50,328 bases of DNA from Opitutia bacterium (GCA_025360615.1 JANYBX010000324.1:1-50328); one strand, 5' to 3'; shown: positions 1 to 50,328, counted from the first letter of the stretch. The notes: generated from the letters alone by a model not told the origin. A program made the numbers and translations.

Positions 1-2354
1 TCATCGACTCCATCATCGTCGAAGGCCGCGAGGTCGCCCGCGACGGCCGGCTCGTCTGCGTGTTGCAGAGCGGGCCCGACGGCGACGCCACCGCCACGCC
101 CTCGCGCGAACGCTTCGGCACGCGCGTGCAACAGGTCACCCTCGAACAATCCGGACCGGTGCGCGCGGTCGTTAAAATCGAAGGTATGCACCTCGGCGCG
201 AAAAGTGGGCGCGAGTGGCTGCCCTTCGTGGTGCGGTTGTATTTCTACGCCGGCCAGGAATCGGTGCGGCTCGTGCACTCGATCGTCTACGACGGCGATG
301 AGAGCGTGGATTTTATCCGCGGGCTCGGCGTGGTCTTCGCCGTGCCACTGCGCGAGCAGGTGCAGAATCGCCACGTGCGCTTCTCCAGCGAAAATGGTGG
401 GCTCTGGTCCGAGCCGATCCAGCCGATGATCGGCCGTAGCGGACGCTTCGTCAGCGATCCGAAAAGCGGCGACGATCTCTACCCGACCCAAGTCGCCGGC
501 CAGCGCGTGCCCAATCGCGACGACGTCAACCGCCGCAGCCAGAGCTTCCTTTCCAACTGGGCCGTGTGGGACGACTTCAAGCTCGTGCAACCCAACGCCG
601 ATGGATTCACGATTCAAAAGCGCACCAACGCCGCCAGCACGTGGCTCGCCGCCGGCGCCGGGAAACGCGCCACGGGCCTCGTCTTCGTCGGCGACGTCAG
701 CGGCGGACTCGCGATCAGCCTGAAAAATTTCTGGCAGTCGCACCCCACCGCACTCGAGGTGCAGCACGCCAGCGCCGCCACCGCTGAACTCACCGCGTGG
801 CTCTGGTCGCCCGACGCGCCCGCGATGGACATGCGGCACTACGACACCCACGCCCACGGCCTCGACGCCGTTTACGAAGACGTGCAACCCGGCTTCAGCA
901 CCGCGCACGGCGTCGCGCGCACGAGCGAGCTCACCCTTTTCCCCACGGCGGGAATTCCCTCGAAGGACGACACCGCGAAGCTGGCGCAAATCGGCGCCGC
1001 GCCGCCCTTGCTCATGTGCACTCCAAATTATTTGCACGCGGCCCGTGCGTTTGGCGACTGGGGCATCGAGGATCGATCCACGCCGGTGAAAGCCGCGATC
1101 GAGCAGCGCCTCACCGCCACGCTGGATTTTTATCTCACGCAGCCCGGCCAGCACCACTGGTATGGCTTTTGGGATTTCGGCGACGTGATGCACTCCTACG
1201 ACGACGCCCGCCACACCTGGCGCTACGACCTCGGCGGCATGGCGTGGGACAACTCCGAACTCGGGACCGACATGTGGCTCTGGTATAGTTTTCTCCGCAC
1301 CGGCCGCGCCGATGTCTTCCGCATGGCCGAGGCGATGACGCGCCACACCGGCGAAGTGGATTGCTACCACCTCGGCAAATTCGCCGGCCTCGGCTCGCGC
1401 CACAACGTCCGCCACTGGGGCGACGGCGCCAAGGAAGCGCGCATCAGCCAGGCCGGCTACCGCCGCTTCTATTATTATCTCACGACCGATGAGCGCGTGG
1501 GCGACGTGATGCGCGAGATGCTCAACTCCGACTACAAAACCGTGGACTACGATCCCATGCGTCTTGCCCAGCCGATCACCGCGGCGGAGAAAAAAATCGC
1601 GCCCACCCGCGTGCGGCTCGGGCCGGACTGGTTCGCCTTTCTCGGCAACTGGATGACCGAGTGGGAGCGCACCGGCGACACCAAGTGGCGCGATAAAATT
1701 CTCGCCGGTGTCGAAAGCCTCAACGCGATGCCGCTGGGCCTGCGCTCGGGGAAAAACCTCGTCTTCGGCTACGACCCCGCGACGGGAAAACTTTTCCAGC
1801 TCAGCAACGAGCCCGGCAGCTACAACCTCGCCACGATCATGGGCGGCGCGGAAGTCGTGTTCGAATTAAACCTGATGCTCGACGATCCGCGCTGGCAAAA
1901 ACTCTGGCTGCAATATTGCCGCCTCTACAGCGCGCCGCAGGAAATTCTCCTGCGCGACATGACGACCGGCACCGAGGGGGGTGACGCGGCGTTCGTGCGC
2001 GACGGCCGACTCGCCGCCTACGTTTATCACCAGACGAAAAATCCCGCCTTCCTCAATGCCGGCCTAGACGCGTTGCTGCGCACCGCGCGGGGCGGCGAAC
2101 GCCCCCGCACCCTCCGCCACGTCGAGGGCACGGCCGCCCTCAACCCCATCGACGAAGGCTTCGCCGGCACGAACGGTGCCGCGCAAACCGGCCTGGAAAC
2201 CATCGCGATGCTCGGTCTCGTGGGCGATCACTTGCCCGCCGATTTCCCGCCACCGAGCGCCACTCCCGAACGCCCCGCTAACGGACGCCGCCGTGGAGCC
2301 ACTCCCCCGACCGATCAACCGCCACGACCGCCGGTCGACGTAGAAACTCCCTGA
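1..2354 (+). CDS. Exo-rhamnogalacturonan lyase-like protein (PL26, PcRGLX/YetA family), 5' truncated
   Basis: The reading frame is open from the window edge (codons in phase with base 3), so the true start lies upstream and the GTG at 60 is only an internal codon. About 784 residues are visible. The order is a beta-rich N-terminal part, a central sandwich, and from about residue 320 an alpha/alpha-toroid-like region with motifs such as 'HHWYGFWDFGD', 'WDNSELGTDMWLW' and 'HWGDGAKEARISQAGYRR'. This order and these motifs match the PcRGLX/YetA family. Members of that family cleave rhamnogalacturonan-I (RG-I) exolytically by beta-elimination. The last 35 residues are Pro/Arg-rich and probably disordered. 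A GH106 rhamnosidase follows 13 bases downstream, which fits stepwise removal of RG-I disaccharides and then rhamnose. Family assignment is from remembered motifs; substrate is inferred. Confidence 0.75.
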   Translation, partial: IDSIIVEGREVARDGRLVCVLQSGPDGDATATPSRERFGTRVQQVTLEQSGPVRAVVKIEGMHLGAKSGREWLPFVVRLYFYAGQESVRLVHSIVYDGDESVDFIRGLGVVFAVPLREQVQNRHVRFSSENGGLWSEPIQPMIGRSGRFVSDPKSGDDLYPTQVAGQRVPNRDDVNRRSQSFLSNWAVWDDFKLVQPNADGFTIQKRTNAASTWLAAGAGKRATGLVFVGDVSGGLAISLKNFWQSHPTALEVQHASAATAELTAWLWSPDAPAMDMRHYDTHAHGLDAVYEDVQPGFSTAHGVARTSELTLFPTAGIPSKDDTAKLAQIGAAPPLLMCTPNYLHAARAFGDWGIEDRSTPVKAAIEQRLTATLDFYLTQPGQHHWYGFWDFGDVMHSYDDARHTWRYDLGGMAWDNSELGTDMWLWYSFLRTGRADVFRMAEAMTRHTGEVDCYHLGKFAGLGSRHNVRHWGDGAKEARISQAGYRRFYYYLTTDERVGDVMREMLNSDYKTVDYDPMRLAQPITAAEKKIAPTRVRLGPDWFAFLGNWMTEWERTGDTKWRDKILAGVESLNAMPLGLRSGKNLVFGYDPATGKLFQLSNEPGSYNLATIMGGAEVVFELNLMLDDPRWQKLWLQYCRLYSAPQEILLRDMTTGTEGGDAAFVRDGRLAAYVYHQTKNPAFLNAGLDALLRTARGGERPRTLRHVEGTAALNPIDEGFAGTNGAAQTGLETIAMLGLVGDHLPADFPPPSATPERPANGRRRGATPPTDQPPRPPVDVETP

Positions 2355-2367
2355 CCATCGTTCCCCC

Positions 2368-5193
2368 ATGATCCTGCTGAAACGCTCCCTCGCCCTCGCG
2401 GCACTCGTTCTTTTTGCCGGTGCCATGCCCGCCTTCACCGCGCCGACACCTCAGCCGGAACTGGCGTGGCCGCCGGTCACGCACGTCACGAAACCGTGGT
2501 CGCGCTGGTGGTGGCTCGGCAGCATCACCACCGAGGAAGGCCTGCGCTCGGAGATGAAAAAATACGCCGACGCCGGTCTCGGCGGCCTCGAAATCACCCC
2601 GATCTACGGCGTGCGCGGCTATGAAAAACAGTTCATCAACTACCTCTCGCCGACTTGGGTGGACCGCCTGAGCTTCGTCCTGCGCGAGGGTCAACGGCTC
2701 GATCTCGGCATCGACATGGCGACGGGCAACGGCTGGCCATTTGGCGGCGTGTGGGTGGACGACGCCGACGCCGCAAAATACCTCGCGCACAAAACTTTTT
2801 CCGTTCCCGCCGGCCAGTCTCTCGCCGAGCCCATCGCGCTCATGCAAACTCAAGTGCTCAGCTTCGCCGGCGCCACGCGCGTGCCGATCACCGCGCTCAA
2901 GCGCCCGATCAGCGCGAATGAAAATTTGCAGGAGCTCACGCTCAACCAAGTGCGTTTCCCCGATCCGCTTCCCCTCAAGGTGCTGATGGCTTTCTCCGCG
3001 CAGGAGGGCGCACCGCTCGATCTCACGGCCAAAGTGGGCCCCGGCGGAAAACTCGACTGGACCGCGCCCGCCGACCGCGGGGCGTGGACCATCCACGCGA
3101 TTTTCACCGGGCAACACGGCAAGATGGTCGAGCGCGCCGGCCCCGGCGGCGAAGGTAACGTCATCGATCACTTCTCGGGCGACTCGCTGAAAAAATACCT
3201 AAAGAAGTTCGACGACGCGTTCGCCGGCCGCGATGTCCGCGGGCTGCGCGGCTATTTTAACGACTCCTACGAAGTCGACGACGCCAGCGGCGAATCGAAC
3301 TTCACGCCAAAATTTTTCGAGGAGTTCCAGCGCCGCCGCGGGTACGATTTGCGGACGCAGTTGCCCGCGCTGTTCCTCACGCCCGCGACCGACCTCAGCT
3401 CGCGCGTCGTGAGCGACTATCGCGAGACCATCTCGGATCTGCTGCTCGATGAATTCACCGTGCCGTGGAGAAAATGGGCCGAGAGCAAGGGTGCGATCAC
3501 TCGCAACCAGGCCCACGGTTCTCCCGCCAACATTCTCGATCTCTACGCCGCCAGCAGCATTCCGGAAACGGAGGGCTCCGACGTGATCGGCATGAAACTC
3601 GCCTCGTCCGCCGCGCACGTGACCGGCAAAACCCTCGCCTCTTCCGAGGCGGCCACGTGGCTCAACGAGCATTTCATCGGCACGCTCGCCGAAACGAAAC
3701 GCGTCGTGGATGGCTTCTTTCTCGGGGGCATTAACCACAACTGCTACCACGGCACCGCCTACTCGCCACCCGACGATCCGTGGCCGGGCTTTCACTTCTA
3801 CGCGGCGGTCGAACTCAACCCGAGCAACTCCTATTGGGATCACTTTCACGCGCTGAACAGCTACGTCACGCGCGCCCAGTCCTTCCTCCAATCCGGCCAG
3901 CCCGACGAGGACGTCCTGCTCTATTACAACATTCACGACCGCTGGGCCCAGCGCGGCAACGGCGCCATGCCGCACTTCAACGGACGCACCGCCGCAGAAG
4001 GAGCCTACCAAGCCGCCCAGGCCCTGCTTGGTGCGGGCTATGGTTTCGATTTTATCTCGGACCGCCTCATCGCCGGCGTGACGTTTGCGAACGGCGCGCT
4101 GCGCTCCGGCGGCGTCGCCTACCAGGCGCTCGTGCTCCCACCCACGAAATTTATCCCCGTGGAAACGATGGCGAAGATCGCGGAGCTCGCCGCCCAAGGC
4201 GCGAAGATCGTCATCCAAGGTGCCCCTCCCGCCGACGTGCCCGGCTTCGGCCAACTCGAATCCCGCCGCGCGAAACTCAAGGCGCTGCTCGCGGAAAGTC
4301 AGGCTCATTTCCTGATCGGCGGGGATGTGCCCGCGCTCCTCGCGCAAGCGGGCGTCGCGCGCGAGACGCTGGTGGATCAACACCTCGCTTTCGTCCGCCG
4401 CAGTGATGGCACGAACCGCCACTATTTTATCCTCAATCGCGGTGACACTCCGCTCAACGGCTGGGTGCCGCTCGCCAGGGCGGCCCACGGCGCCGCGCTT
4501 TTCAATCCACTCAACGGCGCGAGCGGCATCGCCGCCGCCCGCGTCAGCACCACGGGTGCCACGGAAGTTTTCCTCCAACTCGCCCCCGGCGAATCCTGCA
4601 TCGTCAAAATGCTCGCCACCGCTCCCTCCGCCCCGCGCTGGGATTACTGGCAAACGCGCGGCACCGCGCGCGCGCTGTCCGGCCCGTGGGATATCAGCTT
4701 CGTCAAAGGCGGGCCGGCGCTCCCGGCCCCCGCGCTAACCACCGAGCTGAAATCGTGGACGGAGCTGGGCGGCGACGACGTGAAGGCGTTCTCCGGCCAA
4801 GCCACCTACACGGTCAATTTCGATCGTCCCACCGGCGACGCGGACGCGTGGTCGCTGAATTTGGGCCGTGTCGCGGAGAGCGCGCGCGTGGTGCTCAACG
4901 GCCGCGAACTCGGCACCGTTTTCACGACGCCCGCGCGACTGGTCGTGCCCCAGGATTTCCTGAAAGAGAAAAACACCCTCGAAGTCACTGTCGCGAACCT
5001 GATGGCGAATCGCATCGCGGATCTGGACCGGCGCGGCGTGCCGTGGAAAAAATTCTACGATACGAACATGCCCGCGCGTCGCGGCGAAAATACCGGCCCT
5101 GATGGAAAATTTAGCGCCGCGAAATGGTCGCCGCGCCCCTCCGGCCTGCTCGGCCCGGTGACGCTGACGGCCTTGGGGGCGCTCACTCCGTAG
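2368..5193 (+). CDS. GH106 alpha-L-rhamnosidase, exported
   Basis: The protein has 941 residues. The N-terminus 'MILLKRSLALAALVLFAGA' followed by small residues is a signal peptide, so it acts in the periplasm or outside the cell. After it comes the GH106 opening 'KPWSRWWWLGS...GLGGLEITPIYGV', then a long catalytic (beta/alpha)8 part, and from about residue 770 a C-terminal beta-sandwich ('LNGRELGTVF', 'LEVTVANLMANR', 'KWSPRPSGLLGPV') typical of the end of GH106 enzymes. GH106 members release alpha-L-rhamnose from RG-I or RG-II side structures. It starts 13 bases after the PL26-like lyase, probably in one transcript; no Shine-Dalgarno is visible before the ATG. Its end faces the end of the HutI-like gene with only 10 bases between. 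The family is secure, the exact linkage is not. Confidence 0.85.
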   Translation: MILLKRSLALAALVLFAGAMPAFTAPTPQPELAWPPVTHVTKPWSRWWWLGSITTEEGLRSEMKKYADAGLGGLEITPIYGVRGYEKQFINYLSPTWVDRLSFVLREGQRLDLGIDMATGNGWPFGGVWVDDADAAKYLAHKTFSVPAGQSLAEPIALMQTQVLSFAGATRVPITALKRPISANENLQELTLNQVRFPDPLPLKVLMAFSAQEGAPLDLTAKVGPGGKLDWTAPADRGAWTIHAIFTGQHGKMVERAGPGGEGNVIDHFSGDSLKKYLKKFDDAFAGRDVRGLRGYFNDSYEVDDASGESNFTPKFFEEFQRRRGYDLRTQLPALFLTPATDLSSRVVSDYRETISDLLLDEFTVPWRKWAESKGAITRNQAHGSPANILDLYAASSIPETEGSDVIGMKLASSAAHVTGKTLASSEAATWLNEHFIGTLAETKRVVDGFFLGGINHNCYHGTAYSPPDDPWPGFHFYAAVELNPSNSYWDHFHALNSYVTRAQSFLQSGQPDEDVLLYYNIHDRWAQRGNGAMPHFNGRTAAEGAYQAAQALLGAGYGFDFISDRLIAGVTFANGALRSGGVAYQALVLPPTKFIPVETMAKIAELAAQGAKIVIQGAPPADVPGFGQLESRRAKLKALLAESQAHFLIGGDVPALLAQAGVARETLVDQHLAFVRRSDGTNRHYFILNRGDTPLNGWVPLARAAHGAALFNPLNGASGIAAARVSTTGATEVFLQLAPGESCIVKMLATAPSAPRWDYWQTRGTARALSGPWDISFVKGGPALPAPALTTELKSWTELGGDDVKAFSGQATYTVNFDRPTGDADAWSLNLGRVAESARVVLNGRELGTVFTTPARLVVPQDFLKEKNTLEVTVANLMANRIADLDRRGVPWKKFYDTNMPARRGENTGPDGKFSAAKWSPRPSGLLGPVTLTALGALTP

Positions 5194-5203
5194 CTTTCCT
5201 CCG

Positions 5204-6436
5204 CTACACCCGCACGCCGCCACTGATCACGCACTCCACCGGGTTGCCGCCCAGCTCGTGGGCGAGCAATCGCTCGTCGCGGTGTCGGAGCAAAATCAAA
5301 TCCGCGCGTTGTCCCGCCTCGATCGTGCCGCGGTCGCTCAACCCCAGCACCGCCGCGGCGTTCACCGTGCAGGCCGTGATCGCTTCCGCCGGAGTGAGAC
5401 CGCAACACCGCACCGCCAGCGCGATCGCGAGCGGCATCGAAAACGTGGGCGCAGTCGCGGGATTGCAGTCCGTCGCCAGCGCGATCAATCCACCGCTGTC
5501 GGCAAACGCTCCGCCTCGCGCCCCGCGTTGGCCCAGGTGAAAACTCGTCACCGGCGTGATCACGCCAAACGTGTCGCTCGCGGCGAGCGCGACGAGGTCC
5601 GCCTTCGTCGCGGACTCGAGGTGGTCGACGCTCCGCGCGTGCAGGCGCAGCGCCTCGGTGATCATGCCGGTCGGCGCAAATTGATCGGCCTGAACGCGCA
5701 CCGGCAGGCCGTGTTTGCTCGCGCGCTCGAAGAGCCGCACGCAAGCCTCCACCGGCCAGCCGCCCGCTTCGCACACCATGTCCACGGCGATGCCGGGAAA
5801 CTCGTGCCACACCGCTGGCAACATCTCGCGCACGACCATGCGCGTGTGCGCCGCTTCCTCGCCCTCGATGCCCTGGCCCAGCAGCGCCGTGGACACGACG
5901 GTGCCCGGCCATTCCTGCGCCGCGCGCTGAATCGCGTGGAGCATTTTCAACTCCGCCTCAATCGTGAGCCCGTAGCCGCTCTTCACTTCGACCGTCGTCG
6001 TGCCGTTCCGCAGCATCAGGTCGAGCCGCGTGCGGAGGCCGGCGGCGAGTTGTTTCCGCGTCGCTTCGCGCACGGCTCGCACCGTCGCGTGGAAACCGCC
6101 GCCACGTTTCACGATCTCGGCGGGAGACAGGCCCGCGAGTTGTTGTTCCCAATCGCCCAAGCGATCGCCCGCCCAGCACGCGTGCGTGTGGCAATCGACA
6201 AAGCCCGGCATGAGCACGCGCCCGTCGGCCTCGATCACCTCCACGCCGGGCGGCGCGGGCACGTCGGCTCCGACCGCCGAGATCTTGCCGTCCTGAATGA
6301 ACACGTCGCCGCGCGCGATCACGCCGAGTTCGCGCAGCGCGGGCCCGCGCCGCGGGCGGATGCGGGGCGCGAGGCTGCCGCTCTCCGCGGACTGGGCGAG
6401 GGTGAGGACGCGGGCGTGGCGAATGAGCAGGCTCAT
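5204..6436 (-). CDS. hutI: Imidazolonepropionase (HutI)-family amidohydrolase with altered active-site residues
   Basis: This 410-residue protein has the HutI architecture: the N-terminal small beta domain, 'GFVDCHTHACWAGDR' (metal ligands H83 and H85), 'GTTTVEVKSGYGL', 'SVDHLE' (H272), 'ALATDCNP' (D323) and the C-terminal 'NAAAVLGLSDRGTIEAGQRADL'. HutI opens the ring of 4-imidazolone-5-propionate in histidine breakdown. Two canonical positions differ. The metal-ligand His of the usual 'HADE/HADQ' motif is Gln249 (the sequence reads 'VRVQADQF'), and the substrate His of 'LGAHAVP' is replaced ('LGQGIEG', Gly189). No hutH, hutU or hutG gene is nearby. The gene lies 26 bases after a nucleotide cyclase on the same strand, probably in the same transcript. 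It may be a genuine but divergent HutI or a paralogue with another substrate. Confidence 0.75.
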   Translation of the reverse strand: MSLLIRHARVLTLAQSAESGSLAPRIRPRRGPALRELGVIARGDVFIQDGKISAVGADVPAPPGVEVIEADGRVLMPGFVDCHTHACWAGDRLGDWEQQLAGLSPAEIVKRGGGFHATVRAVREATRKQLAAGLRTRLDLMLRNGTTTVEVKSGYGLTIEAELKMLHAIQRAAQEWPGTVVSTALLGQGIEGEEAAHTRMVVREMLPAVWHEFPGIAVDMVCEAGGWPVEACVRLFERASKHGLPVRVQADQFAPTGMITEALRLHARSVDHLESATKADLVALAASDTFGVITPVTSFHLGQRGARGGAFADSGGLIALATDCNPATAPTFSMPLAIALAVRCCGLTPAEAITACTVNAAAVLGLSDRGTIEAGQRADLILLRHRDERLLAHELGGNPVECVISGGVRV

Positions 6437-6462
6437 GAATTCAATCCCATCCTGCGCCGGCC

Positions 6463-7113
6463 TCAGCGCGGTGCAATGAGCATGAACCGATCGTCCGCGA
6501 GCGCCTCAAATTGGCGGGGCGACGCTCCCTCCGCGCAGGCCCGGTCCACGATGATCGAGCGGCCGTTTTCCTTGGCGAAACGCTCGCTCCGGGCCGCGCG
6601 GTTCACGACCTCCCCGAGCACCGTGTAATGAAACCGGGTCGCCGTGCCGAGGTTGCCGGCGACTCCCATTCCGCAGGCGATTCCGATGGACAGGCGGACG
6701 GGGCCGACGCCGTGCTTCTCACCAACGGTGTCCAAGCCGCCGGTGTGATTCCCCAGCCGCAATGCCGCATCGCACGCCGCTGCGGGGGGATTCGCCAGTG
6801 CGAGAGGCGCGCCGAAAATCCCCACCACGCCATCGCCGATAAACTTGTCCACGATGCCCTCTGTCCCCGCGACCGCATCGGCACAGAGCCCGTAGTAGGC
6901 ATTCATGAACGCCCCCAGTTTCTCCAGCGGTAGTCGCTCGGCCAAGCCCACGTAGTCGACGATGTTCACCATTAAAACCGCCACGTGGCGCTCGGTCGCT
7001 TTCGACGGGTCACCGCCTTGGCGGACCAGCTCGTCGATGCCGCGCGGCGACACGGAGTCTCCGAATAATTTCTCGATTCTGCGCCTCCGCAAAAAAGCTG
7101 GGAGCCAGTTCAT
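6463..7113 (-). CDS. Class III (IIIb-type) adenylate/guanylate cyclase domain protein
   Basis: I chose the ATG at 7113 (MNWLPAF), giving 216 residues; the open frame continues upstream without family signal. A short basic N-terminus leads into a single cyclase homology domain at about residues 42-205. Visible landmarks are 'VAVLMVNIVDYVGLAE', 'IVDKFIGDGVVGIFG' (Lys and second metal Asp) and 'YTVLGEVVNRAARSE' (the transition-state Asn and Arg, with Thr at the second substrate-specifying site as in class IIIb). The first metal-binding Asp expected in the 'F-x-D-I' motif is Asn50 (codon AAC), so activity is uncertain. There is no transmembrane segment or sensor domain. It faces the divergently transcribed Reg_prop kinase gene and precedes the HutI-like gene. 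Confidence 0.8.
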   Translation of the reverse strand: MNWLPAFLRRRRIEKLFGDSVSPRGIDELVRQGGDPSKATERHVAVLMVNIVDYVGLAERLPLEKLGAFMNAYYGLCADAVAGTEGIVDKFIGDGVVGIFGAPLALANPPAAACDAALRLGNHTGGLDTVGEKHGVGPVRLSIGIACGMGVAGNLGTATRFHYTVLGEVVNRAARSERFAKENGRSIIVDRACAEGASPRQFEALADDRFMLIAPR

Positions 7114-7243
7114 GAATGCGGGTGAAGGATGCCCGGGAAGGCCCAGTTGCGAGAATAAAAACCGCGTTCCGCGCCGCGTATTTCTCGGCCACACGGAGAC
7201 TCGACGCCACCGCTCCCTCCCTGCTTACTCTGCCCACCCCCGC

Positions 7244-10200
7244 GTGTCGCTCACCCCCGCCCGTCCCGTCGCCGTGTTCCGCCGATTGCGCTGCCGGCTT
7301 TTTTCCCAGCTCGCCCCCGTGCTCTTGGCGACGAGCGCCGCTATGTTCGGCGCGGACGCCGAGCCCCGGGTGGGCCCGCCGGTGGACAGCTTCGTGCGCA
7401 TCTCCGACGACGATGGCCTGGCCCACTCCGATGTGCGCTCGATCGCGCAGGACCATGAAGGTTTCCTGTGGTTCGGCCTGCGGCTCGCTGGCCTGACGCG
7501 CTACGACGGTTACGAGTTGAAAGTGCATCAGCACGATCCGGAAAATCCCCGGACGATCGGCAGCCGCGTGATCTGGGCGGTCTTGGTGGATCGCGGCGGC
7601 ACCCTCTGGGTCGGCACCGAGGCCGGCCTCGACCGCTATGATCGCGCGACGGATTCATTCGTCCACTACCGCCACGACGCGGCGCGCGCCGACAGTCTTT
7701 CCAACAACATCGTCGTCTCCCTCTTCGAGGATGCCGCGGGCAAGCTCTGGGCCTGCACGCGCGACGGCCTGTGCCGTCTGGACGATCGCGAGCGCGGCAC
7801 GTTCACCACGTTTCGCCGCCCGCCGGTGATCGAGGGCACCACCACCAAGGATACCTACCGGTCGATCATCGAGGATACCTCCACGGGTTTGTTGTGGCTG
7901 GGCGGCAGCGATGGTCTGGCGGCCTTCGACCCGCGCACAGGCGCCTTTGCGTCGTATCGCCACGATCCCGCCGATCCCGAAAGCGTCAGCCGTAGCACGG
8001 TGAACAAGGTCATCCGCGACGAGCACGGGATGTTCTGGGCGCTGACCGAGTATGGCCTCAATGCCTTCACGCCCACGTTCAGCACCGTCGCACGACACTC
8101 GGTTCAGGAACCGAGAATCGCGTTCCGGCGTTTCGTGCAACCCATCGAAGCCACCACGCCCGGCATCAACTTCGTCCGCGACGGTCGCATTGATCGCCAA
8201 GGCCGGTTCTGGCTCGGCACGCGCGGCGGCGTGGAGCTGTTCGACCGCACGACGCACACCTTCACGCTCTACCGGCACAAGCCGGCGGATCCCACCAGCC
8301 TGAGCGACGATGTCACCCAGACGCTGTTCGAGGATCGCTCCGGCAACCTCTGGGTCGGCACCTACAGCGGCGGCGTCAATCTCCTGCGCGCCGGCGCGAA
8401 GCCATTCATCATCCACCGCCACGATCCGGGCAACCCCGCGAGCCTGAGCGAAGACCAGATCACGGGCCTCGCGTTCGATCCGGCGGGCCGGCTCTGGGCC
8501 ACGACCGTGAACGGGCTCAACCGCCATGACGCCGCGGGTTGGACACGTTTTCTTCATGACCCGGCCGACCCGGCTTCGCTCCCGACCAACGATTTCTCGT
8601 CGGTCTCCATCGGCGCCAACGGCGACGTCTGGATCGGCACCAACTACGATGGCATCTATCGCTTCGATCAGCGGCGCTTTTATTCCTACCCCACCTCACC
8701 CGCGAACCAGCCGGCGCCGAATGGCTGGCAACCGTTCACCGGCGCGCAAATTCATGCGATCCTCCCCGATCCGCGCGGCGGCGTCTGGATCGGCGCCCGC
8801 GCGCATGGCCTGGATTATTTTTACGACGGGCGCTTCCTCCACTACAGCCCGCAGGAAGCCGCCGGCGGCCTCCCCGCCCAGCCCACGAGCTATGCCGTCT
8901 TCGGTTTTTTCGCGCGGGATGGCGCACTCTGGTTCGCCACCGAGTCGAGCGGGCTCGTGCGCTTCGAGCCGGGGAGCCAACGCTTCACCGCGTTTCAACC
9001 CCCGGTGGACCAGCCCGGCACGAGGCACAACCTGAACTGCCTCGCGCAAGGCCGCGACGGCTTCATCTGGCTCGGCGCGGCGGACGGCCTGCTGAAATTC
9101 GACCCGGCGACCGAGCGCTTCGTCCGCCAATACTCGACCGCCCAAGGCCTCCCGCACGCCGCCGTCATGACCATCGTGCGCGACCGCCGCGATCATCTCT
9201 GGCTCGGCACCGCGAACGGCCTCGCCGATTTCGATCCGGCCACGGAAAAATTTCGGGTCTATGAAAAACCCGATGGCCTTCCGTCCAACGTCTTCGCGCA
9301 GCGGAGCGGAGCCCTCGGCCCCGATGGCCGCGTTTACCTCGGCACCCGCGCCGGCATCGTCGCCTTCGCACCGGAAGATCTCCGCGACAATCCCACCCCG
9401 CCCCCGGTGATGCTGACCGAGTTTCGCTGGCTCGGCACTCCCCCGGCGCAAACCGACCGTCACCCCGATTCCGTCCTGAATCCCGGCGGCACCATCCGCG
9501 TCCCCCCCGGGCAACTCGGCTTCAGCCTGAAATTCTCCGCGCTCGATTTCACCGCCCCCGAAAAAAACCGCTTTCGCTACCGGCTCGAAGGCTGGGAGGC
9601 GGATTGGACTGCGGCCACCTCGCGGGAGCGCAGCGCCACCTACACCGCGCTGCCGCCGGGCACCTACACGTTTCGCGTGCAGGCCAGCAACGCCGACCTC
9701 GTGTGGAACGAGCGCGGTGCGACCGTGCGCCTCATCGTCGAGCCGCACTTCTGGCAGACCCCGTGGTTTCGCCTCGCCCTCGCCCTGACCAGCCTCGCGG
9801 TGATCGGCGGCGGCATCCACTGGCGCCTCCGCGCCATCCGCCGTCGCAACGCCCTCTTGGAGCGCCAGGTCTCCCAACGCACGGCGCAGTTGCAGGAGGA
9901 AGTCGCCGTGCGCCATCTCGCCGAGGCCGCCCTGCGCGAATCCCACCAGGAACTGGAGCACCGCGTGCAAGCGCGCACCGCCGAGCTCGCGCAGACCAAC
10001 ACCAGCCTCCAAGCCGAGATCACCGGCCGAAAAAACATCGAGGCCCAGCTCCGTCAGTCGCAAAAAATGGAAGCCATTGGCCAACTCGCCGGCGGCATCG
10101 CGCACGATTTCAACAACCTGCTCACCGTCATCCTCGGCCAAAGCGAACTCCTCGCCGAACCAGGCCTTTCCCAAAAAGACCGCGACGCCGCCGGGCGCGA

Positions 10201-11182
10201 CATCAACGCCGCCGCGCAGCGCGCGACCAACCTCACCCGGCAGTTGCTCGTCTTCAGCCGCCATCAGACCATGAGCCCCGTCCCGATCGATCTGAACAAG
10301 ATCGTCGCCGGCGTGAGCCATCTCCTCCGCCACGTCATCGGCGAGCACATCGCGCTCGAAACCGAGCGCTACGCCGCCTCGCTCGGCGTGCTCGCCGATG
10401 CCGGGATGCTCGAACAGGTGATCCTCAACATGGCCGTCAACGCCCGCGACGTGATGCCGCGCGGCGGGCAGCTCATGATCGCCACCACCCTCGTCCCCGT
10501 CGGGGCCGAGCAAGCCCGCCGCACCCCGCACGCGACGCCCGGCGACTACGCGCGCTTCAGCGTGAGCGACACCGGCGCGGGCATCCCCCCGGAAATCCTG
10601 CCGCAAATCTTCGAGCCTTTTTTCAGCACCAAGGAAGCCGGCAAAGGCACCGGCCTCGGCCTCGCGATCTCACTCGGCATCGTGCTGCAACACCGCGGCT
10701 GGATCGACGTCGAGACCCAGCTGGGACGCGGGACCACCTTCCACGTTTACCTGCCCAGTCAGCCTCTCCCCGAGAGCACGCCCGCCAGCCGCCGCGAGCC
10801 ACCCACCCATCCCACCGGCCACGCGACCATCCTGCTCGCCGAGGATGAGACCGGCGTGCGCAGCCTCGTGCAACGCGTACTCACGCGCCAAGGCTACCGC
10901 GTGATCGAGGCGATCTCCGGTGGCGATGCGCTCGCGATCTGGGCCGAGCACCGCGAGGAAATCACCGTCCTGCTGACCGACATCGTGATGCCCGGCCGGC
11001 CCGACGGCCACGAACTCGCCGCGCGCCTGCTGAAGGAAAAACCCTCGCTGCGCGTCGTGACGATGAGCGGCTACGACCCGGGTGAAGTCGCGACCCGCGA
11101 CGGCTCCGTCCGGCCGCACCTGCGAAAACCGTTCACCACCGACGATCTCCTCAGCGCCATCGAAAGCACGCGGCTGGCGTGA
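7244..11182 (+). CDS. Reg_prop (two-component propeller) hybrid histidine kinase with C-terminal receiver
   Basis: The open frame begins at 6962, but the signal-peptide-like segment ('[20 protein letters not shown]') follows GTG codons at 7244 and 7274; I take 7244, giving about 1312 residues. Next come many repeats of the 'G-x-L-W-V/L-G-T' type with 'YRHDPADP' connectors, forming two periplasmic seven-bladed propellers. A Y_Y_Y sandwich ('[15 protein letters not shown]') and one membrane segment (about 842-862) follow. Then come a coiled coil, HisKA with '[11 protein letters not shown]' (His954), HATPase ('[10 protein letters not shown]', 'DTGAGIP', '[10 protein letters not shown]') and a receiver domain with Asp1246 ('LLTDIVMPG'). 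Kinases with this periplasmic design usually sense glycan fragments. Unlike the Bacteroides hybrid regulators it has no AraC output domain, so a separate partner must pass the signal on. Confidence 0.88.
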
Positions 11183-11262
11183 GGCCGCCCGATCGCGGCA
11201 TCTCCTCGACTTCGGGCGTCCGGCTGCGCTCCTATGCAGCCCTCCCTCCCGCTGAATTTGCC

Positions 11263-13071
11263 GTGTCGTCACTCCTCAAATTTCCCCGGTCGCCCGCCCT
11301 TTTCCTCGGGGGACTCGCACTCATCCTTGCCGTTCTCGCCTGCTACCACCACACCCTCGGCGCGCCTTTCGTCCTGGATGACAATTCCAGTATCAGGAAC
11401 AACCCTTCGATTCGGCAGCTCTGGCCGTTGCAAGCGCCGGCCATCGGCGGGATGCGCGGGCGGCCCTTCGTCAATTTCACGCTGGCGCTGAACCACGCGC
11501 TCGGCGGCACCGCCGTGGCCGGATACCATTGGTTCAACCTCGCGATCCATGCGGCCTCGGCGCTGGTGCTGGCGGGTGTGGTCCGCCGCACGTTGCTGCT
11601 GCCAATTTTTCAAGGCGGCCGGCTGGCTGAGTCCGCCCCCCTGATCGCGTTCTCCGCCGCGCTGCTCTGGGCCGTGCATCCGTTGAACACCGAGGCCGTC
11701 ACCTATCTCTCGCAACGCACGGAATCGCTCATGGGGCTGCTCTATTTGTTCACGCTCTATTGCTTCGTGCGCTCGGTGCCGGCGGACCACCCGCGCCCAT
11801 GGCGGCTGCTCGCTCTCGCCTCGTGCCTTGCGGGCATGGCGTGCAAGGAAGTCATGATCACCGCGCCGCTGCTGGTGCTGCTCTTTGACCGGACGTTTGT
11901 CGCGGGGAATTTCCGCGCGGCGTGGCGCGCCCGCGGCCGTTTCCATCTCGCGCTGGCCTCGTCATGGCTGGTGCTCGCGTGGCTGATGCGCGGGCTGGGC
12001 GAACGCGGCGTCGGCTTCACGGCCGGGGTGAGCGCGTGGCGCTACGCCCTCACCGAATCCGGCGTCGTCCTAAATTATTTCAAACTCGCGCTCTGGCCGG
12101 CGCCACTCGTCTTCGACTACGGCTCGGAAACCGCCGCGTCGCTCGCGGAAGTCTGGCCGGGTGCGCTGCTGCTGGTGGCGGGGCTCGCCGGCGTGGCGTG
12201 GACGCTCCGGCATCGGCCGTTGCCCGGATTTTTGCTCGCGTGGCCCTTCGTGATTTTGGCTCCGACGTCCAGCTTCGTCCCCGTGGCGCTGCAACCGATG
12301 GCGGAGCATCGCATGTATGTGCCGCTCGCCGGCCTCGCGGTGCTCGCCGTCGCCGGACTGCACGGCCGGTTGGGCCGAAAATTATGGATCGTCGTTTTGC
12401 CCGCCGCCCTCGCGCTGGGCCTCGCCACGCACCGGCGGAACGCCCTCTACCGCGAGGAGACGAGCCTCTGGGGCGACACCGTGGAGAAACGCCCCGCCAA
12501 CGAGCGCGCCCAGGTGAATCTTGGGCTCGCCCTCCTCAACTCCGGGCGCGACGCCGAAGCGAGGGCGCATTTCGAACGCGCCCTCGCCCTTGATCCCACG
12601 AGCCATCAGGCGCTGTGCAACCTCGGCTTCCTCCACGCCCGCGCCGGACGCCCGGCCGAGGCCATCGCGTGCTTTCAACAATCGCTCCGCCTCAACCCGG
12701 CCTTCGCCGAGGCGCACTACAACCTGGGCTGCGTGCTCCTCGCCGCCGGGAAAAACGCCGAGGCCCGCGCTGAATTTGAAGCCGCGATCCGGCTGAACCC
12801 GGACTACGGCGACGCGCACAACAACCTCGCCGTCATCCTCGCTGATGCGAGGAACTACGCCGACGCCGTCACCCATTATTCCGCCGCGCTCACCCTCAAT
12901 CCCGCCGACGCTGAGCTGCGGGCGAACCGCGCCTATGCCCACTTCCGACTCGGGCGGGTGTCCGCCGCAATCGCCGACTATGAACAGGCGCTGCAACTCC
13001 GGCCCAACTTCACCGACGCGCGCCGCAACTTGGAAATCCTGCGCGCCATCAAGCCGGGCGCGCGTCCGTAG
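11263..13071 (+). CDS. Polytopic membrane protein with C-terminal TPRs (TMTC/O-mannosyltransferase-like)
   Basis: I favour the GTG at 11263, just before the first membrane segment, giving 602 residues; a GTG at 11179 that overlaps the kinase stop is the alternative. The N-terminal two thirds hold about ten hydrophobic helices. They include 'FVLDDNSSI' in the first external loop and 'HPLNTEAVTYLSQRTESL', both typical of TMTC-like proteins. Residues of about 425-595 are a run of TPR units ('NLGLALLNSGRDAEARAHFERALALDP' type; about five or six copies). TMTC-related proteins are thought to be lipid-linked-sugar-dependent O-mannosyltransferases, but the bacterial members are largely uncharacterised, so the enzymatic role is inference. 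Its start next to the sensor kinase suggests cotranscription. Confidence 0.7.
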   Translation: MSSLLKFPRSPALFLGGLALILAVLACYHHTLGAPFVLDDNSSIRNNPSIRQLWPLQAPAIGGMRGRPFVNFTLALNHALGGTAVAGYHWFNLAIHAASALVLAGVVRRTLLLPIFQGGRLAESAPLIAFSAALLWAVHPLNTEAVTYLSQRTESLMGLLYLFTLYCFVRSVPADHPRPWRLLALASCLAGMACKEVMITAPLLVLLFDRTFVAGNFRAAWRARGRFHLALASSWLVLAWLMRGLGERGVGFTAGVSAWRYALTESGVVLNYFKLALWPAPLVFDYGSETAASLAEVWPGALLLVAGLAGVAWTLRHRPLPGFLLAWPFVILAPTSSFVPVALQPMAEHRMYVPLAGLAVLAVAGLHGRLGRKLWIVVLPAALALGLATHRRNALYREETSLWGDTVEKRPANERAQVNLGLALLNSGRDAEARAHFERALALDPTSHQALCNLGFLHARAGRPAEAIACFQQSLRLNPAFAEAHYNLGCVLLAAGKNAEARAEFEAAIRLNPDYGDAHNNLAVILADARNYADAVTHYSAALTLNPADAELRANRAYAHFRLGRVSAAIADYEQALQLRPNFTDARRNLEILRAIKPGARP

Positions 13072-13076
13072 CCCGC

Positions 13077-13110
13077 GGCGACACGGTCGCCGAGCAGCGG
13101 GGCGCTGCTC
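13077..13110. terminator. Two adjacent hairpins between convergent genes
   Basis: In the gap between the TPR gene (+) and the chemoreceptor gene (-) there are two perfect stems back to back: GGCGAC/GTCGCC with a 3-base loop, and GAGCAGCG/CGCTGCTC with a GGG loop (13092-13110). There is no T-run, so this would be a weak or factor-assisted bidirectional terminator. Confidence 0.45.
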
Positions 13111-15115
13111 ACGCCACGCCAGCTTTTTGTTTTCGCAACCCGACGGGATCGTTCCAGCGGCGGCCCGTGGCGGGCTTCATGGCCGGCTTCGTCGCGGGCG
13201 GATTTTTCACCGCGGGCCGCGGCCGCGCTTCTCGCGCGAGCGGGCGCTCGATCTCGGGCGCGCGGCCCGCGCCCAACAAATTATCCATGCGTTCGACACT
13301 GGTGCGGAGGCTCCCCACCTGGCTCTCCATCGAGAGGGCCGTGCTCGCCGTCTCCTGCGCGGCGGCCGCCATGCTCTGCGCGATTTCCCGCTGCTTCGAG
13401 ACGGAGTGGCTGATCTCGGTGATGCTCGCGGCCTGCTGCATGAAATTCGTGCTGATGAGAGTGACGGTTTCGTTCACCTCGTGAATGCCGTGCGAGACGC
13501 TCTTGAAGCGCGTCGCGAGTTCGTCGGATTTCGTGATCGCGGTTGCCGTGTCCTTGGAAGATTCGCCGATCAGCTCGGCCGTCTCCTTCGCCGCCTCGGC
13601 GCAGCGGCCGGCGAGCTGGCGCACTTCATCGGCGACGACAGCGAAGCCCGCGCCCGCCTCGCCCGCTCGGCCCGCCTCGACGGCGGCGTTGAGTGCGAGG
13701 AGATTGGTTTGAAAGGAGAGATCGTTGATGCGCGCGATCACCTGGTTGATTTTCTGGCCCGAGGTGCGCGCGGAATTCATCGCGCGGTCGAGTTCCTGTA
13801 TAGTGCCCAGCCCCGCATCGACGGAATCGCGCGTGCGCGTGGATGTCGCCGTCGCCGTGGCCGCGTGGTTTTTGTTGGTTTCAGCCACCGTGGAAACGAG
13901 GGCGAGGCTCACGTTGATTTTATCGATGGCGCCGGCGTAGTGGTTCGCGTCCCGCGACATTTGCTCGCCGGCGGAGGTGAGTTGCGTGGACGCCGATTGC
14001 ACGTCGTCCGAGGCCTGAGCGATGTTCTTGGAGACATGCACGAGGTGGCGCCGCGTGCTGCGGGTGATCGTCAGGCTCAGCCCGAGACTCAGCCCGAGAC
14101 CCGCGATCAGAAATGCGCCGACGAGATAGGCCCGGTCCTGCCGCTGCCGCGCAATTTCCAGCAGCACTTTTTGGCCGAAACCAAACGAGTAATCGTAAAC
14201 CGACTCGTAGGCTTGGAAGTGGTTGGCGAGAAGCTCGGCCAGCGTCTGCGTTTTCGGGGTGAAAACTGGCAGGGGCGCGCGCTCCTGCTGCGTGCCCGCG
14301 AGATCGCCGAGATATTGGTAGAATGCAGCGTCGTCATCGCCTTTCCGCGTGGTGGCCTTGAAATTCGCGCGCAGCTCGGGCTGGAACTTGAGCATGTAAT
14401 ATTCGCTCTCGGTCGAGACGAGGAACTGGCGCCGGAGAATCGCCAGCTCGTCCCGCTGCAGCCCGCCGTGGCGTTGCCCATGGGTCATCAGATCGATGGC
14501 AAAAATTTCCTGCTGCTGGATTTTCTGCACCGCCTGAATCGCGTCGTAGATATTGAGGCCGGATGGCGTATGCACGGTTTGCCGGTAGCACTCGCTGATG
14601 AACAGCGCCTGATACGTGAGCTTCATGTAGATCGTGAAAACTTCACCGGAGGTGCGTTTCCCTTGGAGCGCGCTCGCGCGGGCCTCGGGGATCTGGCTCG
14701 CGAAGAAGGTGCGGATCGCGGGGCTTTTTTCCGCAAACAAGGCGGCCTGAGGCGACGCGGCGAGACGGTCAAGCTTCGCCATTAAAGCCGAGATCGCCTG
14801 GTCGGTCGCGGCGAAGCGCGCTTGGTAATCGCCGGGGGTTTTCGGGTCCTCGCGATGCGCGAAAAGCAGCAGCGCGGCATTCCGCTCCGCCGACAGGACC
14901 GTGGCAAACGCGACAAAATCCGCGACCTCCCGCCGGTAGGCCGACAGGCTTTGGGTGTCCTCAACGAACCCCTTGTATTCCGAGTAGTAAGTTCGGAAAG
15001 ACATCCCACCCAAGACGATCAGCCCGAGGATGGGAATGACCGTAAGGAGTAGAAGCCGTTGGGGGATGCTGAATTTGATTTTGCCGAGACTGCGCATGGA
15101 ACGCACTTTCTTCAT
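13109..15115 (-). CDS. Methyl-accepting chemotaxis protein with NIT (nitrate/nitrite sensing) domain
   Basis: The ATG at 15115 (MKKVRSM) gives 668 residues; the frame extends further upstream but without plausible sequence. The N-terminal membrane segment is '[17 protein letters not shown]'. A periplasmic helical domain of about 250 residues follows, resembling NIT ('[13 protein letters not shown]', '[20 protein letters not shown]'). A second membrane segment ('[15 protein letters not shown]') is followed by a cytoplasmic coiled coil with the signalling tip '[20 protein letters not shown]' and '[15 protein letters not shown]'. Members relay ligand binding to CheW and CheA. No other chemotaxis gene is in the window, and no C-terminal CheR-docking pentapeptide is visible; the tail is Lys/Ala/Pro-rich. 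The ligand is unknown; NIT domains bind nitrate or nitrite in characterised cases. Confidence 0.85.
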
Positions 15116-15176
15116 CGGCACATGCGGGCAAAAGTTGAGCGCAACGCCCGATGGAGGGAGGCGCGCCCGCTGCCGG

Positions 15177-16946
15177 CTACGGCTTTTTCCGCCGTTCCAC
15201 CAACGCCAGCAGCAAATCTCCCTTGGCGAGGCTGCCGAGCAATGTGCCATCGCGCGCCACCACCGGCAGCCGCTCCGCCTCAAAGTTCAGAAACCCACCG
15301 AGCGCGTCGCTCAACGAGGCGTCGGGCGCCACGCGCGGAAAATCCTCGCGCAAAATATCTTTCGCGATGACCAGCTCCGCGAGCCCGGCCTCGCCGAGGT
15401 AGGGCTTGATGTCGTGCAGCGAAACTGCCCCCAGAAAGCGCCCCTCCCCGTCGGTGACGTAGAGATTATTGACGCGCATGGAGAGAAACAGCTCGGCGAT
15501 CTCCGCGAACCGCGCGCCGGCCCGGAGCGTGGGCGGTTTACTCTTCATCAGCTCCGCCACGGAACCCACTTCGAATGCCAAGCCGCCCGGCGTCTCGGCG
15601 GCCTTGCGTTTCAACGCCTCGCTGTAGAGCGAGCGGTCCTCGAATCCCTTCGCCGTGTAGTAGGCCACCACGCTGCACAACATCAGCGGCAGGATGATGT
15701 CGTAGCTCAGCGTCATCTCAAAAAGCATGATCACCGCCATCACCGGCGCATGGCTCGCCGCCGAGAGAAACGCCCCCATCCCCACGAGCGCGAACGCCCC
15801 CGGGTTCGCCGCGCCCGCCGGCCAGATCGCATGCACGCCCGTGCCAAATAAAAATCCCGCGCTCGCCCCCATGAACAGCGAGGGCGTGAACACCCCGCCG
15901 GGCGCACCCGAGCCAAACGACGCCGCCGTCGCGAGCCACTTGCACGCAAAAATCACCGCCAGCGCCAGCCACGCGACATGGCCGTTGAGAATATCCACGA
16001 CCACCGAGTAGCCGTTGCCGCACACCTCGGGGACCTTGATCGCGAGAGCGCCCACGATGAGTCCGCCCAGCGTGAGCCGCGCGATCAACGGCAGTTTCGT
16101 CGCCACGAAAAAATTTTCCGCCGCCTTCAGCGAACGCAAAAACCACGGCGCCGCCACGCCCGCGATTAGGCCGAGGCCGATGTAGGGCAGCATTTCCCAC
16201 GCGGAGTTGAGCTTGAACGCCGGCACCTTGTAGAGCTGCGCCTCGCTCGTCAGTCCGCGCACCGTCAGCGCCGCCACGACCGCCGACACCGCGAGCGGCC
16301 CGAGGCTCTCCATCGCGATGGTGCCGAGAATAATTTCCGCCACGAAAAACGAACCCGCGATCGGCGCGTTGTAAGCCGAGGCGATGCCCGCCGCCGCGCC
16401 GCACGCCACCAACAGCCGCAACTGCGGCGGCGTAAACTGCCGCCACCGCCCGAGGAACGACGCGATCACCGCCGAGAGTTGCACCATCGGGCCTTCGCGC
16501 CCGATCGATCCGCCCGAGCCGATGGAGAACAACGCCGCCGCGCTCTTCACCAGGCTGGAACGAATCGGCACATGCCCCGAGCCGATCACGATCGCCTCCA
16601 TATAGTCCGTCGAACTTTGCCCGCGCGCGATGCGCCGGCCGAGCAGGAGCACGAATCCCGCGAGCAACCCACCCGCCGCGGGCAACGCGAGCACGCCCCA
16701 CCAAGGCAGTTGCCGCATCGACTCGACGACGCCCGCGCCTGAACCCGTCAGCACGTCATGCACGCCCTCCGCGAGGCCTTTGAAAATCAGCGAAACCAGC
16801 GCCCCCAATCCCCCCACCAAGGCCGCCCACAGGAGCGTAATCTGCCACTCCGTCGGCTGGAGTTTTTCCTGGATCCACACGCGCCACCGGAGCAGCCGCA
16901 GCAGCCGCTCCAGCAGAAGTTTCGCGGGATCCGTGACCGCCTTCAT
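15177..16946 (-). CDS. ClC-family chloride channel/transporter with two CBS domains
   Basis: The protein has 589 residues. The ClC membrane core covers about residues 35-440 with the selectivity motifs 'GSGHVP', 'GREGP' (gating Glu151) and 'GGVFTP'. Two CBS domains follow (about 455-580, '[24 protein letters not shown]' and '[25 protein letters not shown]'). At the site of the E. coli inner proton glutamate (E203) there is Ile205, next to the conserved Glu204, so proton coupling may be absent or use another route. The start codon overlaps the stop of the upstream EIIA gene in an ATGA, which implies translational coupling. The CBS pair may bind adenine nucleotides. Channel or antiporter cannot be decided from sequence. 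Confidence 0.88.
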
Positions 16947-17404
16947 CTCTTTTGCGCGCGCGCGAGCACCGCGCGAAACTCATCCTCCGTCGGGGCCGTG
17001 AGCAAGGCGGCGCGCGTCCCCGGATTTTTGAGCAGCCGCGAAAGCGCCGCCACGAGCTGGAGATATTCCGACACCGCCGCCTTGGGCGTGCCCACAAGAA
17101 ACACCAGCCGCACTCCCGGATGCTCCGAGTCGAACGCCACCGGCGCCGCCGTGCGCGCCACCGCGAGCACGATGCGGTCCACCGCCGGCGTGCGCGCATG
17201 AGGCAGCGCCACGTCGTCCGCGATGCACACCGAGGCCAGCGCGGCGCGATCGAGTAAATCCTGTAAAAACTGTTCCGCATTCTTCACGTCCGGCGTGGCC
17301 GACCGCAGTCGTTGATGAAGCGCGCGAATGGCCTCCTCGCCGCTGGCCACTTTTAGGTCGAGCACGAGGGCATCCGGCGAGGCGATAAGTTCAGGCAGCG
17401 ACAT
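16943..17404 (-). CDS. PTS EIIA type-2 (PtsN/fructose-like) protein
   Basis: I take the ATG at 17404 (MSLPELI), giving 153 residues; two in-frame ATGs at 17434 and 17428 would add up to ten residues. The whole protein is one EIIA-2 domain. The phosphorylated histidine is His69 in 'VCIADDVALPHARTP', and 'LVFLVGTPKAAVSEYLQLVAALSRLL' matches the family. No EIIB, EIIC, EI or HPr gene is nearby, so it looks like a regulatory EIIA rather than a sugar transporter subunit. The four-base overlap with the ClC gene suggests that it controls, or is made in ratio with, that transporter. The family call is firm; the regulatory link is inference. Confidence 0.85.
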   Translation of the reverse strand: MSLPELIASPDALVLDLKVASGEEAIRALHQRLRSATPDVKNAEQFLQDLLDRAALASVCIADDVALPHARTPAVDRIVLAVARTAAPVAFDSEHPGVRLVFLVGTPKAAVSEYLQLVAALSRLLKNPGTRAALLTAPTEDEFRAVLARAQKR

Positions 17405-17548
17405 GACTGAGGAAAAGTAGTTGGACATAAGCATGAAACAAGCCCGCGTTGGCGGACAGGCTCCCCATCGTCACAAACTGGCCGCGCATGTTCCGAGTTT
17501 TGCTCCGGAGCGGACCTTGCGTCCGGCCATGCGCTTCAAGCCTCGGGA

Positions 17549-20284
17549 TCAGTCCAGCGTGTAAGGCTGCTCCTGCTCTTGGTCTTGTTCCGCCTGCGCC
17601 GTCAGCGTCACGAGACTCTTCAGCGAGGAAAAATGCTGGCTTAGGTCGAAGTCGCCGCCGAGACCGCCGATCAGCTTGTCGAACAAATCCCGCTTCGACG
17701 CCTTCAGCGCCTGGATGCGTTCCTCGATCGTGCCGGCCGTCACCATGCGATAAACAAAAACCGTGTTCGTTTGTCCGATGCGGTGAACGCGATCCACCGC
17801 CTGCGCCTCGACCGCCGGATTCCACCACGGGTCGAGCAGGAAAACATAGTCCGCCGCGTGCAGCGTGATGCCCGTGCCCGCCGCCTTGAGTGAGACGAGC
17901 ATCGCCGCCGCGCCCGTCGCCGTCTGAAAACCTTGCACGGGCTTGAGCCGGTCGAGCGTCATGCCCGTCAGCTCGTAGCGCGGCAGATCTGGGAAATGCT
18001 GCTGCAGCGCCGTGCGCACGCGGTCGAGCAACATCACGAACTGCGAGAAAATCACCACCTTGTGCCCGCTGCCCACGACCTCCGCGAGTTTCTCGACCAG
18101 CAGGTTGATCTTGCCCGAGTCGGTCAGCGGCGACTTGAGCCACGGGAGCATGTCGGGATCGCAGCACGTCTGCCGCAGGCGCGTGAGTAGCGCGAGAAAG
18201 CCGAACGATTTTTCGCGCATCGCCGAGCCCACGTCGTCGCCGAGCCGCTCGAGCCCCTCGGTGCAGATGCGGGCGTATTCCGCGCGCTGCACATCGGTGA
18301 GCGGGCAGATGAGGTCGATTTCGACTTTTTGCGGCAGCTCGGTGGCGACTTCTTTTTTCGTGCGCCGCAGGAGAAAAGGCGCGAGCTGCGCCCGCAGCCG
18401 GGTGAGCGTGCCCTCGCGATTCGTGATGAGCGCGGACTCAAACGCCGCCCGCGAGCCGAGCAGCCCCGGCAGCAAAAATCTAAAAATACTCCAGAGGTCG
18501 AGCTGCCGGTTTTCGAGTGGCGTGCCGGTGAGCACGATGCGGTGGCGCGCCCGCACGGCGAAACACGTCTGCGTGATCTTCGCGTCCGGGTTTTTGATAA
18601 ACTGCCCTTCGTCGAGCACCGCGTAGCCGAAGTCCGCGCCATCGAGCATCGCGCGGTGTTTGCGGAGCTGCGTGTAGCTCGCGAGCCAGATGACCGGCGC
18701 CGGATGCGTCGTGAAATCGTGCCCGGTCTTCAACACCTCCACCGCCAGCGCGGGGAAAAATTTCGCGATTTCCTCGCGCCACACCGGCACCACGCTCGCA
18801 GGACACACGATCACGTTCGACTTCCCCGCGATGGGCCGGGTCGCCAGCAGCGAGAGCACTTGGAGCGTTTTGCCGAGACCCATCTCATCGGCGAGCAAGC
18901 CGTGACATCCCACTTCGCAGAGGTGGTGCATCCACTCCACGCCGCGCCGCTGGTAGGGCCGCAGCAGTTCCGGCAGCGCCGGCATGATCCCGGTCGGCGC
19001 GAGAACCCGCTGCCGCCACAGCTCCATTTCGGGCGAGAGCGTGAGCTTCAGCTTCGAGTCGTTGAACAGCGAAAACACCAGATAGGGCGAGAGCGCCCCG
19101 CCGGCCGCCGCGCCCGCGCCCTGCGTCTCCTCGACGTTTTTCTGCCACGCGCTATACGATTCCCAGCGGTCCGCCGGAAGCGCCACGATCCCGAGGTTCG
19201 GCAAAATCACCGGTTGGCCGCCGCGCCGCAGCAGCGTGTTCACCTCGCTGTCGGTGAGCAGCCGTTCGCCCGCCCGGAAAATCCACCGCAGGTTGAGCGC
19301 CGCGTGTTCACCGCCGTCGGTGCCGCCGGGGCCCGCGCCGTTCGCGCGTTCGGCCACGGCCTCGATCTCGATCGCACGCGTGCCTTTGACGAGATTGGCC
19401 GCCTTCTCGTCGAGCTCGATGCCGAACATCCGCCGCCACGCCGGCAGCGTGGTCTTCAGGAAATTCGGGATCTCCACGAGCGACTCCATCAGGTAGACGC
19501 CGTTGTCCTGATTATAGTGGAAGTGCGCCTTGCGCGCATAGGCCGCGAGGCCGATCAGCTTCGCGCGCTCGCCGGAAGAAATGTGGCCGTTGCCATTCGC
19601 GTGCGAGTCGGGCCCGAGCGCGGAGTGGCGCGTCTTGCGGTCCGCCTCCAGCCAAAATGCCTGGAACGCCAGCCCCGCCGTTTTCGTTTTGAACAACAAT
19701 AACAGCGGTCGCGACGGCCCGTTCACCCGCACCGGCGGAGTCGTGCCGCCGGAGGCTCCCGCCGCGCGCGCCAAACCATGCCCCACCGAATGCCCCGCAT
19801 GAGCCGACGGCGTGGTCGGCGGATGCGACCGCGACGCCGCCAGAAAATGGCCATTGGCCTGCGAGCCGTGATGGTTGCCATTCCCATGCGGATGGCCGCT
19901 TCCGTGGCCGTTGCCATTTCCCGTGGCGCGCGGCGAATCGTCGGGCAACGGCGAGATTTCGTCCGCCACCAGCTCCTCGATTTCATGCAGCCCGGCCACC
20001 GCCAGAGCGTGCGCCAGCTCCGTGTCCGTCGAGGAGGAACGCACCGAAAAGCCATCCGCCCCCCACTCGATCACGGCATACTCATCCTTCTTCTCGATCC
20101 GGCGATGCACGATCGCGTCGCGCTCCGTCAGCTCAAGTTCCCGCACCTGGCCGTCGCGGTAAATCTGCCGTCCTGCCTCCAATTGGCTAACAGTGAAGCG
20201 TCCCGCCCAATCGTTTTCGAGTTTACCAAACCAAAACTCGAGCGAGTGGGGTGTATAGACGCGCTTCGGACCGTGAGACTGCAT
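17549..20284 (-). CDS. SNF2-family DEAD/DEAH-box ATPase/helicase
   Basis: The ATG at 20284 gives 911 residues; an upstream GTG at 20314 would add ten. The N-terminal 440 residues are family-specific and contain a Gly/Asn/His-rich linker (about 121-150). The SNF2 motor follows with Walker A 'LLADEMGLGKT' (about 463-473), the DEAH-equivalent 'LDEGQFIKN', motif III 'VLTGTPLENRQLDLWS', and the second RecA lobe with 'VIFSQFVMLLDRV', 'LKAAGTGITLHAAD' and 'DRVHRIGQTN'. Bacterial SNF2 proteins translocate on duplex DNA and are linked to repair or RNA polymerase recycling. No SWIM zinc finger is visible. It is transcribed away from the glycosyltransferase gene at 20464, and the EIIA and ClC genes follow it on the same strand. 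Confidence 0.9.
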   Translation of the reverse strand: MQSHGPKRVYTPHSLEFWFGKLENDWAGRFTVSQLEAGRQIYRDGQVRELELTERDAIVHRRIEKKDEYAVIEWGADGFSVRSSSTDTELAHALAVAGLHEIEELVADEISPLPDDSPRATGNGNGHGSGHPHGNGNHHGSQANGHFLAASRSHPPTTPSAHAGHSVGHGLARAAGASGGTTPPVRVNGPSRPLLLLFKTKTAGLAFQAFWLEADRKTRHSALGPDSHANGNGHISSGERAKLIGLAAYARKAHFHYNQDNGVYLMESLVEIPNFLKTTLPAWRRMFGIELDEKAANLVKGTRAIEIEAVAERANGAGPGGTDGGEHAALNLRWIFRAGERLLTDSEVNTLLRRGGQPVILPNLGIVALPADRWESYSAWQKNVEETQGAGAAAGGALSPYLVFSLFNDSKLKLTLSPEMELWRQRVLAPTGIMPALPELLRPYQRRGVEWMHHLCEVGCHGLLADEMGLGKTLQVLSLLATRPIAGKSNVIVCPASVVPVWREEIAKFFPALAVEVLKTGHDFTTHPAPVIWLASYTQLRKHRAMLDGADFGYAVLDEGQFIKNPDAKITQTCFAVRARHRIVLTGTPLENRQLDLWSIFRFLLPGLLGSRAAFESALITNREGTLTRLRAQLAPFLLRRTKKEVATELPQKVEIDLICPLTDVQRAEYARICTEGLERLGDDVGSAMREKSFGFLALLTRLRQTCCDPDMLPWLKSPLTDSGKINLLVEKLAEVVGSGHKVVIFSQFVMLLDRVRTALQQHFPDLPRYELTGMTLDRLKPVQGFQTATGAAAMLVSLKAAGTGITLHAADYVFLLDPWWNPAVEAQAVDRVHRIGQTNTVFVYRMVTAGTIEERIQALKASKRDLFDKLIGGLGGDFDLSQHFSSLKSLVTLTAQAEQDQEQEQPYTLD

Positions 20285-20463
20285 TCGCGTAAAAGAGGCG
20301 ACCGTAGAAACCACCGGTCACAGCGCAACCACGAATTCCGTGAAAAATCCCCCCAGCGGGCCTTTGTCAGAATTGTAACACGCCCGCCACCTCAACGACA
20401 CAGAGCTGCGGTAGTTATTCACAACGCCTCATTCCTTCCTACGACACCGCCACCACGCATTTT

Positions 20464-21630
20464 GTGAAACTCGCCCTCGTCACCGAAACCTTCCCGCCGG
20501 AAATCAACGGCGTCGCGATGACGTTTGGCGTGATCGCCCGCGAACTCGGCCGGCGTGGCCATCAGGTCACCGTCTATCGCCCCCGCCGCCACGATCTCCC
20601 GGCCGCCGACGCTCATCCCGAATACCAGGTCGTCGCCCTGCCCGGTCTCCCGCTCCCCGGTTATCCCATGCTCCGTCTCGGCCTCCCGGCCGGCCGCACG
20701 CTGCGCCAGCGCTGGCGCGCGGATCGCCCCGATCTCGTCCACGTCGCCACGGAAGGTCCGCTCGGCGCCTCCGCCGTCACCGCCGCCCGCGCCCTCGGCC
20801 TCCCCGTCACCTCCAGCTTTCACACCAACTTCCACGCCTATACCCGCCACTACGGCGTCGGCCCGCTCCAACGCGTCGCGCTCGCGTGGCTCCGCCACGT
20901 TCACAACCGCACGCGCCGCACCTTCGCGCCGACCGGCGAGCTCTGCGCCGAACTCGCCCAGCTCGGCTTCCGCGATCTCGCCGTCCTCTCGCGCGGCGTT
21001 GACACCACCCAGTTCCGCCCCGCCCTCCGCTCCCTCCCCCTGCGAGCCGCGTGGGGCGCCGCCCCGACCGATCCCGTCGTGGTCCACGCCGGCCGCATGG
21101 CCGCCGAGAAAAACTATCCGCTCCTTCTCCGCGCCTTCTCTGCCATGCGCGCCGCCGAACCCCGCCTGCGCTGCGTCCTCGTCGGCGACGGCCCGCTCCG
21201 CGCCTCGCTCCAGCGCCAGTTTCCCGGGGGGATTTTTCCCGGCTTCATCCCCCGCGACGATCTCGCCCGCCACTACGCCTCGGCCGACATCTATATCCAC
21301 GCCAGCCTCACGGAAACGTTTGGCAACGTCCTCACCGAAGCCATGGCCAGCGGCCTCGCCGTTGCCGGCTTCGACTACGCCGCCGCGCGCCAATTCATCC
21401 GCACCGGCGAAAACGGCCTCAGCGTCCCCTGCGACCAACCCGAAAAACTCATCGCCGCGAGCGTCCACCTCGCCACCGATGCCGACCTCCGCATTCGCTT
21501 CCGCACCCTCGCCCGCCTCACGGTCGAGCCCCAGTGCTGGGAAACCGTTATCGCCGGTTTTGAATCCGATCTCGCCGCCATCGTCGCCGCCGCCCACCCC
21601 GCGCCGCGCCTGACTCCCGTCCTCGTTTAA
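20464..21630 (+). CDS. GT4 glycosyltransferase (glycolipid/mannosyltransferase-like)
   Basis: The GTG at 20464 starts the canonical N-terminus 'MKLALVTETFPPEINGVA', giving 388 residues in two Rossmann lobes (GT-B fold). Acceptor-lobe signals are 'HTNFHAYTRHYGVGPLQ'; donor-lobe signals are 'VVHAGRMAAEKNYPLLL', 'LVGDGPLR' and the E-x7-E motif in 'ETFGNVLTEAMASG'. The sequence resembles MgtA, SqdX and Agt-type enzymes that glycosylate diacylglycerol or related lipids from nucleotide sugars. It is the first gene of a run with a GT28 7 bases downstream, a diacylglycerol kinase and a PlcP-like phosphoesterase, so a lipid acceptor is likely. Donor and acceptor cannot be read from the sequence. Confidence 0.82.
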   Translation: MKLALVTETFPPEINGVAMTFGVIARELGRRGHQVTVYRPRRHDLPAADAHPEYQVVALPGLPLPGYPMLRLGLPAGRTLRQRWRADRPDLVHVATEGPLGASAVTAARALGLPVTSSFHTNFHAYTRHYGVGPLQRVALAWLRHVHNRTRRTFAPTGELCAELAQLGFRDLAVLSRGVDTTQFRPALRSLPLRAAWGAAPTDPVVVHAGRMAAEKNYPLLLRAFSAMRAAEPRLRCVLVGDGPLRASLQRQFPGGIFPGFIPRDDLARHYASADIYIHASLTETFGNVLTEAMASGLAVAGFDYAAARQFIRTGENGLSVPCDQPEKLIAASVHLATDADLRIRFRTLARLTVEPQCWETVIAGFESDLAAIVAAAHPAPRLTPVLV

Positions 21631-21637
21631 CTTATCC

Positions 21638-22810
21638 ATGCGCGCCCGCCTCCTCATCCTCACCGCCGGCTATGGCGAAGGCCACAACGCCGCCGCCCGC
21701 GCCCTCGCCGAAGCCTGCGATGCCGCGCACGGCCCCGGCACCGCCCGCGTCGTCGATCTTTTTGCCCTCGCCTCCCCGCGCGTGAACGTCGTCACCCGTC
21801 GCGCCTACCTCGCCACGATCAACGGCGCACCCCGTCTCTGGAGCCGCCTCTACGCGTGGATCGACCGCTCCAATATCGTCCCCCGCTGCCTCTGGCTGCT
21901 CGGCCGCGAACGCCGCCTCCTCGCCAAAATCATCGCCGACGAATCGCCCGTCGCGATCTGCAGCACCTATCCCGTTTACGCGTTCCTCCTCGCCCGCCTC
22001 GCGCACGAGGGCCGCAAACTCCCACCGCACTACAACGTCGTCACCGATTCCATCAGCATCAACTCCCTCTGGTGGCGCGCCGGCAGCGCCGGCTGGTTTC
22101 TTCCCAACGAAGATTCCGCCGAAGTCCTCCGCCGCGCCGGCGTCGAACCCGAGCGACTGCACGTCAGCGGTTTTCCCGTGCCCGCATTTTTCGGCGACAA
22201 CGCCGACCGCCTCACCCCACCCGACCTCTCTGCTCTGGAAAATGGAGGCGGGGTGCCCTCACCCCGCATTCTCTACATCATCAACTCCGGCACCCATCAC
22301 GCCGGCGAAACCGCCCGCCTCCTCCTCGAGGAAACCGCGTGGGAAATCACCATCGCCGTCGGCCGCGACGAGACCCTCCGCGCGCAACTCACCGCGCTCG
22401 CCGCCGGCCGCGCCCGCCCGGCTCAGATTCTCGGCTGGACCGACCAAATCCCGCATCTGCTCATGACGCACCACGCCGTCATCAGCAAAGCCGGCGGCGC
22501 TACCACCCAGGAAGCCATTGCCGCGCGCTGCCCGATGATCGTCAACCAAGTCGTCCCCGGCCAGGAAGAGGGCAACTACGAGCTCCTCCGCCGTCACCAC
22601 GCCGGCGCACTCGCCGAGACTCCCGCCGCCGTCATCGCGACGCTCCGCGCCGCCTTCGCCCAGCGCGGCGCCGGCTGGCACTCGTGGCGCACCGCTCTCG
22701 CCACCCTCGTCCGCAATGACGCCGCGAAAGTCATCGCCGCCCACGTCCTCGCCGCTTCCTCCGATCCCCTTCTCGCCCTCGACCCCGCGCCCGCGATCTC
22801 CCTCCGATGA
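21638..22810 (+). CDS. MGDG synthase-like GT28 glycosyltransferase
   Basis: The protein has 390 residues. It opens with 'ILTAGYGEGHNAAARAL', the glycine/histidine acceptor loop of the MGDG_synth family. 'VVTDSISINSLWW' and 'HVSGFPV' follow, then the GT28 C-terminal donor half with 'PRILYIINSG', 'GWTDQIPHLLMTHHAVISKAGG', 'TTQEAIAARCPMIVNQVVPGQEEGN'. Related enzymes move galactose or glucose from a UDP-sugar onto diacylglycerol at the inner membrane. The gene starts 7 bases after the GT4 gene and its stop overlaps the diacylglycerol kinase start (ATGA), so the three genes form a tight operon. A perfect hairpin at 22248-22267 encodes an apparent extra loop. MurG is excluded by the N-terminal family; sugar and acceptor remain inference. 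Confidence 0.82.
   Translation: MRARLLILTAGYGEGHNAAARALAEACDAAHGPGTARVVDLFALASPRVNVVTRRAYLATINGAPRLWSRLYAWIDRSNIVPRCLWLLGRERRLLAKIIADESPVAICSTYPVYAFLLARLAHEGRKLPPHYNVVTDSISINSLWWRAGSAGWFLPNEDSAEVLRRAGVEPERLHVSGFPVPAFFGDNADRLTPPDLSALENGGGVPSPRILYIINSGTHHAGETARLLLEETAWEITIAVGRDETLRAQLTALAAGRARPAQILGWTDQIPHLLMTHHAVISKAGGATTQEAIAARCPMIVNQVVPGQEEGNYELLRRHHAGALAETPAAVIATLRAAFAQRGAGWHSWRTALATLVRNDAAKVIAAHVLAASSDPLLALDPAPAISLR
22248..22267. repeat. In-frame perfect hairpin inside the GT28 gene
   Basis: GCGGGGTG, a CCCT loop and CACCCCGC form an 8-bp perfect stem within the coding sequence. The encoded stretch 'ENGGGVPSP' sits just before the conserved 'RILYIINSG', where relatives would be expected to be shorter. 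It looks like a small REP-type insertion kept in frame. Confidence 0.5.
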
Positions 22811-23751
22811 AAACCCGTTTCATCTTCAATCCCCGCTCCGGCCGGCACGCGCGCAACGCCCGCCTGCTTCCTCTCCTCCGCGATTTCATCAGCGCCCGCG
22901 CCCTCGATGCCGATCTCGTCGCCACGGAAGGCCCCGGCCACGCCACCGAACTCGCCCGCGACGCCGTCCACCAAGGCTGCCTCCGCGTCGTCGCCGTCGG
23001 TGGTGATGGCACGATGAACGAGGTCGCCCAAGCCCTCCTGCACACGCCCGCCGCGCTCGCCCTCGTCCCCTGCGGTTCCGGCAACGGCCTCGCCCTCCAC
23101 CTCGGCCTGCCCCTCGCCCCGCTCGCCGCCCTCGAACTCGTCGCCGCCATCGGTGGCCGTGTGGCTGCCGTCGATACGGGCTCGGTTAACGGCAAGCCCT
23201 TCTTCAACGCCATGGGCCTCGGCCTCGATGCCGAGGTCAGCCGCCGCTTCAACCACCTCACGCGCCGCGGCCTCCCCGCCTATGCGCGCACCGCGTTTTC
23301 CGCCTTCGTTCAGCGCAAAAGCGAGCACTGCACGATCACCGCCGGCGGTCGCCGCGAGAAAATCGAGGCCATGCTCATCGCCATCGCCAACTCCGACCAA
23401 TACGGCAACCGCGCCTTCATCGCCCCCGGCGCGCGCGTCGACGACGGCCAGCTCGATCTCGTCGCCATCCGCCCCGTCGGCCTCCTCGGCGCCGCCATCC
23501 TCGGCGCGCATCTCTTCCTCGGTTCCATCGACCGCAGCCCCCACGTCCGCCGCCTGCGCGGCTCGCGTTTCATCATCGAGCGCCCCGCCCCCGGCCTGGT
23601 CCATACTGATGGCGAGACGCATCCCACCAGCAGCACCGTCGAAGTCCTCGTCCATCCCCGCAGCCTCCGCGTCGTCATCCCCGCCACGACCCGCGCCATC
23701 GCCCCCGCCGACGACCTCGCCCCCGCCGGCTTCGCCCTCCAGCTGCCATGA
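22807..23751 (+). CDS. Diacylglycerol kinase-family lipid kinase (YegS/DagK type)
   Basis: The 314-residue protein carries 'MKTRFIFNPRSG' at the N-terminus, the nucleotide-binding 'VVAVGGDGTMNEV' (residues 62-73) and 'LVPCGSGNGLA'. The C-terminal beta-sandwich includes 'FFNAMGLGLDAEVSRRF' and 'SDQYGNRAFIAPGARVDDGQLDLV'. This set defines the DAGK catalytic family. Members phosphorylate diacylglycerol, and some use sphingosine-like or other lipids. Its start overlaps the GT28 stop by four bases, so the two are translationally coupled. In this setting it could return excess diacylglycerol to phosphatidic acid, which CdsA uses. Confidence 0.88.
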   Translation: MKTRFIFNPRSGRHARNARLLPLLRDFISARALDADLVATEGPGHATELARDAVHQGCLRVVAVGGDGTMNEVAQALLHTPAALALVPCGSGNGLALHLGLPLAPLAALELVAAIGGRVAAVDTGSVNGKPFFNAMGLGLDAEVSRRFNHLTRRGLPAYARTAFSAFVQRKSEHCTITAGGRREKIEAMLIAIANSDQYGNRAFIAPGARVDDGQLDLVAIRPVGLLGAAILGAHLFLGSIDRSPHVRRLRGSRFIIERPAPGLVHTDGETHPTSSTVEVLVHPRSLRVVIPATTRAIAPADDLAPAGFALQLP

Positions 23752-23792
23752 TCCCGTCCTCCCTCTCTCTCCCCTGCACGACCAACGCCGTT

Positions 23793-23856
23793 TGTAATAT
23801 AATACGTTACAACTTTCCGATGGGACAAACCGTCAAATGTAACGTATTATATGACA
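23793..23856. promoter_or_regulatory. AT-rich double palindrome with a TATAAT hexamer on each strand
   Basis: Two 19-bp arms, 23793-23811 and 23838-23856, are inverted copies of each other with 18 of 19 positions matching and a 26-base spacer. The left arm is itself a palindrome of the form TGTAA-N9-TTACA; the right arm reads TGTAA-N9-TGACA. Each arm contains a perfect TATAAT, at 23798-23803 on the plus strand and 23847-23852 on the minus strand. I see no good -35 hexamer at 17 bases and no T-run after it. It sits in the 202-base gap in front of the PlcP-like gene and stands out from the GC-rich surroundings. Most likely it is a dimeric repressor or activator site overlapping the promoter; a small mobile inverted repeat is the alternative. 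Confidence 0.6.
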
Positions 23857-23953
23857 TGATGAGTCGGCCGGCTAGAGCGGCCTCGACCGGATTTCGGGCT
23901 GGGTTTCCGTCCTGCGCGACGCCTGCGTTTCCGCCTTCGGCTTCTTTTCTCCC

Positions 23954-24772
23954 GTGAAAAAACTTCGCGTCCGCACCGTGATCCTCTCCGACGTCCACCT
24001 CGGCACGGCCGAGAGTAAGGCGATCGAGGTGAATCATTTTCTGCGGAACGTCCGCTGCGAAAAACTCATCCTCAACGGCGACATCATCGACGGCTGGCAG
24101 CTCCAGCGCGGCGGCAACTGGACGAAGGCCCACACCCGCTTCATCCGCATCGTCCTCAAAAAACTGGAGAAGCGCGACACCCAGGTCGTTTACCTCCGCG
24201 GCAACCACGACGACATCCTCACCCAGTTTCTCCCGCTCGATTTCGAAAATCTCACCATCGTCGAGGATCACATCCACGAGACCGCCCACGGCCGCTACCT
24301 CGTGCTGCATGGCGACGTGTTCGACACCGTCACGAAAAATTTCGTCTGGCTCGCCCACCTTGGCGACTGGGGCTACCGCGCGCTCCTGAAACTCAATCGT
24401 CTCTACAACGCGTGGCGTGCCTGGCGCGGCCTCGAATACTGGTCGCTCAGCAAGGCGATCAAGGCCCGCGTCAAATCCGCCGTCAGCCACGTCTCCAACT
24501 TCGAGGAGCACATCTCGGAACTCGCCGAATCACGCGGCTGCATCGGCGTCATGTGCGGCCACATCCACACTCCCGCCGACCGGCAGATCGGCAAAATTCA
24601 CTACCTAAATTCTGGCGACTGGGTCGAGTCGCTCACCGCCGTGGTCGAGCATTGGGACGGACGGCTCGAACTCCTCAATTTCTCCGAGTTCATTCGCGAT
24701 TTTCCGCTGCCCGCCGAGGAGCCCGCGACGGAAGAACCCGTCGAAACTGAGTTCACCGCCACGCCGGCTTGA
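23954..24772 (+). CDS. PlcP-like calcineurin-fold metallophosphoesterase (often annotated as UDP-2,3-diacylglucosamine diphosphatase)
   Basis: A GTG start gives 272 residues. Metal ligands are visible as 'SDVHLG' (D13, H15), 'NGDIIDGW' (D43), 'GNHDD' (N84, H85), 'LVLHGDVFD' (H119) and 'CGHIHTP' (H203, H205). Family markers are 'LGDWGYRALL', 'YWSLSKAIKARVKSAV' and 'YLNSGDWVESLTAVVEH'. True LpxH has 'GNRD' at the H85 position, so this is not LpxH. It matches the branch that contains PlcP, the Sinorhizobium phospholipase C that releases diacylglycerol from phospholipids under phosphate limitation. The Glu/Pro-rich tail (about 254-272) looks disordered. It follows two glycosyltransferases and a lipid kinase and has its own upstream palindromes. 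The biochemical role is inferred from family and context. Confidence 0.75.
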   Translation: MKKLRVRTVILSDVHLGTAESKAIEVNHFLRNVRCEKLILNGDIIDGWQLQRGGNWTKAHTRFIRIVLKKLEKRDTQVVYLRGNHDDILTQFLPLDFENLTIVEDHIHETAHGRYLVLHGDVFDTVTKNFVWLAHLGDWGYRALLKLNRLYNAWRAWRGLEYWSLSKAIKARVKSAVSHVSNFEEHISELAESRGCIGVMCGHIHTPADRQIGKIHYLNSGDWVESLTAVVEHWDGRLELLNFSEFIRDFPLPAEEPATEEPVETEFTATPA

Positions 24773-24774
24773 GT

Positions 24775-26997
24775 TTATCGGCCGCGGCGGCGCAGCGTCC
24801 GCGCCACACCGCGGGCGCGCCTTAGCACCGCCACCGGTTCCCGCCACGTCTCGCGCGCGCCGAAACGCAGCCGCTGCAACTCCGCCCGCGTCTCCGTCTC
24901 CTCCGGCCCGGCCGCTCCCCGCCCGTCGCCCTCCCTTCCCTCGCGCAACTGCGCGAGCAACCGCCCCGCCTCGCGCCGCACCGGGTCTTCCCGCCGTCCC
25001 CTCCGCCCCAATCGAAAATCGAAAATCACGTATCGAAAATTCCGCCACAGCCAGATCACGCCCGTCCCGCCCGCAATCACCGCCAGCACGCCCGCCCACC
25101 GCCGCGCGTCCCACGGCCCCGCCAGCCACGCCCTCAGCGCCGATGCCGCGTGCTCCAGCATTTCCCGCGCGCGCCGGCCCGTGTTCTGCGTCGCTGTCTT
25201 CACCGCCGCCAGCGTCTCCTCCTGCGAGCGCGCGTCGAAGTTCACGATCCGCCGATACCAAAACACCCGCAGGCTGTCGAAACGCGCCGTCCAACTCCGG
25301 TCCGTCCGCCGCGCCAGCGCCGCCCCGTCCGCGCCAATTTCCTTCGCCGTCGCTCCCGCATCCGCTGCCAGCGGATCGACGCGCAGCCACGCGCCGCGCT
25401 TTTCATCCCAGATTTCCGCCCACGCGTGCGCGTCGGAATTTCGCACCGTGAAATTATTCGAGTAGCCATTCCACGTGCCGCCCCTGAAGCCGACCACCAC
25501 GCGCGCCGCATAGCCCGCCGTGCGCGCCAGCAGCACAAACGAGCCCGCGAACAACTCGCAGTGCCCCGCCTCGCGCGACGCCAGCCAGCGCACCAGCGGA
25601 TCGCCGGCGCCCCGCGGAATCTGCGGCGAGAGCGAGTAACCGTGCTGCTTCATCAGCCAGGCGCTCGCCATCCGCCCAAATTCCGCCGCGCCGCCATCGC
25701 CCAACTCCGCCGCCAACCGTCCCAAAATTTCCCGATCTTCCGGCCCGAGATTAATCCGCCGCTGCAGCAGCGGATCCGCCCCGGTCGAGGGATCGCGCTT
25801 GCGCCAGCGGGCGGCAAACGCCGGATCGGGCAGCGCATCCGCCAGCGTCATGCCCTCGACGCGATACGCCGTCATCGTCGCCGGCTCCGCCACGAGCGCC
25901 ACGACCGCCAGCTCCGTGCTCGGCCGGAAATGTTGCGCCTCGCGAAAGCGCAGCTCGCCGAATCGCCCCGGCAGCGGCAGGTAGCGGCTCACGCCCGACT
26001 CCAGGTAAAACGTCCAATACGCCGGAGCGCCCGCGCCCGCCCGCTCGGTGCCAAGCAACGCCGCCGCCGTTCGCTCGCCCGCCACCGCCGCGTGGATCAG
26101 CGCCGCCGACAACTTGAATCCGCCGTCCCGATACTCGTCCATCACGAGCATCCGCCAGTAGGGCGAGGCCGGTGCCAGCGCCGCGTCCGGCACATCCACG
26201 CTCAACGCCACGCCGAAGTCCTGCTGAATCTCCGTCACGTCGCCAAACTTGATCGAGTCGCTGAAACCCGTCCGCGACTTCTTCGAGATGAACCGCTCGA
26301 GAAACAAACTGTTCTCCAGTTGAAACCGCGGAATCGCCAGGAACAGCAGCGCCGCCACCGCCACCACGCCCGCAAACAGCACCCCGCCCAGCACCAGCAC
26401 CCGCCAGTCGCTCACCGCCTGCAGTCTTGTCCCCAACCGCCCCCAATCCAGCTGCACCGCCCAGCGCGGCGGCTCCCCGAGGTTGGGGGCGTTAGGGCGC
26501 ACGCGCCGGTTGGACTCCGCCTCTGCAATCGTGATCGCCAGCAGGAACGCCAGCGCGCACCCCGCGAACACCATGACCTGCACCGCAAACGCCAGCGACA
26601 CCGTCAGCACGCCCGCCACCACGATCAGAAAAAGCCCCAGCACGATGATCTGCATATCGTCGCGGCGCTGGCGGTAGCTGATGCTCCGGTAGAGCAGCAG
26701 CAAAATATCGAGCCGCACCATCGCCGGCAGCATCTCCCCCTTGATCCACAAGTCGCCGAGGAAAAACGCCGCGATCAGGGGAAACGCCAGCGTGTGCGCG
26801 AGCTTCGGCACCCGCGCCGGCCACGTCGGCCGCACCAGCACCGCGATCGTCGCCAGCATCGTGAGCGCCATCAACGTCCACGCCTCCACGTCGAGATAGA
26901 ACACGGTCACGACCGAGAGCAGCGTGAGCGCGCCGCCCAGCAGCCACCTGAGCTGCTGCATCTCGTCGGGGCTAAGTTGCGGCCGCTTTGTTTCCAT
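24775..26997 (-). CDS. Transglutaminase-like membrane protein (TgpA/DUF3488 family)
   Basis: The ATG at 26997 (METKRPQLS) gives 740 residues. The N-terminal 200 residues hold about six membrane helices of the DUF3488 type. A long extracytoplasmic part follows, with the transglutaminase core and its triad: Cys in 'EAGHCELFA', His in 'SDAHAWAEIW' and Asp in 'LRVDPLA'. A final helix ('WAGVLAVIAGGTGVIWLW') and an Arg-rich cytoplasmic tail complete it. Such proteins accompany MoxR and DUF58 genes. Pseudomonas TgpA is essential, but the substrate of the family is not settled. The start lies inside the DUF58 gene (26-base overlap), indicating coupled translation. A heptamer array at 25010-25044 encodes the linker after the last helix. 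Confidence 0.87.
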   Translation of the reverse strand: METKRPQLSPDEMQQLRWLLGGALTLLSVVTVFYLDVEAWTLMALTMLATIAVLVRPTWPARVPKLAHTLAFPLIAAFFLGDLWIKGEMLPAMVRLDILLLLYRSISYRQRRDDMQIIVLGLFLIVVAGVLTVSLAFAVQVMVFAGCALAFLLAITIAEAESNRRVRPNAPNLGEPPRWAVQLDWGRLGTRLQAVSDWRVLVLGGVLFAGVVAVAALLFLAIPRFQLENSLFLERFISKKSRTGFSDSIKFGDVTEIQQDFGVALSVDVPDAALAPASPYWRMLVMDEYRDGGFKLSAALIHAAVAGERTAAALLGTERAGAGAPAYWTFYLESGVSRYLPLPGRFGELRFREAQHFRPSTELAVVALVAEPATMTAYRVEGMTLADALPDPAFAARWRKRDPSTGADPLLQRRINLGPEDREILGRLAAELGDGGAAEFGRMASAWLMKQHGYSLSPQIPRGAGDPLVRWLASREAGHCELFAGSFVLLARTAGYAARVVVGFRGGTWNGYSNNFTVRNSDAHAWAEIWDEKRGAWLRVDPLAADAGATAKEIGADGAALARRTDRSWTARFDSLRVFWYRRIVNFDARSQEETLAAVKTATQNTGRRAREMLEHAASALRAWLAGPWDARRWAGVLAVIAGGTGVIWLWRNFRYVIFDFRLGRRGRREDPVRREAGRLLAQLREGREGDGRGAAGPEETETRAELQRLRFGARETWREPVAVLRRARGVARTLRRRGR
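25010..25044. repeat. Heptanucleotide tandem array in the transglutaminase gene
   Basis: Five consecutive 7-base units on the plus strand read AATCGAA, AATCGAA, AATCACG, TATCGAA, AATTCCG. On the coding (minus) strand they encode 'NFRYVIFDFR', in the juxtamembrane linker after the last helix. The AT-rich composition contrasts with the surrounding GC-rich gene. Confidence 0.6.
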
Positions 26998-28201
26998 CGA
27001 GATATGCTGCCACGCCATGCGCCCCGTCCGGCGCAAACGTGAGCAAATTTTTCCGCCCCATCATGGGAGCGCGGACGCCCCCGGCCGCTGGCGCCCCGCC
27101 CACGACCGAATCCTTCCGCACCTCCACCACCGCCAGCCGGTCCAGCCAGCCCTCCAAATCCCGCACATGCCGCACTGCCACCGGAGCCGCCTCGTCGAGC
27201 GCGACGGTCTGCAACCGTCCCGCGCGAAAAAGATCCTCCGCCAGCGTCGCCGCGAAACTCACCAGCCGCTCAAACTGCTCCCGCCCCGGCCACTCCTCCG
27301 CGCCCGTTCTCACCCACAATGCCAGCCCCTCGCTGCTCTCCGCCGCGAACTGCCGCACGAGCAACTGCCGCGTGCGCGCGCTCGCCTTCCAGTGAATCAG
27401 CCGGTGCGAGTCGCCCGTCGCATAGCGGCGCAGCGCCCGCAAATCCCCGCCGCTTCCCACGCGCGCCATCCGCTCCCCGCCGCCCGCCCGGCGCGCCCCG
27501 CCCGCCGCGAGCCGCCGATACTCCACCGGCGCCGGCCACACCACCGCTTCCGCGCGCAGCTCCGAGCCGACGAATTTTTTCAAGAAACCAAAGGGAAACA
27601 GCGAGCCCACGCCCGCGAGTTCCACCCGCAGCCGGCCCCGCCGCGCCGGCGTGAAACTCCACTCGAGTCGCGCCGCGTCCCGCGGATCGAGGCGCCCACC
27701 CAGCGCGACGCTCCCGCGCGCCTCCGCCTCGGCGGCTTTTTTCAACGCCGCGCGCACATCGATGCCCTTGCCCGTGATGGTCGACTCCACCCGCGCCGGC
27801 CCGCCCGCCGCCACCGCGCGCGCCACCAATTCGAACCACAGCCCGTAGGTCGGCAAAAAACTTTTTCCGTTCCGCAACTCCAGCCCGACATTCGCCACGT
27901 GTCCCGCCCGCCAGGGCGGCGCGACCTCCAGCCGCCACGCCACGCCGCGCAGGTTCAGCCACGAAAGCACGCCGCTCAAAATCAGGCATGCCAGCAGCAG
28001 CGAGAGCGTGATGAACAAAATATTGCTCGATGAATTATACGCCGCCGTTCCCAGCCCGAACGACAGCCCGATCAAAACAATGCCCGGCATCGTCGGCACC
28101 ATCCGCTCGCCTCCGCGCGGCCACACGAGTGACCACAGCAGCAAGCTCCATTGGAATTTCCGCCGCGGCCCGCCGGCCGCCCCCGGCCCCTGCCATTCCA
28201 T
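26972..28201 (-). CDS. DUF58 domain-containing membrane protein
   Basis: I take the ATG at 28201 (MEWQGPG), giving 409 residues; the open frame further upstream runs into the heptamer repeat region. Two hydrophobic helices at about 38-90 ('GIVLIGLSFGLGTAAYNSSS', 'ILFITLSLLLACLILSGVLS') are followed by a beta-rich part. The DUF58 signature 'LRRYATGDSHRLIHWKASART' comes next, and then a von Willebrand-like fold. The gene is the middle member of the moxR - DUF58 - transglutaminase cluster and overlaps the next gene by 26 bases. Proteins of this set are thought to work as a MoxR-driven chaperone or activation module; the client is unknown here. Confidence 0.88.
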   Translation of the reverse strand: MEWQGPGAAGGPRRKFQWSLLLWSLVWPRGGERMVPTMPGIVLIGLSFGLGTAAYNSSSNILFITLSLLLACLILSGVLSWLNLRGVAWRLEVAPPWRAGHVANVGLELRNGKSFLPTYGLWFELVARAVAAGGPARVESTITGKGIDVRAALKKAAEAEARGSVALGGRLDPRDAARLEWSFTPARRGRLRVELAGVGSLFPFGFLKKFVGSELRAEAVVWPAPVEYRRLAAGGARRAGGGERMARVGSGGDLRALRRYATGDSHRLIHWKASARTRQLLVRQFAAESSEGLALWVRTGAEEWPGREQFERLVSFAATLAEDLFRAGRLQTVALDEAAPVAVRHVRDLEGWLDRLAVVEVRKDSVVGGAPAAGGVRAPMMGRKNLLTFAPDGAHGVAAYLDGNKAAAT

Positions 28202-28210
28202 GCCGGAAGA

Positions 28211-28301
28211 AACGCTCAACGCTGAACGCTCAACTTTTAACGCTGAACTGCCGGATGCCGCCATTGAGCGTTAAACGTTAAAAGTTAAGCGTTGAGCGTT
28301 G
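28211..28301. repeat. Inverted pair of heptanucleotide tandem arrays between moxR and the DUF58 gene
   Basis: The left arm (28211-28248) consists of 7-base units AACGCTC, AACGCTG, AACGCTC, AACTTTT, AACGCTG and a partial AAC. The right arm (28266-28300) consists of GAGCGTT, AAACGTT, AAAAGTT, AAGCGTT, GAGCGTT. The arms are imperfect reverse complements, sharing a 13-base identity (AACGCTCAACGCT) and an 11-base one (AACTTTTAACG). Transcribed in either direction this could fold into a long, slipping hairpin. It lies just upstream of the DUF58 start, inside an otherwise tight operon. Confidence 0.75.
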
Positions 28302-28323
28302 TTTTCTCCGACCCGCCGCGCCC

Positions 28324-29295
28324 TCACACCGGCAGCGCCACACTCGAGAGAATCCGTTTCAGCACGCCTCCGACCGCGCGCCGTTCCTCCAGCGCATCGC
28401 TCGTCTGCCGCGCCAGTGCCAGCCGGTGCGCGAGCGTCGCCGTCACCAAGGCGCCCACATCCTCCGGCAGCACGAAATCCCGCCCGAGCACCAGCGCCCG
28501 CGCCTGCGCCGCCGTGCGCAACGCCAGCCCGCCGCGCACGCTCGCGCCCGCCTTGAACTCCGCCTCCGTCCGCGTCGCCGTCACGATCCGCAAAATATAA
28601 TCCAGCACCGAGTCCTCGACAAACACCTCCGCCACGAGCGCCTGCAAGGCCGACACCTCCGCCCTCGTCACCACCGCGTTGACCTCGATCGCATCGTAGC
28701 CCGCGCGCGCCGTGCGCAAGATCTCCAGCTCGTCCGCCGGTTGCGGATACCCCATCTGCAGCCGCATCAGAAACCGGTCCATCTGGCTCTCCGGCAGCGG
28801 AAACGTCCCCTCGTAGTCCACCGGGTTCTGCGTCGCGAACACCATGAACGGCGCGCCCACCGCGTGCGCCACACCGTCCACCGTCACGCGCGCGCGGTCC
28901 ATCACCTCCAGCAGCGCCGACTGCGTCTTCGGCGTCGCGCGGTTGATCTCATCGGCCAGCACCACATTCGCGAAAACCGGGCCGGGTTTGAACACGAACT
29001 TCCGCTCCCGCTCGTCGTAGATCGCGACGCCCGTCACATCGCTCGGCAGCAAATCGCTCGTGAACTGCACGCGCGAAAACGTGCAGTCGGTCGAGCGCGC
29101 GAGCGCATAGGCGAGCGTCGTCTTGCCCACCCCGGGCAAATCTTCGAGCAGCAGATGCCCGCCGGCGACGAGGCACACCAGCACCTGTTCGATCACGTCG
29201 TCCTTGCCCTTGATGGTGCGCCGCATGTTGGCCCGCAGTCGCTCGACCGCCTGCCGCGCCATGGAAATTTTCCCTGCCTCGACGAAATCGCTCAT
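28324..29295 (-). CDS. MoxR-family AAA+ ATPase
   Basis: The ATG at 29295 (MSDFVEAGK) gives 323 residues. Walker A is '[17 protein letters not shown]', Walker B '[22 protein letters not shown]', sensor-1 '[19 protein letters not shown]', and the C-terminal lid carries '[19 protein letters not shown]'. MoxR ATPases remodel or activate partner proteins, commonly with DUF58/VWA proteins, and both partners follow on the same strand. A GGGAGG-like element lies about 22 bases upstream with a perfect hairpin between it and the ATG. It heads the cluster and is divergent from the small membrane protein at 29509. Confidence 0.92.
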
Positions 29296-29318
29296 GAACG
29301 CGGACGGTAGCCGCGTTC
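29296..29318 (-). promoter_or_regulatory. Hairpin between a Shine-Dalgarno-like element and the moxR start
   Basis: On the transcribed strand GAACGCGG, a 7-base loop and CCGCGTTC form a perfect 8-bp stem that ends immediately before the ATG of the MoxR gene. The purine-rich GGGAGG lies directly upstream of the stem (29319-29326 region). Folding would bring the two together; unfolded they are too far apart for normal initiation. Confidence 0.45.
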
Positions 29319-29508
29319 CCCTCCCGCACAAATGTGTTTTTGCGAGCCGACTTTCCTTCGTAAGTTTTTATCGACGGCCTCGCCTTAAATTTCGCCAACA
29401 CAGAAGCCGGAATTGCTATCAAACCACTCTCGTGCTGCGCTCCCCGGTCAGCCGCCTCAAACTCAACCCGACTGAAGTTAGCCAATCCGTTCGGGAGAAA
29501 ACACCTCC

Positions 29509-29763
29509 ATGAAAGAACTGACCCTTGTGCTCGCCTTGCTGCCGCTGGCCGTGTTGCTGCTACTGTTCATCGTAAATATCTTCCTCGCAATCGGCACCAG
29601 CAACGAAGCCGCAAAGCTCGGTAGAAACCAAGTGCCACTCTACGCGGTCGACCATGCCACTTGGGTGTTTGTAGTTTTGCTCACGGGCATCGTCGGCTTT
29701 TTAGCGTTTTGGGTGATCCATCATTCTGCACTGAGGGATCACGGTTTGTTTCGGCGCTCATAA
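29509..29763 (+). CDS. Small membrane protein of unknown function (84 aa)
   Basis: The ATG at 29509 starts a protein with two hydrophobic helices, about residues 4-27 ('LTLVLALLPLAVLLLLFIVN') and 50-71 ('WVFVVLLTGIVGFLAFWVIHH'). They are joined by a polar loop, and the tail is short and basic ('HGLFRRS'). I do not recognise a named family. The size and topology resemble small two-helix proteins of the PLDc_N or superinfection-immunity type, but the defining motifs are absent. It is divergent from moxR and lies 54 bases upstream of the zinc-ribbon-like gene on the same strand. Coding is supported by normal start, length and membrane character, not by homology. Confidence 0.6.
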   Translation: MKELTLVLALLPLAVLLLLFIVNIFLAIGTSNEAAKLGRNQVPLYAVDHATWVFVVLLTGIVGFLAFWVIHHSALRDHGLFRRS

Positions 29764-29816
29764 ATGCCGCCAACCACAAAAACCAATCCCTTGGCTCGCC
29801 TGTTTTTGACCACCCC

Positions 29817-30269
29817 ATGATCGCGTTCCCCAAGCTGTCCTACGTTTGTCCGATCCCGTGGGCGGACCTGCGGGGCGACGAGCGCGAGCGATTCTGCGAA
29901 AAGTGCGGCCATAGTGTCACCAATCTCTCGGAGCTGAGCGCAGACGCGCGCCACGCCCTGCTCTCGAAAGTCGGAAAGGAAAGACTGTGCGTGTCGTTTT
30001 ACCGCCGGCTCTCCGGCGAGTTTGTCACGCCGGAAGCTCCGCTTACTTCGGAGGAGCGATCCAGGATCAGGCAGATCGGAGTGGCGGCGCTTTCGGCCGG
30101 CGCCTTGGCGCTCGCCGCCGGTTGCGCAGCGGTGCCGGGTCCGTCCAAAGAAGACGCGTTGAAAGAAACGCCCCGGCAAAAAGCCCAAGCGAAAGCCTCG
30201 CCGAATGAGGACACCATCGTGCTGCAGGCGTTTGGAATCGTTTGCGACACGCCTCCAAAAAAGAAATGA
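29817..30269 (+). CDS. Four-cysteine zinc-ribbon-like protein with one membrane segment (150 aa)
   Basis: I chose the ATG at 29817 because the conserved-looking part begins there; the open frame starts at 29661. Cys11, Cys27-x2-Cys30 and Cys58 sit in 'YVCPIPWADLRGDERERFCE', 'CEKCGHSVTNLSELS' and 'ERLCVSFYRR'. The same order of motifs (C-x-x-W, GRFC-x2-C, D/N-F/L-S, LCG-x-F) is found at the N-terminus of many Bacteroidota membrane proteins, where its role is unknown. Residues 87-102 form a membrane helix ending in 'LAAGC', which resembles a lipobox but is internal. The remaining 47 residues are Lys-rich. It is probably a membrane-anchored metal-binding or redox module; this is inference. Confidence 0.65.
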   Translation: MIAFPKLSYVCPIPWADLRGDERERFCEKCGHSVTNLSELSADARHALLSKVGKERLCVSFYRRLSGEFVTPEAPLTSEERSRIRQIGVAALSAGALALAAGCAAVPGPSKEDALKETPRQKAQAKASPNEDTIVLQAFGIVCDTPPKKK

Positions 30270-30281
30270 GGAATTGAGCCG

Positions 30282-30296
30282 GCCCCGCGCCGGGGC
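30282..30296. terminator. Hairpin between convergent genes
   Basis: A perfect 6-bp GC stem (GCCCCG, CGC loop, CGGGGC) lies in the 30-base gap between the zinc-ribbon-like gene (+) and the response regulator gene (-). It lacks a T-run, so at most it is a weak bidirectional terminator. Confidence 0.4.
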
Positions 30297-30299
30297 ACT

Positions 30300-30953
30300 C
30301 TAGTCCAGCTGCAGGATCCCGCGCTTGACGGCCGCGAGGATGGCTTGCGTGCGATCCGCCACGCCGAGTTTCGAGAGGATGTTGGTCACGTGAACCTTCA
30401 CCGTGCCTTCCACCAGGTGCAGCGCGGCGGCAACCTCCTTGTTGCTTTTGCCTTTGCCGATCAGCGCCAGCACTTCGAGTTCGCGGTTCGAAAGCTGCGA
30501 GAGCATCCGCCCCGCGAGCCGGCGCGCAATTTCGGTGGGGACGAACTGTTCGCCAGCATGGACGCGCCGGATCGCATCGAGCAGCGCGTCGAGCGGCATG
30601 TCCTTCACCGCGTAGCCGCGCGCGCCGGCCTGAATCGCCGAGGCCACCTCGTCGCCACTGCTGTAGTTGCTCAGGACGAGGATGCGCGCCGCGCTGAATT
30701 CGCGCCGCAAAACGCCGATCGTCTCGATCCCGTTTCGCCTCGGCATCCGCAGGTCGAGAATCACGACGTCGGGCTGGTGCTGCCGGTAGGCTTCGATCGC
30801 CTCGACGCCGTCCTCGGCTTCGGCCACGACGCACATGTCGGGCTCGTTGTTCGTCGCGGAGGCGAGGCCCATCCGCATCAGGATGTGATCGTCAACCAGC
30901 ATGATCCGGATCCGCGGGGCAACCAGGGGGTGGGCAACAGTGGGGTGGGGCAT
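30300..30953 (-). CDS. NarL/FixJ-family response regulator (LuxR-type HTH)
   Basis: The ATG at 30953 (MPHPTVA) gives 217 residues; the longer open frame upstream overlaps the kinase gene in another frame and is not coding. The receiver domain covers about residues 16-130 with the acidic pair 'VDDH' (D21, D22), phospho-acceptor Asp67 in 'VVILDLRMPRRNG' and Lys in 'GYAVKDMP'. The LuxR-type helix-turn-helix at about 155-215 reads 'LSNRELEVLALIGKGKSNKEVA' and 'VEGTVKVHVTNILSKLGV'. It starts 14 bases after the sensor kinase stop and is its obvious partner. The likely targets are the kinase's own promoter and the divergent TonB receptor. Confidence 0.93.
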   Translation of the reverse strand: MPHPTVAHPLVAPRIRIMLVDDHILMRMGLASATNNEPDMCVVAEAEDGVEAIEAYRQHQPDVVILDLRMPRRNGIETIGVLRREFSAARILVLSNYSSGDEVASAIQAGARGYAVKDMPLDALLDAIRRVHAGEQFVPTEIARRLAGRMLSQLSNRELEVLALIGKGKSNKEVAAALHLVEGTVKVHVTNILSKLGVADRTQAILAAVKRGILQLD

Positions 30954-30967
30954 GAAAACAAAAAGGG

Positions 30968-33900
30968 TTAGCCGGTCGCGGAGGGAGGGGGCACGGTGAC
31001 GCGCACGGCGACGGTCGTGCCTTGGCCGGGCTCGCTGGTGATGTTGAGCGTGCCCTGAATCTTGCTCGCGCGACCGCGGAGACTGCGCAAGCCGAAGTGC
31101 CCCACGCCGCCGGTCAGCACCTTCCCCGGCACGAAGCCGCAGCCGTCGTCGCGAATGGAGAGGCTGACTTCGGCGGCCGAATAACCCAGGACCACGTCGA
31201 GGTTTTGCGCGGCGGCATGCTTCACGCAGTTGGTGATCGCTTCCTGCGCTATGCGCAACAGGTGGTGATCGACCGCCGAGCCGAGCGGGCGGACTTCGCC
31301 TTCGACGCTCACGGTCGAGTGCGGAGTTTCGGGCGCGAGCTGCTCGACGATTTTTTTCAACGCCGTGCCGAGGTCGGAGTTTTCCAACACCGGCGACTGC
31401 AAATCCCAGACGGCGTGGCGGACCTCGTTGCGGCTGAACGCGACCATGTTGCGGGCCAGCCCCAGCCCGGTGCGAACCTCCGGCGGGCATGCGCCGAGCT
31501 TCGCGGTGGTGTCGAGCTGCAGGATCAGGCCGCTGAAGCCCTGCTCCAAGCTGTCGTGAATTTCTCCGGCGAGACGGTTCCGCTCGGCGAGCGTCGCGGC
31601 GGTTTGTGTTTCGCGCCGGAGTTTTTCCATCGCGGCGCCGAGTTCGGCCGTGCGCGACGCGACGCGACGGCGCAGCGTGTGAATCCAGTAGAATGAGACC
31701 AGCAGGACCAACGCCGCCGCGCCCGCCACGACGAGCGTGCGTTTCACGGCCCACCAGCGCGGCTTCTGCAGCACCACGACATCGGCCGGCGAGCGCAGCA
31801 GCAGCCGCACGGGCAAAATTGACGCGGCTCCGGCGGACACCTTGATCCACTCCGGCAGCGCCGTCTCAAGCACGCACACGCCGGTGACTTCGACGAGGCT
31901 GCCGGCGGGGATCGATGGTAAATTCTCCGCCGGGAGCGACGCGCGGAAAATCCGCTGATCGAGCTGAAGTTCCAGCGTGTTGCCGCCGTCGGCCGCGCGG
32001 TCGCGCGAGAAAATCGCCTTGATTCGAACGAGCCGCGCGCCGAATCGCCCGCTGAGAATTTCCTCCGCGGTCACCGCCACCGGCGCGGGCGGCGCGATGG
32101 CGGCCACCGTGCGCACGACCGCATGGGTGAGGATGGCCGAATGATCCTCCGCCATGTCGGGGAAGCCCGCCGCGTCCACGCTCTCGCCGGTCTTCGGCGG
32201 CGCGGCGGCGGTGTCCAACTCCACGCGGGCCCCACCGGAATCGTCCTGCAAATAAATGAAACCCCGGTCCACGAACGACACCGTGCCCTTGACCCGAATG
32301 CGATGCGCGGCGCGATTGCGGAGCAGGTTGGAAATGAGTTCGCCGATGCGCTGCACGGGCAGTGCGAATGGTTCCGGCGGCGGCGCGTCGATGACTTCAA
32401 TCTGCTCGACGGAGGGCACGAGCAACAGCCTCTCCTGCTCGGTCGGATAGGCGAGCGCGCCGCGCAGGCGCAGGGTGCCATCGACGTAATGCCGCAACTG
32501 CTCCACGGATGCGCCGGCGACGGCGACGGTGAAAAAATCTCGCCCGTCTTTCAATCGCATGAGGCCATTCGCCGCGACGGACCGCACGATCCCCTGCACC
32601 TCGATCCACGCTGCCTCCCCGCGGCGTGGCAGTACGTATTCGGAAGGATGGCGTAACGGCACGGGAAAAAGCGCCGGCCCGATCACGGCCATGCTGTCGA
32701 CGATCAGATTCGGCGTGGGCGTCTGCGCACCCGGATTGCTGTTCACCTCGATGAATTGTCCGGCGCGAATTCGCGGCACGGGCGGCAGCTGCTCCGCCGA
32801 AAGGAAGGCGGCGCCGCTGTGGTCCTGAATCGCCACGTAGCGCCGGCCCGCCGCTTCGCCGGAAAACGTCACGACGCCGCGCACCCGGAGAATATCGTAG
32901 AGCGCCGCATTCCCGGACGCGCTGCGGATGCGGGCCAGTTCGACGAGCGGCCGCGCCGAGCCCACGGCTGGGGGCTGGTCCGTCTCGGGCGACACCGCGC
33001 GGGCCGAGGCGTCGCCGATCGCGAGCCGTCCGCCTTCTTCCACTACATAGCCGACGACTTCGACGCGCGCGCCGACCTCGATCCGACCGGCCTGCGCGGT
33101 GGTGACGCGCACGGTGTTGAACCGGCGCGCGAGCTTGAGCCACTGCGGCGCACGCACCGTTTCGTCACTCGTGGACAAAGGCGCGCTGCCTTCGGCCGTT
33201 TTCCGCCATTGCAGGCAACAACCGTGCGCGCCGGTTTGCACCAGATCCACAAACTGTGCGTCAGGCGCGAGGCTCTCGCGGATCATGAGTCCGGCCTTCG
33301 CCCACTCTTCGGTCGGCGCGAACTCGGCAAGCCGCGCCACGATCTCACCCGCGCCGGTGAGGTGCCGGTGCGCAAAATAAAACTGATCCGGACTCGTCCA
33401 CATGTCGTGCCCGCTGCCCGTCAGCGTGACGCGTCCGTCGCGGCGACGATAGTCGCCGAAGCGCAACGGACCACCGATGGCGGTTCGGATAGGCTCCTCG
33501 GACAGCCCCTCGATCTGGTCGAAAACCGCCGTGGCCGCCGCCTCGGCCGAACGCGAGCTGACGGCGAGGCCGAGCTCGACGGCCGGGCCCATCGTGAGCT
33601 CGATGGGCGCGCCGATTTGCTGCCACGCGAGACCGTCGGCCGAGGTGTAGCCGTAGAACGCCCCGTTGTCGCTCAGCGTGAAGCGGCCGTCGTCGCCCGC
33701 CTCGGCGACGCGCCCGCGCAACTTGACCGGCCGGTCGCGCCACGTCGTCGGGTCGCCCGCCAGCAACTCGGCGATAGTGACGCCCTGATGGCCTTCGGCG
33801 TGCGGCCATTGCCCGACGATCGTCAGCTTCGTCGCCGTGGGAACCCAAAGTCGCCCCAGCACCCGCTGGCCGTTTTCGCCGATCGCCGATTCCGCCACGC

Positions 33901-35059
33901 CCTGCAGCCGCACCCGCTGGCCGTTGAGCCGCTGTGTCGCCCCGCCGAGCCAGTGCTGCACGATGACACGCGTGCGCGGGGCGCCATCGGCCAGCTCCAG
34001 CACGAGGGCATCCCCGTGGCGCGCCACGAAAGCCACCGTGCCCTCCAACTCGCACCACAGGTAGTCGACGCCGGTTCCGCGTTGCCCGGGCTGGGCGGTG
34101 CGGGCCGGGAGCGGCGAGCCGGGCCCGATTTCCCGCACGCCAATGCCCGAGAGCACGAGCGTGGAATCGAGTTTGCGCCGGGCCGTCATCACCCCGGCGT
34201 TTGCCACGGTGCGGCCCCGCCAATATTCGCGGAGGATGCGGCCGCGCGCGGGCATCGCCGCGTTTTTTTCGCCGGCCACCGACTCCGGCCACGGGCTCAG
34301 GTGCGCGCCATCGATGATTTGTTGCGGCAGGTTCGGCCCCTCCCACGACACGCTGAGGTGATCGGTGCCGGGCCCCTGTTCATGGACGGCCTCGATGTAG
34401 TAGCGCCGGCCCGCTTCGAGATAAATGGCCGCGGATTTTTGCGCCGGCATGTGGCTCCATTCGCGCGGCTTCGTCCAGATGGTGGCGGTGGCAATCAGCC
34501 GGGCCGAACGGCGGTCGTCATCCGTGCCCAGCCACAATTGCGACGTGTCGTCGCTCGCGATCCAAAACCGATACTCGCCCGTCGCCGGCGGATGCACGTA
34601 GCCGCGGACGCGGGCAAGGTAGCTGTTGTTGCCCGTGCCGGAGGGCGCCTCGAATGACGCCAGCGATTCGCGGCCGGAAGGTCGCAGCGGAAAATCCTGC
34701 AGCGCCTCCGAATACGGCCAGCTGTCGGCCGCTTCGATCACGAACCTCCGCCCGGCGGAAACCGCCGCGCTGGCCGCATCCAGCCTCAATGCGATCGCGC
34801 CCGTCTCATCCTGCAGCACCGCGAGGTGCCGGTCGTTGTCCACGAGCGTCACCGTGCCCTCCAGGCGCAGCGGGTGCGTTTGCCGCAAGTCCCATTCGCC
34901 GACGTTGCGAATCGCCTCGACGCTGCTTAGCGCCGGGTTTTCCGGTTCCGCGGCACCCGCCCCACGCCCGCCGAGCACGAGCGCGCAAGCGAGCGCGCAG
35001 TGTGGGGCGAGGCGGCCGAAAGCACGCGTGCGCCCGAGAAACGAAGCAGCCGTAAACAT
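30968..35059 (-). CDS. Large NarL-type sensor histidine kinase with PA14 and other periplasmic domains
   Basis: The ATG at 35059 starts a signal peptide ('GRLAPHCALACALVLGG...GAGA'), giving 1363 residues. The periplasmic part spans over 1000 residues. It holds small OB-like beta units ('LEGTVTLVDNDRHLAVLQDETG', 'VKGTVSFVDRGFIYLQDDSGG'), a PA14 domain (about 130-258, 'YVHPPATGEYRFWIASDD', 'YYIEAVHEQGPGTDHLSVSW') and a DUF1349-like sandwich ('AKAGLMIRESLAPDAQFVDL'). One membrane helix lies at about 1107-1126. A HisKA_3 domain with His1168 ('ERNRLAGEIHDSLEQGFSG') and an HATPase ('RDDGCGFVP', 'GHFGLRSLRGR') complete it. PA14 and these sandwiches often bind carbohydrate. The response regulator follows after 14 bases, and a TonB receptor is divergent, so the kinase probably senses the glycan taken up by that receptor. 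Confidence 0.88.
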   Translation of the reverse strand: MFTAASFLGRTRAFGRLAPHCALACALVLGGRGAGAAEPENPALSSVEAIRNVGEWDLRQTHPLRLEGTVTLVDNDRHLAVLQDETGAIALRLDAASAAVSAGRRFVIEAADSWPYSEALQDFPLRPSGRESLASFEAPSGTGNNSYLARVRGYVHPPATGEYRFWIASDDTSQLWLGTDDDRRSARLIATATIWTKPREWSHMPAQKSAAIYLEAGRRYYIEAVHEQGPGTDHLSVSWEGPNLPQQIIDGAHLSPWPESVAGEKNAAMPARGRILREYWRGRTVANAGVMTARRKLDSTLVLSGIGVREIGPGSPLPARTAQPGQRGTGVDYLWCELEGTVAFVARHGDALVLELADGAPRTRVIVQHWLGGATQRLNGQRVRLQGVAESAIGENGQRVLGRLWVPTATKLTIVGQWPHAEGHQGVTIAELLAGDPTTWRDRPVKLRGRVAEAGDDGRFTLSDNGAFYGYTSADGLAWQQIGAPIELTMGPAVELGLAVSSRSAEAAATAVFDQIEGLSEEPIRTAIGGPLRFGDYRRRDGRVTLTGSGHDMWTSPDQFYFAHRHLTGAGEIVARLAEFAPTEEWAKAGLMIRESLAPDAQFVDLVQTGAHGCCLQWRKTAEGSAPLSTSDETVRAPQWLKLARRFNTVRVTTAQAGRIEVGARVEVVGYVVEEGGRLAIGDASARAVSPETDQPPAVGSARPLVELARIRSASGNAALYDILRVRGVVTFSGEAAGRRYVAIQDHSGAAFLSAEQLPPVPRIRAGQFIEVNSNPGAQTPTPNLIVDSMAVIGPALFPVPLRHPSEYVLPRRGEAAWIEVQGIVRSVAANGLMRLKDGRDFFTVAVAGASVEQLRHYVDGTLRLRGALAYPTEQERLLLVPSVEQIEVIDAPPPEPFALPVQRIGELISNLLRNRAAHRIRVKGTVSFVDRGFIYLQDDSGGARVELDTAAAPPKTGESVDAAGFPDMAEDHSAILTHAVVRTVAAIAPPAPVAVTAEEILSGRFGARLVRIKAIFSRDRAADGGNTLELQLDQRIFRASLPAENLPSIPAGSLVEVTGVCVLETALPEWIKVSAGAASILPVRLLLRSPADVVVLQKPRWWAVKRTLVVAGAAALVLLVSFYWIHTLRRRVASRTAELGAAMEKLRRETQTAATLAERNRLAGEIHDSLEQGFSGLILQLDTTAKLGACPPEVRTGLGLARNMVAFSRNEVRHAVWDLQSPVLENSDLGTALKKIVEQLAPETPHSTVSVEGEVRPLGSAVDHHLLRIAQEAITNCVKHAAAQNLDVVLGYSAAEVSLSIRDDGCGFVPGKVLTGGVGHFGLRSLRGRASKIQGTLNITSEPGQGTTVAVRVTVPPPSATG

Positions 35060-35121
35060 GAGGGGGATGCCGCGAGGCTGGCGCGAACCCCGACCAACGC
35101 CAAGCCTGCGGACTATATCTT

Positions 35122-35150
35122 TGGTCATAGTGCGATCATGACCACTGGTC
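35122..35150. promoter_or_regulatory. Palindromic operator-like site between kinase and TonB receptor genes
   Basis: TGGTCAT (35122-35128), nine bases, then ATGACCA (35138-35144) make a perfect 7-bp interrupted palindrome. A further TGGTC follows at 35146-35150, forming GACCA-C-TGGTC with the second arm. On the minus strand a TATAGT hexamer (35112-35117) lies next to it, so the site covers the spacer and -35 area of a possible kinase promoter. A regulator binding here could control both divergent units. Confidence 0.5.
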
Positions 35151-35355
35151 GCTTGTCGGGCATTACGCCGCATCCGCACGCTGGGAACATTCGCGGGACT
35201 TGGCCGGCACGCGGCCTTCCGCCAATCCCCCAACGCCCCTCCCACCCCGCTGAGTTTCTCCACGACACGTTCGGCCGGTCGCCCTCCCGTTTTGCGCGAG
35301 GCTGATCGCCGGGCCGCGTCGTGCCGCAGCGTTCTCCCCTCCGAATTTTGACCCC

Positions 35356-38300
35356 ATGCCAACTAAACCAAACATCCCGTCCCTCGAGCTGAAGCGCCCC
35401 GCGCTCAGGCTCTTTTTGTCCGCCAGCCTGTTGTTAACCATCAGCGCGGCCATGGCGCAGGCCGTGAGCAATGATGCCACCGCCCCGGCCCCGAAACCGG
35501 CCCCAGCCAAGGCCGCTGCCCCGGTCACCCCCGTCACTACGACCGACACGTCGACGGAGCTGCGCGACACTGTGGTCCTCTCGCCGTTCGAGGTGGCCAC
35601 CGATCTCGATACCGGCTACGCCGCCTCGAGCTCGCTCGCCGGCAATCGCCTGAACATGAATCTCAAGGATGTCGGCTCGGCCATCTCGGTCGTGACCGAG
35701 CAGTTCTTAAAAGACACCGGCGCGATCAACAACGAGTCGCTTCTCCAATACGTGACCAACACCGAGGTGGGCGGCATGTCCGGCACGATGGCCAACGCCG
35801 GCAGCGGCACCCAGCTCAACGAAGGCTTCCTCAATCCCAACGGCAACACCCGCGTGCGTGGGCTCACGTCCGCGGACAGCACCCGGAATTTTTTCCTGAC
35901 TGACTCCCCGTGGGATGGCTACAACACGGACCGCATCGAGTTTCAGCGCGGGCCCAACGCCATTCTGTTCGGCCTCGGCAGCCCGTCCGGTATCATTAAT
36001 AACAGCACGAAGACGGCCCAGTTCAAGAACCGCGGCGACGCCGAGTTTCGCTTCACCAGCACGGGCGGCACCCGCGCCACGCTCGACGTGAACCACGTGC
36101 TCCTCGCCCGCGAACTCGCGTTCCGGCTTGACGCGGTGCGGGATGACACGCGCTTCGAGCAAAAGCCGGCCTTTCAACTCGACCGCCGCATTTTCGGCAC
36201 CGTCCGCTGGGAGCCTGCTTTCCTCAAGAAAGGTGGAAATAACTCCACGTTCAAAGCCAGCTTTGAGCAAGGGAAAATCACCAGCAATCGCCCACGGACG
36301 CTGACACCCGGTGACACGATCACACCGTGGTTCAAGACCGGCTCGGTCACCGGCTATGACACCGTCACCGGTGCCCCCATCGCCTTCAATACACTCAGCA
36401 AAAAAGGCTTCGACGCCCGTGGCTTGAACGATACCGCCATCGCGGCTATCGGCGATCCGAACCGCGGCGAATTTGTGAAGTCCTACACGGGCGTTCCCCT
36501 CAATCCGTATTGGCAACCCAATCTCGGCGGCCAGTTCGCCGGCGGGTATTTCGGCAATCCGATGGCCATCTACGATAGCGGTGCGAGCTCGGCGATGCGC
36601 TTCTTCAGCCAAGAACCTTTTACCAGCCGCGGCCTCCGCGCGGACGGCACGATCGACGGCGGCATCGGCGGCATCCCGTTCAGCCGGATGTCGTCGGTCA
36701 CCATCTATCGCGATTTTTCGAAGAAGATTAATCTTCCCGGCGCGAAGTTCGGTCTCACCAAGAACCAGCAGCTTTCCGATCCCTCGATCTTCAATTTCTA
36801 CGACAATCTGATCGATGGCCCGAACAAACAGGAGTGGGCCAACTTCCATAATTTCAACGTGAACTGGTCGCAGACCTTCTTTAATGGCGACGTCGGTTTC
36901 GAACTCGCGCACGACCGCCAGCACTTCGACAACGGGCAGCTCACTTTCATGGGCGACAAGAACCAGACGATCTACGTCGACCTCATCAAGACTTCGGCCG
37001 ACGGGCAGGCGAACCCGAACTTCGGGCGTCCTTTCATCGCCGATACCGCGGGCGGCAACGCGACCGCCATCGACCGCCGCTCGTCGCGCCTCACGGCGTT
37101 TCTGAAGCACGATTTTGCGAAGGGCTCCAATCCCTCCATCCTCGGTCGCATCCTCGGGCAGCAGACCCTGACCGGCCTTTGGAACAATGATTCGCGCAAC
37201 AGCGATTTCCGGGGCTTTGTCCGCTACACCACCGATCTCGCCTACAAGGATTTCATCACCACGCCGGCCAGCGTGCAGACGATCGACAGCTCGAACCGCC
37301 AGGTTTACCAGACGATTTATCTTGGCGGATCACTGCTCGGCGCCTCCAGCGCCACCGGTGCGAACATCCCGCGGCCGACCGCCATCGCCCGGCCCGTGAG
37401 CGGCTCCACCCGGGTTTTCGATTCGACTTGGGTCGCGACGAACGTGAGCCCCGCGGCGCCGTGGGTGAATCCCAATTTCCCCAACGCCACCTCCACCCAG
37501 TCGGAAAATCCAGACAACTACCGCGGCTGGGGCAATTCCCCGATCACCGTCATCAACTCCGAAGAGGGCAACCGCGATGCTAACACCAACAATGCGAGCC
37601 TCAACCAGTCCAAGATCGAGTCCACCGCGATCGTCTGGCAGGACTACATCTGGAACCGCAGCATTGTCGCGATGTATGGCTATCGCGATGACGTGTCGCG
37701 GGCTTGGTCGAAAGCCGGCGTCCGCAACAACCAGAACCAGGTCAATCTGGATCCGAGTTCCTATGCGCTCCCGAGTTCGCATATCCGCGTCCACGATTTC
37801 ACGAAGAGTTACAGCGTCGTGGCCCACCTCACCCGGCTCGTCCCTCGTGTCGGCGACCGTCTGCCCTTCGATGTCAGCATCTCCTATAACCAGTCGGCCA
37901 ACAGCCAGCCCATCGCCGGCCGCGTCGGACCGCTCGGCACCCCCTTCGGTCCCCCCACCGGCGACACAAAGGACTACGGTCTGACGATCTCGACCAAGGA
38001 CGGTCGCTACGGCTTCAAAGTGAACCGCTACGAGACCACCGTGATCAATTCCTCCGGCACGAGCGGCTTCAACTCGTTCTATCTCGCTGGCCTCTTCACC
38101 GGCTACCAAGTCGCGCACAACAAATTCAAGTATCAGTTGAACGGCACCACGCTCGACACCGCGAACCAAGGCAATCCCAACAACTATAATTATCAGGTCA
38201 GCGGCAGCCAAACCCCGGACCAAGCCGCCGCAGCGCAGGCAACCGACGTGGCCGCTTGGGAAAAATTCGTGGCGACTGTCCCCCCGCAATTTTTCAGCGC

Positions 38301-39048
38301 CTACGGGATCGAAATCGATCAGGTCAAAACTCTCACCTCCACGACGCCAAATGGATTCACCATCACGGAGAACAACAAATCGAAAGGCTATGAGTTTGAA
38401 CTCTTCGCGACGCCGATCCGCAACCTGCGCCTGACGGCCAATGCTTCCCGCTCGGAAGCGCAGCGTTCGGCGATCGGCGACCCAACGTTCAACTCCCTGG
38501 TTAACCTGATCAACACCGCGCTGACCACCACCGCTGCCGGTAATCTGCGCGGCGATGCCAGCGGCACCGCGACGACGGCGCAGCAGAACTGGCAGGCCAA
38601 CTTCTGGGCTTCGTGGCTCACCGTCAAAGGCGGCGAAGGCCTGCCCGTCCCCGAACTGCGCAAGTGGCGCGCGAACATTGTCGCAAATTACGACTTCACG
38701 CAAAACTGGCTCAAGGGCGCGAGCGTCGGTGCCGGCTACCGCTGGCAGGATAAAATCATCCTCGGCTTCACACCGCTCTACAATAACGCCAATCCCTCCA
38801 TCGCCACGATCCAGACCTTCGATATGAACAAGCCCTACTACGGCCAATCGGAGGCGAACATCGACCTCTGGTTTGGCTACAAGCATGCGCTCAGTCGGAA
38901 GCTGGAATGGCGCACGCGCCTCGGGATCAACAACGCCTTCCAGAAGGATAAATTGATCACGGTCTCGGTGCAGCCCGATGGCTCGTCCGCCGGCCTGCGC
39001 ATCGTCCAAGGGACGACTTGGAGCCTCTCGAACACGATCAGCTTCTGA
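35356..39048 (+). CDS. TonB-dependent outer membrane receptor
   Basis: The protein has 1230 residues. A signal peptide ('LFLSASLLLTISAAMAQA') is followed by an Ala/Pro/Lys linker and the motif 'DTVVLSPFEVATDLDTGY', which includes a TonB-box-like stretch. The plug domain (about 95-230) has 'RLNMNLKDVGSAISVVTEQFL', 'RVRGLTSADSTRNFFLTD' and 'RIEFQRGPNAILFGLGSPSG'. A large beta-barrel rich in Asn and aromatic residues ends in 'TWSLSNTISF' with the terminal Phe expected for outer membrane insertion. The length is typical of the expanded receptor family of Opitutaceae, which are presumed glycan transporters. No SusD gene is present. It is divergent from the sensor kinase and is closed by a strong terminator before the GH2 gene. 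Confidence 0.93.
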   Translation: MPTKPNIPSLELKRPALRLFLSASLLLTISAAMAQAVSNDATAPAPKPAPAKAAAPVTPVTTTDTSTELRDTVVLSPFEVATDLDTGYAASSSLAGNRLNMNLKDVGSAISVVTEQFLKDTGAINNESLLQYVTNTEVGGMSGTMANAGSGTQLNEGFLNPNGNTRVRGLTSADSTRNFFLTDSPWDGYNTDRIEFQRGPNAILFGLGSPSGIINNSTKTAQFKNRGDAEFRFTSTGGTRATLDVNHVLLARELAFRLDAVRDDTRFEQKPAFQLDRRIFGTVRWEPAFLKKGGNNSTFKASFEQGKITSNRPRTLTPGDTITPWFKTGSVTGYDTVTGAPIAFNTLSKKGFDARGLNDTAIAAIGDPNRGEFVKSYTGVPLNPYWQPNLGGQFAGGYFGNPMAIYDSGASSAMRFFSQEPFTSRGLRADGTIDGGIGGIPFSRMSSVTIYRDFSKKINLPGAKFGLTKNQQLSDPSIFNFYDNLIDGPNKQEWANFHNFNVNWSQTFFNGDVGFELAHDRQHFDNGQLTFMGDKNQTIYVDLIKTSADGQANPNFGRPFIADTAGGNATAIDRRSSRLTAFLKHDFAKGSNPSILGRILGQQTLTGLWNNDSRNSDFRGFVRYTTDLAYKDFITTPASVQTIDSSNRQVYQTIYLGGSLLGASSATGANIPRPTAIARPVSGSTRVFDSTWVATNVSPAAPWVNPNFPNATSTQSENPDNYRGWGNSPITVINSEEGNRDANTNNASLNQSKIESTAIVWQDYIWNRSIVAMYGYRDDVSRAWSKAGVRNNQNQVNLDPSSYALPSSHIRVHDFTKSYSVVAHLTRLVPRVGDRLPFDVSISYNQSANSQPIAGRVGPLGTPFGPPTGDTKDYGLTISTKDGRYGFKVNRYETTVINSSGTSGFNSFYLAGLFTGYQVAHNKFKYQLNGTTLDTANQGNPNNYNYQVSGSQTPDQAAAAQATDVAAWEKFVATVPPQFFSAYGIEIDQVKTLTSTTPNGFTITENNKSKGYEFELFATPIRNLRLTANASRSEAQRSAIGDPTFNSLVNLINTALTTTAAGNLRGDASGTATTAQQNWQANFWASWLTVKGGEGLPVPELRKWRANIVANYDFTQNWLKGASVGAGYRWQDKIILGFTPLYNNANPSIATIQTFDMNKPYYGQSEANIDLWFGYKHALSRKLEWRTRLGINNAFQKDKLITVSVQPDGSSAGLRIVQGTTWSLSNTISF

Positions 39049-39066
39049 TCTGACCCTGCTCGCGCC

Positions 39067-39097
39067 AAGCGCCTCCGGAAACGGAGGCGCTTTTGTT
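39067..39097 (+). terminator. Rho-independent terminator after the TonB receptor gene
   Basis: AAGCGCCTCCG, a GAAA tetraloop and CGGAGGCGCTT form a perfect 11-bp stem directly followed by TTGTTT, so the run of T begins inside the stem. It starts 19 bases after the receptor stop codon. It is the clearest terminator in the window. Confidence 0.92.
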
Positions 39098-39225
39098 TGG
39101 TCCCCCTTTACCTGCCGAGCGCCGATGCCTTCGCACCACACTTCCACCACCGCGCGGATGAATTCCTTCCTGCTCCGCCGGCGAATGGAACGGTGCCGCC
39201 AGTCCGAGAGCCTCGCTCTGATCGT

Positions 39226-41292
39226 ATGAAGAAAACATTTTTTTCCCACCTGAGCGGAGTCGTATTTGCGGCGCTGCTCCTCATGACACCGGTCGCGCAC
39301 GCCGCCGACCCCGGCCCGCGCCGCCAGATTCCCCTGCGCGAAGGCTGGCGCTTTCACTTCGGCGAGACGCCGGGCGCGTGGCAGTCCGCGTTCGACGACC
39401 GCGCGTGGGAAACCGTTTCCGTTCCCCACACCTGGAACGCCGCCGACAGCACGTCGCCGAAATTCCAACGCGGCCCCGGCTGGTATCGCCTCCGCTTCCC
39501 CACCCCGCCACTCGCTCCCGGCGAACGCGTCTATCTCGATTTCCGCGCCGTCAGTCTCGTCGCCACCGTCTGGCTCAATGGCCACCCGCTCGGCACGCAC
39601 GAGAATGGCTTCGCCGCCTTCCGCTTCGATGCCACCGACGCGCTCCGCCTCGATGGCGACAACACCCTCGTCGTCCTCGCCGACACGACTTGGCGCGACG
39701 ACCTGCCGCCGCGCGAAGGCGATTTCACGCTCTGCGGCGGCATCTATCGCGACGCCTCGCTCCTCATCACTCCCGCCGTCGCCATCGACCCGCTCGACCA
39801 CGCCGGCCCCGGAGTTTATCTCACCACGCCCGAAGTCACCGCCGACTCCGCCCAACTCCGCGCCCGCGTCCTCGTGCGCAACACCCGCGACCAGCCGCAG
39901 CCGCTAAAAATTCGCCTCGCGCTCGCCGACGCCACCGGTGCTTCCGTCGGCGAAACCGTGATCAACCACCTCGCCCCTCCCGGTGCCACCGAGGCGAAAA
40001 TCGAACTCACTGTGCCGCGCCCGCACCGCTGGCACGGCCGGCGGGATCCGTATGTTTACACCGCCACCGCCACGCTTCTCCCCGACGGGCCAGCCGACGC
40101 GCCCGCGCTCGACACCGTCGCGCAACCCGTCGGTTTCCGCACCTTCCGCATCGATCCCGAGCGTGGTTTCATCCTCAACGACGAGCCCTACGATCTCCAC
40201 GGCGTGAATCTCCACCAGGAACACGCCGGGAAAAGCTGGGCCACCGCGCCGGCCGACCACGAGGAGGATTTCCGCCTCATGCTGGAGCTGGGCTGCACCT
40301 TCGTGCGGCTCGTGCACTATCAACACGACGAGATCGACTACGCGCTCGCGGATAAACTCGGCGTCGTCGCGTGGACCGAGCACGCGTTCGTGAACACCGC
40401 GAGCGCGAGCCCGCGCTTCGCCGAACGCTGCGCCTTGCAGGTGCGCGAACTCATCCGGCAAAATTTCAACCACCCCTCGATCCTGTTCTGGGGCGTCGGC
40501 AACGAGGTCCAGACCGGCAAGCAACCCGCCGCGAAACCACTGCTTGAGCTGCTCGCGCGCACGGTTCGGCTGGAGGATCCGCTGCGGCTCAGCACGCTCG
40601 CCAGCAATTATGGCGAGCCGGTCGGCGCCTACGGTTTGGATTCGGTCGCGCACAATCAGTATCACGGCTGGTATCACCATGCGCCGCAGGACTTCGAGGC
40701 GTGGCTGGAAAAGCAGCGCGCGAAAACGCCCGGCCAATCCCTCGGCCTCTCCGAATATGGCGCCGGCGCCGGCATCTCGATCCACCCCGACCAGCCGGTC
40801 CAGCAGGATCACAGCGAGGAATATCAGGCGTATTACCACGAGGTTTACTGGCGGACGCTGCGCGAACGCCCCTGGGTCTGGTCGAAGACGGTGTGGGTGA
40901 TGTTTGATTTCGCCTCCGCCGGCCGCAAGGAAGGCGAGCTGCCCGGCATCAACGACAAGGGCCTCGTCACGCGCGACCGCCACACGCGCAAGGATGCGTT
41001 CTACTGGTATCAGGCCAACTGGACGGATGAGCCGATGGCCTACATCACGAGCCGCCGCTTCACGCCCCGCACGGCGGCGACGACCGCGGTGAAAATTTAT
41101 TCCAACTGCCAGACCGTCGAGCTGCTCGTCAACGGCCGTTCGCTTGGCGCGCATCCCGTCGAGGACTGCATCGCCCGCTGGCCGGCGGTCACGCTCGCGC
41201 CGGGCGAAAACCGGATCGAGGCCATCGCGCGTCGCGGCGTCACCGCAGTCCGGGACCAATGCGCCTGGATGCTCGCCTCCCCGGCCCCGTGA
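39226..41292 (+). CDS. GH2-family glycoside hydrolase (beta-galactosidase/beta-glucuronidase-like), exported
   Basis: The ATG at 39226 opens a signal peptide ('MKKTFFSHLSGVVFAALLLM...AHA'), giving 688 residues. The domain order is the GH2 jelly roll ('WETVSVPHTWNAADS', 'VWLNGHPLGTHENGF'), an Ig-like domain, and the TIM barrel from about residue 320 ('LNDEPYDLHGVNLHQEH'). The acid/base Glu is in 'FWGVGNEVQTG' and the nucleophile Glu in 'GLSEYGAGAG'. A short C-terminal sandwich ('VKIYSNCQTVELLVNGRSLG') follows. The enzyme should remove a beta-linked sugar in the periplasm. It lies behind the TonB receptor, beyond a strong terminator, so it needs its own promoter. I cannot tell galactosidase from glucuronidase. 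Confidence 0.88.
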   Translation: MKKTFFSHLSGVVFAALLLMTPVAHAADPGPRRQIPLREGWRFHFGETPGAWQSAFDDRAWETVSVPHTWNAADSTSPKFQRGPGWYRLRFPTPPLAPGERVYLDFRAVSLVATVWLNGHPLGTHENGFAAFRFDATDALRLDGDNTLVVLADTTWRDDLPPREGDFTLCGGIYRDASLLITPAVAIDPLDHAGPGVYLTTPEVTADSAQLRARVLVRNTRDQPQPLKIRLALADATGASVGETVINHLAPPGATEAKIELTVPRPHRWHGRRDPYVYTATATLLPDGPADAPALDTVAQPVGFRTFRIDPERGFILNDEPYDLHGVNLHQEHAGKSWATAPADHEEDFRLMLELGCTFVRLVHYQHDEIDYALADKLGVVAWTEHAFVNTASASPRFAERCALQVRELIRQNFNHPSILFWGVGNEVQTGKQPAAKPLLELLARTVRLEDPLRLSTLASNYGEPVGAYGLDSVAHNQYHGWYHHAPQDFEAWLEKQRAKTPGQSLGLSEYGAGAGISIHPDQPVQQDHSEEYQAYYHEVYWRTLRERPWVWSKTVWVMFDFASAGRKEGELPGINDKGLVTRDRHTRKDAFYWYQANWTDEPMAYITSRRFTPRTAATTAVKIYSNCQTVELLVNGRSLGAHPVEDCIARWPAVTLAPGENRIEAIARRGVTAVRDQCAWMLASPAP

Positions 41293-41307
41293 GCGAGCCG
41301 GCGCGGC

Positions 41308-42006
41308 TCACCCCAGAATCTCCAGCATTCGCGCGAACAGCCGGTTCACCTTCCCTTGATTGTCCTTCACGAGGTCCTTGAACTTCGCGAAGTCGATCTC
41401 CGAGCCCTCGAGGCCGTTCGCGTAATTGTCGATGATCGCGAGCGAATTGTAGCGCAGCCCGAGCTCCCCGCACAAATCCGCCTCGTGCGCCGCCGTCATC
41501 CCGATCACGTCGCCCCAGTGCTGCACGATCTTGATCTCCGCCTTCGTCTCGAACCGGGGCCCGCGCATCTGCACGTAGACTTTGCCCGCTTGAATCGAAA
41601 ACTCCGGCGCGAGTTTTTCGCATAACAACGGGATCAGATTGTTCGCGATTCCCGGCGCCGCGCCCTTGAGTTCCTGGTCGAAAAAAGTCGCCGGGCCCTG
41701 CTGCAAGCCCACGTAGTCGCTGCACGAAACCATCGTCCCCGGCGGCAAATTCTTTTTCAGCGAACCCACCGAGTTCAGGGATACGACGTCCTGAAAACCC
41801 AGATCGGCCAGCGCGCGGATATTCGCCCGGTAGTTGATCGAGTGCGGCGGCAGCGGAAACGCATAGCCGTGCCGGTTGATCAGCGCGAAGTCGCCCTTCG
41901 TCTTATACGTGACCGCCCCGTAACTCGTCTCGACCGTCCTCACGTCCCACGCCGAAAACAGGGTGGAGTTCACGATGCTGGTGCCACTGATGAATGCGAC
42001 TTTCAT
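41308..42006 (-). CDS. Purine nucleoside/5'-methylthioadenosine phosphorylase family protein
   Basis: The ATG at 42006 (MKVAFISGTS) gives 232 residues, shorter than the usual 260-290 for MTAP or PNP. Family marks are 'FPLPPHSINYRANIRAL' (phosphate and ribose site), 'VVSLNSVGSLK', 'VYVQMRGPRFETKAEI', 'DVIGMTAAHEADLCGELGL' and the base-site 'IIDNYANGLEG'. The Asp in 'IDN' aligns with the MTAP adenine-specifying Asp, but the second Asp of 'DYD' is Tyr. These enzymes cleave a purine nucleoside or methylthioadenosine with phosphate. No methionine-salvage genes flank it; it is divergent from the CE7 esterase. Substrate is uncertain. Confidence 0.82.
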   Translation of the reverse strand: MKVAFISGTSIVNSTLFSAWDVRTVETSYGAVTYKTKGDFALINRHGYAFPLPPHSINYRANIRALADLGFQDVVSLNSVGSLKKNLPPGTMVSCSDYVGLQQGPATFFDQELKGAAPGIANNLIPLLCEKLAPEFSIQAGKVYVQMRGPRFETKAEIKIVQHWGDVIGMTAAHEADLCGELGLRYNSLAIIDNYANGLEGSEIDFAKFKDLVKDNQGKVNRLFARMLEILG

Positions 42007-42097
42007 CCCGCGACCATCACGGTCTCCCGGCGGAGAACAAACGATTTCTTGTGGCGTCATCCCGGTCCCAGCCCCACGGTCCCCACCGCATCCCACC

Positions 42098-43069
42098 ATG
42101 CCACTGATCGATCAGCCCCTCGCGGAACTTCGCGTTTACGAAGGCCGCAATCCCCGCCCCGCCGACTTCGATGCCTACTGGGCCGCCGCTCTCCGCGAAC
42201 TCGACGCCACCGATCCGCGGCCCGAACTCCGCCCGAGCAACGCCCTCGCGACGCGCGGTGCCGAGTGTTTCGATCTCTGGTTCACCGGCGTCGGCGGCGC
42301 GCGCGTCTACGCGAAATACATCCGGCCAAAAAACCTCGCCGCCGGCGAGAAACGCCCCGCCGCGCTCCAGTTTCACGGCTACTCCGGCAACAGCGGCGAC
42401 TGGATGGACAAGCTCGGTTACGCCACCGAGGGCCTCTGCTACGCCGCGATGGATTGCCGCGGCCAGGGCGGCCGCTCCGAGGACAACGCCTCCGTCAAAG
42501 GCCCCACGCTGCGCGGCCACATCGTCCGCGGCCTCGACGATCCCGACCCGCGCAAACTCGCCTTCCGTCAAATTTTCCTCGATACCGCGCAACTCGCCCG
42601 CGTCGTCATGAACCTCCCCGAGGTCGACGCCGCGCGCGTCGGCTGCTTCGGCGCCTCGCAAGGCGGCGCGCTCAGCCTCGCCTGCGCGGCGCTGGAGCCG
42701 CGCATCAAGCGCGCCGCGCCCGTCTTCCCCTTTCTCTGCGACTACCAGCGCGTGTGGGAAATGGATCAGGCCAAGGACGCCTATCAGGAACTGCGCGAAT
42801 TTTTTCGCCTCTTCGATCCGCGCCACGAGCGCGAAACCGAGATTTTCACGCGCCTGGGCTACATCGACTGCCAGCACCTCGCGCCCCGCATCAAGGCCGA
42901 GGTGCTCATGTTCACCGGCTTGATGGACACCATCTGCCCGCCGAGTTCGCAGTTCGCCGCCTACAACAAAATCACCGCGAAAAAAGAAATGGTGATCTAT
43001 CCGGACTTCACGCACGAGACGCTCCCGGGGCAGGCCGACCGCACGTTTAATTTCCTGCTGGGGCTGTGA
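42098..43069 (+). CDS. CE7-family acetyl xylan esterase/deacetylase
   Basis: The ATG at 42098 (MPLIDQPLAEL) gives 323 residues, the normal size. The N-terminus 'RPADFDAYWAAAL', the 'CRGQGG' motif, the nucleophile Ser in 'GASQGGAL', the Asp in 'GLMDTICPP' and the His in 'DFTHETLPGQ' make the CE7 catalytic set. CE7 enzymes remove acetyl groups from xylo-oligosaccharides and from cephalosporin C. There is no signal peptide, so it acts in the cytoplasm on imported oligosaccharides. It is divergent from the phosphorylase gene, with 91 bases between starts. Confidence 0.92.
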   Translation: MPLIDQPLAELRVYEGRNPRPADFDAYWAAALRELDATDPRPELRPSNALATRGAECFDLWFTGVGGARVYAKYIRPKNLAAGEKRPAALQFHGYSGNSGDWMDKLGYATEGLCYAAMDCRGQGGRSEDNASVKGPTLRGHIVRGLDDPDPRKLAFRQIFLDTAQLARVVMNLPEVDAARVGCFGASQGGALSLACAALEPRIKRAAPVFPFLCDYQRVWEMDQAKDAYQELREFFRLFDPRHERETEIFTRLGYIDCQHLAPRIKAEVLMFTGLMDTICPPSSQFAAYNKITAKKEMVIYPDFTHETLPGQADRTFNFLLGL

Positions 43070-43075
43070 TCGAAC

Positions 43076-43101
43076 GGTGGGAGGGGCTTTACGCCCCACC
43101 C
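43076..43101. terminator. Imperfect hairpin between the esterase and pterin dehydratase genes
   Basis: GGGGC (43083-43087), a TTTAC loop and GCCCC (43093-43097) form the core. The stem extends by GGG/CCC across an A-A mismatch. It lies in the 31-base convergent gap and could end transcription from both sides; a short dispersed repeat is also possible. Confidence 0.45.
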
Positions 43102-43391
43102 TACACCCGCGAAATTTTCTCCATGCGCCCCGCCAGCTCCACGTCCTTCGCCGTCACCTTGGCGCCCGCGTCGTGCGTGTTCAGCCGCACGGCCACGCGG
43201 TTGTAGACGTTCGTCCACTCCGGGTGGTGATTCAGCGCCTCCGCTTCGAATCCGACGCGCAGCATAAAGCTCAGCGCCTCGCGAAAATTCTTAAACGCGT
43301 AGGCCTTCGCGAGCGCGTCGCGCTCAAACGTCCAACCCGCCAGCCCGGCCAGCGCGGTTTGAATTTCCCCGGGAGAAAGCGGTGCGCTCAT
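43101..43391 (-). CDS. phhB: Pterin-4a-carbinolamine dehydratase
   Basis: The 96-residue protein shows the full PCD signature: 'WTFERDALAKAYAFKNFREAL', 'ALNHHPEWTNVYNRVAVRL' with the catalytic His pair, and 'THDAGAKVTAKDVELA'. PCD dehydrates 4a-hydroxytetrahydropterin to regenerate the pterin cofactor. No phenylalanine hydroxylase gene is nearby. It is divergent from uppS with 68 bases between starts. Confidence 0.93.
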   Translation of the reverse strand: MSAPLSPGEIQTALAGLAGWTFERDALAKAYAFKNFREALSFMLRVGFEAEALNHHPEWTNVYNRVAVRLNTHDAGAKVTAKDVELAGRMEKISRV

Positions 43392-43459
43392 CTCGTCAGC
43401 GTTATCTCGGCTTCCCCCTTGTCAAATCCGAGGGCGCTCCCAAACCTTCTCTTCCAAGC

Positions 43460-44218
43460 ATGAGTCAAGCGCCCGCGCCCACCACCGTACCCCAACACGT
43501 CGCCATCATCATGGATGGCAACGGGCGCTGGGCAAAACAACGCGGCCTGCCCCGCCTTGAGGGCCACCGGCGCGGCGTCGAGACCGTTCGCACCACCACG
43601 TTTGCCGCCCGCGATCTCGGCGTGAAAGTGCTCACGCTCTACGCCTTTTCCGTCGAAAACTGGAAGCGCCCGCAGGACGAAGTCGGCGGCCTCATGAGCC
43701 TCCTCGAGTTTTATCTTAAAAAGGAACTCAAGACCTTCATCCGCGACCGCGTCCGCCTGCGCACCATCGGCCGCACCGAGGAACTCCCCGCCAGCGTCCA
43801 AAAACTCCTGCGCGACACGATCGAGGCCACCAAGGAATTTCACGACTACACCCTCGTCCTCGCGCTCAACTACGGCTCGCGCACCGAGGTCGTCGATGCC
43901 GCCCGCGCCTACGCCGCCGCCGTCGCCGCCGGCCAGGAGAAGCTCAACGACAGTTCATGGGATACGTTCAGCCGCTATCTCTACACGGCCGATCTGCCCG
44001 AGCCCGATCTCGTCATCCGCACCTCCGGCGAATCCCGCGTCAGCAATTTTCTCCTCCTGCAGGCCGCCTACGCGGAGTTTTTTTTCACTCCCGTGCTCTG
44101 GCCCGATTTCACCAAGGCCGACCTCGCCGCCGCCATCGCCGACTATGCCAAACGCGAGCGCCGCTTCGGCCTGACGAGTGAGCAGCTCAAGCCAGCCCCG
44201 GCGTCGGCCAGCCAGTAA
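43460..44218 (+). CDS. uppS: Isoprenyl transferase (undecaprenyl diphosphate synthase)
   Basis: The ATG at 43460 (MSQAPAP) gives 252 residues; the frame opens earlier but overlaps the divergent dehydratase. Motifs are 'HVAIIMDGNGRWAKQRGLPR' (catalytic Asp), 'GVETVR', 'LYAFSVENWKRP', 'LALNYGSRTEVVDA', 'DLVIRTSGESRVSNFLL' and 'AYAEFFFTPVLWPDF'. It condenses isopentenyl diphosphate units cis to make the C55 carrier for peptidoglycan and O-antigen. It heads the uppS-cdsA-dxr-rseP-ispG operon, a conserved bacterial order, with 18 bases to cdsA. The uppS product depends on dxr and ispG in the same operon for its precursors. Confidence 0.96.
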   Translation: MSQAPAPTTVPQHVAIIMDGNGRWAKQRGLPRLEGHRRGVETVRTTTFAARDLGVKVLTLYAFSVENWKRPQDEVGGLMSLLEFYLKKELKTFIRDRVRLRTIGRTEELPASVQKLLRDTIEATKEFHDYTLVLALNYGSRTEVVDAARAYAAAVAAGQEKLNDSSWDTFSRYLYTADLPEPDLVIRTSGESRVSNFLLLQAAYAEFFFTPVLWPDFTKADLAAAIADYAKRERRFGLTSEQLKPAPASASQ

Positions 44219-44236
44219 CTCTTTCTTCACTCCACC

Positions 44237-45067
44237 GTGGCAAAACGCATCTTTAGCACCGTCGTCCTCTGGCTCGTCGTTTTCGGCACGCTCTGGTTTT
44301 TCCGCACCCGCGGGGCACTCGTGCTCATGGCGCTGATCTCGGTGTTCACGCTCCGCGAATTCTACCGGCTCATGGCCGCCGCCGGCTGGGCGCCGTTCGC
44401 GAAACTGGGCATGTTCTTCGGCGCGCTGATCACGCTCGCCCCGTTCCTCGAGGTGAGGTTTGGCTGGCCCGCGCATCCGCTGCTCGCGTTCGCCACGGTC
44501 GTCTTCGCCATTCGCATCGTCGCCGAGCGCCCGCCCGAGAAACGCGTCGAGGCGCTCGCCTCCACGCTCTTCGGTTTGGTTTACGTCGCGTTTCTCCTGC
44601 AATATCTCGTGCGCATCCTCACTCCGCTGCCCGGCGACACGATCTCGCCCGACGGCCGGCTCCTCCTCTGCCTGTGGCTCGTCGCCGTCGCGAAATTCTG
44701 CGACATGGGCGCGCTCCTCACCGGCCTCGCCATCGGGAAACATAAAATGTCCCCGCTCATCAGCCCGAAGAAAACGTGGGAGGGCGCCATCGGCGGCGTG
44801 TGCACCTCGATGGGCGTCGGCGCGCTCGTGGCCTGGCTCGCGCGCGGCCAGTTCCCCGCGCACCTCACGCCGCTCTACGCCGCCCTCATCGCCGCGCCCA
44901 TCGCGGTCGTCGGCATCGTTTCCGATCTCATCGAATCCGTCATCAAGCGCCGCGCCGACATCAAGGACTCCGGCCACGCCATCCCCGGCATCGGCGGCAT
45001 GTTCGACCTGAGCGACAGCCTGCTTCTCACCGCGCCCGTCGCGTATTTCCTCTTGGGCCTGCGCTGA
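44237..45067 (+). CDS. cdsA: Phosphatidate cytidylyltransferase
   Basis: A GTG start gives 276 residues with about eight membrane helices. Conserved parts are 'KHKMSPLISPKKTWEGAIGG' and the C-terminal signature 'DLIESVIKRRADIKDSGHAIPG' followed by 'IGGMFDLSDS'. In the usual signature the 'H-G-G-x-x-D-R' stretch carries His and Arg; here they are Ile252 and Leu258, while both Asp residues are kept. The enzyme makes CDP-diacylglycerol from phosphatidic acid and CTP at the inner membrane. It lies between uppS (18 bases) and dxr (19 bases). Confidence 0.93.
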   Translation: MAKRIFSTVVLWLVVFGTLWFFRTRGALVLMALISVFTLREFYRLMAAAGWAPFAKLGMFFGALITLAPFLEVRFGWPAHPLLAFATVVFAIRIVAERPPEKRVEALASTLFGLVYVAFLLQYLVRILTPLPGDTISPDGRLLLCLWLVAVAKFCDMGALLTGLAIGKHKMSPLISPKKTWEGAIGGVCTSMGVGALVAWLARGQFPAHLTPLYAALIAAPIAVVGIVSDLIESVIKRRADIKDSGHAIPGIGGMFDLSDSLLLTAPVAYFLLGLR

Positions 45068-45086
45068 GCCGCCGTCCCGCTCCACC

Positions 45087-46283
45087 GTGTCCGTCTCCGC
45101 TTTTCCCCTTCGCAAACGCGTCGTCCTCCTCGGCGCCACCGGCTCCATCGGCCAAAACACCCTGCGCGTCCTCGCCGCGCACCGCGACCAGCTCGAGCTC
45201 GTCGGCATCGCCGCGCACAGCCAGTGGGAGAAACTCGCCGTCATCGCCCGCGAATTCGGCGTGCGCCACGTCGGCCTGTTCAACGACACCGCCTGCGCCG
45301 CCGCCGCCGCCCACCCCGAGGCTTTTCTCCCCGGCACGCACTTCGTATCAGGCGTGGCTGGACTCGCGGAACTCGCCCAGCTGCCCGAGGCCGACATCGT
45401 CCTCGTCGCCGTCGTCGGCACCGCCGGCCTCGAACCCGCGCTCGCCGCCCTCGCCGCCGGCAAGGATCTCGCCCTCGCTTCGAAGGAAATCCTCGTCCTC
45501 GCCGGCAAGTTCATCCTCGAGGCCGCCCACCTGCACGGCGCGAAACTCCTCCCGGTGGACAGCGAGCACAACGCCGTCTTCCAGTGCCTTCAGGGCCACT
45601 CGCACTCCACCGTCCGCCGCGTGACGCTCACCGCCAGTGGCGGCGCGTTTCGCGACTGGCCCGCCGAGCGCCTCGCCCACGTCACGCCCGCCGACGCTCT
45701 CAAGCATCCCAACTGGTCGATGGGCCCGAAGATCACCGTGGACTCCGCCACGCTCGCCAACAAAGGCCTCGAGCTCATCGAGGCGCAGTGCCTCTTCGGC
45801 CTCCGCCCCGAGCAATGCGCCGCCGTGCTCCACCCGCAAAGCATCGTCCACGCCCTCGTCGAGTTCAACGACGGTGCCATCCTCGCCCAGCTCTGCCCGC
45901 CCTCGATGACGTTCCCAATCCAGCACGCGCTGCTCCACCCCGCGCGCGCCCCCGGCGTCGATGCCCCGCTCGATTTTACCAAACTCCTCTCGCTGGAATT
46001 TCGCCCCATCGACGAAGCCCGTTTCCCGATGCTCCGCCTCGCCCGGGAAACCATGAACGCCGGCGGCGCCGCCCCCGCGATTTACAACGCCGCCAACGAA
46101 ATCGCCGTCGCCGCCTTCCTCGCCGGCGGCATCCCCTTTCTTGCGATTCCGCGCGTTGTTGAGCAAACTCTGGCTCGTATCGCCAACTTCGAACCCTCCG
46201 ACCTCGACGCCGTCCTCACTCTTGATACCGAAGCCCGCCGCGTCGCCGCCCGCGAAATTGAAAATCTGAAATCGACAACCTGA
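45087..46283 (+). CDS. dxr: 1-deoxy-D-xylulose 5-phosphate reductoisomerase
   Basis: A GTG start gives 398 residues. The NADPH-binding motif is 'VVLLGATGSIGQNTLRVL'. The active-site and metal region is 'LALASKEILVLAGKF', 'LPVDSEHNAVFQCL', 'LTASGGAFRDWP', 'HPNWSMGPKITVDSATLANK' and 'GLELIEAQCLFGL'. It converts DXP to MEP, the committed step of the MEP isoprenoid pathway. The last ten codons are made of a heptamer array (46254-46288) that runs through the stop codon up to rseP, so the C-terminal 'EIENLKSTT' is probably not conserved. Confidence 0.96.
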   Translation: MSVSAFPLRKRVVLLGATGSIGQNTLRVLAAHRDQLELVGIAAHSQWEKLAVIAREFGVRHVGLFNDTACAAAAAHPEAFLPGTHFVSGVAGLAELAQLPEADIVLVAVVGTAGLEPALAALAAGKDLALASKEILVLAGKFILEAAHLHGAKLLPVDSEHNAVFQCLQGHSHSTVRRVTLTASGGAFRDWPAERLAHVTPADALKHPNWSMGPKITVDSATLANKGLELIEAQCLFGLRPEQCAAVLHPQSIVHALVEFNDGAILAQLCPPSMTFPIQHALLHPARAPGVDAPLDFTKLLSLEFRPIDEARFPMLRLARETMNAGGAAPAIYNAANEIAVAAFLAGGIPFLAIPRVVEQTLARIANFEPSDLDAVLTLDTEARRVAAREIENLKSTT

Positions 46284-46288
46284 AATTT
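46254..46288. repeat. Heptanucleotide tandem array across the dxr stop codon
   Basis: Five 7-base units read GAAATTG, AAAATCT, GAAATCG, ACAACCT, GAAATTT. They encode the end of Dxr, contain its stop codon (46281-46283) and stop four bases before the rseP ATG at 46292. The array is more degenerate than the others. Confidence 0.5.
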
Positions 46289-46291
46289 CCC

Positions 46292-47725
46292 ATGGAGCTG
46301 CTCACTTCCCTATTCTCGAACCTCTGGTCGATCTTCCTCGTCGCGCTGTTTTTTGGGGGATCGATCTTCGTTCACGAACTCGGCCATTTCCTCGCCGCCC
46401 GCCGCCGCGGCGTCCACGTCGAGCGTTTCGCCATCGGCTTCGGTCCCGCGATCTGGTCCCGCCGCGGCAAGGACGGCGTGGAGTATCGCCTCTCTTGGTT
46501 TCCGCTCGGCGGCTACGTGCTCCTGCCCCAACTCGCCGACCTCGGCCCCATTGAGGGCGAGAGCACCACCGACATCACGAAACTCCCGCCCATTAGCTAC
46601 TCCACCAAGTTCATCGTCTTCATCGCCGGAGCGACCTTCAACGTCCTCTTCGCCTTCGCCCTGGCCTGCGTGATCTGGCTCATCGGTCTGCCCACGCCCT
46701 CCGAGCTCACCACCAATCAGATCGGCTCCATCGCCCCCCAGATTAAACTCGCCGACGGCACCCTCGCCCCCAGCCCCGCCGTCGAAGCCGGTTTCAAACC
46801 GGGCGACATCGTGCGCTCGATCGACGGCCACCCGATTAAAAATTTCGAGCAGATCCTGACCGCCGTTTTTCTCGGCAAAAGCCGCGCCGCCGATGGACAG
46901 CGCGAATCGCTCTTCACCATCGAACGCGCGGGCCAGCCGCTGCAACTCACCGTACACCCGCGCCTCGTCGGTGATGAAGGCGTGCGCAGCACCGGCCTCG
47001 AACCCTCCGAAGATCTCACCGCCGAGTCCCTCCTCCCCGATTCCCCCGCGCTCCTCGCCGGCGTGCGGCCCGGCGACCGCATCCTCGCCGTCGACGGTAA
47101 AAACGTTTTCCAGCGCTTCGCCGTCAGTGACTACCTCGGCAAAAATGCCTCCCGCGCCGTCGTCTTCACGATTCAACGCGGGGCCGAGATCGTCACGATT
47201 CCCATCCAACCCCGGGCCGACAAAGACGAGCGCGGTCGCCCCGTCGCCCGCATCGGCCTGCGTTATCGCGACAACATCATCGTCGTCCACCCCACGCCGT
47301 GGAGTCAGCTCTCCGAGCATTTCACCGGCATCTTCCGCACGCTCGGCGCTCTCATCAGCCCCGACTCCGACATTGGTCCCTCCAAAATGAGCGGCCCCAT
47401 TGGCATCGCCCGCGCGCTCCATCAGGAAGCCCGCTTCGATTTTCGCCGGGTGATTGGTCTCACTATTCTGGTCAACATCAGCCTCGCCGTCTTTAACCTC
47501 CTCCCCATCCCGGTCCTCGACGGTGGCCAGATTCTCTTCGCCACCATCGCCAAGCTCCGCGGCCGCGCGCTCCCGGTAAACTTCATCGTGGCGGCGCAAA
47601 GTGTCTTCATGGTGCTGCTCTTCTCGATGGTGATTTACGTGAGCTTTTTCGATGTGCGTCGCCTCGTGCGCGATGTGCAAACCGACCGGGCCGAAGCCGC
47701 GCGCTCCGCCACCCACGCGAAGTAA
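46292..47725 (+). CDS. rseP: RIP metalloprotease RseP (site-2 protease)
   Basis: The protein has 477 residues. The first membrane helix carries the zinc motif 'FVHELGHFLAARRRGV' (HExxH), followed by 'FAIGFGPAIWSRRGKDG'. Two PDZ domains follow ('AGFKPGDIVRSIDGHPIKNF' and 'LAGVRPGDRILAVDGKNVF'). The C-terminal catalytic helix has the third ligand in 'NLLPIPVLDGGQILF'. RseP cuts membrane-bound anti-sigma factors and leftover signal peptides. The start is eight bases after the dxr stop, with a heptamer array and no Shine-Dalgarno before it. Confidence 0.95.
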   Translation: MELLTSLFSNLWSIFLVALFFGGSIFVHELGHFLAARRRGVHVERFAIGFGPAIWSRRGKDGVEYRLSWFPLGGYVLLPQLADLGPIEGESTTDITKLPPISYSTKFIVFIAGATFNVLFAFALACVIWLIGLPTPSELTTNQIGSIAPQIKLADGTLAPSPAVEAGFKPGDIVRSIDGHPIKNFEQILTAVFLGKSRAADGQRESLFTIERAGQPLQLTVHPRLVGDEGVRSTGLEPSEDLTAESLLPDSPALLAGVRPGDRILAVDGKNVFQRFAVSDYLGKNASRAVVFTIQRGAEIVTIPIQPRADKDERGRPVARIGLRYRDNIIVVHPTPWSQLSEHFTGIFRTLGALISPDSDIGPSKMSGPIGIARALHQEARFDFRRVIGLTILVNISLAVFNLLPIPVLDGGQILFATIAKLRGRALPVNFIVAAQSVFMVLLFSMVIYVSFFDVRRLVRDVQTDRAEAARSATHAK

Positions 47726-47768
47726 GTCCGTCCCGGGACTTACGTTCCCCTTTCCTCCTCCGCCCGCC

Positions 47769-49802
47769 ATGTCCTATTGCGTCTCCCGTTTTCAAACCGT
47801 TCGACGCGCCACGCATGAAGTCCTCGTCGGCTCCGTCGGGGTCGGCGGGGCGAATCCCGTGCGCCTCCAGTCGATGACGACCAGCGACACGCAGGACGTC
47901 GCCGCCACCGTCCGCCAGTCCATCGCCCTCGCCGAGGTCGGCTGCGAAATTGTGCGCATCACCGCGCCCAACGTCGCCGCCGCGCAGTGCCTCCGCCCGA
48001 TCCGCGAGCAGTTCACCGCCGCCGGTTTCGGCCACATCCCCCTCGTCGCCGACATCCATTTCCTCCCGAGCGCCGCGATGGAAGCCGTCGAGCACGTGGA
48101 AAAAATCCGCGTCAACCCCGGCAACTACGCCGACAAGAAAAAATTCGCCGTCCGCGAATATTCCGATGGCGACTACGACCGCGAACTCTCCCGCCTGCAC
48201 GAGACGTTTTCCCCGCTCGTCCTCCGCGCGAAAACCCTCGGCCGCTCCCTCCGCATCGGCACCAATCACGGCTCGCTCTCCGACCGTATCATGAACCGCT
48301 ACGGCGACACGCCGCTCGGCATGGTCGAAAGCGCGCTGGAATTTCTTCGTATCGCCGAAAGCCATTCGTTCAAACAGATCATCCTCTCGATGAAGGCCTC
48401 GAATCCCAAGGTGATGATTCAGGCCTATCGCCTCCTCGTGTCGCGCATGAACGAGGAAAACACGCACTACCCGCTCCACCTCGGCGTCACCGAGGCCGGC
48501 GACGGCGAAGACGGCCGCATCAAGAGCGCCATCGGCATCGGCACACTCCTCCTCGACGGACTCGGCGACACCATCCGCGTCTCCCTCACGGAGGACAGCG
48601 TCTATGAAATCCCCGTCGCCCGCGCCATCGCCGACAAAGCGATGTCACTCTGGCAAACCCGGAACCCGGAATCCGAAATCCGGAACGCAACCTCCGCCGC
48701 CGACGCCATCGACCCGTATCATTTCACCCGCCGCGAAATCGTCCCGCTTCCTCTCGGCAAATCCATCACGGTCGACCTCGAGCACCCTCCCACCGTCATC
48801 ACCCGCGTTTCCCTCCACGATCTCGCCCACGGAAAAATCGATTCGCCCAAGAACGCCGACACCCCGCATGAGGGCCTGCTCGTTTCCATCGCATCCGCCG
48901 CGGATTTGGCTGCGCTCGCGCCACTCCCTGCGACGACAGCCCGGTTTCTTGTGCTCGATCTTGCGCCGACCATCTCCGCTGAAGATCTCACCGCGCTCGC
49001 CGCGTCGAGTGTGATCCCGCTGGTTTTCCTCCGCCCGTTCACTGCGGCTGATTCCGCTTCGCTCTCGATCTTCGCCACGCTCGCCCGACGCCACGCGCAC
49101 GTGCTCGCCGTCGCGACCACCGCCACCGACCTCGCCACGCTCACGCCCACACTCCGCGCCCTCGGCGACGCCAGCCTGGTTTTCACCCTCAGCTCTCAAC
49201 TCTCAATTCTCAGCCCTCCGTCCCACCACGTCGGCGCCTATCGCGCACTCGTCGAATCCCTCCGCACCGCCGGCTCGAGCGCCCCGCTCTGGATTCGCAA
49301 CACCACCGCCACTGCCGTGCGGGGCGACACCACCTTTCTCTCTCGCCTCCTCGAAGCCTCGTTCCTCACCGGCGCCCTCCTCTGCGATGGCGTCGGCGAC
49401 TTTGTGAGCATCGAGACCGAACCCGATGTCGTCCGCGCGACGACCCTCACCTACAATGTCCTCCAAGGCGCCGGCGCGCGCTCCTCGAAAACCGAGTTCG
49501 TCGCGTGTCCCAGTTGCGGCCGCACGCTCTTCGATTTGCAGACGACGACGCAACGCATCCGCGCCCAGACCGGCCACCTCAAGGGCGTGAAAATCGCGAT
49601 CATGGGCTGCATCGTGAACGGCCCGGGCGAAATGGCCGACGCCGATTTCGGCTACGTCGGCGGCGCGCCCGGGAAAATCAATCTCTACGTCGGCAAATCC
49701 TGCGTGCAATACAACCTCCCCCAAGCCGACGCCGACGCGCGGCTCATCGCGCTCATCAAAGAGCACGGCAAATGGGTCGGGCCCGCGCTGCCGGTGGCCT
49801 GA
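47769..49802 (+). CDS. ispG: (E)-4-hydroxy-3-methylbut-2-enyl-diphosphate synthase, long three-domain form
   Basis: The ATG at 47769 (MSYCVSRF) gives 677 residues; compact bacterial IspG has about 370. The TIM barrel (about 5-290) holds 'NPVRLQSMTTSDTQDV', 'PLVADIHFLP', 'KIRVNPGNYAD' and 'HLGVTEAGDGEDGRIKSAIG'. An inserted domain (about 296-530) follows. The C-terminal part binds the [4Fe-4S] cluster with 'CPSCGRTLFDL' and 'IAIMGCIVNGPGEMADADFG'. The long form is known from plants and Chlamydia. It makes HMBPP in the MEP pathway. The insertion contains two heptamer arrays (48656-48690 and 49188-49215), suggesting that parts of it tolerate sequence change. Confidence 0.95.
   Translation: MSYCVSRFQTVRRATHEVLVGSVGVGGANPVRLQSMTTSDTQDVAATVRQSIALAEVGCEIVRITAPNVAAAQCLRPIREQFTAAGFGHIPLVADIHFLPSAAMEAVEHVEKIRVNPGNYADKKKFAVREYSDGDYDRELSRLHETFSPLVLRAKTLGRSLRIGTNHGSLSDRIMNRYGDTPLGMVESALEFLRIAESHSFKQIILSMKASNPKVMIQAYRLLVSRMNEENTHYPLHLGVTEAGDGEDGRIKSAIGIGTLLLDGLGDTIRVSLTEDSVYEIPVARAIADKAMSLWQTRNPESEIRNATSAADAIDPYHFTRREIVPLPLGKSITVDLEHPPTVITRVSLHDLAHGKIDSPKNADTPHEGLLVSIASAADLAALAPLPATTARFLVLDLAPTISAEDLTALAASSVIPLVFLRPFTAADSASLSIFATLARRHAHVLAVATTATDLATLTPTLRALGDASLVFTLSSQLSILSPPSHHVGAYRALVESLRTAGSSAPLWIRNTTATAVRGDTTFLSRLLEASFLTGALLCDGVGDFVSIETEPDVVRATTLTYNVLQGAGARSSKTEFVACPSCGRTLFDLQTTTQRIRAQTGHLKGVKIAIMGCIVNGPGEMADADFGYVGGAPGKINLYVGKSCVQYNLPQADADARLIALIKEHGKWVGPALPVA
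48656..48690. repeat. Heptanucleotide tandem array in ispG (first)
   Basis: Five 7-base units read AACCCGG, AACCCGG, AATCCGA, AATCCGG, AACGCAA. They encode 'RNPESEIRNAT' (residues about 296-308), at the junction between the TIM barrel and the inserted domain. Confidence 0.75.
49188..49215. repeat. Heptanucleotide tandem array in ispG (second)
   Basis: Four 7-base units read CTCAGCT, CTCAACT, CTCAATT, CTCAGCC and encode 'LSSQLSILSP' (residues about 474-483) within the inserted domain. Confidence 0.65.
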
Positions 49803-50259
49803 GATTTTTTCATTTTATTTTCGCGCGGACGAAAATTTTGCGAGCCCACCCGCCCTCCGCCACTGCGTTTCGTGTATCGCAAAATCCACTCGCCGTCACG
49901 CCGTTGTCACCCCGCCGTAACCTCGCCCACGGCTTGCCAAGCCACTTCCGCCCCTACGTAAGTCCACGCATTATACGCCCCGCGCCCCCTCTTTTTTCGC
50001 GCCTGAACGCGGCCCGCGCTGGCAACGAAAAAAGCGAAAAAGTTATGCCCACAATCGATGTGAGTAACTTGGCAAAAACTTCGCCTTGTCATGCAATTTT
50101 GCTTCGCAGTTATTGCGCCCTTCGTTCGTTGTCTGCGTCCGTCCCTGAGTTCTTTCCTACTTCGTTTTCGCTCCAGCCCGCCAGTCGCCATCCGGTAGCC
50201 CCAGCTACATCCTGTTCATCAACATTTTATATTAGCTTCTCTTACCCCGCCAAAACCTG
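49803..50259. other. Gene-free, comparatively AT-rich stretch after ispG
   Basis: No convincing gene lies here; short open frames lack family signal. It contains a terminator-like stem near its start. It also has an imperfect palindrome at 50040-50070 (AAGTTA/TAACTT outside, CACA/TGTG inside), a 5-bp hairpin GTAGC-CCCA-GCTAC at 50195-50208 and a TATATT hexamer at 50228-50233 without a clear -35. It may be promoter and leader for the partial gene at 50260. Confidence 0.5.
49817..49840 (+). terminator. Possible weak terminator of the ispG operon
   Basis: ATTTTCG (49817-49823), a 6-base loop and CGAAAAT (49830-49836) make a 7-bp stem followed by TTTG, 14 bases after the ispG stop. The stem is AT-rich, so it would be a modest terminator. 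Confidence 0.4.
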
Positions 50260-50328
50260 ATGACCAGACCCACAAATTTCCCTCTCTCCGCGGCTCCCGT
50301 TGCAGCTCCAAACGCAGGTGTGAAAGTC
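50260..50328 (+). CDS. Start of a possible gene, cut by the window end
   Basis: An ATG at 50260 opens 23 codons without a stop to the window edge; the peptide begins 'MTRPTNFPLSAAPVAAPNAG'. It follows a long gene-free stretch with promoter-like elements, as expected for a new transcription unit. I cannot identify the product from so few residues. Confidence 0.35.
   Translation, partial: MTRPTNFPLSAAPVAAPNAGVKV

Follow-up and report, generated by a model that had tools for sequence, protein, structure and literature searches.

Phosphate-driven exchange of phospholipids for glycolipids is known mainly from Proteobacteria. In Pseudomonas aeruginosa, the pathway comprises PlcP (PA3219) and the glycosyltransferases Agt1 (PA3218) and Agt2 (PA0842), and Agt2 makes glucuronic acid-diacylglycerol from diacylglycerol (DAG) under phosphate stress (PMC8528852). 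The verrucomicrobial locus described here resembles this system in its PlcP-family esterase, its GT4 of the Agt2 group, its putative Pho-box control, and its two predicted DAG glycosyltransferases. However, plcP sits with agt1 in P. aeruginosa, agt2 being elsewhere, whereas here an Agt2-like GT4 precedes a GT28, a lipid kinase, and the putative plcP. Furthermore, both Agt enzymes are GT4-like, and the described pathway has neither a GT28 nor a lipid kinase. The plcP-agt operons of SAR11 and Roseobacter respond to phosphorus stress and also have PlcP adjoining a GT4 lipid glycosyltransferase, but the glycosyltransferase is downstream of plcP and no GT28 or kinase is described there (PMC4796936, PMC8231724). 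The other half of our locus recalls UgtP and DgkB of Bacillus, with a GT28 of the MGDG_synth type (150 bits on the diglucosyl-DAG synthase model) and a DAGK_cat kinase that has the fold of DgkB. In Bacillus, however, DAG derives from lipoteichoic acid synthesis, the system has neither PlcP nor a Pho box, and the window proteins miss the equivalog cut-offs. Finally, the esterase belongs to the same metallophosphoesterase family as LpxH2, the difference being that the function of the latter was described as unknown and that the P. aeruginosa protein is not a lipid A enzyme (PMC3087551).

The original prediction regarded the locus as a new arrangement for Verrucomicrobiota. This stands for the composition, as our literature searches turned up no such set of GT4, GT28, kinase, and PlcP, but not for PlcP itself, since a homologue was reported in 2015 in the single-cell genome of a verrucomicrobium (PMC4796936). 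The locus is thus a variation on a known pathway. Our searches found nothing on point on PlcP together with a diacylglycerol kinase, on DAG glycolipids of Akkermansia, or on the glycolipids and lipids of Opitutaceae, the last of which counts against the reading that we favor. If this reading is true, phosphate-driven lipid exchange extends to one more phylum, and its regulation there has support at the level of sequence.

The window, i.e., the whole stretch of DNA analyzed (50,328 nucleotides), is one contig of a genome assembly (G000; 557 contigs, 4.58 Mb) whose nearest named relatives are Opitutaceae and Opitutus MAGs. The four genes predicted between positions 20464 and 24772 are all found on the + strand, in the order GT4, GT28, kinase, and esterase, and their products are all above the Pfam gathering score. 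The GT4 and GT28 genes are 7 bp apart, and the latter overlaps the kinase gene by 4 bp. The kinase and esterase genes are spaced by 202 bp containing an AT-rich inverted repeat (arms at approximately 23795-23811 and 23838-23854), which looks inserted because its 17-mer arm occurs 39 times in the genome (with at most two mismatches). A SNF2-type gene diverges from GT4 across a common intergenic region.

We consider it likely that this locus is a PhoB-controlled operon for PlcP-Agt-type exchange of phospholipids for glycolipids, with two DAG glycosyltransferases and a kinase. In the pathway that we infer, low phosphate would lead PhoB to bind a Pho box ahead of GT4. The esterase, acting as PlcP, would hydrolyze phospholipids, yielding a phospho-alcohol and DAG. 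From this DAG, the Agt2-like GT4 would make an acidic glycolipid (glucuronosyl-DAG being the most likely) that substitutes for phosphatidylglycerol (PG), and the GT28 would make a neutral hexosyl-DAG substituting for phosphatidylethanolamine. The kinase would convert surplus DAG into phosphatidic acid, thereby balancing the DAG pool.

The esterase gene (23954-24772, + strand) encodes a metallophosphoesterase of the PlcP/LpxH2 family (272 aa, Pfam Metallophos). The protein has the five-block motifs (SDVHLG, NGDIID, GNHDD, HGDVFD, and CGHIH) and the signatures GNHDD and GDWVES, and is of the GNH(D/E) rather than the GNR type. Two of its homologues are characterized PlcPs, from P. aeruginosa (L082) and Sinorhizobium meliloti (L081), with which it shares 48% and 40% identity, respectively. 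The former adjoins genes for a glycosyltransferase and an adenylate cyclase, which matches the layout PA3219-PA3218-PA3217, PA3217 being cyaB. The latter adjoins LuxR and AHL synthase genes, corresponding to sinR and sinI, which identifies it as SMc00171; its record bears the label pSymB but is as large as the chromosome. The two references are 46.6% identical, the published value for the PlcPs of these species being 46% (PMC8528852), and their lengths of 270 and 281 aa equal those given for LpxH2 in P. aeruginosa and S. meliloti (PMC3087551). In the phylogenetic tree, a branch supported at 100/99 separates all eight LpxH sequences from the PlcP side, which holds both the proven PlcPs and the window esterase. 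Within this side, the esterases of Verrucomicrobiota and one Parabacteroides sequence form a 100/99 clade. It counts against our reading that this clade of Verrucomicrobiota and Bacteroidota sits beside the proteobacterial PlcP and that the members found here are predicted enzymes.

The nearest annotated homologues of the esterase are labelled UDP-2,3-diacylglucosamine diphosphatase, which would make it an LpxH-type UDP-2,3-diacylglucosamine hydrolase of lipid A synthesis. The AlphaFold model, which has a pLDDT of 81.5 and is less reliable in a portion of the helical region, is indeed closest to LpxH (TM approximately 0.5), and LpxH alone was matched by a profile search of the PDB, a single-sequence search giving no match. 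Yet there was no PlcP structure among the matches, so this resemblance does not discriminate between functions. The esterase has GNHDD in place of the GNRD of LpxH and scores only 18.2 bits on TIGR01854 (LpxH), for a cut-off of 190.35. LpxI is present in its own genome (G000:C330) and in 50 of the 57 relatives, among which no LpxH above the cut-off was found. Together with the split in the tree, the presence of LpxI and the absence of LpxH above the cut-off make a role in lipid A unlikely. Moreover, LpxH2 of P. aeruginosa fails to complement the loss of lpxH in E. coli (PMC3087551). We thus rejected the lipid A role, to which we give hardly any credence: the protein falls on the PlcP (LpxH2) side, as had been proposed from its GNHDD motif, and LpxI would cover lipid A. 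The esterase is instead predicted to be an intracellular phospholipase C releasing DAG, in which case the public annotation of such PlcP-type proteins as LpxH is wrong.

The GT4 (20464-21630, + strand; 388 aa; Pfam Glyco_transf_4 and Glycos_transf_1) has as best plasmid match a P. aeruginosa gene, with 46.8% identity over 95% of the length. This gene comes after cerN, plcH, and plcR, which are PA0845, PA0844, and PA0843 (PMC5150637), and is therefore PA0842, that is, Agt2. In the tree, Agt2 lies inside the Opitutales GT4 group (99/98), together with an Acinetobacter glycosyltransferase. The Agt1 type forms a separate group (100/100), and we rejected it for the window protein, which is only 34% identical to Agt1. 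These comparisons predict a UDP-sugar:diacylglycerol glycosyltransferase, with glucuronosyl-DAG as its most likely product. We infer the glucuronosyl group solely from the placement with Agt2, and a related GT4 accepts several sugars (PMC8231724).

Both enzymes might have other substrates. For the esterase, this could be phosphatidic acid, a lipid-linked pyrophosphate, or a glycosylated phospholipid. The GT4 could glycosylate a phospholipid such as PG in the manner of GpgS, giving GlcNAc-PG. The best NCBIfam match of the GT4 is indeed the GlcNAc-PG synthase model (NF053787), and the esterase clade, as said, consists of predicted enzymes. However, the match has 137 bits for a cut-off of 480, and the proven DAG enzyme Agt2, with which the GT4 groups in the tree, scores alike (135 bits, also far under the cut-off). 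In addition, the deacetylase and flippase of gpgSDF were not found among the domains in or beside the cluster. The GpgS pathway was rejected on the grounds of the low score and of these missing partners, and we regard such alternative substrates as very improbable. In terms of sequence tests, the esterase and the GT4 pass for members of the PlcP and Agt families.

The GT28 (21638-22810, + strand; 390 aa) is of the MGDG synthase/UgtP type. It passes the Pfam model MGDG_synth (55.6 bits for a gathering score of 25, E 9e-15), is below the cut-off of NCBIfam PRK13609 for diglucosyl-DAG synthases (150.6 bits vs 500), and matches the solved structures PDB 9wde and 4wyi. We predict that it is a hexosyl-DAG synthase, possibly a processive one. 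The kinase (22807-23751, + strand; 314 aa; Pfam DAGK_cat and YegS_C) passes TIGR00147 (124.5 bits for a cut-off of 118.65), carries the GGDGT motif, and resembles DgkB and YegS among the diacylglycerol kinases of the PDB. YegS-type kinases have varied substrates, and the predicted substrate here is DAG or a related lipid. The kinase is thus a possible return route to phosphatidic acid. The original prediction went further and saw in this return a plausible complete cycle, which is more doubtful: three clusters (L041, L048, and L049) have the GT4, the GT28, and the esterase without the kinase, which is dispensable in the cluster.

The conservation of the set fared better. The order GT4-GT28-kinase-esterase is found in 15 of the 35 untruncated loci of relatives and in 13 of the 18 untruncated loci of named Opitutaceae, two sets that partly overlap, and its recurrence is beyond chance. 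Most Opitutaceae relatives therefore retain the set. The original prediction had named two outcomes at the sequence level that would refute it, an esterase grouping with LpxH and genes separated in relatives, and neither came about. The esterase is present in 41 of the 57 relatives and, at the level of the phylum, in 41 of 145 genomes. Beyond Opitutaceae, the core that usually remains is GT4 and, after it, the esterase. This linkage of the esterase gene to a predicted DAG glycosyltransferase gene, seen in the family and the order, accords with PlcP. Three other clusters (L045, L051, and L052) lack the GT28, and the absence of GT28 and kinase from the cluster in several relatives counts against the full pathway.

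In the genus Akkermansia, of the same class, the core is reduced to a single gene. The genus was recognized from one genome (G161) encoding a protein that matches PDB 7sci with zero mismatches, and also 7yx8; a study of AM0627 of Akkermansia muciniphila includes 7YX8 (PMC9325726), and the genus includes this species. Its esterase frame spans 649-746 aa in nine genomes. In the five that we examined, GT4 and esterase share one frame with no intervening stop, the fused ORF having 637-678 aa, and in four of these five the fused GT4 is 42-44% identical to Agt2. Such a fusion argues for successive steps, the release of DAG and then its use. It also means that a single gene would suffice to test the pathway in A. 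muciniphila, a much-studied gut bacterium, and it is relevant to the lipids that this species presents to its host. Tentatively, and with more doubt than confidence, we suggest that Verrucomicrobiota have their own version of PlcP-Agt, made of an Agt2-type GT4 and PlcP, in an operon in Opitutales and in a bifunctional protein in Akkermansia. Opitutaceae would have added the GT28 and the kinase, so that one Pho-controlled operon would decide how the entire DAG pool is shared out among an acidic glycolipid, a neutral one, and phosphatidic acid.

The evidence for phosphate control comes from the region upstream of GT4. The E. coli Pho consensus CTGTCAY gave weak results in the window (p 0.107 for two repeats and 0.020 for three), which counts against our reading. 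Since this consensus is too generic, we built a lineage matrix from pst promoters, where the porin-pstS operon of the family has tandem 7-mers with an 11-bp period before its first gene. The matrix was trained only on four other genomes (G025, G029, G031, and G035). We applied it to the pst locus of 14 genomes, ten of which had no part in the training, and it located a site in each. In the genome of the window, the box of the pst operon reads TTGTCAC-AAGG-CCGCCAC-ACGT-TCGTAAC (L194:2934-2962). In the window itself, the matrix identifies a Pho-box-like element of three 7-mers with the same period (TTGTAAC-ACGC-CCGCCAC-CTCA-ACGACAC; 20373-20401, + strand), which ends 63 bp before the start of GT4. 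It scores 18.4 bits, a value reached in none of 500 dinucleotide shuffles. The scan covered 909,874 positions in 29 family loci and gave 35 sites of at least 15 bits, of which 17 are GT4 promoters, from 15 loci, at 24-81 bp before the gene. The repeat occurs at a similar place before GT4 in 14 relatives, and this conserved position lends sequence support to the proposed link with phosphate starvation.

The same chemistry could nevertheless be constitutive, in a DAG-glycolipid operon where the element serves the divergent SNF2-type gene or is incidental. The common intergenic region allows for this, and we found no Pho box of the lineage type before the fused gene of Akkermansia, an observation that counts against our reading and may mean that only Opitutales have this phosphate control. 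Yet the distance between box and GT4 is nearly constant even in loci with no visible SNF2-type gene upstream (L044, L046, L047, and L050), the lone esterases of L054 and L056 have their own site just upstream, and the cluster is linked to pst. A constitutive operon is therefore unlikely, if less so than the alternatives on substrates discussed above. The linkage that favors a PhoB-controlled operon is visible in several genomes: the cluster is 7 kb from pst in G035, approximately 10-11 kb in G027, G015, and G031, and 13 kb in G029. It is tightest in G018, where 0.4 kb separates the end of the four-gene set from the first gene of the pst operon, and where the best PhoB- and PhoR-like genes, both below the curated cut-off, then follow pst on the same contig.

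Across most of the genus, the cluster is syntenic with a block of CLC channel, PTS EIIA and SNF2-type helicase genes, which in the window occupies 15177-20314 and is divergent from the adjoining cluster. In two relatives with the cluster near pst (G027 and G029), this block separates it from the pst operon. Another Pho-box-like site in the window, at 49893-49921 and 3' of the GcpE (ispG) gene, is very strong (30.1 bits). The contig ends close to it, and the gene that this predicted site serves probably lies off the contig.

Between the kinase and esterase genes we found an AT-rich inverted repeat (23795-23854), possibly a MITE- or REP-like element. Its 17-mer TAATATAATACGTTACA occurs 39 times with at most 2 mismatches in this GC-rich genome, and the copies are frequently in close pairs.

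Proteins of the PlcP family, e.g., those of the P. aeruginosa (L082) and Parabacteroides (L084) loci, are publicly labelled UDP-2,3-diacylglucosamine diphosphatase (LpxH). In Akkermansia, a single ORF encodes an Agt2-like GT4 and a PlcP-like esterase (loci L231, L230, L232, L233, and L236), a fusion for which we found no description in the literature searched. In A. muciniphila, it spans 2118-4154 of L231 (G161:C1:1676500-1683500), with a dnaK-like gene downstream. Other pairings were observed. The Parabacteroides locus (L084, 4977-6898) has a PlcP-like esterase followed by an MJ1255-type glycosyltransferase, which differs from the GT4 of the cluster, and in Pannonibacter (L090, 3869-5910) a distant esterase precedes an HpnI-like GT. 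Several GT families may have been partnered with the esterase.
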